A DNA stretch of 49,524 nucleotides from a virus. The stretch lies in the IMG/VR virus record IMGVR_UViG_3300006163_000006, positions 1 to 49,524 of that record, one strand, 5' to 3'. The translations under genes and the position numbers were made by a program. The notes under the pieces are model-generated. The model was not told where the DNA came from, searched no databases, and saw nothing but the letters and a program-made list of their open reading frames with translations. Positions 1 to 49,524 of the stretch are shown here, one piece after another. Position 1 is the stretch's first letter. Each line of letters starts with the position of its first letter.

Positions 1-1
1 C

Positions 2-1513
2 ACGACGCCGGGCGCCGCTACGACGGAAGATAACATTACGCACTTCGGTCCAGACACGGCGGTCAGCTTTGATGGACTGACGTCACTGACCGATTATTAT
101 CTGGTGTACCGTCCTTACGATGCGTTCAGTGCTGGCGAAAAATCTTCTGAATACCATGTAACAACGGGGCAAGTCAGCGGCGTTGATCTTAGCGGATTGG
201 GTCCATGGGCCACACTGCTTGACCCGGTTGACGCCGCGTGGATAAACACCCAATTCGCCAACGACGCCATACCGTCCACAAAGATTGCCAATCTGACGGC
301 CGCCAAGATAACGACTGGCGTGTTGATCGCCACCATTACCATTCAGTCGCTGGGTAGCATAGTCATACAGAATGGAAGCTTTGTCACAACGCTGGGTATC
401 CATACCGTCAGCAGTGTTGAATACGCCATGCGTACGTTTGACGGCGCCACTTCTTCGTTCAGCGTTACTTCTCAAGGCGTGCTGCGCGCCAGCAGCGCTA
501 TTATCAGCGGAACAATTACGATTGGTAGCGGCAGTGGCTACGCTAATATTTCCGACAAGCCCACAAATCTTTCGGGCATCAACGGGACGGAAGGAACAAA
601 GCTCTCCGGCATTGCGGCTGGCGCTGATGTAACGCAGGCAGCTCTGATCGTTGGCACCACCATCACCGGCGGTGGCATTGTGATGTCTGCTGGCGGCAGC
701 ATTAAAGGCGGTAAGTCAGCGCCGGGTAGTGGCGTCGGTTTCTTCCTTGGCTATAGCGGCAGTGCGTATCAGCTGGATGTAGGGGACACGACTAACGAGA
801 AATTTATCCGGTTTGACGGGACAGACGTCATACTTGGTAAGCGGACAAAATTTAAGAGCTTCAGTAGCGTTGTTGATAACGACGTCTATTTCAAGGTTCA
901 GTTTCCTTCTTTGCAGAATTTAGCGGTACTTTCCTTTGGGAGCGGATGGGAGAACCATTTGGCTGCGAGTACGGTGCCATTTGCTTTTGGATATTTGAAA
1001 ACTGCGATAACTTCGAACTCGGGCGGTATTCAGGTATTCGATGGCGTTCCCGGTAACGGTACGGCTTCATTAGTTGATCCTGACTGGACTAAGCCTAGGA
1101 TTATTAATTTTGCTATTGCTGTTTTTGATTTTTGGGACTCATTGACAACTGGGTATATTGGCAGTGGTAAGGCTTTTGATAGCCCGGATGAATTTGTCGG
1201 GTTTAAGATGACTTCTACTGGGTTGTATGGGTTTGCACAATCGGTAGCTACTGGCTCAACTACTTCTTCCTTACTATGGGCGTTCTCGCCGAACTCAGTT
1301 CTAAGACTTAGGATAGAGTTAGATGGAGCTGGAAACGCTGATTTATACAAAGATGGCTCACTTTTAACGACGTTAACTACAAATGTGCCCCATTCTGGCA
1401 GTAACTCGGCGGCGGCGTGCTATAGCGCTGGACTTGTTAAGACAACGGGTACATCGGTACATGATACGATCTTATGGGTCGGCGAATACGCTTTCTTACA
1501 GAAGAGCTCTTGA
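2..1513 (+). CDS. Tail tip / receptor-binding protein, C-terminal part (5' partial)
   Basis: The reading frame is open to the first bases of the window, so the gene starts upstream; the internal GTG at 104 is not its true start. The visible part has an upstream beta-rich segment ending in a motif like those of phage central-fibre proteins (repeated short Ile/Thr/Gly/Ser-rich strands, about 300-560). It then has a C-terminal region (about 850-1500) with Trp/Gly/Ser-rich strands resembling a carbohydrate-binding sandwich. The last 650 bases are visibly more AT-rich than the first half, which fits an exchanged receptor-binding module. It lies directly upstream of a second fibre gene (9-nt gap). 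Role as a tail-tip or side-fibre adhesin is inferred from position and composition; I recognise no named family with certainty. Confidence 0.7.
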   Translation, partial: TTPGAATTEDNITHFGPDTAVSFDGLTSLTDYYLVYRPYDAFSAGEKSSEYHVTTGQVSGVDLSGLGPWATLLDPVDAAWINTQFANDAIPSTKIANLTAAKITTGVLIATITIQSLGSIVIQNGSFVTTLGIHTVSSVEYAMRTFDGATSSFSVTSQGVLRASSAIISGTITIGSGSGYANISDKPTNLSGINGTEGTKLSGIAAGADVTQAALIVGTTITGGGIVMSAGGSIKGGKSAPGSGVGFFLGYSGSAYQLDVGDTTNEKFIRFDGTDVILGKRTKFKSFSSVVDNDVYFKVQFPSLQNLAVLSFGSGWENHLAASTVPFAFGYLKTAITSNSGGIQVFDGVPGNGTASLVDPDWTKPRIINFAIAVFDFWDSLTTGYIGSGKAFDSPDEFVGFKMTSTGLYGFAQSVATGSTTSSLLWAFSPNSVLRLRIELDGAGNADLYKDGSLLTTLTTNVPHSGSNSAAACYSAGLVKTTGTSVHDTILWVGEYAFLQKSS

Positions 1514-1522
1514 GGACTAAAC

Positions 1523-4500
1523 ATGTCGCAATATAAACCCGACGGAACAAATTTTCCAACTGTCACTGTAACCAACGGCAGTCCGAATGTCGTCATACAT
1601 GGCGTAGACGCCACGGCGGAAATACAGACGCTGGACTACTTCTATGTTTACGGCGCTGGTACGGGCCGGTACGAAGTCAGCGCAACGCCGCCAGTGTATG
1701 CCACTGGCAACACTACGATTGTGTTGACTACTAACTACGCCGGCACCACATCCTCCAGCGCGGTCGGTGTGTTCCATCGAGACTTCACGGGCATTTACAG
1801 TTTTCCGCTGATGTACGACGGCGATTTGGAAGTGGCCGCCATTATGCGGCGTCTGGCGCAATTGATTGAGGCGGCTATTGCCGATGTTTCCGTAAGCAGC
1901 GCCACTATTAGCGGCAATCTAACGTTTACGGGTACGGGTAATCGTATCAGAGGTGACTTTAGTAATGCCATACTGCTTAATCGCGTTCTTATTCAATCGT
2001 CAATTACTAACGGCAACACCAACGTCGGCGTCATACCAAATGGAACATCGCTAATTACAGCGCTTAATCTTTACGCCACCGCTGATCCAACGAACTCCAC
2101 CGTGGCGCAGCTGCTTTCCAATAGTACCGAAGCTAGTTTGCGCGCTGGCGTTACGGGCACCGGAACAGCGCTGCCGTTGACTATTTATACGAATGCGCTG
2201 GAAAGAATACGCGTATTAACGACAGGCGACGTGGGCATAGGCGCTACAGCGCCGAACCATGTGGCCGCTGGACGCGCGCTGACTATTCAAGGTACGGGCA
2301 CCACGGCGCTGGAGCTCGCCACCAGCGCAGCAGACGCCGCCGCCGTGGTCATCGGCGGATTGGAAGGCTGGTACGCCACGAACAGCGCCAGCCATAATCG
2401 CATCGCTGCCTTGCAGATTGTTAGCGAAGGCGGAACAGCTAACCAGCGCGGCGGTGCGTTTGTATTCAACACAAAGATAAACGGCGCCACGACGTTCTCC
2501 GAAAAAGCGCGCTTAATGAATACGGGCGACTTCGGTATCGGTACTGCGACGCCTAATTACAACGCGGCTGGCAAAGCCATCACAGTGGAAAGCGCTACTG
2601 TCCCGGCTATTGAGCTCGCCACCAGCGCAGCAGATGCAGCGGCTGTCGTGGTCGGTTCCTACGATGCGTGGTACAAAACTAACTCCGCTAGCCATAATCG
2701 CATTGGCGCATTTCAGATTGTGACGGAAGGTGTCACGGCGAATCAGCGTGGCGGTGCGTTTGTCTGGTCTTCAAAGATAAATGGCGCTACCACTTTCGCG
2801 GAAAAGATGCGCATCACAAACGCAGGCGACCTCGGGCTGGGTACAGCGACGCCGAATTACAATGCTACTGGTCAGGCGCTGACCATACAAAGCGCTACGG
2901 GCGGCGTCGTTGAACTAGCTGCCAGTACCGCTGATGCAGCGGCGGTCGTTGTGGGTTCTTACGAAGGTAACTATAGAACAAACAGCGCCAGCCATCAACG
3001 CATTGCAGCGCTGCAAGTGGTTTCAGAAGGTGCGACAGCTAACCAGCGCGGCGGCGCGTTTGTGTTTAGTTCCAAAATAAACGGCGCTACAACATTCGCA
3101 GAGAAGATGCGTTTGACTAACGCTGGCGATCTCGGCATAGGGACGGCGACACCGAACTACAATGCGGCGGGCAAAGGATTTACTATTCAGAGCGCGACTG
3201 GCGGCGCTATTGAGCTGGCCACGAGCGCCGCCGATGCTGCTGCTGTAGTCGTGGGCTCCTATGAGGGCAACTACCGCACGAACAGTGCCAGTCATCAACG
3301 CATCGGGGCGTTTCAGATCATAACAGAAGGAGCGACGGCCAACCAGCGTGGCGGTGCATTTACGTGGAGCTCCAAGGTGAATGGCGCTACTACATTTGCA
3401 GAAAAGATGCGCTTAATGAATACTGGCGACTTAGGCATCGGCACGGTGACGCCGAACTACGTCGGATTTGGTAAGGCGTTCACAGTTGAGAGTACTAGTA
3501 CTTCCTTGTCCGCTGGGTTAGAAATATGCGGCAATGCCAACGACGCTGATGCTACTGGCGTTGGGTACATCTATTATCGTTATCAGACTAACTCATCTAG
3601 CCATAGAAATGTTGCCGCCTTCGGGGCTTCTTCTGATGGCACCACGGCCAATCAACGCGGCGGCGCGCTGCAGTTTTTCACGAAGACTGATGCGTCTACT
3701 ACTCTTTCCGAGCGTATGCGTGTAACCGGCGCGGGTGACTTAGGGCTAGGGACCACCACGCCTAACTATTTGACTTTCGGACGGGTCATGGGTATTGAAA
3801 GCCCCGCTGGAATTCCTGGCGTTGTCTTTGCTACTTCGCAGGCAGATGCGCAAGGATTGTTCATAGCCGCGCTTGAAGGCTGGTATAAAACTAACTCAGC
3901 TACGCATAACCGTATAGCGACTATACTGTATGGTACTGAAGGAACCACCGCCAACCAGCGTGGCGGCAATATGCAATTCTATACGAAGCCGGATGGCGTC
4001 GCTGCTATTGCGTCTAGGATGATAATAAACCAAGCTGGTGATATTGGGGTTGGGACCACAACTCCAAATCGTGCGGGTTTATCTCGCTCTCTTGCTGTTG
4101 AGACTGGCGGCGCTGCTGGGCCGGGCATCACGCTTTCTTCTACTGCTGCCGATGCGACTGGCGTGTTCGTCGGTCAAATTATTGGTTACTACACGACTAA
4201 CTCGGCCAGCCATAACACAATCGCTGATATCGTAATAAAAACTGAAGGCGGTACGGCTAACCAGCGCGGCGGTTATATTTCTTTCTTCACAAAGCCTAAC
4301 GCGAGTACTTCGCTCACTGAGCGTCTTTGTATAAATCAGGCTGGCGACGTAATTGTCAATCCAACTGCTGGAAATAACCCTATCGCCAACCGGATCAATG
4401 GCTATTCATTTCTAGGCGCTTCAAATATTGGTAGCTTCTTACAGCGCGGCCCGGTGAACAGCGCTGGGTTTGGCATTAACGCAACCTCCGGTATCCATTT

Positions 4501-4900
4501 TAATTTCTACACTGACAACGGCTCGACCAATATTGCAGCCGGCGCTATATCATCTAACGGCTCTACTACTACGTTCACCACTTCGTCAGACTATCGATTG
4601 AAGGAAAATTTAATTCCGTTGGATAACGCGCTTGAGCTGTTGGAAAAGCTACCCGTATACCGTTTTAATTTTATAGGCAGCGAAGATATTCATGACGGGT
4701 TCCTAGCGCACGAAGCTGCTGAAGTTGTTCCGCAGGCAGTCGTAGGCGAGAAAGATGCAGTAGACGAAGAAGGCAATATACAGCGGCAGCTCTTGGACTA
4801 CTCTAAGATTGTACCTGTACTGACGGCTGCCGTTAAAGATTTGTCGGCAATGGTAAAAGAACTACAAGCTGAGATAAAAGTTCTTAAAGAAAACAACTAG
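1523..4900 (+). CDS. Tail fibre with seven ~100-residue repeats and C-terminal S74 intramolecular chaperone
   Basis: 1125 residues; start ATG preceded by GAGGA. An N-terminal attachment region (about 1-225) is followed by seven tandem repeats of about 100 residues. Each carries GDxGxGTxTPN near its start, then TNSASHNRI, then TANQRGG, and ends with an ExM/R turn. The C-terminus (from about 1020) matches the peptidase S74 / endosialidase chaperone family: it starts with TSSDYRLKEN, which supplies the Ser and Lys of the self-cleavage dyad, and ends in a coiled coil. In known members the chaperone drives trimerisation of the fibre and is then released autocatalytically. Cleavage is therefore expected just before or within the SSD motif. 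Later repeats (5-7) diverge and are more AT-rich. Likely a trimeric side fibre used in host recognition. Confidence 0.9.
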   Translation: MSQYKPDGTNFPTVTVTNGSPNVVIHGVDATAEIQTLDYFYVYGAGTGRYEVSATPPVYATGNTTIVLTTNYAGTTSSSAVGVFHRDFTGIYSFPLMYDGDLEVAAIMRRLAQLIEAAIADVSVSSATISGNLTFTGTGNRIRGDFSNAILLNRVLIQSSITNGNTNVGVIPNGTSLITALNLYATADPTNSTVAQLLSNSTEASLRAGVTGTGTALPLTIYTNALERIRVLTTGDVGIGATAPNHVAAGRALTIQGTGTTALELATSAADAAAVVIGGLEGWYATNSASHNRIAALQIVSEGGTANQRGGAFVFNTKINGATTFSEKARLMNTGDFGIGTATPNYNAAGKAITVESATVPAIELATSAADAAAVVVGSYDAWYKTNSASHNRIGAFQIVTEGVTANQRGGAFVWSSKINGATTFAEKMRITNAGDLGLGTATPNYNATGQALTIQSATGGVVELAASTADAAAVVVGSYEGNYRTNSASHQRIAALQVVSEGATANQRGGAFVFSSKINGATTFAEKMRLTNAGDLGIGTATPNYNAAGKGFTIQSATGGAIELATSAADAAAVVVGSYEGNYRTNSASHQRIGAFQIITEGATANQRGGAFTWSSKVNGATTFAEKMRLMNTGDLGIGTVTPNYVGFGKAFTVESTSTSLSAGLEICGNANDADATGVGYIYYRYQTNSSSHRNVAAFGASSDGTTANQRGGALQFFTKTDASTTLSERMRVTGAGDLGLGTTTPNYLTFGRVMGIESPAGIPGVVFATSQADAQGLFIAALEGWYKTNSATHNRIATILYGTEGTTANQRGGNMQFYTKPDGVAAIASRMIINQAGDIGVGTTTPNRAGLSRSLAVETGGAAGPGITLSSTAADATGVFVGQIIGYYTTNSASHNTIADIVIKTEGGTANQRGGYISFFTKPNASTSLTERLCINQAGDVIVNPTAGNNPIANRINGYSFLGASNIGSFLQRGPVNSAGFGINATSGIHFNFYTDNGSTNIAAGAISSNGSTTTFTTSSDYRLKENLIPLDNALELLEKLPVYRFNFIGSEDIHDGFLAHEAAEVVPQAVVGEKDAVDEEGNIQRQLLDYSKIVPVLTAAVKDLSAMVKELQAEIKVLKENN
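2210..4335 (+). repeat. Seven tandem ~300-bp coding repeats in the fibre gene
   Basis: The codons for the GD-G-GT motif recur at about 2224, 2524, 2824, 3124, 3424, 3733 and 4036. The first four intervals are exactly 300 bp; later ones are a few bases longer. Repeats 1-4 are similar in DNA as well as protein (for example the shared stretch encoding TANQRGGAF), whereas 5-7 are similar mainly in protein. This points to expansion by recombination, with older and younger copies. Confidence 0.9.
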
Positions 4901-4912
4901 AGGATAGCAGCA

Positions 4913-5344
4913 ATGCCTGATCAAGTCATGGCACCGGAAACTGGACAAGCTGTAAAGATGGCTGAGTTAGCCATGGACATGCGCAATGTGAAAGATAGCC
5001 TTTCCGAAATACAAAAAGCGCTGGCGGAGCTGGTAAAAATCGACAAGGACATTTCTGGCATCATGCTGCAGAGCCAACAAATTAATAAAGATATAAAAAC
5101 AATATGGGATAGATACGATGCTGTGAAAGTTTGGCAAGGCGAAGTAGACAAAACACTTAACAAGGCCAGCGGTGGTCGGGCTGTCGTAAACGTAGTATTA
5201 AGTTTTGTACAGGTGGTTGTCATAGGGTTTGGTGGTTGGCTGTTTCTGCGATTAGACGATGCGCGCACTGATAACATTATTCAAGCGCAGCAAATCATTC
5301 AGCTGAAGCAAGATGTTGAGTCTCTTAAAAGAGGTAAGCCGTAA
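4913..5344 (+). CDS. Coiled-coil protein with one transmembrane segment, possible lysis accessory
   Basis: 143 residues. The first ~80 are charged and heptad-like (coiled coil). One hydrophobic segment follows at about 90-110 (VVLSFVQVVVIGFGGWLFL), then a short helical tail. This topology resembles XhlA-type hemolysin/holin-associated proteins, which sit next to the endolysin and help form the lysis pore. The context agrees: the stop overlaps the start of the endolysin (TAATG). There is a GAGGA ribosome-binding site 8 nt upstream of the ATG. I cannot assign a family from sequence alone; a structural coiled-coil tail protein is the main alternative. Confidence 0.6.
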   Translation: MPDQVMAPETGQAVKMAELAMDMRNVKDSLSEIQKALAELVKIDKDISGIMLQSQQINKDIKTIWDRYDAVKVWQGEVDKTLNKASGGRAVVNVVLSFVQVVVIGFGGWLFLRLDDARTDNIIQAQQIIQLKQDVESLKRGKP

Positions 5345-5958
5345 TGGAGCCTTTCGAATTTGCTCTGAAGGAAACAATACTGGATGAAGGTAAGAAGCTC
5401 TCCAAGCTGGACGGCGATCCGGGCGGTCAAACGTACTATGGCATCGCGCGCGCCTTTCATCCTACGTGGCCGGGCTGGGTATTCATAGATGCCGGCGAGC
5501 GCGATACGCCACGTCTTAATAAATTAGTGGAAGTGTTCTATGATCAAGAATTCTGGCAGCCGATAAAAGGTGACAGACTCCCAGCGTTTCTGGCGTACCA
5601 TGTTTTTGACTTCGCCGTCAATAGCGATCCCCAGACGGCCGCCATGAAATTGCAGGAAGTCTTAGGCTGCGCCAAAGTGGACGGCGTCATCGGTGAAAAG
5701 GAAACGATACCGCTGGCGTGGTATTACGATGAATTCATTCTCATTGCTGCTTTAAACGCCAAGCGTGAACTCTACTTGGCGTCGCTTAAAAATTGGCCAC
5801 TTTTCGGTAAAGGCTGGGTCAACCGGGTTGCCGGCAACACGCTGGCCGAGGCACTCCGTCGGAGGTTGCCACCGCCGCCGAGCCACGCGCTGCAAACGGC
5901 ACCTACTGCGCCCGCTAGTAGCGCCAAACCGGGCGCCGCGCCCGTAGGTGGCGCCTAG
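5344..5958 (+). CDS. Endolysin, GH108-type muramidase with peptidoglycan-binding-like C-terminus
   Basis: 204 residues. The N-terminus contains DEGKKLSKLDGDPGGQTYYG, matching the glycoside hydrolase 108 signature (EGG...DPGGxTxxGI), with Glu15 as the expected catalytic residue; the usual second Gly is Lys here. The central part (FDFAVNSDP..., LG..KVDGVIGEKT-like) matches the associated PG_binding_3 region. It would cleave the glycan backbone of peptidoglycan at lysis. No signal peptide is visible, so export should depend on the holin. The last ~35 residues are Pro/Ala-rich and low-complexity. Start overlaps the previous stop by 1 nt (translational coupling). Confidence 0.87.
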   Translation: MEPFEFALKETILDEGKKLSKLDGDPGGQTYYGIARAFHPTWPGWVFIDAGERDTPRLNKLVEVFYDQEFWQPIKGDRLPAFLAYHVFDFAVNSDPQTAAMKLQEVLGCAKVDGVIGEKETIPLAWYYDEFILIAALNAKRELYLASLKNWPLFGKGWVNRVAGNTLAEALRRRLPPPPSHALQTAPTAPASSAKPGAAPVGGA

Positions 5959-5972
5959 CGCGTTTAAACCGC

Positions 5973-5987
5973 ATAGCTGTAAGCTAT
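5973..5987 (+). promoter_or_regulatory. Small inverted repeat before the holin-like gene
   Basis: ATAGCT-GTA-AGCTAT forms a perfect 6-bp inverted repeat directly followed by an AAGGAGG sequence. A TTTAAA/TATAAG pair (16-nt spacing) overlaps it. It may be an operator or an RNA hairpin near a ribosome-binding site. Function unknown; short enough to be chance. Confidence 0.25.
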
Positions 5988-6032
5988 AAGGAGGTGCCGT
6001 ACACTAAACAATTGGTTATATAAAGGTAACAG

Positions 6033-6065
6033 ATGTTTCCCTTTTACTACGAGGTGATTTCATGA
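6033..6065 (+). CDS. Possible 10-codon leader peptide overlapping the holin-like start
   Basis: A short ORF (ATG at 6033, preceded by AAGG) encodes MFPFYYEVIS. It ends in a TGA that overlaps the next ATG (ATGA at 6062). Such an arrangement can couple translation of a downstream lysis gene. It is too short to support on its own. Confidence 0.2.
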   Translation: MFPFYYEVIS

Positions 6066-6736
6066 ACAAAGACTGGTATACATCAAAGACTGTACTGGCT
6101 GCGATTGCAACAATTATCGCAGTTAGCGCAGGGTTCTTTGGCATTGATTTCAATGCTATAGACCAAGCTGCGATTGTGGATATTGCATCGCGTGTCGTCG
6201 CTGATCTAACGGCTGCTTTCGCCATCTACGGCCGCGTTGTAGCCACGCATAAAATCGGCAGCGCTGATCCCGGTAATCCGCAGTCAAAGACTCTTCAGTC
6301 TTCGTGGATGGTGGGGTTGTTACTGGGCGCTATGATGTTACTGCCTATCGCTGGCTGCGCCACTTTCAATGATCACAAAGCAGCGACGCAGTTGGTCGTG
6401 CAGTACGCCACGCTCAAGGTCATAGAACGCGGCAGTACGCCGGACGACCAAGCATTGCGGGCCAGCCGAATACGCGAAATAGCAACGGAAGCGAAAACCA
6501 ACTTGCAGAAAGGCGATGTACCGTTGGAAGCGCTCAAGGTTATTGTCGGCGAGCGCATTGCCAAATATGCGCTTTCGCCGGCGGACCAGCTGCTCGCCAA
6601 CGCGCTCGTCCAAGCAGTAATGGATGAACTGCAAGCGCGTGTCGGCGTCGGCGCCATACCACCGGATACGATGTATCAGGCGGAGCAGGTGCTGGACTGG
6701 GTTATCACGGCAACGGGCATGGTCGGGAGCGCGTAA
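6062..6736 (+). CDS. Holin-like membrane domain fused in frame to a lipoprotein-like domain
   Basis: 224 residues. Residues 1-66 look like a small phage holin: charged start, a hydrophobic helix (TVLAAIATIIAVSAGFFG), a polar turn, and a second helix (VVADLTAAFAIYGRVV). Residues ~80-99 form a second hydrophobic segment ending in LLPIAGC, a good lipobox, followed by about 125 mostly alpha-helical, soluble residues. An in-frame ATG at 6308 lies exactly where a lipoprotein signal peptide would begin (MVGLLLGAMMLLP...). The ORF may therefore yield both a full-length protein and a shorter lipoprotein. Position after the endolysin suggests lysis (holin plus a spanin-like outer-membrane lipoprotein). 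The C-terminal domain is not a family I recognise. Confidence 0.7.
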   Translation: MNKDWYTSKTVLAAIATIIAVSAGFFGIDFNAIDQAAIVDIASRVVADLTAAFAIYGRVVATHKIGSADPGNPQSKTLQSSWMVGLLLGAMMLLPIAGCATFNDHKAATQLVVQYATLKVIERGSTPDDQALRASRIREIATEAKTNLQKGDVPLEALKVIVGERIAKYALSPADQLLANALVQAVMDELQARVGVGAIPPDTMYQAEQVLDWVITATGMVGSA

Positions 6737-6738
6737 TC

Positions 6739-7161
6739 ATGGCATTTCTTTCCAGTCTGGATTTACGCGAATACACGATTGACAGCGAATGGGTTGTATT
6801 GGCGCCACTCGTTTATCAACCGGCGCAGGGCAGCCGTATTATTGTTCCGCGCGGGTTTATAACGGACTTGGCCAGTATCCCACGCGCACTGCAGAATGTG
6901 TTCAGCGTCAACGGACTGTCCCGAGCGCCATCAGTTGTTCATGATTACTTGTACTGCATCCAAGATCGCGAGCGCTTGCAGTGCGATAACATACTGGTGG
7001 AGGCAATGAGAAGTCGCGGAATAGATGACATAACATGCGACACCTTCTTTTATGCGGTACGCGCAGGCGGTGCGGCCCATTGGGGCACGCGACCCAAAGG
7101 TCTTCAACCTTCCGACTGCGTCCCAGATAATTACTGGGACTTGGACAACGTTAAACTGTAA
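6739..7161 (+). CDS. DUF1353 family protein
   Basis: 140 residues. It contains the family hallmarks IVPRGFITDLASIPR and VVHDYLY, followed by a helical part with AVRAGGAAHW. DUF1353 proteins are common in phage tail/lysis regions; their biochemical role is not established. It starts 2 nt after the previous stop. No signal peptide or membrane segment. Confidence 0.88.
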   Translation: MAFLSSLDLREYTIDSEWVVLAPLVYQPAQGSRIIVPRGFITDLASIPRALQNVFSVNGLSRAPSVVHDYLYCIQDRERLQCDNILVEAMRSRGIDDITCDTFFYAVRAGGAAHWGTRPKGLQPSDCVPDNYWDLDNVKL

Positions 7162-7187
7162 TCGCAATTCAACCCAGAGGATAAACC

Positions 7188-7658
7188 ATGAAAATGTTAA
7201 AAGGTATACTCGTAGCATTGGTCCTGTTCAGTCTGGCGGCGGAAGCGCAAACCGCCACGCCGTCGCAATCCGTCGATCTTACATGGGTCGCACCGACGAC
7301 ACGTGAAAACGGCGACCCGCTGGCCCCGTTGGAAATCGCCAATTATCGTGTCTACGCTTCCGTTGGCGCTGCCATTCCTGCGGACACCAATGGCTACGCC
7401 ACGGCAACGGGCACGAACGTGGCCAGCAACGTACTAAAGTACACCAGTACGCTCTCGCTGGCACCGCGCGCAGCGCCCTACACGATTTACTATGGGGTGG
7501 ATGTGGTGGATATCTACGGACTGAAAAGCAAGCTCGCGCTGAAGACGGTGACATTGACGATAGTACCGCAGTCCAGCCCTTCGTCGCCCGTTACGCAAAC
7601 CGTGAACTTGAATGTTACCTGCACGAATTCGGGATGTAAGTTAACCGTCGTGCAATGA
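7188..7658 (+). CDS. Secreted protein with a fibronectin type III-like domain
   Basis: 156 residues. The N-terminal signal peptide is MKMLKGILVALVLFSLAAEA, with likely cleavage after AEA. One beta-sandwich domain follows, with Fn3-like features: VDLTWVAPTTRENGDPL, an NYRVYAS strand, and a YYGVDVVDIYG strand. A Ser/Pro linker and a C-terminal strand with two Cys (NVTCTNSGCKLTV) that could form a disulfide complete it. AGAGGA precedes the ATG. It is the last gene before the terminator. A role at the cell surface or periplasm is inferred from the signal peptide; the partner is unknown. Confidence 0.75.
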   Translation: MKMLKGILVALVLFSLAAEAQTATPSQSVDLTWVAPTTRENGDPLAPLEIANYRVYASVGAAIPADTNGYATATGTNVASNVLKYTSTLSLAPRAAPYTIYYGVDVVDIYGLKSKLALKTVTLTIVPQSSPSSPVTQTVNLNVTCTNSGCKLTVVQ

Positions 7659-7664
7659 GCGGGT

Positions 7665-7695
7665 ATCTGGCGGGTCTATGCCGCGCCCGCCAGAT
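7665..7695 (+). terminator. 10-bp perfect hairpin after the late operon
   Basis: ATCTGGCGGG (7665-7674) pairs perfectly with CCCGCCAGAT (7686-7695) around an 11-nt loop. It sits just behind the Fn3-gene stop and is followed by a second hairpin with a T tract, so the two may work together to end late transcription. Confidence 0.6.
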
Positions 7696-7702
7696 TTGCG
7701 AT

Positions 7703-7736
7703 AGGGACGTCCAGCTGTTTCGGGCGTCCTTTTTTA
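7703..7736 (+). terminator. Rho-independent terminator of the plus-strand late operon
   Basis: GGACG (7705-7709) and CGTCC (7725-7729) form a stem followed by six T residues (7730-7735). The T tract runs into the stop codon of the convergent minus-strand gene. In the minus direction no T tract follows the stem, so termination should be one-way. Confidence 0.75.
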
Positions 7737-8432
7737 TCGATCTAAATAGTCGCGCTCCTCCTTTTCACCAGCTGTCAGCTTTTTCTCACCGTCGTTTTCG
7801 GGACCGAACACAGACTTGCGCTGGCCGCCATCTTCATAGATGGTGCCGACGTGCTGACATTTCGGCAGTTCGAATGAACCTTCCGCTCGGTGGTCTTGTG
7901 TTGTCACATGCGACTGACAGACTTCGCACTGCCAATGAATCTTGTCATTGCCGCTGACGCCTTCGAACGCAAAACCCTGCGATTGGTATACCGTGTTAAC
8001 GCGGCCGAGCGCGCCGTGTTGCGTCTTGGCGAATTCAATCAGGTTACTTATAGCCTTGATGGCATTGATCAAATCGCCCGGACCTTGCCATTGAGAAGTG
8101 ACGCGCACCACAAACTCCTCGTCGCTGCCGGTGATTTCGTTGGCGTCCAAGAAGCGCTGTATAAGCGGATTCTTTTCTGCGTAATCATCACCGGGCGCCA
8201 TCAGCGGTACGCTGCGTCCTAGTTCGTATTGCGAAAGCAGCTTTTCGGTGTAGTGCAAAGCCTTATTCAAGTCTTTCAGCCCATCCTTGTTCCGCCACCG
8301 CGTTACATATTTCGTAATGCAGCCTTCCAGATAGCGACCTTCTAACACTTCCGCGACGAAGTCCCAGTGCTGGTGCTCACTGCGGTAGTGTGCTCCGCCT
8401 ACTTGTCTACTATTAACGTTTGGTGTTGTCAT
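7734..8432 (-). CDS. DUF3310 protein, possible nucleotide kinase
   Basis: 232 residues. The N-terminal ~70 residues match DUF3310: VGGAHYR...HWDFV, then CITKYVTRWRNKDGLKDLNK. Phage T7 gp1.7, a nucleotide kinase acting on dTMP/dGMP, is commonly placed with this family (from memory). The middle (about 85-150) is unfamiliar. The C-terminus has a CxxC...H..C pattern (CEVCQSH, KCQH) suggestive of a metal site and a charged tail. Start overlaps the HD gene stop (ATGA). As the last gene of the modification cluster it could phosphorylate an unusual deoxynucleoside monophosphate; that is inference. Confidence 0.75.
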   Translation of the reverse strand: MTTPNVNSRQVGGAHYRSEHQHWDFVAEVLEGRYLEGCITKYVTRWRNKDGLKDLNKALHYTEKLLSQYELGRSVPLMAPGDDYAEKNPLIQRFLDANEITGSDEEFVVRVTSQWQGPGDLINAIKAISNLIEFAKTQHGALGRVNTVYQSQGFAFEGVSGNDKIHWQCEVCQSHVTTQDHRAEGSFELPKCQHVGTIYEDGGQRKSVFGPENDGEKKLTAGEKEERDYLDR

Positions 8433-8986
8433 TTTGATACCTTCGCAAATAAATTACAGATGGCCATATGAATCTTGACCGCCGGATGTTCGAAGCGCAG
8501 ACTATTCGTGACGTCTGTCACATACCCATTCGCGCGACCGAACACAACTTTCATGTTCGAATTACCTACACGGATTTCACGTATGCAGAACAATAAGCAT
8601 TCCATTGCATCCGCCAGCCGCAACCACTTTTCTTCTGCGTCTGTCAGTATCGGTGCTGGGCCAAAGTAGGCTTCAGCGTGCTGCTCCTCTATACGACCTA
8701 AAGATTCCCTGAACCCGTCGCCTAAAAGACGCTTCGTCGGGGAAGGTATATCGCCGATGGCGTACTCGGCTATATCGTGGCGTAACGCAGCTATCAATAA
8801 CTGCGCGCTGGGCTTACCATCGCAGAACAGCATACACAGCCACGCCACGCCAAAGCTGTGATCCGCGATGTTTTGTTGCGCATGTGTGCGCGTAATGTGG
8901 TAACGGGTGGACTCGCTACCGTCAATCAGCGCTTCCAGCGTCTGCTCCCAACTGTTCCCGTTCATCGCTTCCTGAGCTAACGGCAT
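8429..8986 (-). CDS. HD-domain phosphohydrolase, YfbR-like 5'-deoxynucleotidase
   Basis: 185 residues. It matches the YfbR/phage HD group: RYHITRTHAQQNIADHSFG (His43), then ALRHDIAEYAIGDIPSPTK (His70-Asp71) and a later Asp in LADAMEC, the H...HD...D metal set. YfbR enzymes remove phosphate from deoxynucleoside monophosphates; some phage relatives act on dNTPs. Start has a strong GAGGAG site and lies inside the 3' end of the TS-like gene (65-nt overlap). Next to a TS-fold enzyme, a role in removing a competing natural nucleotide is plausible. Confidence 0.85.
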   Translation of the reverse strand: MPLAQEAMNGNSWEQTLEALIDGSESTRYHITRTHAQQNIADHSFGVAWLCMLFCDGKPSAQLLIAALRHDIAEYAIGDIPSPTKRLLGDGFRESLGRIEEQHAEAYFGPAPILTDAEEKWLRLADAMECLLFCIREIRVGNSNMKVVFGRANGYVTDVTNSLRFEHPAVKIHMAICNLFAKVSK

Positions 8987-10043
8987 CTTGTTTCTCCTCG
9001 GGTTGAACTTCTTTATCGATGCGGCGCGCTATCCAGCCGATGCAGGCGATGCGCCAATCGTCCGCCACGATGGCGGACGCTTCCTCAAGTCCGTCGCTTT
9101 GCTTGTTCTTACGACGGCGCCATGCGTTAAGCATTGGCTGCGCCACATGGCTGAAGAACGGATCGTGATATATTTGACCGGGGACCAACGCCTGCGCCAA
9201 GAAGTTATTCAAGTCTTTCTGCCATGCGTACATATCGACAGAAACCAACGGAACGCGCGTAACGATTTCTTCGGCGGACCAGTCATTGCGCAATTTGGCG
9301 TCGCCATAATAATCGTAATCATATGCGCTGTCTATCATTTCTTGATACTTTTCCGGCGCCAGAATGTTCGTATAAGCGTGGAAGTTATTGCTGAACTGGA
9401 AATACGAGCCGACCGGTACTCCGATGGCCGCAGCAATGTACTCCTGAAGGATGGACATATGTACCGCGTTGGCGCCGTAAGCTCCCCAGATAATGTCATT
9501 ACTGCGGCAGCACACGGTCATATCCAGGCCGGTCAAGCCGATGCTGAAGTAGATATGTGTATTGCAGGGCAGGTCTACGCCGCTGGCCGGATAAGCCGTA
9601 CCGCGCTTCCATAGATCACCTTCCGGGTGCCACATGGCCAGCACGGCGCGGCGTGTGGTGGGTTCCGTACGCAACAGGCGTATGATGTGGTTCAGTTGAT
9701 CCTGACCAAAATGGTTGCGCCAGCGGTGGCCATACGCGCCATGAACAGTCAAGCCGTCGTCACTGTACAGGCCGAACTTGCTGTTGAATTGCTGCGGCCA
9801 CGCCACGTCGTTATGTCCGCCCAGCATCCACAATGCTTCCATCAAATGGAAGAATGGATTGGCGTCGCGCAGTGGACTGAACAGAACGCGGTCCTTGGGA
9901 TTTTCGTATTCCGTGATAACCGGCCCCGGCGCCACCAATACTTCGCCATTACGACTCGGCGCTTTTACCGCTACCTTTTTCAGCAGACTTAGACCCTCGC
10001 CGAGCGCTTCGTTTACGTTTTTTGCTTGAACTATGTACGGCAT
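8922..10043 (-). CDS. Thymidylate synthase-fold enzyme, probable dUMP hydroxymethylase or thymidylate synthase
   Basis: 373 residues. Thymidylate-synthase landmarks: FFHLMEALWMLGG (65-77), YGHRWR (104-109), catalytic Cys160 in VDLPCNTHIYF, RSND (180-183), GANAVHM with Asn192, and FHAY (221-224). Retention of Asn at about 192 rather than the Asp of dCMP hydroxymethylases favours a uracil substrate. The Cys is followed by Asn instead of the usual His, and the C-terminus lacks the canonical TS tail. These traits are shared by phage TS-like enzymes tied to thymine hypermodification. It would use methylene-THF to make TMP or hydroxymethyl-dUMP. AAGGAGCG precedes the ATG. The fold is certain; the exact product is not. 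Confidence 0.85.
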   Translation of the reverse strand: MPYIVQAKNVNEALGEGLSLLKKVAVKAPSRNGEVLVAPGPVITEYENPKDRVLFSPLRDANPFFHLMEALWMLGGHNDVAWPQQFNSKFGLYSDDGLTVHGAYGHRWRNHFGQDQLNHIIRLLRTEPTTRRAVLAMWHPEGDLWKRGTAYPASGVDLPCNTHIYFSIGLTGLDMTVCCRSNDIIWGAYGANAVHMSILQEYIAAAIGVPVGSYFQFSNNFHAYTNILAPEKYQEMIDSAYDYDYYGDAKLRNDWSAEEIVTRVPLVSVDMYAWQKDLNNFLAQALVPGQIYHDPFFSHVAQPMLNAWRRRKNKQSDGLEEASAIVADDWRIACIGWIARRIDKEVQPEEKQDAVSSGSDEREQLGADAGSAD

Positions 10044-10302
10044 TTTCTCGCTCCTTTTGCGTTTTGATTATCGCGACTAATTGACGCGCGCTTACTGCTA
10101 CAGCGCCGGCCGCGATAGCGGCGCTGCGTTTACTGCGGCATACATTATAATGCAGTACACCGCTATTTGAATAATGAGCCCACTGGCGCCGCACGCCGAT
10201 GTTATCCGCCATCGCGTGCAGTTCTTTTTCTGTATCCGCTATCATATGGCACATCACCATGCGGCCAAATTGCCACGCAGATTCGTCTACGTAGACGGCC
10301 AT
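9949..10302 (-). CDS. DUF4031 family protein
   Basis: 117 residues from the ATG at 10302, chosen because AAAGGAGGTGATAAC directly precedes it. The first ~80 residues match DUF4031: MAVYVDESAWQFGRM, CHMIADTEKELHAMADNIG, WAHYSNSGVLHYNV, AAIAAGAV. Function of the family is unknown. The C-terminal tail is Lys/Arg/Ser-rich and encoded within a 95-nt overlap with the TS-like gene start. Confidence 0.8.
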   Translation of the reverse strand: MAVYVDESAWQFGRMVMCHMIADTEKELHAMADNIGVRRQWAHYSNSGVLHYNVCRSKRSAAIAAGAVAVSARQLVAIIKTQKERENAVHSSSKKRKRSARRGSKSAEKGSGKSAES

Positions 10303-10523
10303 GTTATCACCTCCTTTTGTGTCTCCGACACGGATTTTAGCCAATGCGCTTCCTCTCCTTGGAAGCTAAGATACCAGCCATTACGCACTGCGTCAAACGC
10401 AAACCAGTTCGGATAGCCGGCGATCGTAACGCGTTTAATCCAAGTCGGCTCGTCCATGATGTTGCCGAAATAATGCGTGGCGCCGGACGGCGCTTCTACG
10501 TCAACTCTCACTCTTATTTTCAT
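10287..10523 (-). CDS. Small hypothetical protein
   Basis: 78 residues, acidic and Trp-rich (TWIKRV, NWFAFDAV, GWYLSF, AHWLKS). It starts 2 nt after the stop of the preceding gene and overlaps the DUF4031 start by 16 nt, so it belongs to the modification operon. No recognised domain; possibly a small beta-rich protein. Confidence 0.65.
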   Translation of the reverse strand: MKIRVRVDVEAPSGATHYFGNIMDEPTWIKRVTIAGYPNWFAFDAVRNGWYLSFQGEEAHWLKSVSETQKEVITWPST

Positions 10524-10525
10524 GA

Positions 10526-11467
10526 CTACACGCCTGCGTACAGCGAACGCGGCCGTCCTTCACCTAAGCGCGTGCGCTCGTATTTATCAAACTCACACAG
10601 ACAGTTCTGCAAGTCCTGCGCGTGCAGCTTAGGCGCATAGACACGTCTGTCTTTTTCGTCTACCATTATGTGGTACACGCGCAATGTCTTATTGACGTCG
10701 CCGCGTAGAAAGTCCAACCGCTGCCACCAGTCCTTCTCGCGCCACGGCGAATTCAATGGTCGTTGCTCTACGCGATTAAGGCCGCGACGGCTGCCCGGCC
10801 CACTGGCGGCCCATGTCCACCAGTCCTCGGCGGCGTTGAGCGGCTGAATGTACTTCAAATCCGCCACCACTTGCCCGGCCATGAAACTTCCCATGCCGTT
10901 AAATGAAGATAGTCGTTCATGATACGACGCCAGCGTTTCAGGCGCTTGTCGTGGAAAGTTGGCGTGCAGCGGGCGCATCCCACGGCGAGCATCCCAGAGC
11001 GGCGTCAAGACGTGCTTCGCCAGGTACTCCGCCTTGTCCATCGTGTGGCCATTGGTACTGACGATGTAAGCGCCACTGAATACCTTTAAGCCGGCGTCGC
11101 GTCGTGCGTGCAGCTTCTTTACGAATACGCGCCCGCCGCCCCATGCGCTCGGGTACAGTCCAAGATCAAGCAGCGTCTCCGGCCAGTTCACCAGACGCGC
11201 CACCACCATCCAGAACCAGATGTCCGGGTTTTGCCAGTGCGGGTCGCGCCAGTTCTTAGCGATCCATTGTGTGACTGTGTCCAGCTCCCGGTACACGTTG
11301 CAGAATCGGTAGGATTGTAGAATTTTATCATCGGTCCACGGCTTGGGCAGCAGCGCTTTTCTTTTTAGATAAACGCTATGGCGCTCGATTATGAAATAGC
11401 ATAACCGATCAATATTATTGTTTGAATCTTTGAGCATTTTGTAGTCGTGCCATAACTGTCCGCTCAT
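10526..11467 (-). CDS. 5-hmdU DNA kinase helical-domain / alpha-glutamyl-putrescinyl-thymine pyrophosphorylase-like protein
   Basis: 313 residues. Residues ~53-69 read YRFCNVYRELDTVTQWI, the characteristic start of the helical, DNA-glycosylase-like domain first described as alpha-glutamyl/putrescinyl thymine pyrophosphorylase and later linked to 5-hydroxymethyl-dU DNA kinases of phages with hypermodified thymine. A helix-hairpin-helix-like stretch (SSFNGMGSFMAGQVVADL, about 186-203) and a Trp-rich part follow. I see no P-loop, so any kinase activity would need a separate protein. Overlaps the glycosyltransferase-like gene by 4 nt (ATGA), indicating joint translation. Family call from motif recognition; substrate inferred. 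Confidence 0.65.
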   Translation of the reverse strand: MSGQLWHDYKMLKDSNNNIDRLCYFIIERHSVYLKRKALLPKPWTDDKILQSYRFCNVYRELDTVTQWIAKNWRDPHWQNPDIWFWMVVARLVNWPETLLDLGLYPSAWGGGRVFVKKLHARRDAGLKVFSGAYIVSTNGHTMDKAEYLAKHVLTPLWDARRGMRPLHANFPRQAPETLASYHERLSSFNGMGSFMAGQVVADLKYIQPLNAAEDWWTWAASGPGSRRGLNRVEQRPLNSPWREKDWWQRLDFLRGDVNKTLRVYHIMVDEKDRRVYAPKLHAQDLQNCLCEFDKYERTRLGEGRPRSLYAGV

Positions 11468-12273
11468 AATTGCGGTCTCCTGTCAGCAGGGTGGGAACTC
11501 TCGTAAGCCTTCTTCCATTGCATTTGAACATCTGTGCGCACGCCGCCGCCCCATGCGGTCTTCGTTTCTTTCTGCACTACTTTAACGAAGCCGGGGTGTA
11601 GCTCGGCTAAGTGCTCCGAAACCAGCCGTTGCATTTCTTCGGTTCTATAGACGCTGCATCCGCCGGCCGCGCCACTGCCGCGCTGATTGTGGCACCACTG
11701 GTAAGAAACAATATTGGCGTGACCAGCGCGCAGCAATTGCAGCGTCATATCAAAGTCTTGTTTAATGGGGACGCGATCAAAGCGTGCTTTCACTTTCATA
11801 ACTTGGCGCGTGTCGTATGCCAGCACGCGCATCATACGAGTGTTGTTGGTGTAATTGGTGACGATACGATTGGCGCCTTCCCGCGCTGCTATGCCTGCGT
11901 GCGTGTATTTCTCCAGCTGATGGTAAAGCCAGTGGAACATATCCGCCACGCTATTGTGACTCGCCGCTACATAATTTATTGAGTACTTTGGGCGCACGGC
12001 AAACGTCAGGTCATCATCAATGAGTATGATTTTCGGTTCGCGAGTATTGGCAAATCTCTCTACTAGATATTGACGGGTCGGACTTAGTTGCTTTATACGC
12101 GCAGGTAATACCAAGATGCCCAGCTGCAATTCAACCGCGATGGGTCGGTACTGCTTAGCCTCTTGCGATTGTACGACAAGGTAAGTTTGACTCTTGAAGA
12201 AAGGCGGTATGCTGCGCGCTGTGTGTTGCAGCGCCATGTCGGCGCGGCCGGATGTGTGGATCAATATTGGCAT
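11464..12273 (-). CDS. TAGT-like glycosyltransferase (GT-A fold), probable DNA-base glycosyltransferase
   Basis: 269 residues from ATG 12273; a longer TTG start at 12318 lies in the upstream terminator and is rejected. MPILIHTSGRA opens a GT-A-like fold; TRQYLVERFA then KIILIDDDLTF gives the DxD-type metal motif at 86-88. KQDFDMTLQLLRAGHANIVSY and a GGCSVYRT motif are typical of the TET-associated glycosyltransferase group of phages, thought to glycosylate hydroxymethylated bases. No TET/JBP oxygenase is obvious next to it; here the hydroxymethyl donor could be the TS-like enzyme. First gene of its operon, just after a terminator. Confidence 0.65.
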   Translation of the reverse strand: MPILIHTSGRADMALQHTARSIPPFFKSQTYLVVQSQEAKQYRPIAVELQLGILVLPARIKQLSPTRQYLVERFANTREPKIILIDDDLTFAVRPKYSINYVAASHNSVADMFHWLYHQLEKYTHAGIAAREGANRIVTNYTNNTRMMRVLAYDTRQVMKVKARFDRVPIKQDFDMTLQLLRAGHANIVSYQWCHNQRGSGAAGGCSVYRTEEMQRLVSEHLAELHPGFVKVVQKETKTAWGGGVRTDVQMQWKKAYESSHPADRRPQL

Positions 12274-12312
12274 GGCGATTACCCTAATTGTGATTTTGAC
12301 AAACGCACAAAT

Positions 12313-12339
12313 AATCAAGGCGCCCGAAGGCGCCTGATT
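12313..12339 (-). terminator. Hairpin terminator between the H1-like gene and the modification cluster
   Basis: AATCA-GGCGCC pairs with GGCGCC-(A)-TGATT around a 4-nt loop; one A is bulged. In the minus direction it lies 20 nt after the stop of the H1-like gene and is followed by a T-rich stretch (TTATTTG). It should separate, or attenuate between, the two units. Confidence 0.65.
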
Positions 12340-12359
12340 TACTGCGGTAGAGCGCTGGC

Positions 12360-12758
12360 TTATTTCAGCTCCAGCAAACCTTTTTTCTCGAAGCAGCGCA
12401 CGTTAGAAGTGTTCAGCGTACCGTCCGCCGTGGCGTCCGCCACCGTCTTGCCATCGAACTTGACAATGTACCTGAAGCGCTCCAGACGGCCGCCGCGCAG
12501 GTTGGCGTCATCGGGCTTCTTGGTGACAAGCTTGATGACTTTGCCGGCGACTTGGCTGGCGCGACCGACCGGGTTCTTTTCCTTGGCTGCGGCTTTGGGC
12601 GCTGCCTTCGGTGCTGCTTTGGCTTTGCTGGCCGGCGCTGCTTTGGACTTCGGCGGCGTCTTCGGGTTGGCTTTGGCTTTCGGGGCCGCTTTGGCAGCTG
12701 CGCTGCCTTTGGGGGAGGGTGCCGGGGTTGCGGTTGCGAACATGGATTTCTTGGTCAT
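12360..12758 (-). CDS. Histone H1-like, Ala/Lys/Pro-rich DNA-binding protein
   Basis: 132 residues from ATG 12758, chosen because GAGGAAATACAAA precedes it; the ATG at 12773 would place that site inside the gene. Residues ~15-65 are AAPK/KAKA-type repeats, as in histone H1 tails and bacterial AlgP/HC1-like proteins. Residues ~70-132 form a compact domain (VIKLVTKKPDDANLRGGRL, FRYIVKFDGK, NVRCFEKKGLLEL). Likely binds and compacts DNA or alters transcription; the target is unknown. It has its own upstream gap and downstream terminator, suggesting separate expression. Confidence 0.75.
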   Translation of the reverse strand: MTKKSMFATATPAPSPKGSAAAKAAPKAKANPKTPPKSKAAPASKAKAAPKAAPKAAAKEKNPVGRASQVAGKVIKLVTKKPDDANLRGGRLERFRYIVKFDGKTVADATADGTLNTSNVRCFEKKGLLELK

Positions 12759-12773
12759 TTTGTATTTCCTCAT

Positions 12774-12876
12774 TGGGTTAATTGGGTAACTTCTACAACA
12801 ACAAGCTCAGTTTAAACTACCTAGTTAGCGAATTGCAATGACTTTATAAACTATTTTCCTATAACGACATTCGGGC
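12774..12876 (-). promoter_or_regulatory. Intergenic leader upstream of the H1-like gene
   Basis: The 103-bp AT-rich gap contains TTGCAA followed after 17 nt by TTAAAC, and a TATAAA further upstream on the minus strand. Matches to sigma-70 boxes are modest. A promoter is expected here because the gap is unusual in a block of overlapping genes. Confidence 0.35.
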
Positions 12877-13092
12877 TTATTCGTTATGATCCGTGTGGTT
12901 GCGCTCAATGGCGCCGGTATCCTCCGCGTTCTTGCAGGCGGCCAGCTGCACGCACAGTGCTTCGCGGTGTGCTTCGTCCATGCAGGTGAACGTCATCATG
13001 TACCCGCCACCTTGACCGTCCTGTCTGATATAGACCTCGTGTACTTTGCTACCATCCGCCATCGTGGTGATAATGCGTCCGAATTTAATCAT
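12877..13092 (-). CDS. Small hypothetical protein
   Basis: 71 residues. Starts MIKFGRIITTMADGSKVHEVYI, a beta-hairpin-like start, with a Gly-rich loop and a Cys pair further on; acidic/His-rich C-terminus (NHTDHNE). Two nt downstream of the small membrane protein gene. No family recognised. Confidence 0.6.
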   Translation of the reverse strand: MIKFGRIITTMADGSKVHEVYIRQDGQGGGYMMTFTCMDEAHREALCVQLAACKNAEDTGAIERNHTDHNE

Positions 13093-13094
13093 AG

Positions 13095-13253
13095 CTATAG
13101 TCCTTTCATAAGTTCGTCAAGATTGTGCAGCAAGACTTGATTGCCTTGCCGCAGCCTACGCACTTCCGCGCGCAGGTACTGCACCACTGTCACGACCGCC
13201 GCCAGCAGCACGATTAGAAACAGGATCACATAGATCAGTACAATGTTCATCAT
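13095..13253 (-). CDS. Small single-pass membrane protein
   Basis: 52 residues (ATG ATG at 13253/13250, AAGGG upstream). Residues 3-24 are a strong transmembrane helix (MNIVLIYVILFLIVLLAAVV), followed by a charged helix with heptad character (RAEVRRLRQGNQ). An inner-membrane anchor with a cytoplasmic coil is likely. Its 5' part overlaps the 3' end of the next upstream gene by ~98 nt. Confidence 0.6.
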   Translation of the reverse strand: MMNIVLIYVILFLIVLLAAVVTVVQYLRAEVRRLRQGNQVLLHNLDELMKGL

Positions 13254-13554
13254 GTTGCCCTTGAGTCTGTTCAACGTACCGGTAAAGCTGGCCGGCATAT
13301 TTCGGCATCAGCTTGAACACCACCTTCATCTGACCTTCGGTAAGGAACCCGCGCGCCTTCAGTTGCTGCGCCATGCTACTTAGAATATTTGCGTCCGTAC
13401 CCGTGAATCCAACTCCGTTCTGCTCGACAGTGGCTTGCAGGCTTTGCTCGTTTTCTGTCTGGAACGTGTAGATTCTCAGCAGCCCGCGCTGCGCCCATTT
13501 TTGGCGGGTGCGGAGGAGTTCCCTCAGTTCCTCTATCTTCTGCTTTTTGCTCAT
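13156..13554 (-). CDS. Hypothetical phage protein with KYAGQL-type motif
   Basis: 132 residues. The N-terminus is a charged helix (MSKKQKIEELRELLRTRQKW); the core includes QSLQATVEQNGVGFTGTDAN, ILSSMAQQLKARGFLT and KLMPKYAGQLYR, a set I recall from conserved phage proteins of unknown function. Residues after ~105 are encoded in the overlap with the membrane-protein gene and look unstructured. Overlaps the upstream gene by 179 nt in another frame, which is unusual. Confidence 0.6.
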   Translation of the reverse strand: MSKKQKIEELRELLRTRQKWAQRGLLRIYTFQTENEQSLQATVEQNGVGFTGTDANILSSMAQQLKARGFLTEGQMKVVFKLMPKYAGQLYRYVEQTQGQHDEHCTDLCDPVSNRAAGGGRDSGAVPARGSA

Positions 13555-13732
13555 GACTTTCTTCCTCGCTGGCGCCCAGCGGCCAAATCTCTTGAATCAC
13601 GAAACCTCTGCCAAGTTCTCCGCGTGTCTTGAAGAACGCTGCGCCAATGGTGGGCGCTTCAACAACCATGTTGAACGTGTGGGTCTGGCCCTTCTCCCAC
13701 ACGCGGAGCTGATATTTCACCTCATCCTCCAC
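13376..13732 (-). CDS. Hypothetical protein with long C-terminal overlap
   Basis: 118 residues. The first ~58 (MEDEVKYQLRVWEKGQTHTF...GFVIQEIWPLG) look like a real small beta-alpha fold. The remaining half lies in the same strand, different frame as the next gene and is highly charged and Pro-rich, so it may be a read-on tail. ATG is at 13732 and overlaps the previous gene by 11 nt. Confidence 0.5.
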   Translation of the reverse strand: MEDEVKYQLRVWEKGQTHTFNMVVEAPTIGAAFFKTRGELGRGFVIQEIWPLGASEEESHEQKAEDRGTEGTPPHPPKMGAARAAENLHVPDRKRAKPASHCRAERSWIHGYGRKYSK

Positions 13733-14057
13733 CGCAAAAGAATATACAAGTTCCTAGATCGGTTACGCGCACCAGCGCATCATTCTCCCAGCGACCTCTA
13801 TACACATTCTCTAAGAAGCGGCGCAGCTGCGGCTTTGTCACTTCCAAATTGCCGTACAGGGGAAAATAATGCGTAGCGCTGTTCATGGCATCTGGCGCGT
13901 TTACGTTCACTGAAATAAACAGCGTCTTACCTTTTAGCGAACGAATTAGTTTCAGCGTTGCAGCGTAAGTCAATTTCATTTCTTTGCGCTGCACTTCTTT
14001 CAAACGCTGTTCCATGACTACGTCAACGCGCAAATCAAGATTAGCTACAGAGCTCAT
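13722..14057 (-). CDS. Hypothetical protein
   Basis: 111 residues, start preceded by GGAGAACTGCCC. A basic helix (VMEQRLKEVQRKEMKL) is followed by beta-like segments (KTLFISVNVN, THYFPLYGN, RVTDLGTCIFF). No recognised family. It is part of a run of small early genes downstream of the 14512 promoter. Confidence 0.6.
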   Translation of the reverse strand: MSSVANLDLRVDVVMEQRLKEVQRKEMKLTYAATLKLIRSLKGKTLFISVNVNAPDAMNSATHYFPLYGNLEVTKPQLRRFLENVYRGRWENDALVRVTDLGTCIFFCGGG

Positions 14058-14068
14058 GGGCAGTTCTC

Positions 14069-14251
14069 CTAGGCTGACGCGTTCTTTTTACGACTTCCGC
14101 CGACTAGAGAAATCGCTTCTCGGAGTGCCGGTATACGGCGATTGTTAAGTTGCGCTGGAAACGATGCCACTTGCTTTTTATCTTTGCACAGCACCACTAC
14201 ACCGCGCTTGTCTTTCATGCTAGTTAGGTAATACACGGCGTTAGCCCTCAT
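14069..14251 (-). CDS. Small basic hypothetical protein
   Basis: 60 residues: MRANAVYYLTSMKDKRGVVV, CKDKKQV, then a basic tail GSRKKNASA. The start overlaps the previous stop by 11 nt. No family recognised; the basic tail could contact nucleic acid. Confidence 0.5.
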   Translation of the reverse strand: MRANAVYYLTSMKDKRGVVVLCKDKKQVASFPAQLNNRRIPALREAISLVGGSRKKNASA

Positions 14252-14450
14252 ACTTGGAGTGGATTTGTTTCTTGGTCACGCGGCGTTTCTGGCCATCGCG
14301 TTGCACCTTAACCGTGTAGCCGTCAACGTGGACTTCAGTAATCTCGGCGACGTCGCTGGCATATTGCAGCTGACCATTCCATACGTTACAGACTCGCTCA
14401 GTCTTCACCAGAACTTGCTGCCCTTGCTTGTACATACTCGGAATGGCCAT
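14241..14450 (-). CDS. Small SH3-like hypothetical protein
   Basis: 69 residues. The layout KQGQQVLVKTE, then YASDVAEITEVHVDGYTVKV, then KRRVTKKQIHSKYE resembles small phage SH3/Tudor-like barrels, by pattern only. First gene after the 14512 promoter. Function unknown. Confidence 0.55.
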   Translation of the reverse strand: MAIPSMYKQGQQVLVKTERVCNVWNGQLQYASDVAEITEVHVDGYTVKVQRDGQKRRVTKKQIHSKYEG

Positions 14451-14690
14451 TTGCTTTTACCCTGCGACCCGCGCCGCGTTGTTTGCTTGCATGTGTATAT
14501 AGTAGGCGACTATTATAGACTCTGCAAGCGCCTAACTACAAAATTACCAGATTTATCCATATTTCTTTGATATAAGTAGCTGGCGCCCTATAACCGGCAA
14601 ATTTTGGCACAAAGTGACAATTCCTGTCAGTACCCTAAACCGCCTGCGCGGGCCGTGGCGCCACGCGGCCAGCCACCTACTATATAGGCG
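14451..14690. other. Gene-free control region between the helicase and the 14241 gene
   Basis: 240 bp. It holds the 14512 promoter (minus strand), a TGACA-ATTCC-TGTCA inverted repeat (14615-14629), the palindrome CGTGGCGCCACG, and CCTACTATATA near 14675 that recurs inverted near 14495. No ORF with a ribosome-binding site seen. Probably an operator/promoter region for the small-gene cluster downstream. Confidence 0.5.
14512..14540 (-). promoter_or_regulatory. Sigma-70-like promoter, minus strand
   Basis: A perfect TATAAT (14517-14512 on the minus strand) is preceded after 18 nt by TTGTAG, a weak -35. Reads toward the 14450 gene. The -10 context (CTATAAT) resembles the promoters at 24082 and 30321. 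Confidence 0.55.
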
Positions 14691-16256
14691 CTAGTACCGG
14701 GCGCGCCGGCCCGCCTTGCTGGCGGCGTGCGGCAGCCGTTGCGCCTTCAGTTCGGCCAGTATGCCGGCGCTGTAGTCCTGCAAGGCGTGGAACAGCGCGT
14801 TCTGTACTCGGCCTTTGTAACCCAGCGCCGCCAGCACCGCCTCATCAACTGTGTTGTTGGCCAGCAGCATATGAACAATGACCCGACTATGAATGTTGCC
14901 ACTGCGCCGGACACGTTTAATGAACTGGTCGTACAGTTCGTAGTCCCACGTCAGCGTGAACCACGCCACCGCGTTACTGGATTCTTGCAGATTCAAACCG
15001 TGTCCCATGCTGGCTGGATGTGCGAATAAGAACGGCAGTTCACCGCGATTCCACGCACGCTCCAACTGCATTGCCTTCTTATCGCTAGTTCCGCCACCCA
15101 TCACTGGACTGTTCTTACCGAACTCCGCCAGCAATCGCTCTAGATCGTGCTGGAATTCGTAGCCTACGAGTATCGGCTTGCCTTCCTGCTCGTCGATCAG
15201 TTCGCGCATGGCGATAATCTTTTCATTGTGTATTTCTATCCAGTCGCCCTTCTGTCGCTTCTTCTTAATGCCTTCGTCATCGTACTCTTCAGTGTAGATG
15301 GCGCCACTGGCCAGCTGACGCAACTTGCCGGAAGCCGTGGCAGCGTTGGCGGCCGTCACCACCTTGTCGTACATTTGAATAATAAAGTCTTTCTCCATAG
15401 CGTCGTAGGCTTTGCGCGCGTCGTCCGGCAGCTCTATCTTCATCGGATTCTCTACGATGGCTGGCAGCTTTATCTTATCTTCGGCGCTGATGCGCAACAC
15501 GGTCTTAGATATCGACTTGTAGATTTTCTTCTCCGCGCCTTCCTTCAGCGCGTATTCGTAGCCACCCCATCCCGTGCGCTCAAAGAAGTCATTGCGGTAG
15601 CCGGTAATGTACTGGCCGAGCGCCTTGCCACGGTCAATGACGTACATCTGGTTGAACAGGTTCATCAAGCCATTGGCGGCCGGGCTGCCAGTCAGTCCCC
15701 AGCGGCGTGGGAACGTGTGCAACACTTCTTGGATCATTTTACTGCGCTGGCTTTTGCCGTGCTTGAACTTGGAGAGCTCATCGATTATCAGTAGGTCAAA
15801 GCCGAACTGTTTCCAATTGCGCATGGGCACGCTGATTTGTGGTATGCCTTTCTTCGGACTCTTTTTAATGTCGCAGCCCAGTAGCCATTCTAGAGTTTCA
15901 AACGTGGTGATGTAGACGTCGGCTTCGCGGTCCAGCGCTTCCTGCTTGTGCTTGCCGTGGACTATTTCGTAGCGTATATCGTTGAAGTCCTTCCACTTTT
16001 GTATTTCGGCGGGCCATACTAGATGGGCCACGCGGCGCGGCGCCACAATCAGCGCGCGTTTTACGTAGCCTTTCTTTATCAGTATCTTTAGCGCCGCCAG
16101 AGTGATACTAGTTTTTCGCATTCCGGGGTCTAGGAACAGTCCGCTGAACTGCCGCATTACGAGAAACTTTACGGCGTCTAGCATCCAATCTTCCGGCTTC
16201 CATACGATCGGTGAGGATTCGCTTTCCTTCATCGGGGTTATCACACGAGACGACAT
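14691..16256 (-). CDS. SNF2-type DEAD/DEAH helicase
   Basis: 521 residues. Motif I is FLDPGMRKTSIT (41-52), with Arg in place of the usual Gly of GxGKT; motif Ia VAPRRVAHLVW; motif II LLIIDELSKFKH (DE at 159-160); motif III LTGSPAANG; C-terminal half with HPASMGHGLNLQ and motif VI QFIKRVRRSGN. This is the SNF2-like helicase seen in many phage replication modules: an ATP-driven translocase that remodels forks or recombination intermediates. Overlaps the VRR-NUC gene by 149 nt. Basic C-terminal tail. Confidence 0.88.
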   Translation of the reverse strand: MSSRVITPMKESESSPIVWKPEDWMLDAVKFLVMRQFSGLFLDPGMRKTSITLAALKILIKKGYVKRALIVAPRRVAHLVWPAEIQKWKDFNDIRYEIVHGKHKQEALDREADVYITTFETLEWLLGCDIKKSPKKGIPQISVPMRNWKQFGFDLLIIDELSKFKHGKSQRSKMIQEVLHTFPRRWGLTGSPAANGLMNLFNQMYVIDRGKALGQYITGYRNDFFERTGWGGYEYALKEGAEKKIYKSISKTVLRISAEDKIKLPAIVENPMKIELPDDARKAYDAMEKDFIIQMYDKVVTAANAATASGKLRQLASGAIYTEEYDDEGIKKKRQKGDWIEIHNEKIIAMRELIDEQEGKPILVGYEFQHDLERLLAEFGKNSPVMGGGTSDKKAMQLERAWNRGELPFLFAHPASMGHGLNLQESSNAVAWFTLTWDYELYDQFIKRVRRSGNIHSRVIVHMLLANNTVDEAVLAALGYKGRVQNALFHALQDYSAGILAELKAQRLPHAASKAGRRARY

Positions 16257-16488
16257 CGTATCCGAGCCTCTTTAATCTATCTATGCGGAATGCTTGTAGT
16301 GGCCTAGGTTCAAAGCCGGGCGATTTGAATTCTATTAGCAGCGGCCGTCCACCGGGCACAAAGAAAATTCTATCAGTGTACCCGCGCTGGCCGACAATAT
16401 TCAACTTTCCGTGCGGAATCCCAATCGCTTCAGCAAGGTCGACAACGGGCTGTTCGACTTTTGTTTTTTCACTAATTCGGCGGGCCAT
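16108..16488 (-). CDS. VRR-NUC domain nuclease
   Basis: 126 residues. The VRR-NUC core is intact: GYTDRIFF (Asp39), LLIEFKSPG (Glu53, Lys55), QAFRIDRLKRLGY (Gln65). Family members are PD-(D/E)XK nucleases, often structure-specific and next to SNF2 helicases in phages. The final ~35 basic residues are encoded in the overlap with the helicase and may be a dispensable tail. Start lies inside the 3'-5' exonuclease gene (88-nt overlap). Confidence 0.85.
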   Translation of the reverse strand: MARRISEKTKVEQPVVDLAEAIGIPHGKLNIVGQRGYTDRIFFVPGGRPLLIEFKSPGFEPRPLQAFRIDRLKRLGYDVVSCDNPDEGKRILTDRMEAGRLDARRRKVSRNAAVQRTVPRPRNAKN

Positions 16489-17015
16489 CCTATCACCTCA
16501 AATATGCGAATGGCGTGTATCGCTTGATCGCAGGCGTCTGCGAGCGCATGGTGCTTTAGACCTTTGCGCTCCATGCGTACATGCGGCGCCAGATTTTTCA
16601 GGGTGCGATAACAGCGGTTATTATAGAACTTCCATGGCAGTCGTTGACCTATGGCTGCGAAACTGTATTGCAGTATGGCGTTATCAAAGTCAGCGCCGTT
16701 ACCCCAGACTTTAACATGCTCGCCATAATGGTCGAACAACCAGTTCTGGAACTCAAACAACACAGATACGATGCTGGGCGCCTTTGATAATAACGACTCA
16801 TCCAGCGCTTCACGCGCTTCCGGACTTTGTTTGTCCCACCACTCTACTGTCTCAGGGTCCGGGTACATCTTAAACGTGGATTGATTCGGCGTGTTAATGA
16901 CCCGGTAAAACTGTGCGCCGAGGCCTTCGCTACCAAAGCCTACGGCGCCGATGCTGACGATAGGGCAGCCAGCGCCCTTTCCCAGTGTTTCCAAATCTAT
17001 CATTACGTTCTGCAT
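16401..17015 (-). CDS. 3'-5' exonuclease, DEDD superfamily (Rv2179c-like)
   Basis: 204 residues. ExoI motif: MIDLETLGKG (Asp7, Glu9); ExoII: VWGNGADFDNAIL; ExoIII: HHALADACDQ. The pattern fits the Rv2179c-like/phage 3'-5' exoribonuclease group; DNA could also be the substrate. It lies between a Fe-S nuclease and a VRR-NUC gene, so a role in end processing during replication or recombination is likely. The last 29 codons overlap the VRR-NUC gene. Confidence 0.85.
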   Translation of the reverse strand: MQNVMIDLETLGKGAGCPIVSIGAVGFGSEGLGAQFYRVINTPNQSTFKMYPDPETVEWWDKQSPEAREALDESLLSKAPSIVSVLFEFQNWLFDHYGEHVKVWGNGADFDNAILQYSFAAIGQRLPWKFYNNRCYRTLKNLAPHVRMERKGLKHHALADACDQAIHAIRIFEVIGWPAELVKKQKSNSPLSTLLKRLGFRTES

Positions 17016-17027
17016 AGCTATCTCCTA

Positions 17028-17711
17028 TTAGTATTTACACGGTCCGCCTTTCTTCTTGCTGAATCCGCACCATCTACAATGGTCACCTTGTTTCGGAGCA
17101 AACGTGGTGTCGCTGAGTAGCGGCCGAACACGCTGATCCCATGTTTTCTGCATTGCCTTTTCTTCCTTACGCTCATACACTTCCTCCACGACGTCGCCGG
17201 TATCCGTAAACATTAGCCGGCCAATGACGCGCTCCACATGGTTGAACACCTTAAACCCGGAGAGTCCGTACAGACTGAGCAGCTTGTCGTAAGACTCACG
17301 CGGTTTTCCGCTCTTCCAGTCTATTATAAGCAGCGTGTTGCTTTCGGTGTCCATCATGCCGGTATCTATCTTAACACGGCACCACGCTTCCTTCGCGAAC
17401 CATCCGGACGGGCCAAGATTACCCCACTTGTTGTCAAACGTCCATTGTTCCTCCGCCATTGCCCGGCCGGCGCGCAATTGTTCCAGCTCGTCCTTGAACA
17501 ACTTTAGCTCTGGCAGCAGCTTCTTTTCCTTGCGCTTGATAAAGTCCTCGGCGCCTTTGTGAATCATGTTGCCGCGATCCATGGCTGCATTCTTTTCTTC
17601 CGGCAGACGCAGCACATGCTTACACTTGGCGGCGAACGGGCACTTGTCATAGAGCGACCAGCGGCTATAGGACCATGCGGTTATCTTTTGCGGTACGGGC
17701 TTCGCCGGCAT
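17028..17711 (-). CDS. Fe-S cluster PD-(D/E)XK nuclease (Cas4/AddB-like)
   Basis: 227 residues. Active site: Asp131 and Lys133 in LLIIDWKSGK, with an upstream His51 and acidic residue at about 116. Four Cys are spaced like the iron-sulfur nucleases Cas4 and AddB: Cys24 at the N-terminus, then Cys212-xx-Cys215-x9-Cys225. Such enzymes resect DNA ends, typically 5'-3'. Stop/start contact with the polymerase gene (1-nt overlap) shows it belongs to the replication-recombination unit. Confidence 0.85.
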   Translation of the reverse strand: MPAKPVPQKITAWSYSRWSLYDKCPFAAKCKHVLRLPEEKNAAMDRGNMIHKGAEDFIKRKEKKLLPELKLFKDELEQLRAGRAMAEEQWTFDNKWGNLGPSGWFAKEAWCRVKIDTGMMDTESNTLLIIDWKSGKPRESYDKLLSLYGLSGFKVFNHVERVIGRLMFTDTGDVVEEVYERKEEKAMQKTWDQRVRPLLSDTTFAPKQGDHCRWCGFSKKKGGPCKY

Positions 17712-19639
17712 TACGCGGCCTCCTTAACTTTTTCCAAGGTGCCCCATGTGCGCCCCATCTTGGCGTCGCTGATCATGGGAACGTCAAACTCAACGCTACG
17801 CATAACATCGCGCAGAATTAAGAGCTCTTGCTTCATTGCTTTCTGCGGTGCGCTGATATTTATTTCGTCGTGTACCGTTACTAGGAATCGGCCATTCTTG
17901 CGTACGTCGTTGTAGCGGATAATAGCTTCCTTAGTGCAGTCCGCTGCGCTGCCTTGAATAAGGTAATTCAGCAGCTTGTATTCAAAGGTGATCCAGCGGC
18001 CCTTGTGGAATATTGGTTCTTCGGTGTAGTACTCGCGGCCACCCCATGTCCGTATTGGTACGTCTTCCTTAGCGCCACGTTTGATTAACGTCTCCAGTCC
18101 ACCCAGACCCGGCATGGCGGCGCGGTGCGCTTTCTTAATAGCAACGGCGGTATCTATGTCCACGCCAAGATCACGCGCTAACTTGTCCTTGCCCATGCCA
18201 TACAAGATGCCGAAGTTCAGAATCTTAACGGCGCGACGTTCCAGTGCCATCATGGCCAGCCGGAATATTTCGCCTTTAACGAACTCGTGCATGTCCAAGC
18301 GCGGGTTGCTGTTATACGCTTCCAGCAGCGCGCTGTCTTCGTAGTGCGCCAGAATGCGGTATTCCTGCTGATTATAATCTCGGTGACCAAACCATTCGCC
18401 TTCATCACCCATGAGGTACTTCCGCATGTACGGCAGTTCAGGCAGTGATGTTATGAATTTGGGATGGACGTAGCCGTCATTCTTATCATAGAAATCTTTG
18501 GGTACGTTTTGAAAGTTGGGATTGCTACTTAGCCGGCCAGTGCGCGTTCCCTTGGCGCCGTCGCGACCGTCTTGTCTTGTTTGGTTCCAGTTGGTGAAGA
18601 TGTAGCCGTCACTGTGTTCCGCCATGTACAACCATTTGTCTAGGAATGTACCTAGGCAGGTACTCAGCCGGTTACGATAGCCGAGCACGCTGGCAATGCG
18701 CTCGCCACGTTTACCGATGAACATATCCGGCGTCAGGTTCTTTTTGGCGACGCTACGCAGCCCGGTCGGCGTGTAGACCCAGTCCGTTACGATGCCTTGC
18801 GCGTCCAGCAGCGTGGCCACTTCTTCGTCGCTATCTACGTTAAGGTCGGGCGCTTTAAATTCCTTACGCAGCCACGCGTCGGCGGTGTCCATGGCTTTAT
18901 AGTAAATCTTCTGATCCTTGCGCATCTCATTTTCATCAGCGCGCAGACCAATAGTCTCATTGTCCAATAGTATCGGCATCAGCTTCCGTTCGCGGTCGTA
19001 CGCTTCCAGCATGTTGCGCTTAGCTATCAGCGGGTACACTTTATTGAATACGCCGCGTGTGCGCGTTACGTCGCCATTCGCATAATCACCTACGATGTCG
19101 CCGGGCGCCATGCCGATAAACGCACTGGCCGCCGCTGGCGTCAGCTTCTTGGCGTTGCCCTTTTCGGTATAGCCGATGTCCGCCTGCGTTATCAGACCGT
19201 TGGCCATTAGCTCCTGCCAGTGCTGCATCAACCAGTCCACCACAATGTCGCGCTCTTCTGGCGCTACGCCCAATATGCGCTGAGCGCTGGGCTTCAGTCG
19301 TAAGTCGCGCTGGTGCGGGTCATCAAGGAACAGTAAGTACTCGGTGTCGTGTATCATGTTCCACGGCACCATCGGCACGCCCATATGCGTGACCGCCACG
19401 TCCACATCAAATTTACTATGGTGAAACAGCAATGGACCACTGAGCCATGCCTGCCGGAAGACGCGCTTGGCAGTGGCGATGTCGCAATTGTTCTTGGTCG
19501 GGTGGCCCCATGCGTAATATTCAGCGCGTTTTTTGCGCGGCTCTAATAAGGAAAAGCCGACGGGCTTTGGCGGGTACTCCGGTCGGCTTTTTATTCTATC
19601 AGTTTCAAAGTCAAGGACTAAGACTTCTGGTGCTCGCAT
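17711..19639 (-). CDS. Family A DNA polymerase with 3'-5' exonuclease domain
   Basis: 642 residues. Exonuclease motifs: DFETD (10-14), FHHSKFDVDV (72-81), YANGDVTRTR (186-195). Polymerase motifs: TGRLSSNPNFQNVP (367-380), motif A HRDYNQQEYR (Asp421), motif B RRAVKILNFGILYG (468-481) and motif C VTVHDE (Asp591). All catalytic residues are present. Motif B has Phe (476) at the site that in other enzymes tunes discrimination of sugar analogues. It replicates the phage genome and must accept any modified pyrimidine made by the 8-12 kb cluster. Clustered with nucleases, helicase and ligase. Confidence 0.95.
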   Translation of the reverse strand: MRAPEVLVLDFETDRIKSRPEYPPKPVGFSLLEPRKKRAEYYAWGHPTKNNCDIATAKRVFRQAWLSGPLLFHHSKFDVDVAVTHMGVPMVPWNMIHDTEYLLFLDDPHQRDLRLKPSAQRILGVAPEERDIVVDWLMQHWQELMANGLITQADIGYTEKGNAKKLTPAAASAFIGMAPGDIVGDYANGDVTRTRGVFNKVYPLIAKRNMLEAYDRERKLMPILLDNETIGLRADENEMRKDQKIYYKAMDTADAWLRKEFKAPDLNVDSDEEVATLLDAQGIVTDWVYTPTGLRSVAKKNLTPDMFIGKRGERIASVLGYRNRLSTCLGTFLDKWLYMAEHSDGYIFTNWNQTRQDGRDGAKGTRTGRLSSNPNFQNVPKDFYDKNDGYVHPKFITSLPELPYMRKYLMGDEGEWFGHRDYNQQEYRILAHYEDSALLEAYNSNPRLDMHEFVKGEIFRLAMMALERRAVKILNFGILYGMGKDKLARDLGVDIDTAVAIKKAHRAAMPGLGGLETLIKRGAKEDVPIRTWGGREYYTEEPIFHKGRWITFEYKLLNYLIQGSAADCTKEAIIRYNDVRKNGRFLVTVHDEINISAPQKAMKQELLILRDVMRSVEFDVPMISDAKMGRTWGTLEKVKEAA

Positions 19640-19864
19640 TTATTTCTTCTCCAACGAAATGAGCTCCGTGCGTTCGCGCTCGCCGCGCAGTTTATTGAAC
19701 CTTGCATGTATGCGCAGCAGCCATTGTGGCCGACGCTGACCATCACGCTCTTCCTGAAGCAGTGCAAAACATTCTTCCTCTGTCATGGTCATAAGACGTT
19801 TGTTCAGAGCTATCCATTTCTCCGGCTGCTTTTCTTCATCTACTGCTGTTTGTGCTTTGGCCAT
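19640..19864 (-). CDS. Small charged protein upstream of polymerase
   Basis: 74 residues, mostly helical and highly charged (EEKQPEKWIALNKRLMTMTE, ARFNKLRGERERTE). GGAGGAATC precedes the ATG. The stop touches the polymerase start, so the two are likely co-translated; perhaps a polymerase accessory. No family recognised. Confidence 0.6.
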   Translation of the reverse strand: MAKAQTAVDEEKQPEKWIALNKRLMTMTEEECFALLQEERDGQRRPQWLLRIHARFNKLRGERERTELISLEKK

Positions 19865-19869
19865 GATTC

Positions 19870-19905
19870 CTCCTAAATGCAGACGCCGGGAAGCCCGGCG
19901 CCTAC
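19870..19905 (-). terminator. Weak hairpin upstream of the small polymerase-leader gene
   Basis: CGCCGGG and CCCGGCG form a 7-bp perfect stem with a 3-nt loop in the gap between two genes. No T tract follows on either strand, so it may be an RNA processing or attenuation element rather than a full terminator. Confidence 0.35.
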
Positions 19906-19936
19906 TTACTTCTAAAGTACCGCTAAATCAAAGAAC

Positions 19937-20104
19937 TCAGGCTGCCAGCTTGGCTTCCAGTTTGTCGATTGCTTTCTGGGTACGTTCGGCCGCTTTGTTC
20001 GCGGCCGCCAGCGTTTTCGTCGCGTCCTTCACCGCAGCCTTGTCGGCTTTGGCTTGCGCTTTGAGTTCTTTCAATTGAGCTTTCAGTTCGGCTTGGTCGG
20101 CCAT
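19937..20104 (-). CDS. Small Ala/Lys-rich coiled-coil protein
   Basis: 55 residues. AAGGAG precedes ATG at 20104. The whole product is one predicted coiled coil: MADQAELKAQLKELKAQAKA, then KDATKTLAAANKAAE and KLEAKLAA. Lies between the MazG-like gene and the gene upstream of polymerase. Function unknown. Confidence 0.6.
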   Translation of the reverse strand: MADQAELKAQLKELKAQAKADKAAVKDATKTLAAANKAAERTQKAIDKLEAKLAA

Positions 20105-20163
20105 TGTGGTTCTCCTTAGCTACAGTGATGGGCGGAATGCCCGGGTATACCCTCGCGGGTAAT

Positions 20164-20730
20164 CTACGAAAGAATGTACTCGTTGGCGCGCGCCCAATTC
20201 GGCGGCTGCCAGCCAGCCGGTTTCAGCAGCTTGCCTTTCGGGAACGCGCTGGTCTCCTCGGCGGCGAATGCAGCCCAGATACCGGGCGACGGCTCGCGCC
20301 ATTCAATGACTACGTTCTGCGGACGATACTTGTCCTCAGTGTCGTGCTTTTCCTTGTCGCTGCGCACGGTCTTCAGCATGTTGGATTCGTGTACGATGGT
20401 GAACGCGCCCGGTAAGTCGATGCCAACATCTGCGGCCAGCGCTTCAAAGTTGCGCAGGTACTGCATGACGTCGATCTGCGCGAACTCGCCGGCGTCAATG
20501 TCGTAGCCCAGCAATACCACGACGCAGTCCGCCAGTGCGTCGGCTTTGTCCGCCAGCGTGCGCGCCAGTTGCAGCTCCACCGTTTCTTCTAGCAGCAACT
20601 TCAGGTGGAGCAAATGAATAGCGTTGCTGCCGCTGGCAATGGGCAAACAGGTATAACGGCGGAACTGCAATACCGCTGCCTGATACGTGTTGTAACGGGC
20701 GCGGATAATATCTTCAGCGAAATATTCCAT
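20164..20730 (-). CDS. MazG/PRA-PH-like nucleotide pyrophosphohydrolase
   Basis: 188 residues. LLLEETVEL (Glu48-49, Glu52) and ADKADALADCVVVLLG (Asp61, Asp64, Asp68) match the metal-binding helices of all-alpha NTP pyrophosphohydrolases. The segment AFTIVHESNMLKT and later GKLLKPAGWQPP are typical of the phage MazG-like group that ends in 'GKV.KP..W..P'. It would cleave an NTP/dNTP to NMP and pyrophosphate. In a phage with a modified base it could remove the normal competitor nucleotide. Confidence 0.75.
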   Translation of the reverse strand: MEYFAEDIIRARYNTYQAAVLQFRRYTCLPIASGSNAIHLLHLKLLLEETVELQLARTLADKADALADCVVVLLGYDIDAGEFAQIDVMQYLRNFEALAADVGIDLPGAFTIVHESNMLKTVRSDKEKHDTEDKYRPQNVVIEWREPSPGIWAAFAAEETSAFPKGKLLKPAGWQPPNWARANEYILS

Positions 20731-20763
20731 GACTGATCCTTTGTGATTGTGGCGGTGGATGGA

Positions 20764-21576
20764 TTAGAACTTACGTCCTGCGGCCTTCTTTGCCGGCGCT
20801 TTCTTCGGCGCTGCCTTGTTGCCACGGCGCGGCGGCGGTGCTTCTTCCTCGCGTGCTTCCGCGTACGGAGCGAACAGCTGGCTCTCTACGGAGGCGCGCT
20901 TTGCAATCAACGCTTCAAATGTCTCAGCGTCGTCGATCTTCTCCTGCACTTTGAACAGAACGCGGAACTGGCTTTTCTTGTCCGGTACGAGCTTGATGTT
21001 GGTGACGAACGAGAACGGCGGGCGCTTCATGGTCTCTTGCAGCTTGTGTACGTAGGCAGACCATTCCGCCACGCTGGTTACTGGCAGCCGCAAGAAGGCA
21101 ACGGGCGCGTTCTCGATATCGTCAAGGTCGCCTGCGCTGATCAACGCCAGCCGGCGCGTATTGCGGCAAGCCTTGCCCCGGCCAGTATCCGCCGTACCCC
21201 ATTCGTTGAACTCGCAGCCTTCGCACTTGCCACCTGCGCCGCCTTGCGGATTCTGCGCCTTCTCGTGTGGCGCCATTTCCTTTTCCTTGCGGCCGTAAGC
21301 GTAACACGCGGGCGGTTGCGGATTGTCCGCATCGAACTTGGTGTCGTAGTAAGCGTTCTCCATCATATGGTCAATGACCACGGCGTCAATCATGTTGTCG
21401 TCCATGGTAGCGCCATTGAATGACATGATGCCGCCTTGCAGGCTGATAAACTTGCCGGAGCCAACCTGCTCAGAGTCCGCCGCTTCCTCAGCGTACACCG
21501 CCAACTTCTCTTCCCACTCTATTAATCCCTTGCCGGTCTTGCGCGGCGCTTTTGCGGGTGCTTTCTTTGCTGCCAT
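20764..21576 (-). CDS. Replication-associated protein with Cys cluster, possible ssDNA-binding
   Basis: 270 residues from ATG 21576 (GAGGGTAAAATT upstream). N- and C-termini are Lys/Ala-rich tails (AKKAPAKAPRK; APKKAPAKKAAGRKF). The core carries SLQGGIMSFNGATMD, a Cys cluster (CEGCEFNEWG, ...GKACRNTRRL) that could hold zinc, and an OB-like region (FSFVTNIKLV, QFRVLFKVQEK). Similar proteins occur near phage polymerase genes and are often guessed to be ssDNA-binding or recombination accessory; I cannot prove this. Confidence 0.6.
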   Translation of the reverse strand: MAAKKAPAKAPRKTGKGLIEWEEKLAVYAEEAADSEQVGSGKFISLQGGIMSFNGATMDDNMIDAVVIDHMMENAYYDTKFDADNPQPPACYAYGRKEKEMAPHEKAQNPQGGAGGKCEGCEFNEWGTADTGRGKACRNTRRLALISAGDLDDIENAPVAFLRLPVTSVAEWSAYVHKLQETMKRPPFSFVTNIKLVPDKKSQFRVLFKVQEKIDDAETFEALIAKRASVESQLFAPYAEAREEEAPPPRRGNKAAPKKAPAKKAAGRKF

Positions 21577-21580
21577 AATT

Positions 21581-21781
21581 TTACCCTCGGATGCGGTAGT
21601 AGATTTCAACGGAGTAGTGCTTCGCATATTGCTGTTGCCAGTATTCCAGCTCGCCTTCTTGATATTGTTTTAGGAACTTGACCTCCTCAACTTGTTTGTG
21701 GGCCAGCTGGCCGAGCTTAAACGCAGCACGCGCCGCCATCTTTCTATGATACCACCGACGCAGCGCGTGCCATTTGTTCAT
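21581..21781 (-). CDS. Small basic protein
   Basis: 66 residues from ATG 21781, 1 nt after the upstream stop. MNKWHALRRWYHRKMAARAA begins a long basic amphipathic helix; the C-terminus is Tyr/Gln-rich. Ends just before the start of the 20764 gene. Unknown function; nucleic-acid contact is possible. Confidence 0.55.
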   Translation of the reverse strand: MNKWHALRRWYHRKMAARAAFKLGQLAHKQVEEVKFLKQYQEGELEYWQQQYAKHYSVEIYYRIRG

Positions 21782-21782
21782 G

Positions 21783-22241
21783 TCAGTGTACCGGGTTGTC
21801 AGTAGCGATAATTTCTGAGCCCGCTGCATTCTGTTCTTCGCGGGCTTGCTTCTCCATGCGAAACAGCTCAGCAATGAACGTGCCAATTTCTTCCGGCGTC
21901 AAGCCTTTATCGCTGGCGGGCTTTACGATGCCACTGCCGCGCGCCACATGGCTTAATGTCAGCAGCGCCATTCCCATCATCTGTTGCGGATGGCCGATGT
22001 AAGCAGCGCGGAACTCGCTTTGCGCACGGTCGTCGTCGCTTACCTGCACCAGCGCGCAGATGGAGTGGATGTGGTCCGGCGGTACTTCCACCAGCATGGT
22101 GGAGAACTTCGCCACTTCAACAATGTGCTTTGAAGGTGGCGCCGTATTAAACGGTACGCCGTTGATAATGCGGATGGCCAGCGCGTCCACCGTGTCCGGT
22201 TCTTCGCTGATCACCTGCACATGCTTAATCTGTTCTTCCAT
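21783..22241 (-). CDS. Hypothetical protein
   Basis: 152 residues from ATG 22241, with GGAGGTTGT upstream; the longer upstream start is rejected. A beta-rich start (KHVQVISEEPDTVDALAIRI, STMLVEVPP) is followed by a helical middle (AYIGHPQQMMGMALLTLS) and an acidic helix. No family recognised. In the replication cluster. Confidence 0.6.
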   Translation of the reverse strand: MEEQIKHVQVISEEPDTVDALAIRIINGVPFNTAPPSKHIVEVAKFSTMLVEVPPDHIHSICALVQVSDDDRAQSEFRAAYIGHPQQMMGMALLTLSHVARGSGIVKPASDKGLTPEEIGTFIAELFRMEKQAREEQNAAGSEIIATDNPVH

Positions 22242-22249
22242 ACAACCTC

Positions 22250-22714
22250 CTAACGTTTGGTGAGGGAAACTATCTTCGCATGAAATATGCCGACGCCGGG
22301 TACAGGTTTCTTTTTCTCCCACCGCGCATCTACGGCTTCCTTACTTAGACGCTTCTGTAGCAGATCAAAAGACTTGGTGGCGAGGATGTGTTTATACAAC
22401 TTCGGCCAGTCGTTGACAACAGGTACATCCTTTTTCTCAATCTTGGCGTGCGCCAGCTTGCCGGAGATACCAGTGGCATCGCTGACTGGAAGGTTCTCAA
22501 TAAGATGTTCGCGCAGTATCCCTTCGCGCTTTTCCATTTCGTCCACTTCCTTTTGCATGGCGAGACGATTCTGCCGCGTCTCGTACAACATGTCGGCGCA
22601 TTGGGCCAAAGACTTAGGCGGTTTGAATTCCGGTTTCTTGTTCGGCACCGGATTCGCGCGCGCCTTCCTTGGCGCTTTGGTTTTCGGCTCCGGCGTTGCT
22701 TTAGCGCGGGCCAT
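22250..22714 (-). CDS. Conserved-looking coiled-coil phage protein
   Basis: 154 residues. A basic Pro/Lys tail (1-30) precedes a coiled coil (about 38-75: ADMLYETRQNRLAMQKEVDE) and an alpha/beta domain (KLYKHILATKSFDLLQKRLS, VPGVGIFHAKIVSL). Pattern resembles phage proteins near recombination genes (Gam/Gp157-like layout) but I cannot assign a family. Two nt from the next gene. Confidence 0.55.
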   Translation of the reverse strand: MARAKATPEPKTKAPRKARANPVPNKKPEFKPPKSLAQCADMLYETRQNRLAMQKEVDEMEKREGILREHLIENLPVSDATGISGKLAHAKIEKKDVPVVNDWPKLYKHILATKSFDLLQKRLSKEAVDARWEKKKPVPGVGIFHAKIVSLTKR

Positions 22715-22716
22715 TG

Positions 22717-24039
22717 TTAGCGGCCCTTGTTCAGCAGATTGAACGGCATGGCGCCGCTCATGGTTTCCGGCATGGTGGTCAGCAGATTGTTGTAGACGCG
22801 TTTCTTGACCTTGTGTTCCTTGGCGTATGTACCGCCAAACGTCAAGCCGTGGCGCTCCGCTTTCAGTTGTTTGCGCGTCGCCTTTCCAGCATAGAACGCT
22901 TCGGTGTCCAGACGCGCTTGTTCCAGCGCTGCTTCGCCACGCCGCTCCATGGTCATGTCGCTGTTCCAGCGCCCGGTAAGCAGCGGCTGCTTAGAGAATA
23001 AACGCTTCAGATCGTTGAATACAGCTTTTTCGTCCCATCCACGTGGCTCAATACCGTTGATGGTTATGGAGACGCCATCCAGTCTACCCAGCTGTCCGTT
23101 CATAAGAACTTCGGCTTGGCGCGCTGTCTTCATTTTATGTGCTACGGCTTTTTCGCAGTCCCAGCCGTTGGCTACCAGCTTATCCACTTCTTCCTTAGTG
23201 GGCTGGCCGTCCGTTGTTTTGCCATTGAGCCATGCCAGAACGCGGGCTTCCAGCGCATCGAAGTCCATAGTCGCAAAACGGCGGGCGGTACGGGTCGCCA
23301 GCACGTCGGAGTTACCCTCGCCGAACAGCTTGTTGTATTGTCCCGGCGCCAGTGCTGCGTCAGGCGCAGGTTCTTTCGTATACGGGTCGCAGGCTTGGCG
23401 CGGGCCATTGTAGCGCTGGTCAAGATACTGAACGCGCTCGATGAACGCCACCATATCTTTCATATGGAAACCCTGCATGTCGCGCCATTGCTGCACAGCG
23501 GTGATCTCGCGTGGCGTGAACGCACTGATGCACGCACGACAGCGGCAGCGGGTGGCTCCATGTGTGTGTGCTGGCCCGCCCATCAGGTGAACCATCTGAG
23601 TGAAAGGGCTGGCGCCGTATTCCGCCATCTGGCGAATACGTTTCCGCCACTCAGAAAGAATTTGCGAAACGGGCTTGGAGCCAACGCGGATGCCTTGAAC
23701 CTGTACAAAAGATTCAGGTTGCGCGCCCAGCGCTGCCTGAATCTCAGAGTCGTTCTTTATTTCATCCAACGTCATGTGCATGATACGTGGACATGGTTGC
23801 GGACCGGGTCGATTGATTCGCGATTCTTTCTGATCGTTAGCCAGACGACGCATTTCTTTTATCATTTCATATTTATTTGGCAGTTCTTCCGCAGGTGTGT
23901 TTGAGACTGTACCCACCATGGATTCAAACTGCGCACGCAGCATATGCCGCGCTAACTGAGCTGCCTTTTCGCAATTTTGTATTCCTTTGTTTGGGACGCG
24001 GGCAGTAGAACCATCGCTGGATGTGATAGTTTCGTTCAT
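22717..24039 (-). CDS. 440-residue replication-region protein with polymerase-A-like motifs
   Basis: 440 residues, first gene of a unit under a strong promoter; start has AGGAGAAATAGC. The N-terminal half is helical and includes a Cys-rich patch (RCRCRAC, 164-170). Residues 258-274 read MDFDALEARVLAWLNGK, strikingly like motif A of family A polymerases, followed by GWDCEKAVAHKM. Near 389-403 RKQLKAERHGLTFGG has the R...K....G...G spacing of motif B. There is no motif C, and the A-B distance is too long, so an active polymerase is unlikely. It may be a diverged relative or a chance match. Function unknown. Confidence 0.6.
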   Translation of the reverse strand: MNETITSSDGSTARVPNKGIQNCEKAAQLARHMLRAQFESMVGTVSNTPAEELPNKYEMIKEMRRLANDQKESRINRPGPQPCPRIMHMTLDEIKNDSEIQAALGAQPESFVQVQGIRVGSKPVSQILSEWRKRIRQMAEYGASPFTQMVHLMGGPAHTHGATRCRCRACISAFTPREITAVQQWRDMQGFHMKDMVAFIERVQYLDQRYNGPRQACDPYTKEPAPDAALAPGQYNKLFGEGNSDVLATRTARRFATMDFDALEARVLAWLNGKTTDGQPTKEEVDKLVANGWDCEKAVAHKMKTARQAEVLMNGQLGRLDGVSITINGIEPRGWDEKAVFNDLKRLFSKQPLLTGRWNSDMTMERRGEAALEQARLDTEAFYAGKATRKQLKAERHGLTFGGTYAKEHKVKKRVYNNLLTTMPETMSGAMPFNLLNKGR

Positions 24040-24059
24040 GCTATTTCTCCTGATTAAAG

Positions 24060-24080
24060 GGCGCCCATTACTGGCGCCGC
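24060..24080 (-). promoter_or_regulatory. GGCGCC hairpin in the leader of the 24039 gene
   Basis: GGCGCC and GGCGCC pair around a 7-nt loop in the transcribed leader, between the promoter and the ribosome-binding site. It could regulate or stabilise the mRNA, or act as a weak terminator for the ligase gene. Confidence 0.35.
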
Positions 24081-24081
24081 C

Positions 24082-24110
24082 ATTATACCAAAAAGTTACT
24101 AATGTGGCAA
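24082..24110 (-). promoter_or_regulatory. Strong sigma-70 promoter, minus strand
   Basis: TTGCCA (24110-24105) and a perfect TATAAT (24087-24082) are 17 nt apart on the minus strand, directly behind the ligase stop. It should drive the 24039 gene and the replication cluster. One of the best sigma-70 matches in the window. Confidence 0.85.
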
Positions 24111-24111
24111 T

Positions 24112-25020
24112 TTATAAATCGCGTCTATCACGTATGCCCATATACACGGGAAAACGTGGTTTTTCGCCAGTACCGGCCGGTTGGAATTTATATTTCACGA
24201 TCTTATTCTTCCACTTGGAACGCGCCGCCCATATTTCATCGCGCTGCGCATCTGTGAACCCTGTCCCTATATTGAACTCCATGCCATTCTTTAAATCTTT
24301 AACGATAATAGCGCCGAGCGTGTCTTTGGGTATCATGTTCTCCTTGTGGCTGCTGCGCTTGCTCCGACCGCCGGCGCCCACTTTCTTTTCGTTGGCGTTG
24401 TGCTGCTGTTCTTCGAACCCGACGATCCTCGCCTCGCTGTCATCAAAAGGCTTCCACTTCATAAGGTAGCCTTCTTTCAACGTACTGCGCCCGAACTTAT
24501 ACAGCCCGGCTGGGTTGCGCAGCATTATCCCTTCGTAGCCTGCGCTGACCCACGTGTCTCTGTACCACTCCAGCTTCTCCGGGCTTTCTATCTGAACGTG
24601 CTGCCAATATTTAAGACGGGTGTCGTACTCCTTGCGCATCTCGTAACAGAACTGCTCAAGACGCGCGCTGCGCTCTTCAAAAGGTTCAAAATTTTTATTG
24701 CCGGGAGGTTTTATGAAGTAGTCGAACAAGTAAAAACCGACGCGTGGTTTTTCATCGCGCGTCATTATACCGCTACTGGTGGCGTTCCATACATCTTCGG
24801 CGGTTGGATCGCCGACCACCAGCTCGCCGTCCATGCCGTGCAGATATTTGTCACCGAACAATTTCTGCGTAAAGACATTCGGTATCAGTTTCATCGTTCT
24901 ACTTAGCAACTTTCCTTTTTCATTAATTGCGCGTATGCCATCCAGCTTCGGGCTACCCAATAGCGGATACTGCAAAAGATTGATGTCCTTAACTGTAGCT
25001 GCAAGTAACGGTTCTTTCAT
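24112..25020 (-). CDS. ATP-dependent DNA ligase
   Basis: 302 residues from ATG 25020. Motif I SPKLDGIRA contains the nucleotidylated Lys; motif III GFYLFDYF; motif IV YEGIMLRNP; motif V YLMKWKPF. Length and layout match T7-type minimal ligases (adenylation plus OB domain), the last part with FNIGTGFTDAQRDE. It seals nicks during replication and repair. GTG at 25026 is an alternative start. It ends just ahead of the 24082 promoter. Confidence 0.93.
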   Translation of the reverse strand: MKEPLLAATVKDINLLQYPLLGSPKLDGIRAINEKGKLLSRTMKLIPNVFTQKLFGDKYLHGMDGELVVGDPTAEDVWNATSSGIMTRDEKPRVGFYLFDYFIKPPGNKNFEPFEERSARLEQFCYEMRKEYDTRLKYWQHVQIESPEKLEWYRDTWVSAGYEGIMLRNPAGLYKFGRSTLKEGYLMKWKPFDDSEARIVGFEEQQHNANEKKVGAGGRSKRSSHKENMIPKDTLGAIIVKDLKNGMEFNIGTGFTDAQRDEIWAARSKWKNKIVKYKFQPAGTGEKPRFPVYMGIRDRRDL

Positions 25021-25022
25021 AA

Positions 25023-25289
25023 TCACCCCGCTGTCCTAAGTCTATTTTTCTTGCTATTGCGCAAGTTCTTTCTTCTTTCGTACATCTCCCTTTTAAACTC
25101 TGCCTCGGTAGACAGCGCCAAATCGTATTGACTCCATTCCTTAAACCGCCGCAGCGCTGGCAGTACGTATATACGCTCACCCTGCACCGCCGTCACCCTT
25201 GCTATCTCGTAATCTCCTATCATTGGCGGGAAACGTTCCGCCACACCGCGAACAAGCCGTACATAGTCGCCCTCTTTGAACTTGCTCAT
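25023..25289 (-). CDS. Small SH3-like hypothetical protein
   Basis: 88 residues. The first half looks like a small SH3-like barrel (KEGDYVRLVRG, GDYEIARVTAVQGERIYVL); the second half is a basic helix (MYERRKNLRNSKKNRLR). Overlaps the ligase start, and its own start overlaps the next gene's stop. Role unknown. Confidence 0.6.
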   Translation of the reverse strand: MSKFKEGDYVRLVRGVAERFPPMIGDYEIARVTAVQGERIYVLPALRRFKEWSQYDLALSTEAEFKREMYERRKNLRNSKKNRLRTAG

Positions 25290-25588
25290 TTGCCAACCTT
25301 ACGCCATTTAGCTAATGCCGGGCGAACAAAAGTGATATCCCACGTATTGACCTGCTCCACCGTACCGTCGGCTAGTTCTACCACCGCTACCACTTGCGGC
25401 GTCGGCGGGTCATAATTGTGGTCGCTAGTATTGAAAAAGCCGTGGAACACCGCCTCAACAGATTCCGCGTTGCGGCGTATATTCTTTTCATCGTGGTAGT
25501 ACCGTTTGACGGTCACCAATTTTCCTGAGCCTTCCAAGTTACGCTCTCCCCATTTAGCTCGCGGGTACATTGTAGTGCGGCTCGTCAT
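25286..25588 (-). CDS. Hypothetical protein
   Basis: 100 residues. Beta-rich segments (LVTVKRYYHDEKNI, SVEAVFHGFF, QVVAVVELADG, NTWDITFVRP). No recognised family. ATGA overlap with the gene after it; its start overlaps the previous gene by 35 nt. Member of the small-gene run upstream of ligase. Confidence 0.6.
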   Translation of the reverse strand: MTSRTTMYPRAKWGERNLEGSGKLVTVKRYYHDEKNIRRNAESVEAVFHGFFNTSDHNYDPPTPQVVAVVELADGTVEQVNTWDITFVRPALAKWRKVGK

Positions 25589-25787
25589 AGTATTCCACCG
25601 TGCGCCGCGCCAGTAGTAATGGATTTCGAGAATTAATCAGCCGACCCAGCGTAGCGCGCATTGTTGGCCGCACACGCGGCGCCAGCCTTACGCACGCTTC
25701 CACCACTGCCATATCGCTCGGGCGCAGCCGGCAGACCAGCGCTAACACTACCGCCACCAATAGGTCTTCACTTTCCTCTGCCGTCAC
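25554..25787 (-). CDS. Small helical hypothetical protein (GTG start)
   Basis: 77 residues; GTG start at 25787 with GGAGAG upstream. Helix-rich and Arg/Ala/Val-rich (LLVAVVLALVCRLRPSDMAV, RPTMRATLGRLI). Possibly a small DNA- or membrane-associated protein; no family recognised. Overlaps the upstream mini-membrane protein by 20 nt. Confidence 0.5.
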   Translation of the reverse strand: MTAEESEDLLVAVVLALVCRLRPSDMAVVEACVRLAPRVRPTMRATLGRLINSRNPLLLARRTVEYYDEPHYNVPAS

Positions 25788-25890
25788 GGTTACGTCTCTC
25801 CTGACAAATATGAACCAACAACATTATCAGCAATACAATAACCACGGCGGCTATGACAATGCAGTAGATTGTTAGCGCGTAGCGTAGCAT
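25768..25890 (-). CDS. Tiny single-pass membrane protein
   Basis: 40 residues. AAGGAGTAGCCC precedes ATG at 25890. Nearly all of residues 2-28 is hydrophobic (TIYCIVIAAVVIVLLIMLLV), followed by a short basic tail (QERRNRDGRGK). The ribosome-binding site lies in the end of the previous gene, as in coupled phage genes. Such small membrane proteins often inhibit host processes or affect lysis timing; none is shown here. Confidence 0.6.
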   Translation of the reverse strand: MLRYALTIYCIVIAAVVIVLLIMLLVHICQERRNRDGRGK

Positions 25891-25893
25891 GGG

Positions 25894-26214
25894 CTACTCC
25901 TTGGCTTTATTCCAGTACTCGGCTTTTATCTGCACCTGCCGGAAATTGATTTCCATGCCGAAGTAAATGAAGATGCGCTTCATGGTGTCTTCGCGCGGGT
26001 GTTGCGTTATGTCCTCCGCCAAGTTTTCAATGGTCTTGGTGCAGAGGAAGCAGCCGGTTGCGATGGTGGCGTGCGACTCATTGGAGGCGTTGATTAAGTC
26101 TACGCACACATCGCGCAGCGTGCGGTGGCTATTGCCCAGCGCTTGCAGACGCACTTTCCGGGCGATCTTCCCTAATACGTTGGCTTTGATATGTACTACG
26201 TTGTCTGACGCCAT
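25894..26214 (-). CDS. Hypothetical protein
   Basis: 106 residues. Helical, with ANVLGKIARKVRLQALGN, DVCVDLINASNESH, ATIATGCFLCTKTI (CxxC) and IFIYFGMEINFRQVQIK. No family recognised. It starts 2 nt after the stop of the winged-helix gene. Confidence 0.6.
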   Translation of the reverse strand: MASDNVVHIKANVLGKIARKVRLQALGNSHRTLRDVCVDLINASNESHATIATGCFLCTKTIENLAEDITQHPREDTMKRIFIYFGMEINFRQVQIKAEYWNKAKE

Positions 26215-26216
26215 TT

Positions 26217-26600
26217 CTATTCTCCTTCCACAAGGGCAGTGTTGAGTATATCGCGGATTTGCAGCAGTGCGTTGCGGTAGGTTTCGACGTCCGCGAGTAC
26301 CGTCGTGAACCCATCAACTAAACCGTTGTACTTCGCAGGCGAAACGACAATGTCCTTATTGGCGTTCTTCTCCGGCTTAACCGCTTCGTAGAACGGCTTG
26401 CCCGGCTTGGCCAGATAGGAGGGTTTGCCGCCAACCGAAATACGCTTACTGATGCGCTTGGCTTCCGCCAGTCGATAGAGAATGTTGCCAGCCTGTTTAT
26501 TAGAGAGCTTGGTGGCGGCCGCAATTTCTTCCATACTCATTGCTTTACCATTAGCCTCTAACGCGGCGATTACTTTGTCCGTTAGGTTGCCGTATTTCAT
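26217..26600 (-). CDS. Winged helix-turn-helix DNA-binding protein
   Basis: 127 residues. Residues 1-58 form a winged HTH: LTDKVIAALEANGKAMSMEE, IAAATKLSNKQAGNILYRLA, EAKRISKRISVGGKPSYLA. The C-terminal half is a helical segment. Likely a transcription regulator of phage or host genes; target not visible. Start overlaps the stop of the dCTP-deaminase-like gene (ATGA). Confidence 0.7.
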   Translation of the reverse strand: MKYGNLTDKVIAALEANGKAMSMEEIAAATKLSNKQAGNILYRLAEAKRISKRISVGGKPSYLAKPGKPFYEAVKPEKNANKDIVVSPAKYNGLVDGFTTVLADVETYRNALLQIRDILNTALVEGE

Positions 26601-27163
26601 TTTGGTGGTTGCTCCGTTGGTTTTGCACCTTTGACAGTGCGGTCATGGTTATAGCGTCCGCGTGCTGCGTAGCTCCTTTGATAGTCGACGGCTTCGTGCT
26701 GTAGGAAAGTCACTTGACCGATACGATCGCCCGGCCGCAGACGTATATAATGGCCGCGCGTCATATTCTTCAGCTCAAGCGTGAGGACGCTGTTGTGGAA
26801 CCCGGCGTCTATCCACCCCGCCGTTAGATGCTCCAGACCAATGCGCGCCATGGACGACTTGAGCTTGTACTCGGCGCTTAGGTTCAGCGGCATGTGGAAC
26901 ATCTGTACGCTGTGCGCCAGTAGGAATTCGCCCGGCGCCATGTCGTAACAGCCCGAGGCGTTTAGATCGACTGTTCTGGTGCGCAGCTGCGCGCCATTGT
27001 TCAATCCAAGTGTATGTCTTTGGTTTGGCTCTACGTGTTCTACCAGCAGCGTTTTTCCTAGCGTCAGATCGATGCTGCTGGCGTTTATCATGTTTTCTGT
27101 GACGTTCGTGATAACACCGCGCGCCACTAGTAGCACTAGCTGGTCGTAGCTCAACAGACTCAT
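26597..27163 (-). CDS. dCTP deaminase-like / dUTPase-like protein
   Basis: 188 residues from ATG 27163, with AAGGAAGATTTTA upstream. Family marks: INASSIDLTLG, EFLLAHSVQMFHMP, LKSSMARIGLEHLTAGWIDA (the gRSSxAR and catalytic regions), LTLELKN with the active-site Glu, and RPGDRIGQVTFL. Dcd enzymes convert dCTP to dUTP (some also to dUMP). In this phage that would feed the TS-like enzyme with dUMP. Its 5' half is translated from within the LuxR-type ORF. Confidence 0.82.
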   Translation of the reverse strand: MSLLSYDQLVLLVARGVITNVTENMINASSIDLTLGKTLLVEHVEPNQRHTLGLNNGAQLRTRTVDLNASGCYDMAPGEFLLAHSVQMFHMPLNLSAEYKLKSSMARIGLEHLTAGWIDAGFHNSVLTLELKNMTRGHYIRLRPGDRIGQVTFLQHEAVDYQRSYAARGRYNHDRTVKGAKPTEQPPK

Positions 27164-27413
27164 TAAAATCTTCCTTTTTAGGAACAATAAGACCCAGAGA
27201 AACACAGCGCATGATGGCGCCGTAAGTTGTGTCCACATCTAAAGCGCGGCGCGCTGCCGCCGCAAACTGGTTAGCCGTGCTGATGCTGATGCCCATTACC
27301 AGCGCGGCCTCATTTAATGTGTAGTCGTTGGCAAGAACCATCATCAATTCAAACGGACGCCGATTGATGTAGGAAACTTTCTTTCTACGAATAACATGAA
27401 ATGGCTTAGTCAT
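26775..27413 (-). CDS. LuxR/GerE-type HTH ORF extended over the dcd-like gene
   Basis: 212 codons. Residues ~14-78 look like a LuxR-type HTH (INRRPFELMMVLANDYTLNE, AALVMGISISTANQFAAAAR, AIMRCVSLGLI). GGAAGATC precedes the ATG. The remaining ~129 codons share DNA with the dcd-like gene in another frame of the same strand; their product is Arg/His/Ala-rich and does not look folded. Either the normal stop has been lost or the ORF runs on by chance. A sequencing error is possible. The HTH part is probably real. Confidence 0.6.
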   Translation of the reverse strand: MTKPFHVIRRKKVSYINRRPFELMMVLANDYTLNEAALVMGISISTANQFAAAARRALDVDTTYGAIMRCVSLGLIVPKKEDFNESVELRPASATSGARCYHERHRKHDKRQQHRSDARKNAAGRTRRAKPKTYTWIEQWRAAAHQNSRSKRLGLLRHGAGRIPTGAQRTDVPHAAEPKRRVQAQVVHGAHWSGASNGGVDRRRVPQQRPHA

Positions 27414-27433
27414 GATCTTCCTCTCCAGTAAGA

Positions 27434-28288
27434 TTACAACGTCTTCAATATTTCCCTTGCACTGTCCAACATGTGGCGCAGACCTTTCAGCTGCTCGTCC
27501 TTGCTGTTTACTTCAATGCGCAGATGCGAAGACGCGTCGCGCTCCTGTGCCAGCAGGCTATGCACCTTATGCAGTTCATGACGCTGCTGGAGCATGTGGT
27601 CGCCTTGCTGCTGGCGCTCGTTTTCACTGGCGCGCAACGCGGCCGTCTTTTCTTCAAACGCTTTCTTGTACTGCACAGCGTTGTGCTCAAAGTTGACAGC
27701 ACGCTCGTGCATGTTCGCCAGTTCTTTCTCCAGACTTTCAACTTTTTCCTTCAGTCTAGCATTGCAGGCTTCGTACAGTATCTCCCTGTTGTCGCGCGGG
27801 TCCGGCGCTTGGTACGGCTTGCCGATGTGAAAATCTTCGCTCGGCTCTTTATACTTGCCGACAGCACGATCCACCGATACTCCGTTCTCCGTGGCGGGTA
27901 TCAGCAGCACTGGCAGCTTTTCCCGCGCGCTCACCATATTGAAGGCGTATACCACGCAGTCTTCCATTTCCAGACCGAGCGACTGAGCCACTAGATCAGC
28001 GTATAGATATAGGTCTCCCAGTTCTTTGCGTACCTTATCGCGAGCTTCGTGTACCGTGGCGGAATTGTTGCTGGCGTTAATGCCAGATTCCAGCCGGCGC
28101 ATCTTCTTGATAAAACCTGCGACGCGGCTGGCAGTGATAACCAGTTGCACCACGGCTTCCATGAGCTCCCCCGCTTCCTCGGTCATAGCGGCGGCCCACT
28201 CCAACGGTGACCAGTCTGTGAGGCCGCCCTTCTGGTGCCACATGCCACAACGTTCCATATTCTTCTTAGCGACTTCATTGAATTGCAT
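27434..28288 (-). CDS. MazG-like pyrophosphohydrolase with long coiled-coil tail
   Basis: 284 residues. The N-terminus carries the MazG-type metal helices: MTEEAGELMEAV (Glu37-38, Glu41) and VRKELGDLYLYADLVAQSLG (Glu89, Asp92). Residues ~175-284 form a long coiled coil (LKEKVESLEKELANMHERAV...), an unusual appendage for this family. Would hydrolyse an NTP/dNTP; second such enzyme in this genome. Its start overlaps the TM/coil gene by 14 nt. Confidence 0.75.
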   Translation of the reverse strand: MQFNEVAKKNMERCGMWHQKGGLTDWSPLEWAAAMTEEAGELMEAVVQLVITASRVAGFIKKMRRLESGINASNNSATVHEARDKVRKELGDLYLYADLVAQSLGLEMEDCVVYAFNMVSAREKLPVLLIPATENGVSVDRAVGKYKEPSEDFHIGKPYQAPDPRDNREILYEACNARLKEKVESLEKELANMHERAVNFEHNAVQYKKAFEEKTAALRASENERQQQGDHMLQQRHELHKVHSLLAQERDASSHLRIEVNSKDEQLKGLRHMLDSAREILKTL

Positions 28289-28652
28289 TGTTGCTTCTCC
28301 TTGTGTTCATAAGTTCTTGCCATTGTTGTTTGAAGACGTCGTGCAACGCGCCGCGTGGTTTTACATCCGCGCAATACTGCTCCAGCCACCGCAGCAAGGC
28401 GTGGAGCGCGTGAATTTCATCAATGAGGACTTTTTGTTTGTGCAGCGCTTTAGCGTCAATGATTAAGACTTTCTTTTCTATCTCTTCCATTTGCGCCAGT
28501 AGAAAAGAGTCTCGCTTCTTGGTGACGATTTCAGTTTCGCTGAGGATTTTGTTGGCTGCTTCCGCCATGCGTTTGGCAGTGGCGCGTGTGACGGGATAGG
28601 AAAGGGCCAAACCGCAGATAAGGCCGCTGATGAATAGGACTAAGTCAAGCAT
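28275..28652 (-). CDS. Membrane-anchored coiled-coil protein
   Basis: 125 residues. One N-terminal transmembrane segment (MLDLVLFISGLICGLALSYP) is followed by a long helical region (AKRMAEAANKILSETEIVTK, EIEKKVLIIDAKALHKQ). It looks like a membrane-tethered cytoplasmic protein. ATG lies at the end of the preceding gene (8-nt overlap). Function unknown. Confidence 0.6.
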   Translation of the reverse strand: MLDLVLFISGLICGLALSYPVTRATAKRMAEAANKILSETEIVTKKRDSFLLAQMEEIEKKVLIIDAKALHKQKVLIDEIHALHALLRWLEQYCADVKPRGALHDVFKQQWQELMNTRRSNNAIQ

Positions 28653-28869
28653 CGCGCTTCACCACTGCCAGACGCGGACGCAGCGTCGGCTCCACTATTT
28701 CGCCTTTGGCGTTCATCAGCTCGTAGGTGGCGGTCTCCGCCAAGCTGGCGGCCGTGTTGTACTCGCCATCCTTGGCGTATTCCATGGCCAGCATGACCAA
28801 GTCCGCCGCTGCATCGCAGCGCTTTAGAAATTGTTCTGGCGTTATCGTTATCTTTTGCTCGTCGCTCAT
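28645..28869 (-). CDS. Small helical hypothetical protein
   Basis: 74 residues. KITITPEQFLKRCDAAADLV and AMEYAKDGEYNTAASLAETA suggest a TPR-like helix pair. ATGA overlap with the preceding gene. The longer ORF over the same bases in another frame (28640-28942) lacks a convincing start and is a shadow. Confidence 0.6.
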   Translation of the reverse strand: MSDEQKITITPEQFLKRCDAAADLVMLAMEYAKDGEYNTAASLAETATYELMNAKGEIVEPTLRPRLAVVKRDA

Positions 28870-29105
28870 TTGGGCTGCTCCGGGTTGCGACGCGCATCGT
28901 GTTCCGTCTTTGCCAGCGCGGCATACTTTTCTTCCAGCGCATCCAAGTTGCGCAAGATGTGATTGATGCTGACGGCCGCTACGCGCTTGTCATTCATAAG
29001 AATGAGGCGCTCCAGCGCCGCCAGCTGTTTACGTATCTGGCCGCCTTCCACTGTGCGGCCGTGCGGCGCTGCTACGGGCTTAGGCGTTACTTTTTTGAAC
29101 GGCAT
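28866..29105 (-). CDS. Small basic hypothetical protein
   Basis: 79 residues. Basic start (MPFKKVTPKPVAAPHGRTVE), then helices IRKQLAALERLILM and NHILRNLDALEEKYAALAKT. Overlaps the next gene's coding end by 26 nt. No family recognised. Confidence 0.55.
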   Translation of the reverse strand: MPFKKVTPKPVAAPHGRTVEGGQIRKQLAALERLILMNDKRVAAVSINHILRNLDALEEKYAALAKTEHDARRNPEQPK

Positions 29106-29340
29106 GGCTTGCCTCCTTTATGGCTGCATCGTCTACCGGCGCCACCAACTTCATCAGGCGCTCGTACACCCAGCGGCAACGCTGGAAGTCGATGTCGTAG
29201 GTTTTGGTGACTTCGCCTGTTTTGCGATTAACGCGCTTGCTGGCTTCGCGGTCCAACTGCGTCATGTGCCCGTCTAACGCGCGCAATATAGAGTGCGCTT
29301 CGTCATGCGTTAGCTTTAATTCATGAACTGGGTTGCTCAT
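29080..29340 (-). CDS. Small hypothetical protein
   Basis: 86 residues; GGAGAAGAAAG precedes the ATG. Helical: LTHDEAHSILRALDGHMTQL, DIDFQRCRWVYERLMKLV. Overlaps the zinc-finger mini gene by 20 nt. No family recognised. Confidence 0.55.
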   Translation of the reverse strand: MSNPVHELKLTHDEAHSILRALDGHMTQLDREASKRVNRKTGEVTKTYDIDFQRCRWVYERLMKLVAPVDDAAIKEASHAVQKSNA

Positions 29341-29494
29341 CTTTCTTCTCCGGAAATGGCGTTATGATGCGTTCTATGGGCGGCGCACTGTGCCCGCATT
29401 TGCAGGTGGCGCCATTCCACGAGTCCGGGCCACCTTTGCGCCAGCCACATTTCTGACAGTACGGGCGCAGTTCTTCAATGACTACATTATTCAC
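29321..29494 (-). CDS. Small zinc-ribbon protein (GTG start)
   Basis: 57 residues. The GTG at 29494 overlaps the previous stop (GTGA). Cys spacing CQKCGWRKGGPDS...CKCGH gives four candidate zinc ligands (CxxC...CxC, plus His). Typical of very small phage zinc-binding proteins that bind nucleic acid or a host protein. Confidence 0.6.
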   Translation of the reverse strand: MNNVVIEELRPYCQKCGWRKGGPDSWNGATCKCGHSAPPIERIITPFPEKKDEQPSS

Positions 29495-29727
29495 GGCAGC
29501 TCCTTTGTGTAAGGTGCCAGCGCTTCCGTCATCTCTTTGGCGTACTTCTCCAAGCTGACGGCAACGTCGTGGACTGTGATCTCAGCGTCTTCGTCTAGAA
29601 ATTTGTTGACCACGGCAACGACGTTCGCATGATTTTGCGCGTAGTAGTCCAAGCGCTGGCGGTACATGTTCTGATAAGTAGCTTCGTCCGCTGCCGTCCA
29701 TATGATTGGCGCGCGTTGTTTGTTCAT
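29491..29727 (-). CDS. Small hypothetical protein
   Basis: 78 residues from ATG 29727 (ATGA overlap with the beta-barrel gene). Helical and Tyr/Ala-rich: EATYQNMYRQRLDYYAQNHA, EITVHDVAVSLEKYAKEMTE. No family recognised. Confidence 0.55.
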   Translation of the reverse strand: MNKQRAPIIWTAADEATYQNMYRQRLDYYAQNHANVVAVVNKFLDEDAEITVHDVAVSLEKYAKEMTEALAPYTKELP

Positions 29728-30275
29728 AGCTGCCACCGAAAGCCGACGGACATGAATTCCTCGGGCACTACATGGAAAACGATAGCGGCGCGTCCGTAGG
29801 TGACTGCAACGTTAGGGACGATAACGGGCGCCCATGCTCCGACTGTTGAAAGGTGGTTACGGTAGCCGGTAACGGCGCCCACTTCGGCACCGACTTCGAT
29901 GTGTGGCAGCACCTGCCAGCTAAAACGCCGAGCAAGAAGGACAGAGCGATTGTAGTAGGAATTTTTAAACGTTGAAACACCCCAATGTTCATGCTCATAT
30001 CCTATGAGATCGTGGTTGCTGTTGTAGTCGTAGCGATTGTTGAAATGCGCGCTCCACGCACCTACATAAATATAGTCCATGTATTCTTTCTTGTCGGCGC
30101 CGCACTCATCTTTAACCATGCAACGGAACTCGGCGTCTTCGTATACCGGGCCGCCGTCGCCGAGGTAGTCTTGTGCGTGCGCTTTGGGAGTGAATAGTGA
30201 AGCAATGAAAATGAGTACAGCGATGAACAGCAGGTAAAGCAGGAGGTACTTACAAACTCTAATTAAAGGTTCCAT
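29724..30275 (-). CDS. Exported beta-barrel-like protein (PagL/PagP-like, uncertain)
   Basis: 183 residues. The signal peptide is very hydrophobic (YLLLYLLFIAVLIFIASLF) and ends AKAHA, like an AxA site. The mature part has alternating, aromatic-rich strands (DYIYVGAWSAHFNNRYDYNS, EHWGVSTFKNSYYNRSVLLA, HIEVGAEVGAVTGYRNHLST, EEFMSVGFRWQL) and ends in an aromatic-containing strand, as outer-membrane barrels do. It resembles small lipid-A-modifying barrels only loosely. It is the first gene after a strong promoter. A role in superinfection exclusion is conceivable. Confidence 0.55.
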   Translation of the reverse strand: MEPLIRVCKYLLLYLLFIAVLIFIASLFTPKAHAQDYLGDGGPVYEDAEFRCMVKDECGADKKEYMDYIYVGAWSAHFNNRYDYNSNHDLIGYEHEHWGVSTFKNSYYNRSVLLARRFSWQVLPHIEVGAEVGAVTGYRNHLSTVGAWAPVIVPNVAVTYGRAAIVFHVVPEEFMSVGFRWQL

Positions 30276-30300
30276 GGTGGTTTCCTTCTCGGCCCTCGGC
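30276..30300 (-). promoter_or_regulatory. Leader hairpin and ribosome-binding site of the beta-barrel gene
   Basis: In the minus orientation the leader holds CGGCC-GAG-GGCCG (5-bp stem, 3-nt loop) followed by AAGGAAACC before the ATG. The hairpin may protect the 5' end of this transcript. Confidence 0.3.
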
Positions 30301-30320
30301 CGGTTGTTGGTGGCCTAGCC

Positions 30321-30349
30321 ATTATAGCCCAGCGCCACCAAGCCCGCAA
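30321..30349 (-). promoter_or_regulatory. Strong sigma-70 promoter, minus strand
   Basis: TTGCGG (30349-30344) and perfect TATAAT (30326-30321) are 17 nt apart on the minus strand. It lies in a 91-bp gap and drives the exported beta-barrel gene. Its -10 context matches the 24082 promoter (TATAATGGC in both). Confidence 0.8.
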
Positions 30350-30366
30350 CGGCAAAATTAGGCGCT

Positions 30367-30747
30367 TTAGCCGGGCGGCGGCGCGTAAGTGTCTACTAAC
30401 GTTTTTATGGGCCGGTAGACTGCCAGCGCCTCTGGACTGCTTTCTTTGACTTTGTACAATGCGTTCACCGCCGTGGCCAGTCGGTATAGATCGTGACGCA
30501 GCCTGCCTAAATCATTAGCGTTGGCCATTGCCACTACCTTTTCAAACATGATCTGTGCAGCGGCGTCCATGTCACCGGTGAACGTCAATTTACCCTCGCG
30601 CCACGTTAGTCGCGCCACTTCCTTATTCACATCTGCGTTGAAAACAAAACAATTCGGCGGAGTACTATTCCCGCTTATTGTTCCATGCTCTCCATTCTCT
30701 TTCGTTGTATGGAGGTCTTTTGACGTATCTAAAGGTGGCTTCTCCAT
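30367..30747 (-). CDS. Hypothetical protein
   Basis: 126 residues; AAGGAGATAGACC precedes the ATG. A polar, Thr/Glu-rich N-terminus precedes a beta segment (EVARLTWREGKLTFTGDMDA) and two helices (IMFEKVVAMANAND..., RHDLYRLATAVNALY). No family recognised. Last gene before the 30321 promoter gap. Confidence 0.6.
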   Translation of the reverse strand: MEKPPLDTSKDLHTTKENGEHGTISGNSTPPNCFVFNADVNKEVARLTWREGKLTFTGDMDAAAQIMFEKVVAMANANDLGRLRHDLYRLATAVNALYKVKESSPEALAVYRPIKTLVDTYAPPPG

Positions 30748-31099
30748 GGTCTATCTCCTTGGTCGTAATGGTTTGCGTAATCGGCGACGCCGCGCCTGGA
30801 TCAAACGTTATGGACTCTTCCATGACCATGCGCGTATATCGCCGTCTATCGGGCGGGTACGGCTTCATCATCTCGACACAGCGCTGCCCGTCACTAGCGA
30901 GCTGTTCGTACTTCGGCACAAACTCCCAGTTCTTACTAATCTTTTCAGTAAAGGTCATCATGGCGATTCGGTCTACGCCTTGACAAAGAATTGGCCGCTC
31001 CTCTCGCGCCGCCATGAAGAAGACCCATTCCGGCATACGCACAATGTCGCCCGGCTCCAGCGACATACAGATTCGTAGCAGATAGAACTGCGCGCTCAT
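30665..31099 (-). CDS. Hypothetical protein
   Basis: 144 residues from ATG 31099 (ATGA overlap). The core has YLLRICMSLEPGDIVRMPEW, RPILCQGVDRIAMMTFTEKI and SITFDPGAASPITQTIT. The pattern is of a beta-rich fold; no family recognised. The last 28 codons overlap the next gene in another frame. Confidence 0.55.
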   Translation of the reverse strand: MSAQFYLLRICMSLEPGDIVRMPEWVFFMAAREERPILCQGVDRIAMMTFTEKISKNWEFVPKYEQLASDGQRCVEMMKPYPPDRRRYTRMVMEESITFDPGAASPITQTITTKEIDHGEATFRYVKRPPYNEREWRAWNNKRE

Positions 31100-31467
31100 T
31101 TGGGCCAACCCCGCATAGTATCGGCCGCAATTTGCGGAGCATAAATTTCAATGCCTTCATCGGTCGAATGCATCCCCGGGAAACTCTTTTCGTAAGCTTT
31201 ATCCAGCGCTTCCGCTTCTTCAATTAATTGTTTTTGTAATTCTGCTAAGCTGAATATTCTTTTACGCAATAACAAGCCGATTAGGGCCGATTGTTCAACG
31301 CGCAATAAAATCAATTTATCCGAAAAATCCCGTATACTCTGCCCTTCCGGATCTTCAATGCGGCGCGTGCCGATCCATTTCCCCGTTATGATCATGCGCC
31401 ACTTGCATACTTTGTTTAACGCTGCTTGGCATTTATCGCTGAGCGCTTGCTTTTGTTGTTCGTTCAT
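31096..31467 (-). CDS. Helical hypothetical protein
   Basis: 123 residues from ATG 31467 (ATGA overlap). Mostly helical: SDKCQAALNKVCKWRM, DKLILLRVEQSALIGLLLRK, LAELQKQLIEEAEALDKAYE, then a short beta-like C-terminus (IEIYAPQIAADTMRG). No family recognised. Confidence 0.6.
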   Translation of the reverse strand: MNEQQKQALSDKCQAALNKVCKWRMIITGKWIGTRRIEDPEGQSIRDFSDKLILLRVEQSALIGLLLRKRIFSLAELQKQLIEEAEALDKAYEKSFPGMHSTDEGIEIYAPQIAADTMRGWPK

Positions 31468-31709
31468 TGCTGTGCCCTCTTCATGCGCGCCGCCCAGCGC
31501 CACGCGCGAGTGTCGTTGTTGAAACTGCCGCCTTCGTCCTGTACGCTGTTATCCACATGGCCACGGCGCATCCCATTGATGCGGATATACCGCGCCGGCT
31601 CAGTGCGCCCAATGGCGTGGGACATATTAAACCCCAGCTGCGCCACGAGGAGGCGTTGTTTCTGATGTTTGGTTCTGTGCTTCGAACTTCTGCGATTGTT
31701 GTTTGGCAT
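31464..31709 (-). CDS. Small very basic hypothetical protein
   Basis: 81 residues. Arg/Lys/His-rich start (MPNNNRRSSKHRTKHQKQRL), middle IGRTEPARYIRINGMRRGH. It ends in ATGA with the next gene. Could bind nucleic acid; no family recognised. Overlaps the next upstream gene by 83 nt. Confidence 0.5.
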   Translation of the reverse strand: MPNNNRRSSKHRTKHQKQRLLVAQLGFNMSHAIGRTEPARYIRINGMRRGHVDNSVQDEGGSFNNDTRAWRWAARMKRAQQ

Positions 31710-32004
31710 GATTCCACCTGTTGTAATTGAGTCGGGCTGCTTGCAGTGCTGTCTTTATGCGTCGCTCCAATGCGATGCAGGCTTCTTCCAAATCGTCCGC
31801 TTCCGTCAGGCTTAGGTGATCCTTATACTGGCGCAGCAACTTCGGCAACCATTTACGCGCCTTCGCCAGCTCGCCCAGCGCCGTACGATGCCGCGCCAGT
31901 TCGGCGGCGTGCGGATTGGTGCGATCCAGCGCGCGGTTATTTTTTGCTTTCACCTTGAACTCCACTGCCTTTACACTTCGGACAGCCGACGTGATGGCTG
32001 GCAT
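31627..32004 (-). CDS. Basic helical hypothetical protein
   Basis: 125 residues; AAAGGATTCAGCC precedes ATG 32004. Basic, helical (HRTALGELAKARKWLPKLLR, EACIALERRIKTALQAARLN). Its first 23 codons share DNA with the J-domain gene and its last 28 with the 31464 gene, so its ends are less certain than its core. Confidence 0.5.
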   Translation of the reverse strand: MPAITSAVRSVKAVEFKVKAKNNRALDRTNPHAAELARHRTALGELAKARKWLPKLLRQYKDHLSLTEADDLEEACIALERRIKTALQAARLNYNRWNHAKQQSQKFEAQNQTSETTPPRGAAGV

Positions 32005-32272
32005 GGCTGAATCCTTTCTTCAGACTGATCCATCCTTTACCGTCGCAGCGCTTGCACGGCGCCGCCTGCTTACACAGCAATAGCAGCTGCGCGTCGTACA
32101 GGCGCCGTTTCTTTTTGTCGCGCAGGATGGACCATGCTTCCGTCAGTTCCGCCATCTTGGTGGCGTCGCCGCCTTTGTCCGGGTGGTGGACGCGCGCTTT
32201 GCTGTAATACGCCGCTTTAATTTCCTCGGTCGTGGCTTTTGGCGCCACGTCGAGCACTGTGTAGTGCGTCAT
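31937..32272 (-). CDS. J-domain protein (DnaJ-like) with two CxxCxGxG motifs
   Basis: 111 residues. J domain in 1-60: YTVLDVAPKATTEEIKAAYY, HPD at 30-32, then AELTEAWSILRDKKKRRLYD. The C-terminus has CKRCDGKG (73-80) and CPKCKGSG (97-104), half of the zinc-finger set of full DnaJ. It should stimulate the host DnaK. No DnaK is encoded here, so it probably recruits the host chaperone for phage replication or assembly. ATGA overlap with the next upstream gene. Confidence 0.85.
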   Translation of the reverse strand: MTHYTVLDVAPKATTEEIKAAYYSKARVHHPDKGGDATKMAELTEAWSILRDKKKRRLYDAQLLLLCKQAAPCKRCDGKGWISLKKGFSHASHHVGCPKCKGSGVQGESKK

Positions 32273-32436
32273 CTCTTGTTCCCTGCGCTCTCCGCCATTT
32301 CATCCAGTTGCTGCGCCGCTTCCAGTGGTATGTACACGCTGCTCAGTTCGCAATGGCTGGACTCGCACCAGCAATTGTCGTCGGGCTCTATTATGAGCGG
32401 CTCGCGACAGATCGGGCAATAAACGTTGTTGTTCAT
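32269..32436 (-). CDS. Mini zinc-ribbon protein, copy 1
   Basis: 55 residues; both ends in ATGA overlaps. MNNNVYCPICREPLIIEPDD, then NCWCESSHCELSSVYIP, and LEAAQQLDEMAES. Cys ligands CxxC and CxCxxxxC. Paralogous to the 32433 gene by shared layout (C..C.E.L, CEL..V.IP, AA..L). Likely small metal-binding protein; target unknown. Confidence 0.65.
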   Translation of the reverse strand: MNNNVYCPICREPLIIEPDDNCWCESSHCELSSVYIPLEAAQQLDEMAESAGNKR

Positions 32437-32612
32437 TTATAAGTCCTCGCGAATTCACCTATATCGTGAAGTGATTTAGCTGCGTTCTTAGGTATCTGCA
32501 CCATGTACAGTTCGCAGCGTTCATCCAAGCAGACGAGGTCTTCGTTCTCCGTGCCTCGTAGCGCCATTAGTTGCTCGCCGCATAGAGCGCAGCAAATTGG
32601 ATCGTCGTTCAT
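32433..32612 (-). CDS. Mini zinc-ribbon protein, copy 2
   Basis: 59 residues; ATGA overlap at both ends. MNDDPICCALCGEQLMAL, then EDLVCLDERCELYMVQIPKN and AAKSLHDIGEF. Paralogue of the 32269 gene: both keep C..CxE.L near the N-terminus and CEL...V.IP in the centre. Probably arose by tandem duplication followed by divergence. Confidence 0.65.
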   Translation of the reverse strand: MNDDPICCALCGEQLMALRGTENEDLVCLDERCELYMVQIPKNAAKSLHDIGEFARTYK

Positions 32613-32884
32613 CGGTTGTGATCCTCGAATACGTGGTACACCAGCCCGCCTTCCCGCAGCTGGTAAGTATCGAGGTAGGTGAACTGGCCATCAAAGTTCA
32701 GTTCTTCACCTGTACCGCGCGTCGCTATGAGGCGTCCTTCCGTGTGGCTGCCAGAGTCATCGCACAGCGCGTACAGGCAAGGTTCGCGCTCGTTGACGCG
32801 GACGCAGAGAATCTTGGCGTCCACCGGCATCTCTATCCATTGGTAGGTGGCGCCGTTCAGTGGAAATCTCCAGATAACGCTCAT
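32609..32884 (-). CDS. DUF7352-like small protein
   Basis: 91 residues. RFPLNGATYQWIEMPVDAKI, LCVRVNEREPCLYALCDD, RLIATRGTGEELN and GGLVYHVFED match my recollection of DUF7352 phage proteins (small beta-barrel, unknown function). ATGA overlap with the next gene. Family name from memory, so moderately sure. Confidence 0.65.
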   Translation of the reverse strand: MSVIWRFPLNGATYQWIEMPVDAKILCVRVNEREPCLYALCDDSGSHTEGRLIATRGTGEELNFDGQFTYLDTYQLREGGLVYHVFEDHNR

Positions 32885-33315
32885 ACTTCCTCCACATAGA
32901 ACACGCCGTCGTCAGCTGCCCGGCCTTGCCGCGTTGCTACTTCTTTCATGCGCGCCGGCTTCAGCATTAAATAATCCACGCCTTCAAACATAATCTGCAC
33001 ATCCCAGTGGCTGTTTATATACGCCACCAATGCCGCACGCCGGGCTTCTGTATCTTGCAGCTCCGTTGTGTTGGCCCATGCGGCATGTTTCATGGCGGCG
33101 CCATCCAACGCGTTAAAGTCCAACTTCGTGCGGTGTCCCTCGTCCAACGCAAACGCCACGCGCAATAGATATTGTTGCGGGTCTTCTTCGGGTTTAAAGT
33201 CCATAGCTTTCTCCTGTAATGGCTCGCAGTCAATGCAGCCGTCCGGGTTGTTGTAATCTTCGGGCGCGTTTTCGCGGCAATAGTCCGGTTGTACGCAGCG
33301 TGTGTTCTCAGTCAC
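32881..33315 (-). CDS. Hypothetical protein with N-terminal Cys motif (GTG start)
   Basis: 144 residues; GTG at 33315 with GGAG upstream. The N-terminus has four Cys (CVQPDYC...GCIDC), possibly metal-binding. A helical acidic part and a C-terminal beta segment follow (WDVQIMFEGVDYLMLKPA). Overlaps the previous stop by 8 nt. No family recognised. Confidence 0.55.
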   Translation of the reverse strand: MTENTRCVQPDYCRENAPEDYNNPDGCIDCEPLQEKAMDFKPEEDPQQYLLRVAFALDEGHRTKLDFNALDGAAMKHAAWANTTELQDTEARRAALVAYINSHWDVQIMFEGVDYLMLKPARMKEVATRQGRAADDGVFYVEEV

Positions 33316-33892
33316 GTTTAGGCTCCGTTCCGTATTCCACGCGGCGCAGCGTGTTCATATGCAAGAACATGGCGTAATTGGCCGCGTCCACCCAGCGCTT
33401 GTCTTTGATGCAGGCGTTCAGCGCAGTCGTCAAGGCGCTATCCGCCATTAACTGCCAGCCGCTGCGATTCTCCTTCTCGCGTTTGTATTTCAATCGCGCC
33501 GCCATAATACGCACGAACAGCGCCAGCGTCTCATCGTCGCCGTGTTTGCCGCTCTTAGGATGCTGGCATAGCAACCATTCGCCGAACTCGTCCTGCTCGT
33601 AGCCAAGCCGGTCCAGCGTGGCGGCAGCGCGGGTATTCTCCACCTCCAGCTGTAGCAAATCCTTGCGCATGTTCTCCACCATCTTTTCCGTGGTGTTCTT
33701 TAGCAGCAATTCAATCTCCAACTGCTTCTTGGCGTCGCTGGCTTCCATAGCGCGCTTCTCCAGCACTAGCGCCACGCCGGCCAATACTTCCATCGCACCG
33801 ATTATCTCACCGGAGACGCTGGCGTCCCTGAATTCTGCCGCTATCTTAAACAGTTGTTCGCTGAGGAATTTACTTTCTTCTATTGAGCTCAT
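33308..33892 (-). CDS. Helical hypothetical protein
   Basis: 194 residues, almost all helical: KFLSEQLFKIAAEFRDASVS, DAKKQLEIELLLKNTTEKMV, then LALFVRIMAARLKYKREKEN and RWVDAANYAMFLHMNTLRRV. The C-terminal phrase is common at the ends of phage nucleotide-metabolism-type proteins, but no catalytic motif is seen. ATGA overlap with the upstream gene. Confidence 0.55.
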   Translation of the reverse strand: MSSIEESKFLSEQLFKIAAEFRDASVSGEIIGAMEVLAGVALVLEKRAMEASDAKKQLEIELLLKNTTEKMVENMRKDLLQLEVENTRAAATLDRLGYEQDEFGEWLLCQHPKSGKHGDDETLALFVRIMAARLKYKREKENRSGWQLMADSALTTALNACIKDKRWVDAANYAMFLHMNTLRRVEYGTEPKRD

Positions 33893-34287
33893 TGCTGTTT
33901 CCCTTTTCTGTACCCGAATACCATCAGGTCCGGCTCTTGGCCGTCGTTGTAGATACGCTTCGCCAACTTCGCTATGTCCCGCTTCGGTACGCTATCGCCG
34001 GATTGTTCCTGCACACGTTTGGCGCTGGCCAGTGCAATCTCCTCCGCTCTTCGCGGCGTTAGCGTTATCCACACGCGCTGCCCGTTGTGCGGCGTGTAGT
34101 CGTAGCGGCGTTCATCGCGGTTGAACTGCGTATGACTGAGCGTTGCTTCTCCGCAGCTCGGACACACTATCGTGAATGCTGTCACTCCGTCGCGGCTGTT
34201 GTAGATGCGCTCGCGGTGGCCGCAGCCAGCAGTCGTGCAGGCGTACCACATCAAACAAAACGCTTCTGCATGGTCATATTTAGTCAT
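33889..34287 (-). CDS. Hypothetical protein with a zinc-finger-like CxC pair
   Basis: 132 residues from ATG 34287 (ATGA overlap); the longer ORF start is rejected. YACTTAGCGHRE and IVCPSCGEATLS give four Cys spaced as a zinc ribbon (about residues 18-55). A basic C-terminal half follows (RVWITLTPRRAEEIALASAK, IAKLAKRIYND). Possibly nucleic-acid-binding. Confidence 0.6.
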   Translation of the reverse strand: MTKYDHAEAFCLMWYACTTAGCGHRERIYNSRDGVTAFTIVCPSCGEATLSHTQFNRDERRYDYTPHNGQRVWITLTPRRAEEIALASAKRVQEQSGDSVPKRDIAKLAKRIYNDGQEPDLMVFGYRKGKQQ

Positions 34288-34700
34288 TCTGCACCTGTCA
34301 TGTAACGGCTGCGCAGAAACGCCAACATGTGTTCGCGTATTTCTGCCAGCGTTTCGATATGCGGTTTGTCCCACGTATAGAATACGAACAATCCATTATT
34401 GCCGACCGTGCTATGCGTATAACGCGCGTCCATGCGGTACATCGTACCCGCTGGTATGCCAAATATTTGGCCACGATAATTCAGCAGCTGCCCGGCGTCG
34501 TTGATCAACACCATTCCGTACGTGGTCTTAAAGTCGGACGTGTTGTCAATATGCTCGCCGACCGGTTTCTCGGTGGCCCACATGTCTTTAACGATGCGCG
34601 TCGGCAACCACTCCGGGTCTATTTTCACTGTGCTCCCCAGTCTGCGAATGGCGGGCACCAATTCTGCAGGCATATAGAACTGTTGCACTTCAATGTCCAT
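34284..34700 (-). CDS. HxD...H protein, cupin/2OG-oxygenase-like (uncertain)
   Basis: 138 residues. GEHIDNTSDFKTTYGMVLIN has HxD. A double-stranded beta-helix-like run follows (GQLLNYRGQIFGIPAGTMYR), then RYTHSTVGNNGLFVFYTWD with a second His. This layout is that of non-haem iron/2-oxoglutarate oxygenases or cupins. No conserved distal Arg is obvious, so catalysis is uncertain. It is far (22 kb) from the DNA-modification genes, so a link is speculative. Confidence 0.45.
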   Translation of the reverse strand: MDIEVQQFYMPAELVPAIRRLGSTVKIDPEWLPTRIVKDMWATEKPVGEHIDNTSDFKTTYGMVLINDAGQLLNYRGQIFGIPAGTMYRMDARYTHSTVGNNGLFVFYTWDKPHIETLAEIREHMLAFLRSRYMTGAE

Positions 34701-35019
34701 CGCCGCCCTCCCGGCTTTCCAGCCTGCCGTCCGGAGTGGTATGAAACGGCATTTGCCCTTCCACCTTCTTGGCGACGCCAGCTTTATATTTCAGGTTCTC
34801 GTAGACGCTGCTGAACCAGATATACAACATGGCGCCAATCGCCCAGCACAGCCCGCCGCCGAGGCCGAATAGTACGACTGTGATAATAACCATGTCCCGA
34901 ATATGATCCGGTATCTTAAAGAAGAACCAGACGATGACCCAGAACACGCCGTACACAAACGCGCCCGTCGCCACTATTTGCAGCGCCGTAATGCTGATGG
35001 TTTTCAGTATCAGTTTCAT
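34690..35019 (-). CDS. Membrane protein with two transmembrane helices
   Basis: 109 residues from ATG 35019 (TGATG contact with the upstream stop). Hydrophobic segments ITALQIVATGAFVYGVFWVI and IITVVLFGLGGGLCWAIGAM are separated by FKIPDHIRDM, then a cytoplasmic-looking tail (YENLKYKAGVAKKVEGQMPF). Likely inner-membrane. No family recognised. Confidence 0.6.
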   Translation of the reverse strand: MKLILKTISITALQIVATGAFVYGVFWVIVWFFFKIPDHIRDMVIITVVLFGLGGGLCWAIGAMLYIWFSSVYENLKYKAGVAKKVEGQMPFHTTPDGRLESREGGDGH

Positions 35020-35183
35020 CACGCGCCCTCCACAATCAATTCGGCATTGCAATACGTCTTTTCGTCCTCCGGCAAGTAGAACATTGCCTTAACCGCCTCT
35101 TCCGCCTTCTCCTCGCTGCTGGCCGTCACCATTTCCTCATGCTGGCCATTACCCGTTGACCACGTCACGCGATAAATGTTCAT
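35019..35183 (-). CDS. Small acidic hypothetical protein
   Basis: 54 residues: MNIYRVTWSTGNGQHEEMVT, then EEKAEEAVKAMFYLPEDEKT and a short beta C-terminus. ATGA overlap with the KGG gene. No family recognised. Confidence 0.5.
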   Translation of the reverse strand: MNIYRVTWSTGNGQHEEMVTASSEEKAEEAVKAMFYLPEDEKTYCNAELIVEGA

Positions 35184-35455
35184 TCACGTGCCCTCTTCTC
35201 CGCCGCTGCAATCCCGCCCTTACGCCCGGCTTCCGCTGCCTCCTCAGGTGTGAACTGGTGCGCCCGGCCCAGCTTATGGGACTTACGTCCGGCCGCCGCG
35301 CCCGTCTTGCTGTTATACTTATGCGCCTTGCCCATTGCGTGCGCCGCCTTACCGCCAGCACTGGCAATCGCTTTCTGCTTCTCCGGGTCCATGCCCGCGA
35401 AACCGCGCTTAGAACTTTCTTGGCTTTTCGGGTTTTGGTTTTCTTTCGTTGTCAT
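35180..35455 (-). CDS. KGG-repeat (general stress protein-like) protein
   Basis: 91 residues. RGFAGMDPEKQKAIASAGGK and AHQFTPEEAAEAGRKGGIAA match KGG/conidiation-specific-10-like repeats: GFAxMDPEKQ...AxxGGKA, ...EEAxEAGRKGG. Such proteins are small, basic and unstructured, linked to stress protection in bacteria; in phages their role is unknown. Overlaps the primase gene end by 47 nt. Confidence 0.75.
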   Translation of the reverse strand: MTTKENQNPKSQESSKRGFAGMDPEKQKAIASAGGKAAHAMGKAHKYNSKTGAAAGRKSHKLGRAHQFTPEEAAEAGRKGGIAAAEKRARE

Positions 35456-37493
35456 AGTATTTTCCTAGGTCAGCTAATGGTAACTTCGTGAATTTATCGC
35501 TGTTCCGTATTGCCCACAATCTTGTCTGTCCCGCTTCCGTCCGCGCTGGTATATTGCCCGCTGGTCGTGTAAAGCCCGCACGCTTTAATTCCCGCGCCAT
35601 TGCGTTCTGCGTGACCCGCGTCTTGCCCATTGGATCATATAGCAGCACCAGCTCTTCCGTCCGCCATAAGTCATACGGCAACTGCACACTGTCTATCTTC
35701 AATATCCCTTCCGGGTCTTCCTTCAACTTGCTCACCCAATTGCCCAGCTCGGACCTTCCCGTCCTTATCATTTCATCCTTGCTCTCCGTATACGGCGCCG
35801 GCGCACGCGGATCAAAACCCGTCAGGTCCAGATTTAATAAATGATGGAATAGCTGAGCTGGGCCGTGCCCATTTAACCACAAGCTATAAAGTTTGTAAAA
35901 TTCAAACGGTTTTGGCTCGCCGCTCACCTCGTGTACGAAAAATCTTCGGTCGCGGTCTTCAAGAAAGAAAGCATCGGGATGGTTGCTGGTAAAGTAGTAG
36001 TTTATGCGGTCCGGCATCTTGTAGGCTTTAATGTATTTCTGATCGATCGTTACCTCTTCCCGCGTTATCATGCCCTTTAAACGGTCCGTCATGCCGCGCT
36101 TATCGCCGCCGGTTATCTCCTCGCCCATGATAAACTGTTTGTCTTCCGCCCATGTGTTGCGGATGTTGTGCAGTTCTTGTTCCTCCAGCTCGGCAAAGTT
36201 CTCTCCATAGATGCGCTTCATGGTGTAGCCCACCAGCGACTTCCCCGTTCCATGATGGACGCCCCATAGAACAGCTGTGGTGAACATCTTAGTGCCCGGA
36301 TGCTGCAATGGATACGCCAGCCACTGCTGAAACCAGATACCCGCCTGCACGTCATGTTGAAATAAATATTCCATCAATTCCAGCCACGGCTTGATATCTC
36401 CCTTCTTCGGCTCCGTCGCCCATCCCTTCCACGTATTAAACTCATTCTGGTTGGTGACCTTCGGCTGCCCCGGCGCGTAGGTCATGCGTTCCACTTCCGC
36501 CCTTAGCGGCCACTTCAACCATTCTTGCGCCACGTTCTTCGTCACCGTCTTCGGCTTGCCATCCGCCGTTTCTATGACACGGCTGTAGTTCCTGTTCGCA
36601 TACAGCACTTCATAGAACATTCTGGCGGGTATTCTTTGCAGGGTGTCTAAGCGCAATACAAATCCAGGATCGCGCACTAGCAACACTTCCTCATTCATCT
36701 TGAACAGTTCGCGCTGCTGGCCCCATTGTTCCGCCGTGGCAATTAAATCCTTGAACGCGTCCACACCTTCCGCTACTATATAATCGTCCAAGCCTTGCTT
36801 GCCGCCGCCCTGCGCTGGCGGTAGCCGTACTATATAAGGTATGGCACCCAATTGACCCAGCGCCGCCGCCAGCGCATTCTCCGCCATGATCACATCCTTG
36901 TTGGTAATGGCGTCGCTGTCGTAGGCTATATATACGGTACGGTCTTTCCAGCTGAAGGAATCGAACTGCGGCAGCAGCGCCAGCTTGCTACGCATGGCTT
37001 TAAAACACCACACGCCGCCGAGGCCGATGGTGGGTATTTCATGCTTGCACGCGCACGCACTCTTAAGCTCGCCTTCCGTTATTACCAGCGGTATCTTCGG
37101 TTCGTCCGCTATTTCCTGCCAGTCAAAGTACGGCGGCATGTATAACTCGTTCACTGTCTTTGGCGGCTGGCCGTACTTCAGCGCCTTTTTATTGGTAACT
37201 GCGTCGAATCCTTTCTTGGTGGTCTCTAGATAACGGTATCGGTAGAAGCGCGTCAGCTTACCTGCTAACGAAAAGTATGGAATGCTGAAGCCAGCGGCAT
37301 GAGCGGTAAAGTCAGGGTGCGCGGTTTTAAATTCTGCGGCGGTAAACGGTTTGAATTTTAGCAACTTTGCGTCGCTGGTGTCTAACAGTGACTGGTTGAG
37401 CTTGTGTTGCATGGCCAGTTTTACCTGCCCATTCTGTTTTAGAAGAGCTGAGCTATTGCTTGCGGGAAAAGGAACAACGGAGTTCTCAGACAT
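35409..37493 (-). CDS. Primase-helicase (TOPRIM-like plus D5/DUF5906-type helicase)
   Basis: 694 residues. The N-terminal half contains a TOPRIM-like primase fold (DUF3854-like): LVITEGELK (136-144), YIAYDSDA (188-195) and GLDDY. The C-terminal half is a superfamily 3-type phage helicase: Walker A GVHHGTGKSL (411-420), Walker B-like KQFIMGEEITGG, FTSNHPDAFFLEDRDRRFFV. It primes and unwinds the genome; as first minus-strand gene after the switch region it should be among the earliest made. AAGGCGCGAGATACG precedes the ATG. Confidence 0.88.
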   Translation of the reverse strand: MSENSVVPFPASNSSALLKQNGQVKLAMQHKLNQSLLDTSDAKLLKFKPFTAAEFKTAHPDFTAHAAGFSIPYFSLAGKLTRFYRYRYLETTKKGFDAVTNKKALKYGQPPKTVNELYMPPYFDWQEIADEPKIPLVITEGELKSACACKHEIPTIGLGGVWCFKAMRSKLALLPQFDSFSWKDRTVYIAYDSDAITNKDVIMAENALAAALGQLGAIPYIVRLPPAQGGGKQGLDDYIVAEGVDAFKDLIATAEQWGQQRELFKMNEEVLLVRDPGFVLRLDTLQRIPARMFYEVLYANRNYSRVIETADGKPKTVTKNVAQEWLKWPLRAEVERMTYAPGQPKVTNQNEFNTWKGWATEPKKGDIKPWLELMEYLFQHDVQAGIWFQQWLAYPLQHPGTKMFTTAVLWGVHHGTGKSLVGYTMKRIYGENFAELEEQELHNIRNTWAEDKQFIMGEEITGGDKRGMTDRLKGMITREEVTIDQKYIKAYKMPDRINYYFTSNHPDAFFLEDRDRRFFVHEVSGEPKPFEFYKLYSLWLNGHGPAQLFHHLLNLDLTGFDPRAPAPYTESKDEMIRTGRSELGNWVSKLKEDPEGILKIDSVQLPYDLWRTEELVLLYDPMGKTRVTQNAMARELKRAGFTRPAGNIPARTEAGQTRLWAIRNSDKFTKLPLADLGKYYDNERKPKPEKPRKF

Positions 37494-38081
37494 CGTATCT
37501 CGCGCCTTAGTAAAGGTGGTTAAATAGTCGTGTTTAAAAGCGGTGTTTTGCTTTTGATTTCTTGTTTAAGAGTGTTGGTTATTTTTTGCTCGGGCCTTTT
37601 TTGCGTGGCCCGCAATGCGTAGCAACGGGTTTAAGTTAGCAAACAAAAGTTATGTTGACTATCTGTTTGTAATACCTCTTATTTTGCAGAATATTTCTCG
37701 GTTTCTCAACGTTGAGTTTTTTAATGACGAATACCTCTGCTACACAGTTACGTGCTACACACATTCCCCAACCTTTATACGTAGGACCTAAATATTACAT
37801 ATACTAGCTCAATATATTAACTATAAATGTGTAAATGTGTATAGACCATTGTTTTTATTAACAATTTTTTGCTACAGTTTGGTACACATTTTGTCTAATT
37901 TAAGTCGTTTCTTCGGTTTTACTCTTTGAACAAAGAGGATTCCATCCGCCCGTTACCCGCCATAAATGCGTAGCGCAACGGCATAATTATACCGTGGCGG
38001 AAATGCGTTGTTTTCGTGAATCGAATGACTGTAGAATCGCGCCTATGCGTAACTTCCCCGTTAAAGACAACAGGACTCTTC
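37494..38081. other. AT-rich gene-free switch region between early and late operons
   Basis: 588 bp with no supported gene; it separates leftward early genes from rightward packaging genes. It holds a 12-bp palindrome (CTCAACGTTGAG, 37705-37716), a CGGGCC/GGCCCG hairpin (37591-37612), and repeats of TACACA/TGTGTA: GCTACACA twice about 16 bp apart near 37739, ATGTGTA twice 8 bp apart near 37830, and TACACA near 37882. High AT content and repeats fit an origin of replication and/or bidirectional control region, but neither is proved. Confidence 0.55.
37681..37709 (-). promoter_or_regulatory. Candidate early promoter overlapped by a palindromic operator
   Basis: Minus strand: TTGAGA (37709-37704) and CAAAAT (37686-37681) spaced 17 nt. 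The -35 overlaps the perfect palindrome CTCAACGTTGAG at 37705-37716. Directed at the primase gene, it could be a repressible early promoter. The -10 is imperfect. Confidence 0.5.
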
Positions 38082-38573
38082 GTGACTTCACGTACCTCAC
38101 GATCTGCCCCGGCTTCCAAGAAAGCTGAGAAGGCTGCCCGCGCCACCAGTAAGTCCAAGGCTCCAGTCACCGCCCTAAAAACTCAACGCAAAGCTCCGGA
38201 AAAGAAACAGCCCGCCAGTAGGAAGAAAGCGCCTATTGCTTGGAACGAGCAACCTCCGCGTTATCATCATTCGTGGAGCGACCATTACTCCATGCAAGAG
38301 CGCATGGAACTCGCGGTCGCTGAAGACGGCATGACACCGCTGCAATTTTTCCAGTCTGTTATTAACGATCCTGACGCCAGCGTCTACGCCAAGATGGAAG
38401 CGGCGCGCAGTGCTGCGCCCTACGTCCACAAGAAACAGCCCACCGCCATCGAGCTACCGCCGCAGAAGCGTACGAACCCGATTATGCGTGTTCCGCTCGT
38501 TGCGAGTATGGCCGAATGGGAAAAGATTGCGCAAGAGAGCCAGTCCAAGCTGAAAGAACAGGTGCGTAAATGA
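38082..38573 (+). CDS. Terminase small subunit (likely)
   Basis: 163 residues from GTG 38082, chosen for CAGGA 6 nt upstream; the frame stays open to a GTG at 38016, which has no such site. The first ~60 residues are Lys/Ala/Ser-rich and disordered. Then a helical core: YSMQERMELAVAEDGMTPLQ, FFQSVINDPDASVYAKMEAA, RSAAPYVHKKQP, similar to small terminases that bind the packaging site. It lies directly before TerL (4-nt overlap). Assignment rests on position and helical pattern. Confidence 0.75.
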   Translation: MTSRTSRSAPASKKAEKAARATSKSKAPVTALKTQRKAPEKKQPASRKKAPIAWNEQPPRYHHSWSDHYSMQERMELAVAEDGMTPLQFFQSVINDPDASVYAKMEAARSAAPYVHKKQPTAIELPPQKRTNPIMRVPLVASMAEWEKIAQESQSKLKEQVRK

Positions 38574-40126
38574 ACGCTCGCGCGCCGTTACCGCCCGCCA
38601 CCGAGGACGACGAGTACCATGTGGTATGGGAACCTCTTCCCGGTTCGCAGTCTTTGGCGCTGTGCTGCGTCTGCCACCACATCTTAGTAGAAGGTACGCG
38701 CGGCCCCGGTAAGACTGCTGTGCAGCTCGCACGCTTTCGTGCTCGCGTTGGCATGGGCTACGGTCCGCAATGGCGCGGCGTTATCTTTGACCGTGAATAC
38801 AAGAACCTTGATGACTTGGTCAGTAAGAGCGTGCAGCTCTTTACGAAGTTTGACGATGGCGCTAAGTTTGTTTCGGGTTCCGGCTACAAATGGGTATGGC
38901 CTACGGGCGAGGAGTTATTGTTCCGCGCTATTAAGCGCGGCGCGGATTACTGGAACTACCACGGTCAAGAGTTTCCGTTCATTGGTTGGAATGAGCTGAC
39001 GAAGTACCCGACGAGCGAACTGTACGACGCCATGATGTCGTGTAACCGCAGCAGCTTTATTCCAGGCGCGCCGGGCAACGAGGAAGGATTGTGCGAGGAG
39101 GAAATGCCGCTTGAAACGTTCTCAACGACGAATCCGTTTGGCCCCGGCCATAACTGGGTCAAGCACCGCTTCATTGATAAAGCTCCGCCCGGCGTCGTTG
39201 TTAGAAACACGATTAACGTCTTCAATCCGCGCAAGCAGCGCAGGGAAGACGTGGTTAAGACGCAGGTCCGCATCTTCTGTTCGTACAAGGAGAATATATA
39301 TCTCGCTCCGGAGTATATCGCGGAACTTGAATCAATCAAAGACCCTAATAAGCGGAAAGCGTGGCTTTGGGGAGACTGGGATATTGTTTCTGGTGGTGCC
39401 CTTGACGATGTCTGGGGTCCGCATCTTAAATTGCCACGTTTCAAGATTCCGAGCAGCTGGCGCATCGATCGTTCATTCGATTGGGGCAGCTCGCGTCCAT
39501 TTTCGGTTGGCTGGTGGGCGGAAGCAAACGGCGAAGAAGCGACGCTGCCCGACGGTACGAAGTTTTGTCCACCCGCTAAGACCCTCATTCGCATCGACGA
39601 ATGGTACGGTACTGAGGAAATTGGAACGAACCTCGGTCTTAAGCTGACAGCTAAGAAGGTGGCCAAGGGAATTAAAGAGCGCGAGGCGCAGCTCCGCATC
39701 CTCGGATGGGTACATAAAGACGCTGAGTTTAACGCTGGTCCTGCGGACAACAGTATTTTTGATTTAACGCAGCAGAACGGTGAAGAGCTAGAATCCATTG
39801 CCAGTAAGATGGAAGATGAGGGTGTTTACTGGGAGCATTGCGACAAACGGCCTGGCAGCCGTATCAATGGTCTGCAAGTATTGCGTGACATGATGGAGGC
39901 CTCCCGCGATTGGGTCGCGAAGAAAGAGGTCAATGAAGGCTGCATCTTCTACATGGAAAATTGTTTGGCTACGGAAGCGACGCTGCCAGTGTTGCCACGG
40001 GATGAAACCAATCCCGATGATGTGGATACCGATGCTGAGGACCATGCGTACGACGAATGGCGTTATCGCGCATTGAAAGGCAGCAATCGTTCCGCCACTG
40101 ACCTCAACCTCAAATTCGTTCGGTGA
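38570..40126 (+). CDS. Terminase large subunit (packaging ATPase-nuclease)
   Basis: 518 residues. Walker A EGTRGPGKT (41-49); Walker B-like FPFIGWNEL (135-143); coupling motif FSTTNPFGPGHNW. The C-terminal RNase H-like nuclease has RSFDWGSSRPFSV, then AEFNAGPADN and DAEDHAYDEWRY acidic sites. It cuts concatemeric DNA and powers packaging into the prohead. Overlaps the small subunit ORF by 4 nt, as is usual. Confidence 0.93.
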   Translation: MNARAPLPPATEDDEYHVVWEPLPGSQSLALCCVCHHILVEGTRGPGKTAVQLARFRARVGMGYGPQWRGVIFDREYKNLDDLVSKSVQLFTKFDDGAKFVSGSGYKWVWPTGEELLFRAIKRGADYWNYHGQEFPFIGWNELTKYPTSELYDAMMSCNRSSFIPGAPGNEEGLCEEEMPLETFSTTNPFGPGHNWVKHRFIDKAPPGVVVRNTINVFNPRKQRREDVVKTQVRIFCSYKENIYLAPEYIAELESIKDPNKRKAWLWGDWDIVSGGALDDVWGPHLKLPRFKIPSSWRIDRSFDWGSSRPFSVGWWAEANGEEATLPDGTKFCPPAKTLIRIDEWYGTEEIGTNLGLKLTAKKVAKGIKEREAQLRILGWVHKDAEFNAGPADNSIFDLTQQNGEELESIASKMEDEGVYWEHCDKRPGSRINGLQVLRDMMEASRDWVAKKEVNEGCIFYMENCLATEATLPVLPRDETNPDDVDTDAEDHAYDEWRYRALKGSNRSATDLNLKFVR

Positions 40127-40133
40127 TAAAATT

Positions 40134-41669
40134 ATGGTAGCGAAAGTAACCTATGTCCGGCCCGAAGTCCAGGAGCTGATGCCGAAATGGCAGCTGGTGC
40201 GCGACTGCCTCTGTCAGGACGCCGTTAAGAGAGCCGGCACGACGTATCTGCCGATGCCGGACGCGGATGACAAGAGTGTTGCGAACCAAGAGCGCTATAA
40301 GAGTTATAAAGAACGCGCCGTTTTCTATAACGTCACTGCGCGTACGTTGAACGGCATGGTCGGTCAAGTGTTCTCTGTTGATCCAACGGTTACGTTACCG
40401 CCGCTCCTTGAGCTGATGGAAGAAGACGTGGATGGAGGCGGAGTAGCGTTGGATCAACAGTCCAAGCAAGCGACTGAGCATGTATTGTCGTATGGCCGCG
40501 CCGGACTGCTGGCGGACTACCCACGCACTGAGCGCGCTGCCAGTAAGGCGGAGATTGATGCCGGCAAGATTCGTCCTACGCTGGTATTGTACGAGCCCAC
40601 CTGTATTCCCAATTGGCGCGTCGTTACCATTGGCGGTCAAAAGTTGCTTTCTATGGTGGTTCTGCAAGAAGAGGACATTGTTGCCGACGACGGTTTTGAA
40701 ATTAAGTGTGAAGTGCAGTACCGCGTGCTGCGCTTGAACACCGACAACCCTCGGCTGCCGTTTTACTACGTGCAGATTTGGAAGAAGGCAATGGAGGATA
40801 ACAAGGAGGTTTGGATTGTAACAGACGAATTCATGCCGTTGGATTCTTCGGGTAAGGCGTTCCAAGTTATTCCGTTCACATTTATCGGTGTTATGAACAA
40901 TGATCCGCAGCCCGACGAGGCACCGCTATACGATATTGCGGACCTGAACGTGGCGCATTACCGCAATAGCGCGGACTACGAGGAGTCTTGCTTTATCCTT
41001 GGTCAGCCGACACTGTTTATTTCCGGGTTGACGCAGAACTGGGTCAAGGATGTATGGAAAGACCGGGAAATAAAGATGGGCAGCCGCGCCGCTATTACTG
41101 CGCCGGCCGGAGCGAGCGCGCAGCTATTGCAAGTGCAGCCGAATACAATGGTCAAGGAAGCGATGGACCAGAAGGAAAAGCAAATGGTCGCGCTCGGGGC
41201 TAAGCTGGTGGAGCAAAGCCAAGTAGTCAAGACATTGGGCGAAGCATCCATGGAGGAAGCCAGCGAGCTCAGTATTCTGCAAGCGGCAGCGAAGAATGTT
41301 TCCACTGCCTACGAGCAGGCGCTTTCGTGGGCGGCGCAATATATCGGCGCGCCGGAGGACGGTATTGAGTACGAGCTGAGTACGGACTTCGCTATTTCTC
41401 GTATGTCGCCACTGGAGCGCGCGCAATTAATGGCGGAATGGCAAGGTAACGCCATCAGCTTTAGCGAAATGCGCTTCCAGCTGCGCCAGTCCGGTATCGC
41501 TACATTGGATGATGAGAAGGCTAAGGAAGAAATTGCCAGCGAAGGTCCGAGCCTGAACCTTGACGGTGACACTGGCGCGGTGGACGCCAATGGGAACCCG
41601 ATACCGCCTAACCCGCCGCCCGCTGGCAATAAGGACAAAGTACCCGGACCGGCTGCTGGAGGTGTGTGA
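40134..41669 (+). CDS. Portal protein, DUF4055 family
   Basis: 511 residues. DUF4055 marks: YVRPEVQELMPKWQLVRDCL, TYLPM, YKSYKERAVFYNVTARTLNG, MVGQVFSVDP, SYGRAGLLADYP and YEPTCIPNWRV. The middle has the portal wing region and the C-terminus ends Pro/Gly-rich (PPNPPPAGNKDKVPGPAAGG). A portal dodecamer forms the DNA entry ring at one capsid vertex. 7 nt after TerL. The stop overlaps the next start (TGATG). Confidence 0.92.
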   Translation: MVAKVTYVRPEVQELMPKWQLVRDCLCQDAVKRAGTTYLPMPDADDKSVANQERYKSYKERAVFYNVTARTLNGMVGQVFSVDPTVTLPPLLELMEEDVDGGGVALDQQSKQATEHVLSYGRAGLLADYPRTERAASKAEIDAGKIRPTLVLYEPTCIPNWRVVTIGGQKLLSMVVLQEEDIVADDGFEIKCEVQYRVLRLNTDNPRLPFYYVQIWKKAMEDNKEVWIVTDEFMPLDSSGKAFQVIPFTFIGVMNNDPQPDEAPLYDIADLNVAHYRNSADYEESCFILGQPTLFISGLTQNWVKDVWKDREIKMGSRAAITAPAGASAQLLQVQPNTMVKEAMDQKEKQMVALGAKLVEQSQVVKTLGEASMEEASELSILQAAAKNVSTAYEQALSWAAQYIGAPEDGIEYELSTDFAISRMSPLERAQLMAEWQGNAISFSEMRFQLRQSGIATLDDEKAKEEIASEGPSLNLDGDTGAVDANGNPIPPNPPPAGNKDKVPGPAAGGV

Positions 41670-41902
41670 TGACTGTCGTGTCGATGTCGCAGTTCTTTCA
41701 AAACTGCAAGTTTCGTTCTCCGGAGCAGGCTTTTGAAGATGCGCTGGCGGAGTGCAAGGAACGCGGTATCAAGAAAGTGCTAGTGTTAATGCTGCACGAC
41801 GAAGCTTCTACAAAGGATGGCTCTGACTATACGTTTCACGCAGCCGGCGTTTCTCGGAAGGATAGTGTTTACTTGGCGCACCGATATTTACAGGACACAT
41901 AA
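41669..41902 (+). CDS. Small hypothetical protein between portal and MuF gene
   Basis: 77 residues from ATG 41669 (GGAGGTGTG upstream). MTVVSMSQFFQNCKFRSPEQ, AFEDALAECKERGIKKVLVL, LHDEASTKDGSDYTFHAAGV. Alpha/beta; no family recognised. Couples to the next gene with TAATG. Confidence 0.6.
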   Translation: MTVVSMSQFFQNCKFRSPEQAFEDALAECKERGIKKVLVLMLHDEASTKDGSDYTFHAAGVSRKDSVYLAHRYLQDT

Positions 41903-42975
41903 TGGCGACCAACAAAAGCCTGAAAGACTTCGCCATTCGGCATCAGGTGTTTTTAGAACGACTGAAGACGAGCGAAGTCAATAACTTTTCCAAGGTGCTA
42001 CTGAAAGTTGACAAGGCAATGCGGGATATTATGAGCCAACTGACGCAGCAGAAGATGAGCGATGTTTCGCGCACGCGGTTAAACGCGCTGCTCGGCGAGA
42101 TGCGCGCTGCCCAATTGGAAATAATGAATAAGCAGCTGGAGACGTTCATCGGCCGACTGCCCGCCATCGGAGAGTACGAGGCGGAGTTTGAAGTTAAGTC
42201 GTTGACGAACGGTACGAAGGTGAAAGCCAGCGCGTTAACCACGCCGGACAGCGATGCTGTGTTTGCGTTCGCGCAGAAACAACCATTGGCGTCCACTGGT
42301 GAACTGCTAAACGACTTCCTTTCCAACTGGAGCACGACGCAGGTGGCGGCGCTGAACAACACCATACGCCAAGCCTATGCACGCGGGTGGACTGTGCAGC
42401 AAACTGTGCAAGCGCTGCGCGGTACGAAAGCGCAGAACTTCAAGGATGGTTTGATCGGTGGCAAGATGCAGCGCGACCTCACCGCTGCGGTCCGTACATC
42501 CTTGCAGCATGTTTCCAGCATGGCGCGGTTGGAAACGTGGAATGAGAATAGCGATGTGGTGGATAAGTATCGCTGGGTCTCCACGTTGGACAGCTTAACC
42601 ACGCCGCAATGTCGCAGCTTAGACGGGCAAGAGTTTGAACTGGGCGATGGCCCCATGCCGCCCATTCATATCAACTGCCGCAGCACGACGGTCGCAGTAG
42701 TGGACGATCAGTACGCCTATCTGGATGAGGGCGCGACTCGTTCTTCGGCGTCTGGCTATGTGGATGCTGACGAAACATACTACGAATGGCTGAATACGCA
42801 GCCGGCCGCGTTCCAGGACGAGGCGCTTGGTCCGACCCGTGGGCAGCTGTTCCGGGAAGGCGGACTTACTGTCGAAGAGTTTGGTCGCTTGAATATAAAC
42901 CGTAATTTTGAACCGATGACGCTGGATGAAATGCGGAAGAAAGAACCCGCCGCATTTGAGAAGGCTGGCATCTAA
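41902..42975 (+). CDS. MuF-type head morphogenesis protein
   Basis: 357 residues. The Mu F/SPP1 gp7 domain at about 220-270 has RWVSTLDSLTTPQCRSLDGQ, then MPPIHINCRSTTVAVVD. The N-terminus is helical (VLLKVDKAMRDIMSQLTQQK). These proteins are minor capsid components linked to the portal and ejected with DNA in some phages. Starts at the stop of the previous gene (TAATG). An 80-nt gap with a CAGGGGAC-type site follows before the scaffold gene. Confidence 0.9.
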   Translation: MATNKSLKDFAIRHQVFLERLKTSEVNNFSKVLLKVDKAMRDIMSQLTQQKMSDVSRTRLNALLGEMRAAQLEIMNKQLETFIGRLPAIGEYEAEFEVKSLTNGTKVKASALTTPDSDAVFAFAQKQPLASTGELLNDFLSNWSTTQVAALNNTIRQAYARGWTVQQTVQALRGTKAQNFKDGLIGGKMQRDLTAAVRTSLQHVSSMARLETWNENSDVVDKYRWVSTLDSLTTPQCRSLDGQEFELGDGPMPPIHINCRSTTVAVVDDQYAYLDEGATRSSASGYVDADETYYEWLNTQPAAFQDEALGPTRGQLFREGGLTVEEFGRLNINRNFEPMTLDEMRKKEPAAFEKAGI

Positions 42976-43055
42976 AGAAAACTGTTTGCCGCAGAGCGGT
43001 AAGCGTTTCCAACCGTCGGCGGGGCCGGCATAACTCTGTCCAGGGGACAAAACAA

Positions 43056-43775
43056 ATGGCACTGAAATTCGTACTCGACAATCTAGACGGCCTCGATGAT
43101 GCAACGAAAGCGTTGTACAAAGAGAAAGAAGGCAAATTCTATCTGGACGTGGCCGGGCTGCCTCAGAATGAAGATGTCTCCGGTCTTAAAAAGAAAGTGG
43201 ATGAGCTTCTGGCTGAAAAGAAAGAAGCTACGAAACGGCAGCAAGAAGCCGAGGAAGCACAACGCCTCGCCGAGGAAGAAGCTGCTAAGAAATCCGGTGA
43301 TGTGGCTGCTCTGGAAAAGTCGTGGCAGGCGAAGTTGGATAAAGCCGTTGCGGCGAAAGACACAGAAATCCAAACGTTGAAGACGTCGTTGGATACACTG
43401 TTGATCGATAACGTCGCTGGCAAACTGGCTTCGGAACTTGCAATTGACGGAAGCTCTGAGCTGCTCGTACCGCATATTCGTAATCGGCTGGCGGTGGAAG
43501 TACGTGAAGGCCAGCATGTTACGATCGTGCGCGGTGCGGATGGCAAGCCCTCTGCGTCTTCCATTGATGATCTTAAAGGCGAAATCGCTGCTGTTCCGGC
43601 CTTCGCCCCGGTTATCAAAGGTAGTTCTGGCTCTGGCGGCGGGGCCGCTGGTGGCAACAAAGGCGGCAGCGGAGCAGGTGGTGCTAAAACAATCAAACGC
43701 GCAGACTTTGCGCTGCTGGACCCGGTCGCTCAACGCGATGCAGTGGTCACGCAGAAACTCAAGGTCGTTGACTAA
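43056..43775 (+). CDS. Scaffold-like protein (GP20-like)
   Basis: 239 residues. The coiled-coil core (VSGLKKKVDELLAEKKEATK, RQQEAEEAQRLAEEEAAKKS, DTEIQTLKTSLDTLLIDN) is flanked by an N-terminal FVLDNLDGLDDATKALY segment and a Gly/Ser-rich linker (SSGSGGGAAGGNKGGSGAGG) before a C-terminal helix. Typical of scaffolds: coiled-coil, charged, placed just before the major capsid gene. GGGGAC precedes the ATG. Confidence 0.85.
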   Translation: MALKFVLDNLDGLDDATKALYKEKEGKFYLDVAGLPQNEDVSGLKKKVDELLAEKKEATKRQQEAEEAQRLAEEEAAKKSGDVAALEKSWQAKLDKAVAAKDTEIQTLKTSLDTLLIDNVAGKLASELAIDGSSELLVPHIRNRLAVEVREGQHVTIVRGADGKPSASSIDDLKGEIAAVPAFAPVIKGSSGSGGGAAGGNKGGSGAGGAKTIKRADFALLDPVAQRDAVVTQKLKVVD

Positions 43776-43812
43776 TTCGGCCCCGGCCGATTAATTTCGA
43801 GGAAATACGCAA

Positions 43813-44958
43813 ATGGCCAATACGTTGACCAGCTTGATCCCGCAGCTTTACGAGGCACTGGATGTCGTGTCTCGTGAGTTGGTGGGCTTTATCCCCGCCG
43901 TGACGCGCAACTCCAGCGCCGAACGTGCGGCCGTCGGCGAAACGATCACCATCCCGATCGCACCGCCGGCAACCACCGGTGACATCACTCCGGGCACCAA
44001 TGCGGTGGACGACGGTGATCAAAACATCGGCAACACCACCATGACCATCAGCAAATCCAAGTATTCGCCGGTCCGTTGGTCGGGCGAAGAACAGAAAGGC
44101 GTTGGCAATTCCGGGATGCTCGGCAACATCGTAACCGATCAGTTCACGCAGTCCATGCGCGCGCTGGTCAACCTCGTTGAAGCCGATCTGGCCAGCTTGG
44201 CCAGCAAAGCGTCGCGCGCGTATGGCACCGCTGGCACCACGCCGTTCGGGACGGCTGGTGATCTGAGCGATGCTGCGTTCACGCGCAAAATCCTGGAAGA
44301 CAATGGCGCGCCGCAAACCGATCTTCAGATGGTGCTGGGCACCTCTGCGATCGCAAACATCCGCGCCAAACAGTCCGTTCTGTTCAAAGTGAACGAAGCG
44401 GGCACCGACGCACTGCTGCGTCAAGGCATCATCGGCTTGTTGGAAGGCTTCAATCTCCACACTTCCGCACAAGTCGTGACGCCGGCAATCGGCACTGGCT
44501 CCGGCTATCTGGTGAACAACGGCGCGGGCTATGCCGTTGGCGCCACCGCCATCACGCTGGACACGGGTACGGGTACGGTATTGGCGGGCGACGTTGTGAC
44601 CTTCGCGGGCGACACGAATAAATACGTCGTGGCAACTGCGTTGACCGCAACTGTCGTAACGCTGGCTGCGCCCGGCCTGCGTCAAACGCTTGCTGACAAT
44701 GTGGCCATGACCGTGGTCGCAGCGTCTGCGAAAAACATGGCGTTCAGCAAGTCCGCAATCCAGCTGATCACCCGCGCGCCGGCCATGCCGGAAGGCGGCG
44801 ACCAAGCTGACGATGTGATCGAAATCACCGATCCGAATTCCGGGTTGGCGTTCCAGGTCGCGGTGTATCGTCAGTACCGTCGTGTGAAGTACGAGGTCGG
44901 CTTGGCGTGGGGTTTCGAGCTGATCAAACCGGCGCACGTTGCCGATCTGCTAGGCTAA
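43813..44958 (+). CDS. Major capsid protein, P22 coat-like
   Basis: 381 residues. P22 gene-5 coat family features: PQLYEALDVVSRELVGFIPA, VTRNSSAERAAVGETITIPI, PVRWSGEEQKGV, and NPNSGLAFQVAVYRQYRRVK-like end (DPNSGLAFQVAVYRQYRRVK). Residues ~230-310 form a Thr/Gly/Ala-rich inserted beta domain, more GC-rich than its neighbours. Forms the icosahedral shell. GAGGAAATACGCAA precedes the ATG; followed by a strong hairpin. Confidence 0.93.
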   Translation: MANTLTSLIPQLYEALDVVSRELVGFIPAVTRNSSAERAAVGETITIPIAPPATTGDITPGTNAVDDGDQNIGNTTMTISKSKYSPVRWSGEEQKGVGNSGMLGNIVTDQFTQSMRALVNLVEADLASLASKASRAYGTAGTTPFGTAGDLSDAAFTRKILEDNGAPQTDLQMVLGTSAIANIRAKQSVLFKVNEAGTDALLRQGIIGLLEGFNLHTSAQVVTPAIGTGSGYLVNNGAGYAVGATAITLDTGTGTVLAGDVVTFAGDTNKYVVATALTATVVTLAAPGLRQTLADNVAMTVVAASAKNMAFSKSAIQLITRAPAMPEGGDQADDVIEITDPNSGLAFQVAVYRQYRRVKYEVGLAWGFELIKPAHVADLLG

Positions 44959-44987
44959 TCGGCTAACGCTGGTTAGAGTTAAAAGCG

Positions 44988-45013
44988 AGGCGCCGGTAAC
45001 ACGGCGCCTTTAT
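44988..45013 (+). terminator. GGCGCC-type hairpin after the capsid gene
   Basis: AGGCGCCG (44988-44995) and CGGCGCCT (45002-45009) form a perfect 8-bp stem with a 6-nt loop, followed by TTTATT. It is a partial terminator or 3' stabiliser of the capsid mRNA; downstream genes are on the same strand and must also be expressed. Confidence 0.7.
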
Positions 45014-45034
45014 TCCAACTGAAGGAGTCTACAA

Positions 45035-45295
45035 ATGAGCGAGCGTGTTCCTACCATCAAAGTAAAAACGGACGATGATCATAAGATCATCAACGCAGCT
45101 GACCACAAAGAAGGCGACGTGCTGGCGGAGAAGCCTTCCGAAGAAGCCACCGCCATTCTGCGGAAACTGCCGCATGCCGAAAGCATCCAGCTGGATATCA
45201 AGTCGGCCGAAGAAGGTGAAGAGGTCGAAGAAGAGCTAGACCCGGTGACGGGCGAAAAGGTCAAGAAAAGCAAAAAACATAAAGGTCAGCAGTAA
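45035..45295 (+). CDS. Small acidic hypothetical head-region protein
   Basis: 86 residues. VPTIKVKTDDDHKIINAADH, then SIQLDIKSAEEGEEVEEELD and a Lys-rich tail KKSKKHKGQQ. Both ends are charged and probably disordered. Sits between the capsid and connector genes; a decoration or maturation role is possible. GAAGGAG precedes the ATG. Confidence 0.6.
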   Translation: MSERVPTIKVKTDDDHKIINAADHKEGDVLAEKPSEEATAILRKLPHAESIQLDIKSAEEGEEVEEELDPVTGEKVKKSKKHKGQQ

Positions 45296-45345
45296 TTTAG
45301 CGGCGCCTGGAGTGGCGGGCGCTTAAATAATTTGGAGGCAAAGGT

Positions 45346-45849
45346 ATGGCGTTAATCGTTGAAGATGGCTCCGGCAAGGCGGATGCCAATAGCTACATCT
45401 CCGTCGCTGACGCGCGTACCTTTGCTTCGTCGCGCGGCATTACTATGGACGCCAGCGACACTATCGTTGAACAGCAATTGCTGGATGCGATGGACTGGCT
45501 GGCGCAGTTCTATGATCGTTGGCAAGGTCTGCAAGTGACGCGTCTGCAAGCGTTGCCGTGGCCGCGTTCTTACGTCTGGCTAAACGGCTATATGCAGAAT
45601 GCGAATTTTATGCCGCCGCAGCTGTTGCACGCGCAGGTGTTTCTTGCCGTTGAGAGTGAGACAACTGAGTTACTGCCGAACGGCGCTGGCCGCGAAGTTA
45701 TACGCAAGAAAACGGACGTACTGGAAACGGAATGGGCGCCGACCGGCACCAGCGTAGTGACGCCAGTGTTCTCCAGAGTGGATACGTTGCTGGCACCGCT
45801 GCTAGACGGCGGTGGCGGAATGTCTAGTCTTCGTGTAGGGCGCGGATAA
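45346..45849 (+). CDS. Head-tail connector, DnaT-like adaptor
   Basis: 167 residues. MALIVEDGSGKADANSYISV, ARTFASSRGI, QLLDAMDWLA and LPWPRSYVWLNGY are the pattern of the DnaT-like/connector adaptor family of tailed phages (family name historic, function head completion). Stop overlaps next start (TAATG). Start has GGAGGCAAAGGT. Confidence 0.82.
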   Translation: MALIVEDGSGKADANSYISVADARTFASSRGITMDASDTIVEQQLLDAMDWLAQFYDRWQGLQVTRLQALPWPRSYVWLNGYMQNANFMPPQLLHAQVFLAVESETTELLPNGAGREVIRKKTDVLETEWAPTGTSVVTPVFSRVDTLLAPLLDGGGGMSSLRVGRG

Positions 45850-46235
45850 TGGCGACTAAATACCAAGAGGAAATCGACAGCGCATATGAGGACTTGCTCG
45901 CAGCGGGCGGTCTTATCACTATTACGCGCACGCCAAAAACCATCAACCTTGTGACTGGCGCGAAGACGGACGGCACGCCTGTATCTTGGGACATGGCCGC
46001 TGCGGTATTTCCGGCAACGCAGAACAAGATAAAACAGTTCGATAACGGCGCTACTGAAGAATTCGTAGCTGACAAGCATCGTTACGTGCTGGGCGCTGGA
46101 AAGAATTCGGAATTCGACCCTGAAGCCGGCGACGTGATGGTGTTTGAGAACGCTTCATGGTTTGTTGTCGGCTGCACGCCGCTGAAACCGGATGGCGTGG
46201 CCATCATCTACAAGATTGGAGTGCGGCAGCTATGA
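45849..46235 (+). CDS. Head-tail joining protein
   Basis: 128 residues. ATKYQEEIDSAYEDLLAAGG, ITITRTPKTINLVTG, then a beta-rich C-terminal half (HRYVLGAGKNSEFDPEAGDV, VVGCTPLKPDGVAIIYKI). Typical of the stopper-like protein after a connector. ATGA/TAATG overlaps both sides. Confidence 0.78.
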   Translation: MATKYQEEIDSAYEDLLAAGGLITITRTPKTINLVTGAKTDGTPVSWDMAAAVFPATQNKIKQFDNGATEEFVADKHRYVLGAGKNSEFDPEAGDVMVFENASWFVVGCTPLKPDGVAIIYKIGVRQL

Positions 46236-46636
46236 CGGACGGTGGATTCGCTCTGCAAGTCGGCAAGTTCGAAAAGACTTCGGTTGCGCGCTGCAAAGAT
46301 ATGCGTCGCATCATTATTCTTAAGCTGTTCAGCGCGGTAATTCTGGACACTCCGGTATTGACTGGCCGTCTGCGCGCCAATTGGCAGCTCGGTAAGAAGG
46401 CAAAGCCGGACGGGCTGGTGCGCGGACTTGATCCCAGCGGCGCTAAGACGTTGGCTAAAATGCAGGTCGGTGTAGACGGCGAGGACGGCGATCAGTATCT
46501 TGTCAACAATCTGCCCTACGCCGCGCGCATTGAATACGACGGCTGGTCGCACACTAAAGCGCCGATGGGCATGGTGCGGCGCAACGTGGCGCGGATAGCA
46601 GCGCTGGTGCAACAGGCATCCGGGGAAGCCAAATGA
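46232..46636 (+). CDS. HK97 gp10-like tail/connector protein
   Basis: 134 residues from ATG 46232 (ATGA); the longer ORF start at 46157 lies in the previous gene and is rejected. RRIIILKLFSAVILDTPVLT, GRLRANW and NNLPYAARIEYDGWSHTKAP, GMVRRNVARIAALVQQA match the HK97 gp10 type (tail completion). ATGA overlap with the tail terminator gene. Confidence 0.85.
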   Translation: MTDGGFALQVGKFEKTSVARCKDMRRIIILKLFSAVILDTPVLTGRLRANWQLGKKAKPDGLVRGLDPSGAKTLAKMQVGVDGEDGDQYLVNNLPYAARIEYDGWSHTKAPMGMVRRNVARIAALVQQASGEAK

Positions 46637-47064
46637 GCTATACGTCAATAGAAGAGGCGCTGGTGCAGCCGTACTACGACACGTTCGTTAACGTCATAAG
46701 TCCGGCTGTTCCTCTTGCGACCAAAGCGGACAACGAAATATTCAATCCGCCGCCTGCCGATGTCTGGGCTGCGGTATTCTTCTTACCGGCGGAGACAATA
46801 CCCGCCACTATAGGACTGAACGGGTACAATCAAGATACGGGCTTGTTGCAGGTGGACTACAACACTCCAGTCGGCGATGGGACCAGCCAGATGCGCGCGT
46901 TTGTGGAAGCTATGTACGCGCTCTATAAATTAGGGACTATATTCACAGCTCAGGATGGGCAAAAAGTTCACATAACTTCCTTCGCACGCTCACCGACGCG
47001 GGAAGTTGACGGGTACAGTCGTGTGAGCATTTCCATATTTTACCGTGCATTCATCGATCGATAG
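46633..47064 (+). CDS. Tail terminator protein (DUF4128-like)
   Basis: 143 residues. SIEEALVQPYYDTFVNVISP, IPATIGLNGYNQDTGLLQVD, then FVEAMYALYKLGTIFTAQDG and YSRVSISIFYRAF at the C-terminus. The alpha/beta pattern and gene order (after gp10-like, before tail tube) fit the tail terminator that caps the tail tube. Confidence 0.78.
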   Translation: MSYTSIEEALVQPYYDTFVNVISPAVPLATKADNEIFNPPPADVWAAVFFLPAETIPATIGLNGYNQDTGLLQVDYNTPVGDGTSQMRAFVEAMYALYKLGTIFTAQDGQKVHITSFARSPTREVDGYSRVSISIFYRAFIDR

Positions 47065-47075
47065 GAGAAAAAGAT

Positions 47076-48242
47076 ATGACCACTGCTTCCGGTTCCCGTC
47101 ATCAGCTTTCGTATATTGCGGAAGTGACCTACGGCACGACGCCGAACACGCCTGCCATGACGCCATTCCGCCATAAAGGCGGCGTGACGTTGGCGCTGAG
47201 CAAGAACACGTTCCAGTCCGAGGAGTTGCGCTCGGATCGGCAGATCGCCGACTACCGCCACGGCACCAAACAGATCGGCGGTGAAATACCGTTCGAACTT
47301 TCAGATAATGGCTTCGACGATTTTATTGAAGCCGTGCTCGGTGGAACATGGGCCACCAAAGCCACCAAGACCGCAACGACTATTAGCGCCGTCGCTGCCG
47401 ACAATAGCTACAATGATTCTGGAAACGGATTCGTTACAGCTGGTTTTGAAGTGGGCGACAGCGTGGTGGTTACGGGCTTTACCGGCAACGTGGCCAACAA
47501 TATCGCGCATGGCGTGCTGACCTCTGTCGCTGCTGGCAAGATCATTGTCGGCGGTACGGATGGCGACGTGATTGTGGACGATGCAGCGGGCGAATCTGTC
47601 ACCATCGCCACGCTGGCCAGTGCATGCAAGGCTGGCGTGTTGCGTCGCAGCTTTACGTTTGATCAGTTCTTCAGCGATATTGCGCAGCATCTGATCTTCC
47701 GTGGCGTAGAAATGAACACCATGAAGATCACCATTTCGCCGAACGGTATTGTTGCCGGCAGCTTTGGCGTTATCGGTCAGTCGCAGATTACCGGCGCCAT
47801 CGCCGGGGCCAGCCTGAATGCGACACCGACGGGTGAACCCTATGACGGCTTTGCGGGTTCGCTGTTAGAAGCCGGCGCGCCGATCGCGGTCGTAACGGAA
47901 ATCGCGCTCAACATCAACAACAACTTGGCGACGATGTTTGTAATCGGCAGCGACGAAACTTTGCAACCGAGCATCGGCCGCAGCATGGTGGACGGCACCG
48001 CCACAATGTACTTTGAAAACTTGACGATGCTGAACAAGTTTATCAACGAGACCGAGTCGTCTATTCAGTTCGAACTTTCCGGCGCTAACCGTACCGGCAT
48101 ACGCGTCACGCTGCCGCGTGTGAAGTACAACGGCGGCGCACCTAATGTCGGCGGTGAAGGACCTATCACGTTGCAAATGCCGTTCATCGCGCTGTACGAC
48201 ACCACAATGGCCACGCAAATTCGTGTTGAGCGGAACTTTTAA
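47076..48242 (+). CDS. Major tail tube protein with inserted domain
   Basis: 388 residues. SRHQLSYIAEVTYGTTPNTP, FRHKGGVTLALSKNTFQSEE, IGGEIPFELS and C-terminal SIQFELSGANRTGIRVTLPR match phage tail tube proteins. Residues ~93-175 are an inserted beta-rich part (AADNSYNDSGNGFVTAGFEV, SVVVTGFTGNVANNIAHGVL, KIIVGGTDGDVIVDDAAG). The insert probably decorates the tube surface. AGGAGAAAAAGAT precedes the ATG. Confidence 0.85.
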   Translation: MTTASGSRHQLSYIAEVTYGTTPNTPAMTPFRHKGGVTLALSKNTFQSEELRSDRQIADYRHGTKQIGGEIPFELSDNGFDDFIEAVLGGTWATKATKTATTISAVAADNSYNDSGNGFVTAGFEVGDSVVVTGFTGNVANNIAHGVLTSVAAGKIIVGGTDGDVIVDDAAGESVTIATLASACKAGVLRRSFTFDQFFSDIAQHLIFRGVEMNTMKITISPNGIVAGSFGVIGQSQITGAIAGASLNATPTGEPYDGFAGSLLEAGAPIAVVTEIALNINNNLATMFVIGSDETLQPSIGRSMVDGTATMYFENLTMLNKFINETESSIQFELSGANRTGIRVTLPRVKYNGGAPNVGGEGPITLQMPFIALYDTTMATQIRVERNF

Positions 48243-48244
48243 CT

Positions 48245-48658
48245 ATGAAAATTGAAGACTTATTTACTCGCGAAGCGTCGAACGTCGGCACCAAGATGTT
48301 CGTCGTACTCCCAGACGGCACCAAAACGGAAGAATGGTTGCAGGTACACTACGAAGATAGTGACGAATTTCGCAGGGCGCGCGATCGCGGTATGCACGAT
48401 TTAGCATTAATGATGCACGAAAAGGACGAGGAGCTGCGGCTGGCTATTGGCGCACGTAATCGCGTACAGTTGACGGCCGCTATGGTTTCCGGATGGAGCT
48501 TTGAAACGCCTTTCAATAAGGAGAATCTTGAGAAGCTGCTTACGGAGGCACCGAGTTTGCGCGACCAGATTGATAAGTTCTGTAGTAACCGCAGAAATTT
48601 TTTCAAGAAGTCGGAAACATCCTCTGCGAATTCGGGCGAGCAGAGTTCCGACTCCTAA
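48245..48658 (+). CDS. Tail assembly chaperone, short form (gpG-like)
   Basis: 137 residues. MKIEDLFTREASNVGTKMFV, RARDRGMHDLALMMHEKDEE, GARNRVQLTAAMVSGWSFET, then a charged/Ser tail. Between tail tube and tape measure, the expected place for a lambda gpG-like protein. It contains the slippery A-AAT-TTT (48595-48601) near its end, so a fraction of ribosomes should shift into the -1 frame. Confidence 0.82.
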   Translation: MKIEDLFTREASNVGTKMFVVLPDGTKTEEWLQVHYEDSDEFRRARDRGMHDLALMMHEKDEELRLAIGARNRVQLTAAMVSGWSFETPFNKENLEKLLTEAPSLRDQIDKFCSNRRNFFKKSETSSANSGEQSSDS

Positions 48659-48936
48659 AGCCCGTCAAGGGCTCCAAGAGTAGTCTGCGCGATCATCTTA
48701 CTTCAGTATGGAGGCAGAGTAAGAAGAAGCCGAAAGGACTTGAAAGACCTGATCTAGCGCCCGAAGCGCGATATCTTTGGGAATGGTACTGGGAAATGTT
48801 TACGCCGCCGCAGCGGCTCTATTACGCAGAAATCAAAGCATGGTCGGAGCTAACTGGCCACCGCTTGATGGAATGGGAAGTGAAGGCGCTGCGTAAGCTG
48901 GACGAAATTAGATACCAAATAGCAAACGAGGACTAA
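48245..48936 (+). CDS. Tail assembly chaperone, long frameshift form (gpGT-like)
   Basis: Fusion via -1 frameshift. Codons 48245-48601 are read in frame; after slipping at A-AAT-TTT the -1 frame continues from 48601 to TAA at 48934-48936 with no stop. The T-like part reads QEVGNILCEFGRAEF, KKKPKGLERPDLAPEARYLW, EWYWEMFTPPQRLYYAEIKA, WEVKALRKLDEIRYQIANED. About 230 residues in total. The overlapping T-TTT-TTC (48598-48604) is also slippery. As in lambda, the long form would bind the tape measure. Confidence 0.8.
48595..48604 (+). promoter_or_regulatory. Programmed -1 frameshift site
   Basis: A-AAT-TTT (48595-48601) and overlapping T-TTT-TTC (48598-48604) both fit X-XXY-YYZ in the zero frame. 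The downstream -1 frame is open for 111 codons. No strong stem-loop is obvious within the next 10 nt by eye. Confidence 0.8.
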
Positions 48937-48938
48937 TC

Positions 48939-49524
48939 ATGTCGGGTGAAGGCCAAGATACCGCCAGTCTAAGTATTAAGGTCACGTCCAGCGGTGCGGC
49001 GCCGGCGACCAATGAGCTGAAGGACTTGACACAAGCCAGCGGGGCCGCTGAAAAAGCGGCGACTGGCATGGGTACGTCCTTCGCCGGCGCGGCCACGCGT
49101 CTTGTTTCATTCACGCTTATCGCCGCTGCTGCTGCTGCTGGTGTTCACGCGCTAGTGGAGGAAGGACAGCGCGTCGGTATTCTTACGGCGCGGCTGACTA
49201 CCTTGACGGGTAGCTCTGAGCGCGCGGGCCAAGCGTTCGAAGCGTTGTTGAAGTTTGCTGAGGACAGTCCGTTCACACTGCAAGAAAGCACAGACGCATT
49301 CGCCAAGTTGGTCAACCAAGGACTTGACCCGAGCATTGAAGTACTCCGCAGCTTCGGCGATATTGCTACCGCCACGGGAACATCTATTACCAGTGTGGCG
49401 GATGCTATTTCCGCTGCGTCGCAGGGTAACTTCCGTTCGTTGCGTGAATTCGGTATTCGCGCGGAGGAGTACAATGGTCAGATTCGTGCAACCTTCCGTG
49501 GAACAACGCAAACGATCGGGTCCA
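48939..49524 (+). CDS. Tape measure protein (3' partial)
   Basis: 195 codons in the window, then cut by the window end. The N-terminus reads SLSIKVTSSGAAPATNELKD, KAATGMGTSFAGAATRLVSF, a hydrophobic Ala stretch (TLIAAAAAAGVHALVEEGQR), and LTTLTGSSERAGQAFEALLK, FAEDSPFTLQESTDAFAKLV, typical of tail tape measure proteins. It sets tail length. Begins 2 nt after the frameshift product's stop. Confidence 0.88.
   Translation, partial: MSGEGQDTASLSIKVTSSGAAPATNELKDLTQASGAAEKAATGMGTSFAGAATRLVSFTLIAAAAAAGVHALVEEGQRVGILTARLTTLTGSSERAGQAFEALLKFAEDSPFTLQESTDAFAKLVNQGLDPSIEVLRSFGDIATATGTSITSVADAISAASQGNFRSLREFGIRAEEYNGQIRATFRGTTQTIGS

Follow-up and report, generated by a model that had tools for sequence, protein, structure and literature searches.

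The window, by which we mean the whole 49,524-nucleotide stretch analysed from virus record IMGVR_UViG_3300006163_000006, contains seven minus-strand ORFs in succession at positions 7734-12273, with most neighbours overlapping in the ORF list. The first-pass annotation had described such a run, and all seven genes were recovered. They are listed below with three genes that are not part of the run.

11464..12273, minus strand: TAGT-family GT-A glycosyltransferase, 269 aa (PF20691, phrog_842, DDD motif, AF2/Foldseek)
10526..11467, minus strand: stand-alone HMUDK_hel protein, aGPT-PPlase clade 1 (PF18723, 5.7e-45)
10287..10523, minus strand: 78-aa ORF between HMUDK_hel and DUF4031 (ORF list; weak PHROG matches only)
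9949..10344, minus strand: DUF4031 protein (PF13223, 1e-25)
8922..10043, minus strand: TS-fold pyrimidine hydroxymethylase, putative dUMP type, 373 aa (PF00303, 1.8e-15; phrog_5131, 3.6e-111)
8429..8986, minus strand: YfbR-like HD 5'-deoxynucleotidase / dNTP phosphohydrolase (PF12917, 5.5e-13; phrog_7076, dATP triphosphohydrolase, 7.6e-14)
7734..8432, minus strand: DUF3310 protein, the last gene of the operon (PF11753, 1.5e-6)
17711..19639, minus strand: family A DNA polymerase (PolA), presumed to incorporate hmdUTP (PF00476, 5.1e-52)
26597..27238, minus strand: dCTP deaminase-like protein, not adjacent to the operon (PF22769, 6.8e-27; phrog_1663, dCTP deaminase, 1.1e-39)
27434..28288, minus strand: MazG-like nucleotide pyrophosphohydrolase, not adjacent to the operon (PF03819, 1.5e-5)

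The best Pfam matches of the operon proteins all exceed the curated cut-offs. Scores of other phages carry this gene set together, which argues that it is not a product of chance. The TAGT gene starts with an ATG at 12273 and the DUF4031 ORF with a TTG at 10344, an in-frame ATG following at 10302; the 78-aa ORF matched no family in the Pfam search. A small Lys/Ala-rich ORF at 12360-12773 was considered as a regular cluster member and rejected, as it was present in just 7 of 112 loci in a composition test. DUF3310 follows the TS and HD genes in most related loci, the HD protein also lies beside TS in the YuA-type phage SN1 and in MW202897, and PolA is close to the cluster in many of the related loci.

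Both profile searches proposed in the first-pass annotation, for HMUDK_hel and for TAGT, found their family. The TAGT matches PF20691 at 9.6e-13 (49 bits against a cut-off of 27.5) and phrog_842, beta-glucosyl-HMC-alpha-glucosyltransferase, at 1e-42, and its D86-D88 DDD motif is intact and invariant across 45 homologues. The AF2 model, built like that of the HMUDK_hel protein from alignments of window and IMG/VR rows only, has a pLDDT of 95.5, and a Foldseek search of the PDB with it retrieved GT-A enzymes, TarP/TarS among them, with a best E of 2.8e-6 and TM values of about 0.45-0.5. With this predicted fold, we propose that the protein may be the sugar transferase for hmdU in DNA.

Judged by sequence, the TS-fold enzyme is an orthologue of the YuA/M6-type dUMP hydroxymethylase and is of the uracil type. 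It shares 44.8% identity with YuA gp17 over 339 aligned residues and 17% with T4 gp42. Alignment to the TS motifs shows that the catalytic residues of the fold are kept, with the Cys in DLPCN and the Arg in CCRSND. Positions 177 (E. coli TS numbering) and 147 discriminate the substrate type of these enzymes (PMC8670742). The window TS retains the equivalents of Cys146, Arg166 and Asn177 and has Asn at the H147 equivalent, as in YuA, whereas T4 gp42 and its dCMP-type relatives have Asp177 and Thr147. Asn177 is shared by the window TS, YuA and 75 of 78 TS from TAGT loci, with Asp found in T4 gp42 and in loci L086, L087 and L091. Asn177 alone is also common to dTMP synthases, and it is the orthology to YuA gp17 that supports hydroxymethylation, and not methylation, as the probable reaction.

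One could argue for an ordinary thymidylate synthase, which would equally have Asn177, and for a TAGT that modifies a non-DNA target such as a host surface glycan and is co-localised incidentally; the wall teichoic acid transferases among its best PDB fold matches fit such a role. We regard this as very improbable, given that divergent phages constantly keep TAGT linked with HMUDK_hel, TS, HD and DUF3310, that the Asn at the H147 equivalent is found also in the TS of hmdU phages, and that the PF00303 match stops at 215 of 266, leaving the C-terminal part that canonically closes over the folate unrecognised.

A cytosine product, with the TS making hmdCMP and the TAGT adding sugar to 5hmC in T-even style, is improbable, if less so. 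The T6 beta-glucosyl-HMC-alpha-glucosyltransferase, a named member of the PF20691 GT-A family to which the window protein belongs, puts a second sugar on glucosyl-hmC, and no link to HMUDK_hel is reported for it (PMC13216743); the TS of Brevibacterium phage LuckyBarnes was predicted by its authors to be a dCMP hydroxymethylase (PMC6588365), and three TAGT/HMUDK_hel loci have Asp177. However, the T4 TS homologue is of the Asp type expected for dCMP, while the window TS has Asn177 and is closer to the enzyme of YuA, an hmdU-type phage, and the LuckyBarnes TS is likewise of the Asn type. HMUDK_hel does accompany cytosine-type (Asp177) TS in L086, L087, L091 and the actinophages Bustleton and WilliamStrong, and is therefore not uracil-specific. 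We also considered whether TAGT loci without HMUDK_hel might be the cytosine-type ones, and rejected this because MW202897 and L063 have TS of the Asn type and because HMUDK_hel is present in the Asp-type TAGT loci.

The HMUDK_hel gene had been called an hmdU-kinase-domain protein; the helical domain is indeed there, but the P-loop kinase is missing. PF18723 covers positions 4-277 of 281 in this ORF (154 bits against a cut-off of 25), and the protein, 36% identical to YuA gp14, is the helical domain alone, without a P-loop domain. A profile search with PF18748 found no P-loop kinase across the record; the same profile detected the kinase in 7 of 11 HMUDK_hel phages used as a positive control. 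Walker A motifs in the window were confined to the terminase, a left-end ORF and the inside of the DUF4031 ORF, and on the strength of both searches we rejected the idea of a kinase hidden elsewhere in the window. TET/JBP oxygenases were not found anywhere in the record, which extends the earlier observation that none adjoins the cluster. The ADDT, PLP and radical SAM families had no match among the window proteins scanned, leaving the M6-type amine hypermodification set (kinase, ADDT and PLP/radical SAM) unrepresented in the record for the kinase and among those proteins for the rest.

The closest known system is the thymidine hypermodification cluster of M6/YuA (Yuavirus), which is reported to yield 5-NedU (PMC11946847, PMC9476957). 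The window resembles it in its TS, its HMUDK_hel, the HD and DUF3310 genes, their order and the proximity of PolA. It differs in that YuA-type phages have HMUDK kinase, Nmad5, ADDT, PLP and radical SAM genes, none of which was found in the window, where a TAGT is present instead. An M6-like amino-acid or amine hypermodification relying on a divergent, unrecognised kinase would agree with the match of TS, HD, DUF3310 and HMUDK_hel to the YuA/SN1 cluster in order and kind. It is nevertheless the least probable of the readings considered here, given the missing families and the mutual exclusion of TAGT and kinase in every locus tested.

This exclusion was seen on a large scale. While a single-sequence search of IMG/VR with the TAGT gave no match, an alignment-based profile search returned 162 relatives; the related loci are nearly all from uncultured viruses and many are fragments. 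Fifty TAGT records searched whole contained HMUDK_hel in 47, TS in 47, the kinase in none and TET in one, and HMUDK_hel and TS both lay within +-10 kb of TAGT in 60 of 66 non-redundant loci (kinase 0/66). TAGT and HMUDK_hel mostly adjoin, with a median gap of -1 bp. The TAGT occupies the place held by the DNA kinase in known relatives, and the trio recurs in scores of uncultured phages.

The name TAGT implies association with a TET/JBP oxygenase, but the only TET among the 50 records was in DLP_6. A TS and a TAGT without TET had been thought less familiar. With HMUDK_hel as the third member, this set is not rare but typical of the present TAGT clade, and the gene combination had already been noted in HTVC023P-type pelagiphages, where TS, aGPT-PPlase1 (equal to PF18723), a 5'-deoxynucleotidase and a putative beta-glucosyl-HMC-alpha-GT share one region near the DNA polymerase (PMC9599517). 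In its accessible parts, that report presents them as co-located auxiliary metabolic genes and does not draw out the absence of a kinase, its exchange for a glycosyltransferase or a mechanism.

Viewed from the helical protein, 80 HMUDK_hel loci comprised 31 with TAGT and 23 with kinase, 4 of the latter labelled without PF18748 confirmation and just 7 above its curated cut-off, and none had both; TAGT was also absent from all 23 kinase-labelled records when these were checked whole. On the HMUDK_hel tree the kinase/TAGT label requires 17 changes, and sister pairs with different labels have SH-aLRT values of 96-99. Kinase and TAGT have thus been shown to be swapped repeatedly beside HMUDK_hel, which, with the co-occurrence of HMUDK_hel with either of them, makes it a constant partner with exchangeable effectors and not merely part of a kinase. 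In loci with neither effector, the proteins upstream of HMUDK_hel matched no Pfam or named PHROG family. A GT-B identity had been suspected for them by eye and was not upheld, the best PDB profile match being a group 1 glycosyltransferase (E 0.19) for one set, with nothing useful for two others.

The AF2 model of HMUDK_hel is all-helical (pLDDT 92.5), and the PDB held no match to it, by structure (E >= 3) or by sequence. Proteins paired with a kinase and those paired with a TAGT share around 25 conserved positions, including R29, N57, R60, D63, R91, D203, G223, G225, C291, E292 and K295, and the window protein keeps the invariant R29, N57, R60, D63, C291, E292 and K295. The charged residues and the invariant C-E-x-x-K motif found in all classes could form an active site, and the only distant structural relative outside its own family, ranked 10 in BFVD, is an amino acid:DNA transferase (prob 1.00, TM 0.50). 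HMUDK_hel could then itself be a catalyst, for example of amino acid:DNA transferase type acting on the hydroxymethyl base before or after the TAGT. We find this unlikely, as the BFVD match is weak (E 6e-3) and a kinase and a glycosyltransferase would not both require one further reaction, although the family has been retained through the swaps.

We propose instead that HMUDK_hel is the partner that presents DNA or the base to the transferase. More tentatively, at slightly under an even chance, it may be a general presentation or targeting subunit for hydroxymethyl-pyrimidine DNA, for which a name taken from the kinase is too narrow, and its exchangeable effector may be a 5-hmdU kinase, a GT-A sugar transferase or one of the unannotated proteins in the same slot; phages of the glycosyltransferase form would then contain a glycosyl-hmdU resembling base J, and HMUDK_hel would be a beacon for new DNA-hypermodifying enzymes. 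The repeated swap gives this unexplained helical protein a testable role, and its neighbourhoods mark where such enzymes may be found.

For the operon itself, our favoured reading, with a probability of roughly 60%, is that it equips the phage genome with glycosylated 5-hydroxymethyl-deoxyuridine. That hmdU arises as a nucleotide and is derivatised once it is in DNA, as first suggested, remains the best reading since the TS is uracil-type and orthologous to that of phages with 5hmdU-derived hypermodified bases, and since no TET was found. The dCTP deaminase-like protein is a probable source of dUMP/dUTP, and with the MazG and HD proteins could supply dUMP and perhaps deplete dTTP; the TS-fold enzyme, going by residue type and orthology, would convert dUMP to hmdUMP. 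Neither an hmdUMP kinase nor any gene for sugar nucleotides was recognised among those of the window, and phosphorylation would fall to another, perhaps host, kinase before incorporation by the phage PolA. The TAGT, as its predicted fold and DDD motif suggest, would use a nucleotide-sugar donor to glycosylate the 5-hydroxymethyl group in DNA, with HMUDK_hel binding DNA and presenting the hydroxymethyl base, or selecting modified sites, as it may also do for the 5-hmdU DNA kinase that it accompanies in other phages. The resulting phage base would resemble base J and might protect the DNA from host nucleases.

Base J of kinetoplastids, like the proposed product, is an O-glycosylated 5-hydroxymethyluracil. 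It is made by modifying thymine in DNA with JBP oxygenases and a different glucosyltransferase, whereas hmdU here would arise as a nucleotide. Phage SP-15 also has a glycosylated hypermodified thymine, but this is dihydroxypentyluracil, with the sugar on the dihydroxypentyl side chain and another set of sugar genes (PMC5977210). A 2019 paper stated that no phage genome had been reported to contain glycosylated 5hmdU (PMC6449724); from the widespread TS, HMUDK_hel and TAGT cassette we predict this base for many uncultured phages and for at least one cultured phage. The prediction is testable in that phage, LuckyBarnes, in which TS, TAGT and HMUDK_hel adjoin and neither kinase nor TET was found, and which differs from the window in having two TAGT copies and a TS with a C-terminal extension.

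The cluster (7734-12273, minus strand) lies in an IMG/VR virus record taken whole (49,524 bases, not necessarily a complete virus genome) and comprises seven successive open reading frames, most of which share between a few and a few tens of bases with a neighbour. In order of transcription they encode the TAGT glycosyltransferase, the helical-domain protein HMUDK_hel, a 78-residue product, a DUF4031 protein, the thymidylate synthase-fold enzyme (TS), an HD nucleotidase, and a DUF3310 protein; all except the 78-residue product match Pfam families over curated cut-offs, and PHROG matches were also obtained. Directly upstream of TAGT, a small Lys/Ala/Pro-rich protein is encoded (12360-12773, minus), and proteins resembling it stand ahead of the cluster in a few relatives. 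The terminase has its nearest relatives, at 62-66% identity, in phages of Variovorax, Stenotrophomonas, Pseudomonas, and Burkholderia. No hmdUMP kinase was recognised in the window, where the following are encoded on the same strand as the cluster.

Outside 7734-12273, minus strand: PolA
Outside 7734-12273, minus strand: exonuclease
Outside 7734-12273, minus strand: SNF2 helicase
Outside 7734-12273, minus strand: ligase
Outside 7734-12273, minus strand: dCTP deaminase-like protein
Outside 7734-12273, minus strand: MazG protein

The predicted TAGT structure is confident (pLDDT 95.5) and has GT-A enzymes, TarP and TarS among them, as its matches; the DDD motif is invariant among the aligned homologues. 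An alignment-based scan of IMG/VR gave 162 TAGT relatives, of which 80 were kept; these are mainly uncultured-virus records, many of them fragments. When 50 TAGT records (47 virus records, the window included, and three annotated phages) were searched whole, HMUDK_hel and TS were each found in 47 and the HMUDK kinase in none. The kinase profile works: applied to 11 phages of other types that have HMUDK_hel, it matched seven. TET was present only in phage DLP_6, in which the same search found neither HMUDK_hel nor TS. Among non-redundant TAGT loci, HMUDK_hel and TS occurred together in 60/66 and the kinase in 0/66, but these and the other locus counts given here are not frequencies in nature, since loci were chosen by similarity. 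Local profiles gave the order TAGT-HMUDK_hel-TS-HD-DUF3310 or HMUDK_hel-TAGT-TS, with a median TAGT to HMUDK_hel distance of -1 bp. In pelagiphages a glycosyltransferase of this kind has been described as co-located with TS, aGPT-PPlase1, and 5'-deoxynucleotidase (PMC9599517), solitary TAGTs are reported from 288 phage genomes (PMC13216743), and LuckyBarnes carries a TS homologue with two glycosyltransferases (PMC6588365).

In an alignment of 87 TS proteins (E. coli numbering), the window TS keeps the catalytic Cys and Arg and has Asn at the positions equivalent to His147 and Asn177, the two that discriminate modified-cytosine contigs (PMC8670742). This Asn pair is common to YuA gp17 and 82 of the 87 sequences in all, and T4 gp42 and dCMP-type relatives have Thr147 and Asp177 (for T4 and Bustleton, Asp177 was off by one column in the automatic alignment and was assigned by eye). 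The window TS shares 44.8% identity with YuA gp17 and 17% with T4 gp42, and the bases of M6-like phages derive from 5hmdU (PMC9476957, PMC6449724). By sequence, therefore, the enzyme tests as dUMP type, and it would hydroxymethylate its substrate. Three IMG/VR loci with TAGT and HMUDK_hel (L086, L087, and L091) have the cytosine-type pair Thr147/Asp177, which suggests that glycosyl-hmC may be produced with the same partner protein. The LuckyBarnes TS (L005, 7601-9154), published as a dCMP hydroxymethylase (PMC6588365), has the uracil-type Asn at position 177.

Ranked by similarity of HMUDK_hel to that of the window, the top 80 IMG/VR loci divide into 31 with TAGT, 23 with the kinase (eight of these with ADDT, an amino acid:DNA transferase), and 26 with neither; no locus carries both. 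Whole-record searches with PF18748 confirmed 19 of the 23 kinase labels, seven above the cut-off, and found no TAGT in any of the 23; all six TAGT control records had TAGT and lacked the kinase. On a quick tree of 113 HMUDK_hel proteins, with SH-aLRT support only, the kinase or TAGT label requires 17 changes (14 without long or odd rows), and well-supported sister pairs, among them L154/L176, L141/L155, and L135/L016, have unlike labels. Across eight phylogenetically independent pairs differing in kinase on supported branches, TAGT differed in the opposite direction in five to six and in the same direction in none (p 0.03-0.06). The HMUDK_hel genes of Microbacterium phage Bustleton (L008, 1364-1966) and WilliamStrong (L015, 6449-7378) are also sisters, the former beside a P-loop nucleotide kinase 3 and the latter beside a TAGT-like GT-A protein, and both phages have a T4-like, cytosine-type TS. 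We found no statement of this exchange in the literature covered, the main pathway papers lying outside that coverage.

In several loci with neither enzyme, an unannotated protein adjoins HMUDK_hel in the same slot; those of L099, L103, L104, L109, L130, and L133 are mutually related. The five listed below are a candidate new family of DNA-modifying enzymes. A radical SAM-SPASM protein occurs in L137.

Unannotated proteins adjoining HMUDK_hel in loci with no kinase and no TAGT
L099, 104-1051
L103, 9030-9980
L109, 383-1339
L130, 4281-5423
L133, 8832-9965

HMUDK_hel stays constant while kinase or sugar transferase alternates, and therefore it cannot be the kinase part alone. In SP10 it forms part of a 637-residue protein that bears the name 5-hmdU DNA kinase. 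Some 25 positions show the same conservation whether HMUDK_hel is paired with the kinase or with TAGT, consistent with a shared role, for example DNA binding with presentation of the hydroxymethyl base, or site choice. Since HMUDK_hel also occurs with cytosine-type TS, this role would concern hydroxymethyl-pyrimidine and not uracil alone. Resistant, hypermodified sites are reported to favour TG/TC, for which the kinase was given the credit (PMC6449724), and HMUDK_hel may be a candidate for this choice. Its fold had no match in the PDB; the closest other family is ADDT (E = 6e-3), a likeness under which HMUDK_hel may instead have a catalytic role.

Two further minus-strand products drew PHROG matches. 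For the product of 20164-20730 the match is to the C-terminal portion of a long PHROG annotated as nucleotide pyrophosphohydrolase (9.5e-18), and the protein may take part in nucleotide pool control. The product of 29724-30275 matches phrog_3600 (8e-28), described as a PagP-like protein of lipid A acylation/antimicrobial peptide resistance.

Follow-up and report, generated by a model that had tools for sequence, protein, structure and literature searches.

The window, namely the entire 49,524-nucleotide stretch of viral DNA analysed here, carries a gene for a helical protein of the PF18723 (HMUDK_hel) family, for which HEL is used as a working name and of which aGPT-PPlase1 is the older name. 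HEL and its neighbours are listed in Table 1. In a Pfam search, residues 19–302 of HEL matched positions 4–277 of the 281-position PF18723 model (E = 5.7e-45; 154 bits, cut-off 25), indicating a full-length member of the family, and its PHROG match is phrog_2396. The family residues R29, D47, F55, N57, R60, D63, K145, F195 and D203 are kept in HEL, as are GPG 223–225, C291-E292 and K295-Y296; those found to be invariant are R29, F55, N57, R60, D63, F195, G223, G225, C291, E292, K295 and Y296.

Table 1 Genes of the HEL locus and their positions in the window
Coordinates	Strand	Feature	Basis
7734..8432	-	DUF3310-like protein (phrog_5839)	PHROG match
8429..8986	-	HD-domain phosphohydrolase (YfbR-like)	Pfam
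8922..10043	-	Thymidylate-synthase-fold pyrimidine hydroxymethylase, dUMP type	Family match; Asn at base-selecting position, RSNDIIWGAYGANAV
9949..10299	-	Small protein (phrog_4887) encoded between the HEL and hydroxymethylase genes; probable start codon ATG 10299	PHROG match
10287..10523	-	78-aa ORF directly after HEL	ORF list
10526..11467	-	HEL, helical protein of PF18723 (313 aa) with a predicted HhH/DNA-glycosylase-like fold	Pfam, AlphaFold, structure comparison
11464..12273	-	TAGT-type (PF20691) glycosyltransferase, ~269 aa from ATG 12273; ORF opens at TTG 12318	Pfam, alignment

The gene upstream of HEL encodes a TAGT-type glycosyltransferase that matches PF20691 with 49 bits (cut-off 27.5) and also phrog_842. 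Its DDD motif is intact, with invariant D87-D88-D89 and also R68 in alignment numbering. The TAGT stop and the HEL start overlap by 4 nt (ATGA, 11467–11464), and the two genes are probably translationally coupled. The base-selecting position of the thymidylate synthase (TS) proteins found in such cassettes is Asn in 72 of 73 and Asp in none. Family and cassette context suggest that the enzyme of the window hydroxymethylates rather than methylates its substrate. The HD phosphohydrolase probably controls the nucleotide pool, and a homolog of the DUF3310-like gene comes after the HD gene in many relatives.

A preliminary description of this locus had stated that HEL contains no Walker A motif and has no P-loop kinase beside it, and had proposed a genome-wide kinase search. 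Consistently, the motif [AG]x4GK[ST] is absent from the 313 residues of HEL, and a Pfam search with the protein gave no kinase family match. A six-frame scan of the 49.5-kb record, which took in every stop-to-stop frame of 60 aa or more, found three Walker A strings and no others: in the terminase large subunit (38692), in ORF 1–1510 (694) and, near 9984, in a stretch rich in lysine. Kinase-like genes contain none of the three, and the terminase is the sole credible gene of the record with a P-loop. A profile built from 25 phage 5-hmdU kinases found no such kinase anywhere in this possibly incomplete 49.5-kb record; the same profile matched seven of seven kinase-phage controls at E values of 2e-54 or lower. 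A kinase concealed in HEL or in the window is ruled out by the Walker A scan and the kinase profile, so both parts of the earlier statement hold.

The further claim that known 5-hmdU kinases combine the helical domain with a P-loop domain is correct for the Bacillus phages Goe26 and SP10, where both are in a single polypeptide, but not for M6 and PaMx11, in which they are encoded by separate genes, nor for ViI, in which these genes are separate and distant. In the SP10/Goe26 type, the same HEL domain (residues 312–597 of Goe26_01450) is covalently joined to the P-loop 5-hmdU kinase domain, and the SP10 protein is 637 aa long. The gene order in M6 is ADDT-PLP-rSAM-kinase (PF18748)-HEL (ORF055)-Nmad5-hydroxymethylase-HD, whereas that in the window is GT-HEL-hydroxymethylase-HD, where GT is the glycosyltransferase. 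The M6/PaMx11 cassette thus resembles the window in having HEL homolog (M6 ORF055, ~35–39% identity), hydroxymethylase and HD genes, all arranged alike. However, the P-loop kinase, ADDT (PF18724), PLP and radical-SAM genes of that cassette are missing from the window. Because the M6 order is kinase-HEL-hydroxymethylase-HD, the kinase slot is held by TAGT in the window. The absence of a kinase had been taken to make HEL odd. This is not borne out: kinase-type and glycosyltransferase-type cassettes both carry HEL with the same invariant residues, and hence nothing suggests a different HEL chemistry here.

TAGT is an established DNA glucosyltransferase of T-even phages (PMC13216743, PMC13390438). 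The T6 enzyme, beta-glucosyl-HMC-alpha-glucosyltransferase, belongs to PF20691 and phrog_842 like the one in the window. It adds a second glucose onto glucosyl-5hmC (PMC13216743), whereas the TAGT in the window is accompanied by a uracil-type hydroxymethylase. The neighbourhood of glycosyltransferase, HEL and TS genes is known from pelagiphages: the available part of PMC9599517 describes TS, aGPT-PPlase1, 5'-deoxynucleotidase and beta-glucosyl-HMC-alpha-glucosyltransferase genes clustered in HTVC023P-type phages, that is, a region with the four kinds of gene that also lie together in the window. In that part, the authors propose a broader function than in Pseudomonas phages and present the cluster as auxiliary genes, without kinase–glycosyltransferase exclusion, partner swapping or a mechanism (PMC9599517).

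HEL relatives were gathered from IMG/VR and GTDB, and their neighbours were scored with purpose-built profiles. A set of 67 loci contained both HEL and a hydroxymethylase, with flanks of 2.5 kb or more in both directions; 28 of them have TAGT, 26 have the kinase, 11 have only a GT-B-like gene and 2 have no partner. Kinase and TAGT occur together in none of the 67 loci (Fisher p = 3e-9 for their exclusion; 8e-8 after 70% dereplication). ADDT, which requires a phosphorylated base, accompanies the kinase in 16 loci and TAGT in none. Because seeding on HEL could bias these counts, TAGT and kinase were used as extra seeds. Narrower glycosyltransferase and kinase alignments were employed, as the broad ones were too diverse; a scan of the collection seeded with a single glycosyltransferase protein gave no matches. 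In the TAGT-seeded set (n = 56, flanks of at least 3 kb), HEL and TS are both present in 53 loci and the kinase in none. In the kinase-seeded set, HEL is present in 46 of 50 loci and a glycosyltransferase in only one. The sole exception seen to the exclusion is a kinase-seeded IMG/VR locus (among L264–L341) with kinase, HEL and TAGT and with no TS in the fetched stretch.

All 72 pairs of glycosyltransferase and HEL genes are co-directional, and 55 of them are adjacent. The order GT-HEL-TS-HD of the window recurs in L002, whose HEL is 60% identical, and the cultured Brevibacterium phage LuckyBarnes, a complete isolate genome, has the order TS-GT-GT-HEL and no kinase match. The partner swap is therefore recurrent, with a glycosyltransferase in the kinase's place here and in many uncultured relatives. 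The overlapping genes, together with the frequency of HEL in the TAGT-seeded loci and the exclusion of TAGT and kinase, back the earlier suggestion that the function of HEL depends on the glycosyltransferase. However, at least two phage records, MW202897 and L210, have TAGT and TS with HEL undetected, so the glycosyltransferase may not strictly need HEL.

Other arrangements were also observed in the HEL partner position. Three further families occupy it in loci without kinase or TAGT: one (family 'FSFNPPTPDGSLANAR') in L020, L023, L031, L032, L060 and L076, and two others in L027, L070, L103 and L107 and in L047 and L071. One of the three has a weak GT-B (Glycos_transf_1) match and the others have no Pfam match; in some of these loci a SPASM radical-SAM gene lies alongside. 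In the HEL-hydroxymethylase locus L023, a gene with a weak, below-cut-off sulfotransferase match (8843–9622) lies between HEL and the putative glycosyltransferase. L077, L078 and L180 (Montesquieu) have HEL and hydroxymethylase genes with no recognised partner transferase nearby. L021, L033, L034, L037, L039, L040, L048 and L061 have HEL-like genes with neither a hydroxymethylase nor a partner nearby, and several of these contigs are at least 100 kb long.

Because the record shows no terminal repeat, a 5-hmdU kinase could sit beyond the recovered record, or else in the host, and HEL would then work as it does in M6. The comparative counts make this very improbable. The kinase-free arrangement of glycosyltransferase and HEL recurs, and the kinase profile matched none of 42 non-kinase records searched as whole records, including the complete LuckyBarnes genome. 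Furthermore, the glycosyltransferase fills the kinase slot, and ADDT is absent from the glycosyltransferase loci.

The history of HEL itself is one of frequent partner exchange. When three partner states were mapped on a tree built from 77 HEL sequences, no fewer than 25 changes were required, and 8 changes of the kinase label are forced by the well-supported branches alone. A column-by-column comparison found no HEL column that separates kinase-type from glycosyltransferase-type proteins beyond shuffled labels. The mean divergence between the two types is 0.137 compared with 0.117 after shuffling, a gap that relatedness can explain. A partner-specific sequence signature in HEL is ruled out by this comparison. 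Because no residue separates the partners and the invariant residues are common to both types, the sequences suggest that HEL most likely does one job regardless of its partner transferase. The many exchanges also disfavour a finely co-adapted HEL interface.

The structure prediction proposed in the preliminary description gave a helix-hairpin-helix (HhH) DNA-glycosylase-like fold for HEL. The AlphaFold2 model, built with 79 sequences, has a pLDDT of 92.6 and a pTM of 0.90. A sequence search found no solved structure of a HEL homolog. Among solved structures, the model is closest to PUGT, the phage 5-PmdU glycinyltransferase (8z2n, Z 10.8; 8z2m, Z 10.0), although all-helical models can reach such Z scores by arrangement alone. 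The next matches are MjOgg (Z 10.2), SsOgg (9.7) and EndoIII (8.2), followed by others down to 2.4, and nearly all matches with Z of at least 5 are HhH glycosylases or PUGT. A fold of the HhH glycosylase superfamily closest to PUGT is thus suggested by the model, with a Z score of about 10 in helical models not being decisive. The earlier description of HEL as glycosylase-like is partly supported, for the fold but not for the activity. The position of the lysine of bifunctional glycosylases appears from the sequence to be taken by the invariant F195, which argues against lyase activity.

PUGT is gp46 of PaMx11 (PDB 8Z2M/8Z2N) and a member of the ADDT family. It matches HEL over ~220 residues and has a similar C-terminal motif, but the two proteins share only 7–8% identity, and the PUGT substrate is 5-phosphomethyl-dU, a kinase product. 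A profile comparison of HEL with ADDT aligned the HhH region and the C-terminal QNCLCEFDKY/ETILCKWKSH motif weakly (E = 0.006), and no PF18724 match to HEL was obtained at E = 0.1. Thus, HEL is not a misnamed ADDT (aGPT-PPlase), as the sequence family is not matched even though the fold is similar. The main rival to a partner role casts HEL as an enzyme in its own right, related as a sister to ADDT and PUGT, which would catalyse a single shared reaction on 5hmdU within DNA, for example condensation, exchange or base processing, with the kinase or glycosyltransferase acting independently. We consider this unlikely, although the closest solved structure, the ADDT alignment and the 12–13 invariant residues, which include R, D, E, K and C and are kept with any partner, are all consistent with it, as is the frequent exchange of partners, which is unlike a tight co-adapted interface. 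However, PUGT needs a phosphomethyl leaving group, which is not expected in a kinase-free phage, HEL has no Pfam ADDT match, and the glycosylase lysine seems to be replaced by F195. In addition, HEL and its partner are co-directional and usually adjacent, and in Bacillus phages HEL and kinase form one polypeptide, which suggests a partner role.

The distribution of HEL among phages with known bases bears on this partner role. HEL is present in M6, PaMx11, ViI and PhiW-14, and in the SP10-like Goe26 it forms one protein with the kinase, whereas HEL and kinase are both absent from SPO1. SPO1 DNA carries plain 5hmdU. HEL therefore tracks the further modification of 5hmdU and not 5hmdU itself, and so it is proposed to bind and probably flip this base for a transferase. 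We favour, with a probability of about 0.6, a mechanism in which HEL handles the 5hmdU of duplex DNA, where it would probably bind and flip this base, for a partner transferase that acts on the hydroxyl, with TAGT adding a sugar in this phage. As judged from the families and the gene order in 5hmdU phages, the hydroxymethylase would make 5-hmdUMP while the HD enzyme would suppress dTMP and dTTP. Thymine in the DNA would then be replaced by 5hmdU. HEL would engage 5hmdU in the DNA, as suggested by its fold, its invariant residues and its occurrence in phages that hypermodify their DNA, in contrast to its absence from SPO1. Finally, TAGT would attach a sugar at the 5-hydroxymethyl oxygen, and the product would be a glycosyl-5hmdU resembling base J. 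In phages of the M6 type, HEL would play this part with a P-loop kinase instead. Since the glycosyltransferase takes the kinase's place, the gene content indicates that the modified thymine of this phage probably bears a sugar, in the form of glycosyl-5hmdU, and not a phosphate. The nearest known case is the Yersinia phage YerA41, in which thymidine carries a bulky substitution, apparently an oligosaccharide, whose structure is unsolved (PMC9023294).

Several observations count against this partner mechanism. Kinase-HEL fusions exist, whereas no GT-HEL fusion was found among the ORFs scanned. The many invariant polar residues of HEL are also compatible with an enzyme. Furthermore, ~20% of the 5hmdU in SP8 DNA is phosphorylated in vitro by a preparation that goes under the name of 5hmdU DNA kinase and whose subunits are not stated in the accessible part of PMC7653180, and hence the kinase may not need a separate HEL. 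HEL could instead be a reader or shield of 5hmdU DNA that protects it from host glycosylases and nucleases until the base is capped. A glycosylase-like fold in which, judging from its position, an invariant Phe replaces the catalytic Lys would suit such a role, glycosylases are known to target 5hmdU DNA (PMC6449724), and HEL is common to all capping chemistries. Nevertheless, this alternative is improbable, because HEL is absent from SPO1, which keeps its 5hmdU naked, and because the operon coupling and kinase fusions suggest a part in the modification.

A more general form of the partner mechanism can be put forward tentatively, with odds somewhat below even: HEL may be a chemistry-agnostic module that presents 5hmdU, handing the flipped base to interchangeable transferases, namely the P-loop kinase, the GT-A type TAGT and several GT-B-like families. 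PF18723 is named for the 5-hmdU kinase, yet it is linked equally tightly to DNA glycosyltransferases. If HEL is such a presenting module, phage thymidine hypermodification would be a plug-in system, and a large group of phages would have glycosylated 5hmdU (base-J-like) DNA. The swap, its frequency and this re-reading of PF18723 appear to be new, whereas the component parts are known.

HEL also occurs in bacterial chromosomes. In GTDB loci L115, L118, L123, L127, L129, L132, L142, L152 and L171, it follows a thymidylate-kinase-like P-loop domain that forms the N-terminal part of the same protein, and a model of the L118 protein matches Tmk with a Z score of 23. These fusions adjoin TS-like genes and, in some loci, XRE and ImmA/IrrE-like genes, resembling the TS/dNMP kinase/5hmdU kinase defence system (PMC13092281). 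In L114, L117, L134 and similar loci, an iterated TS profile found a 270–280-aa protein upstream of the chromosomal HEL; it has no Pfam match and is either a degenerate TS-like protein or a product of profile drift. Elsewhere in the window, the minus strand carries a 440-aa ORF without Pfam or PHROG match (22717–24039) and a 183-aa ORF (29724–30275) that matches part of the phrog_3600 profile, named for the lipid A acylation protein PagP.
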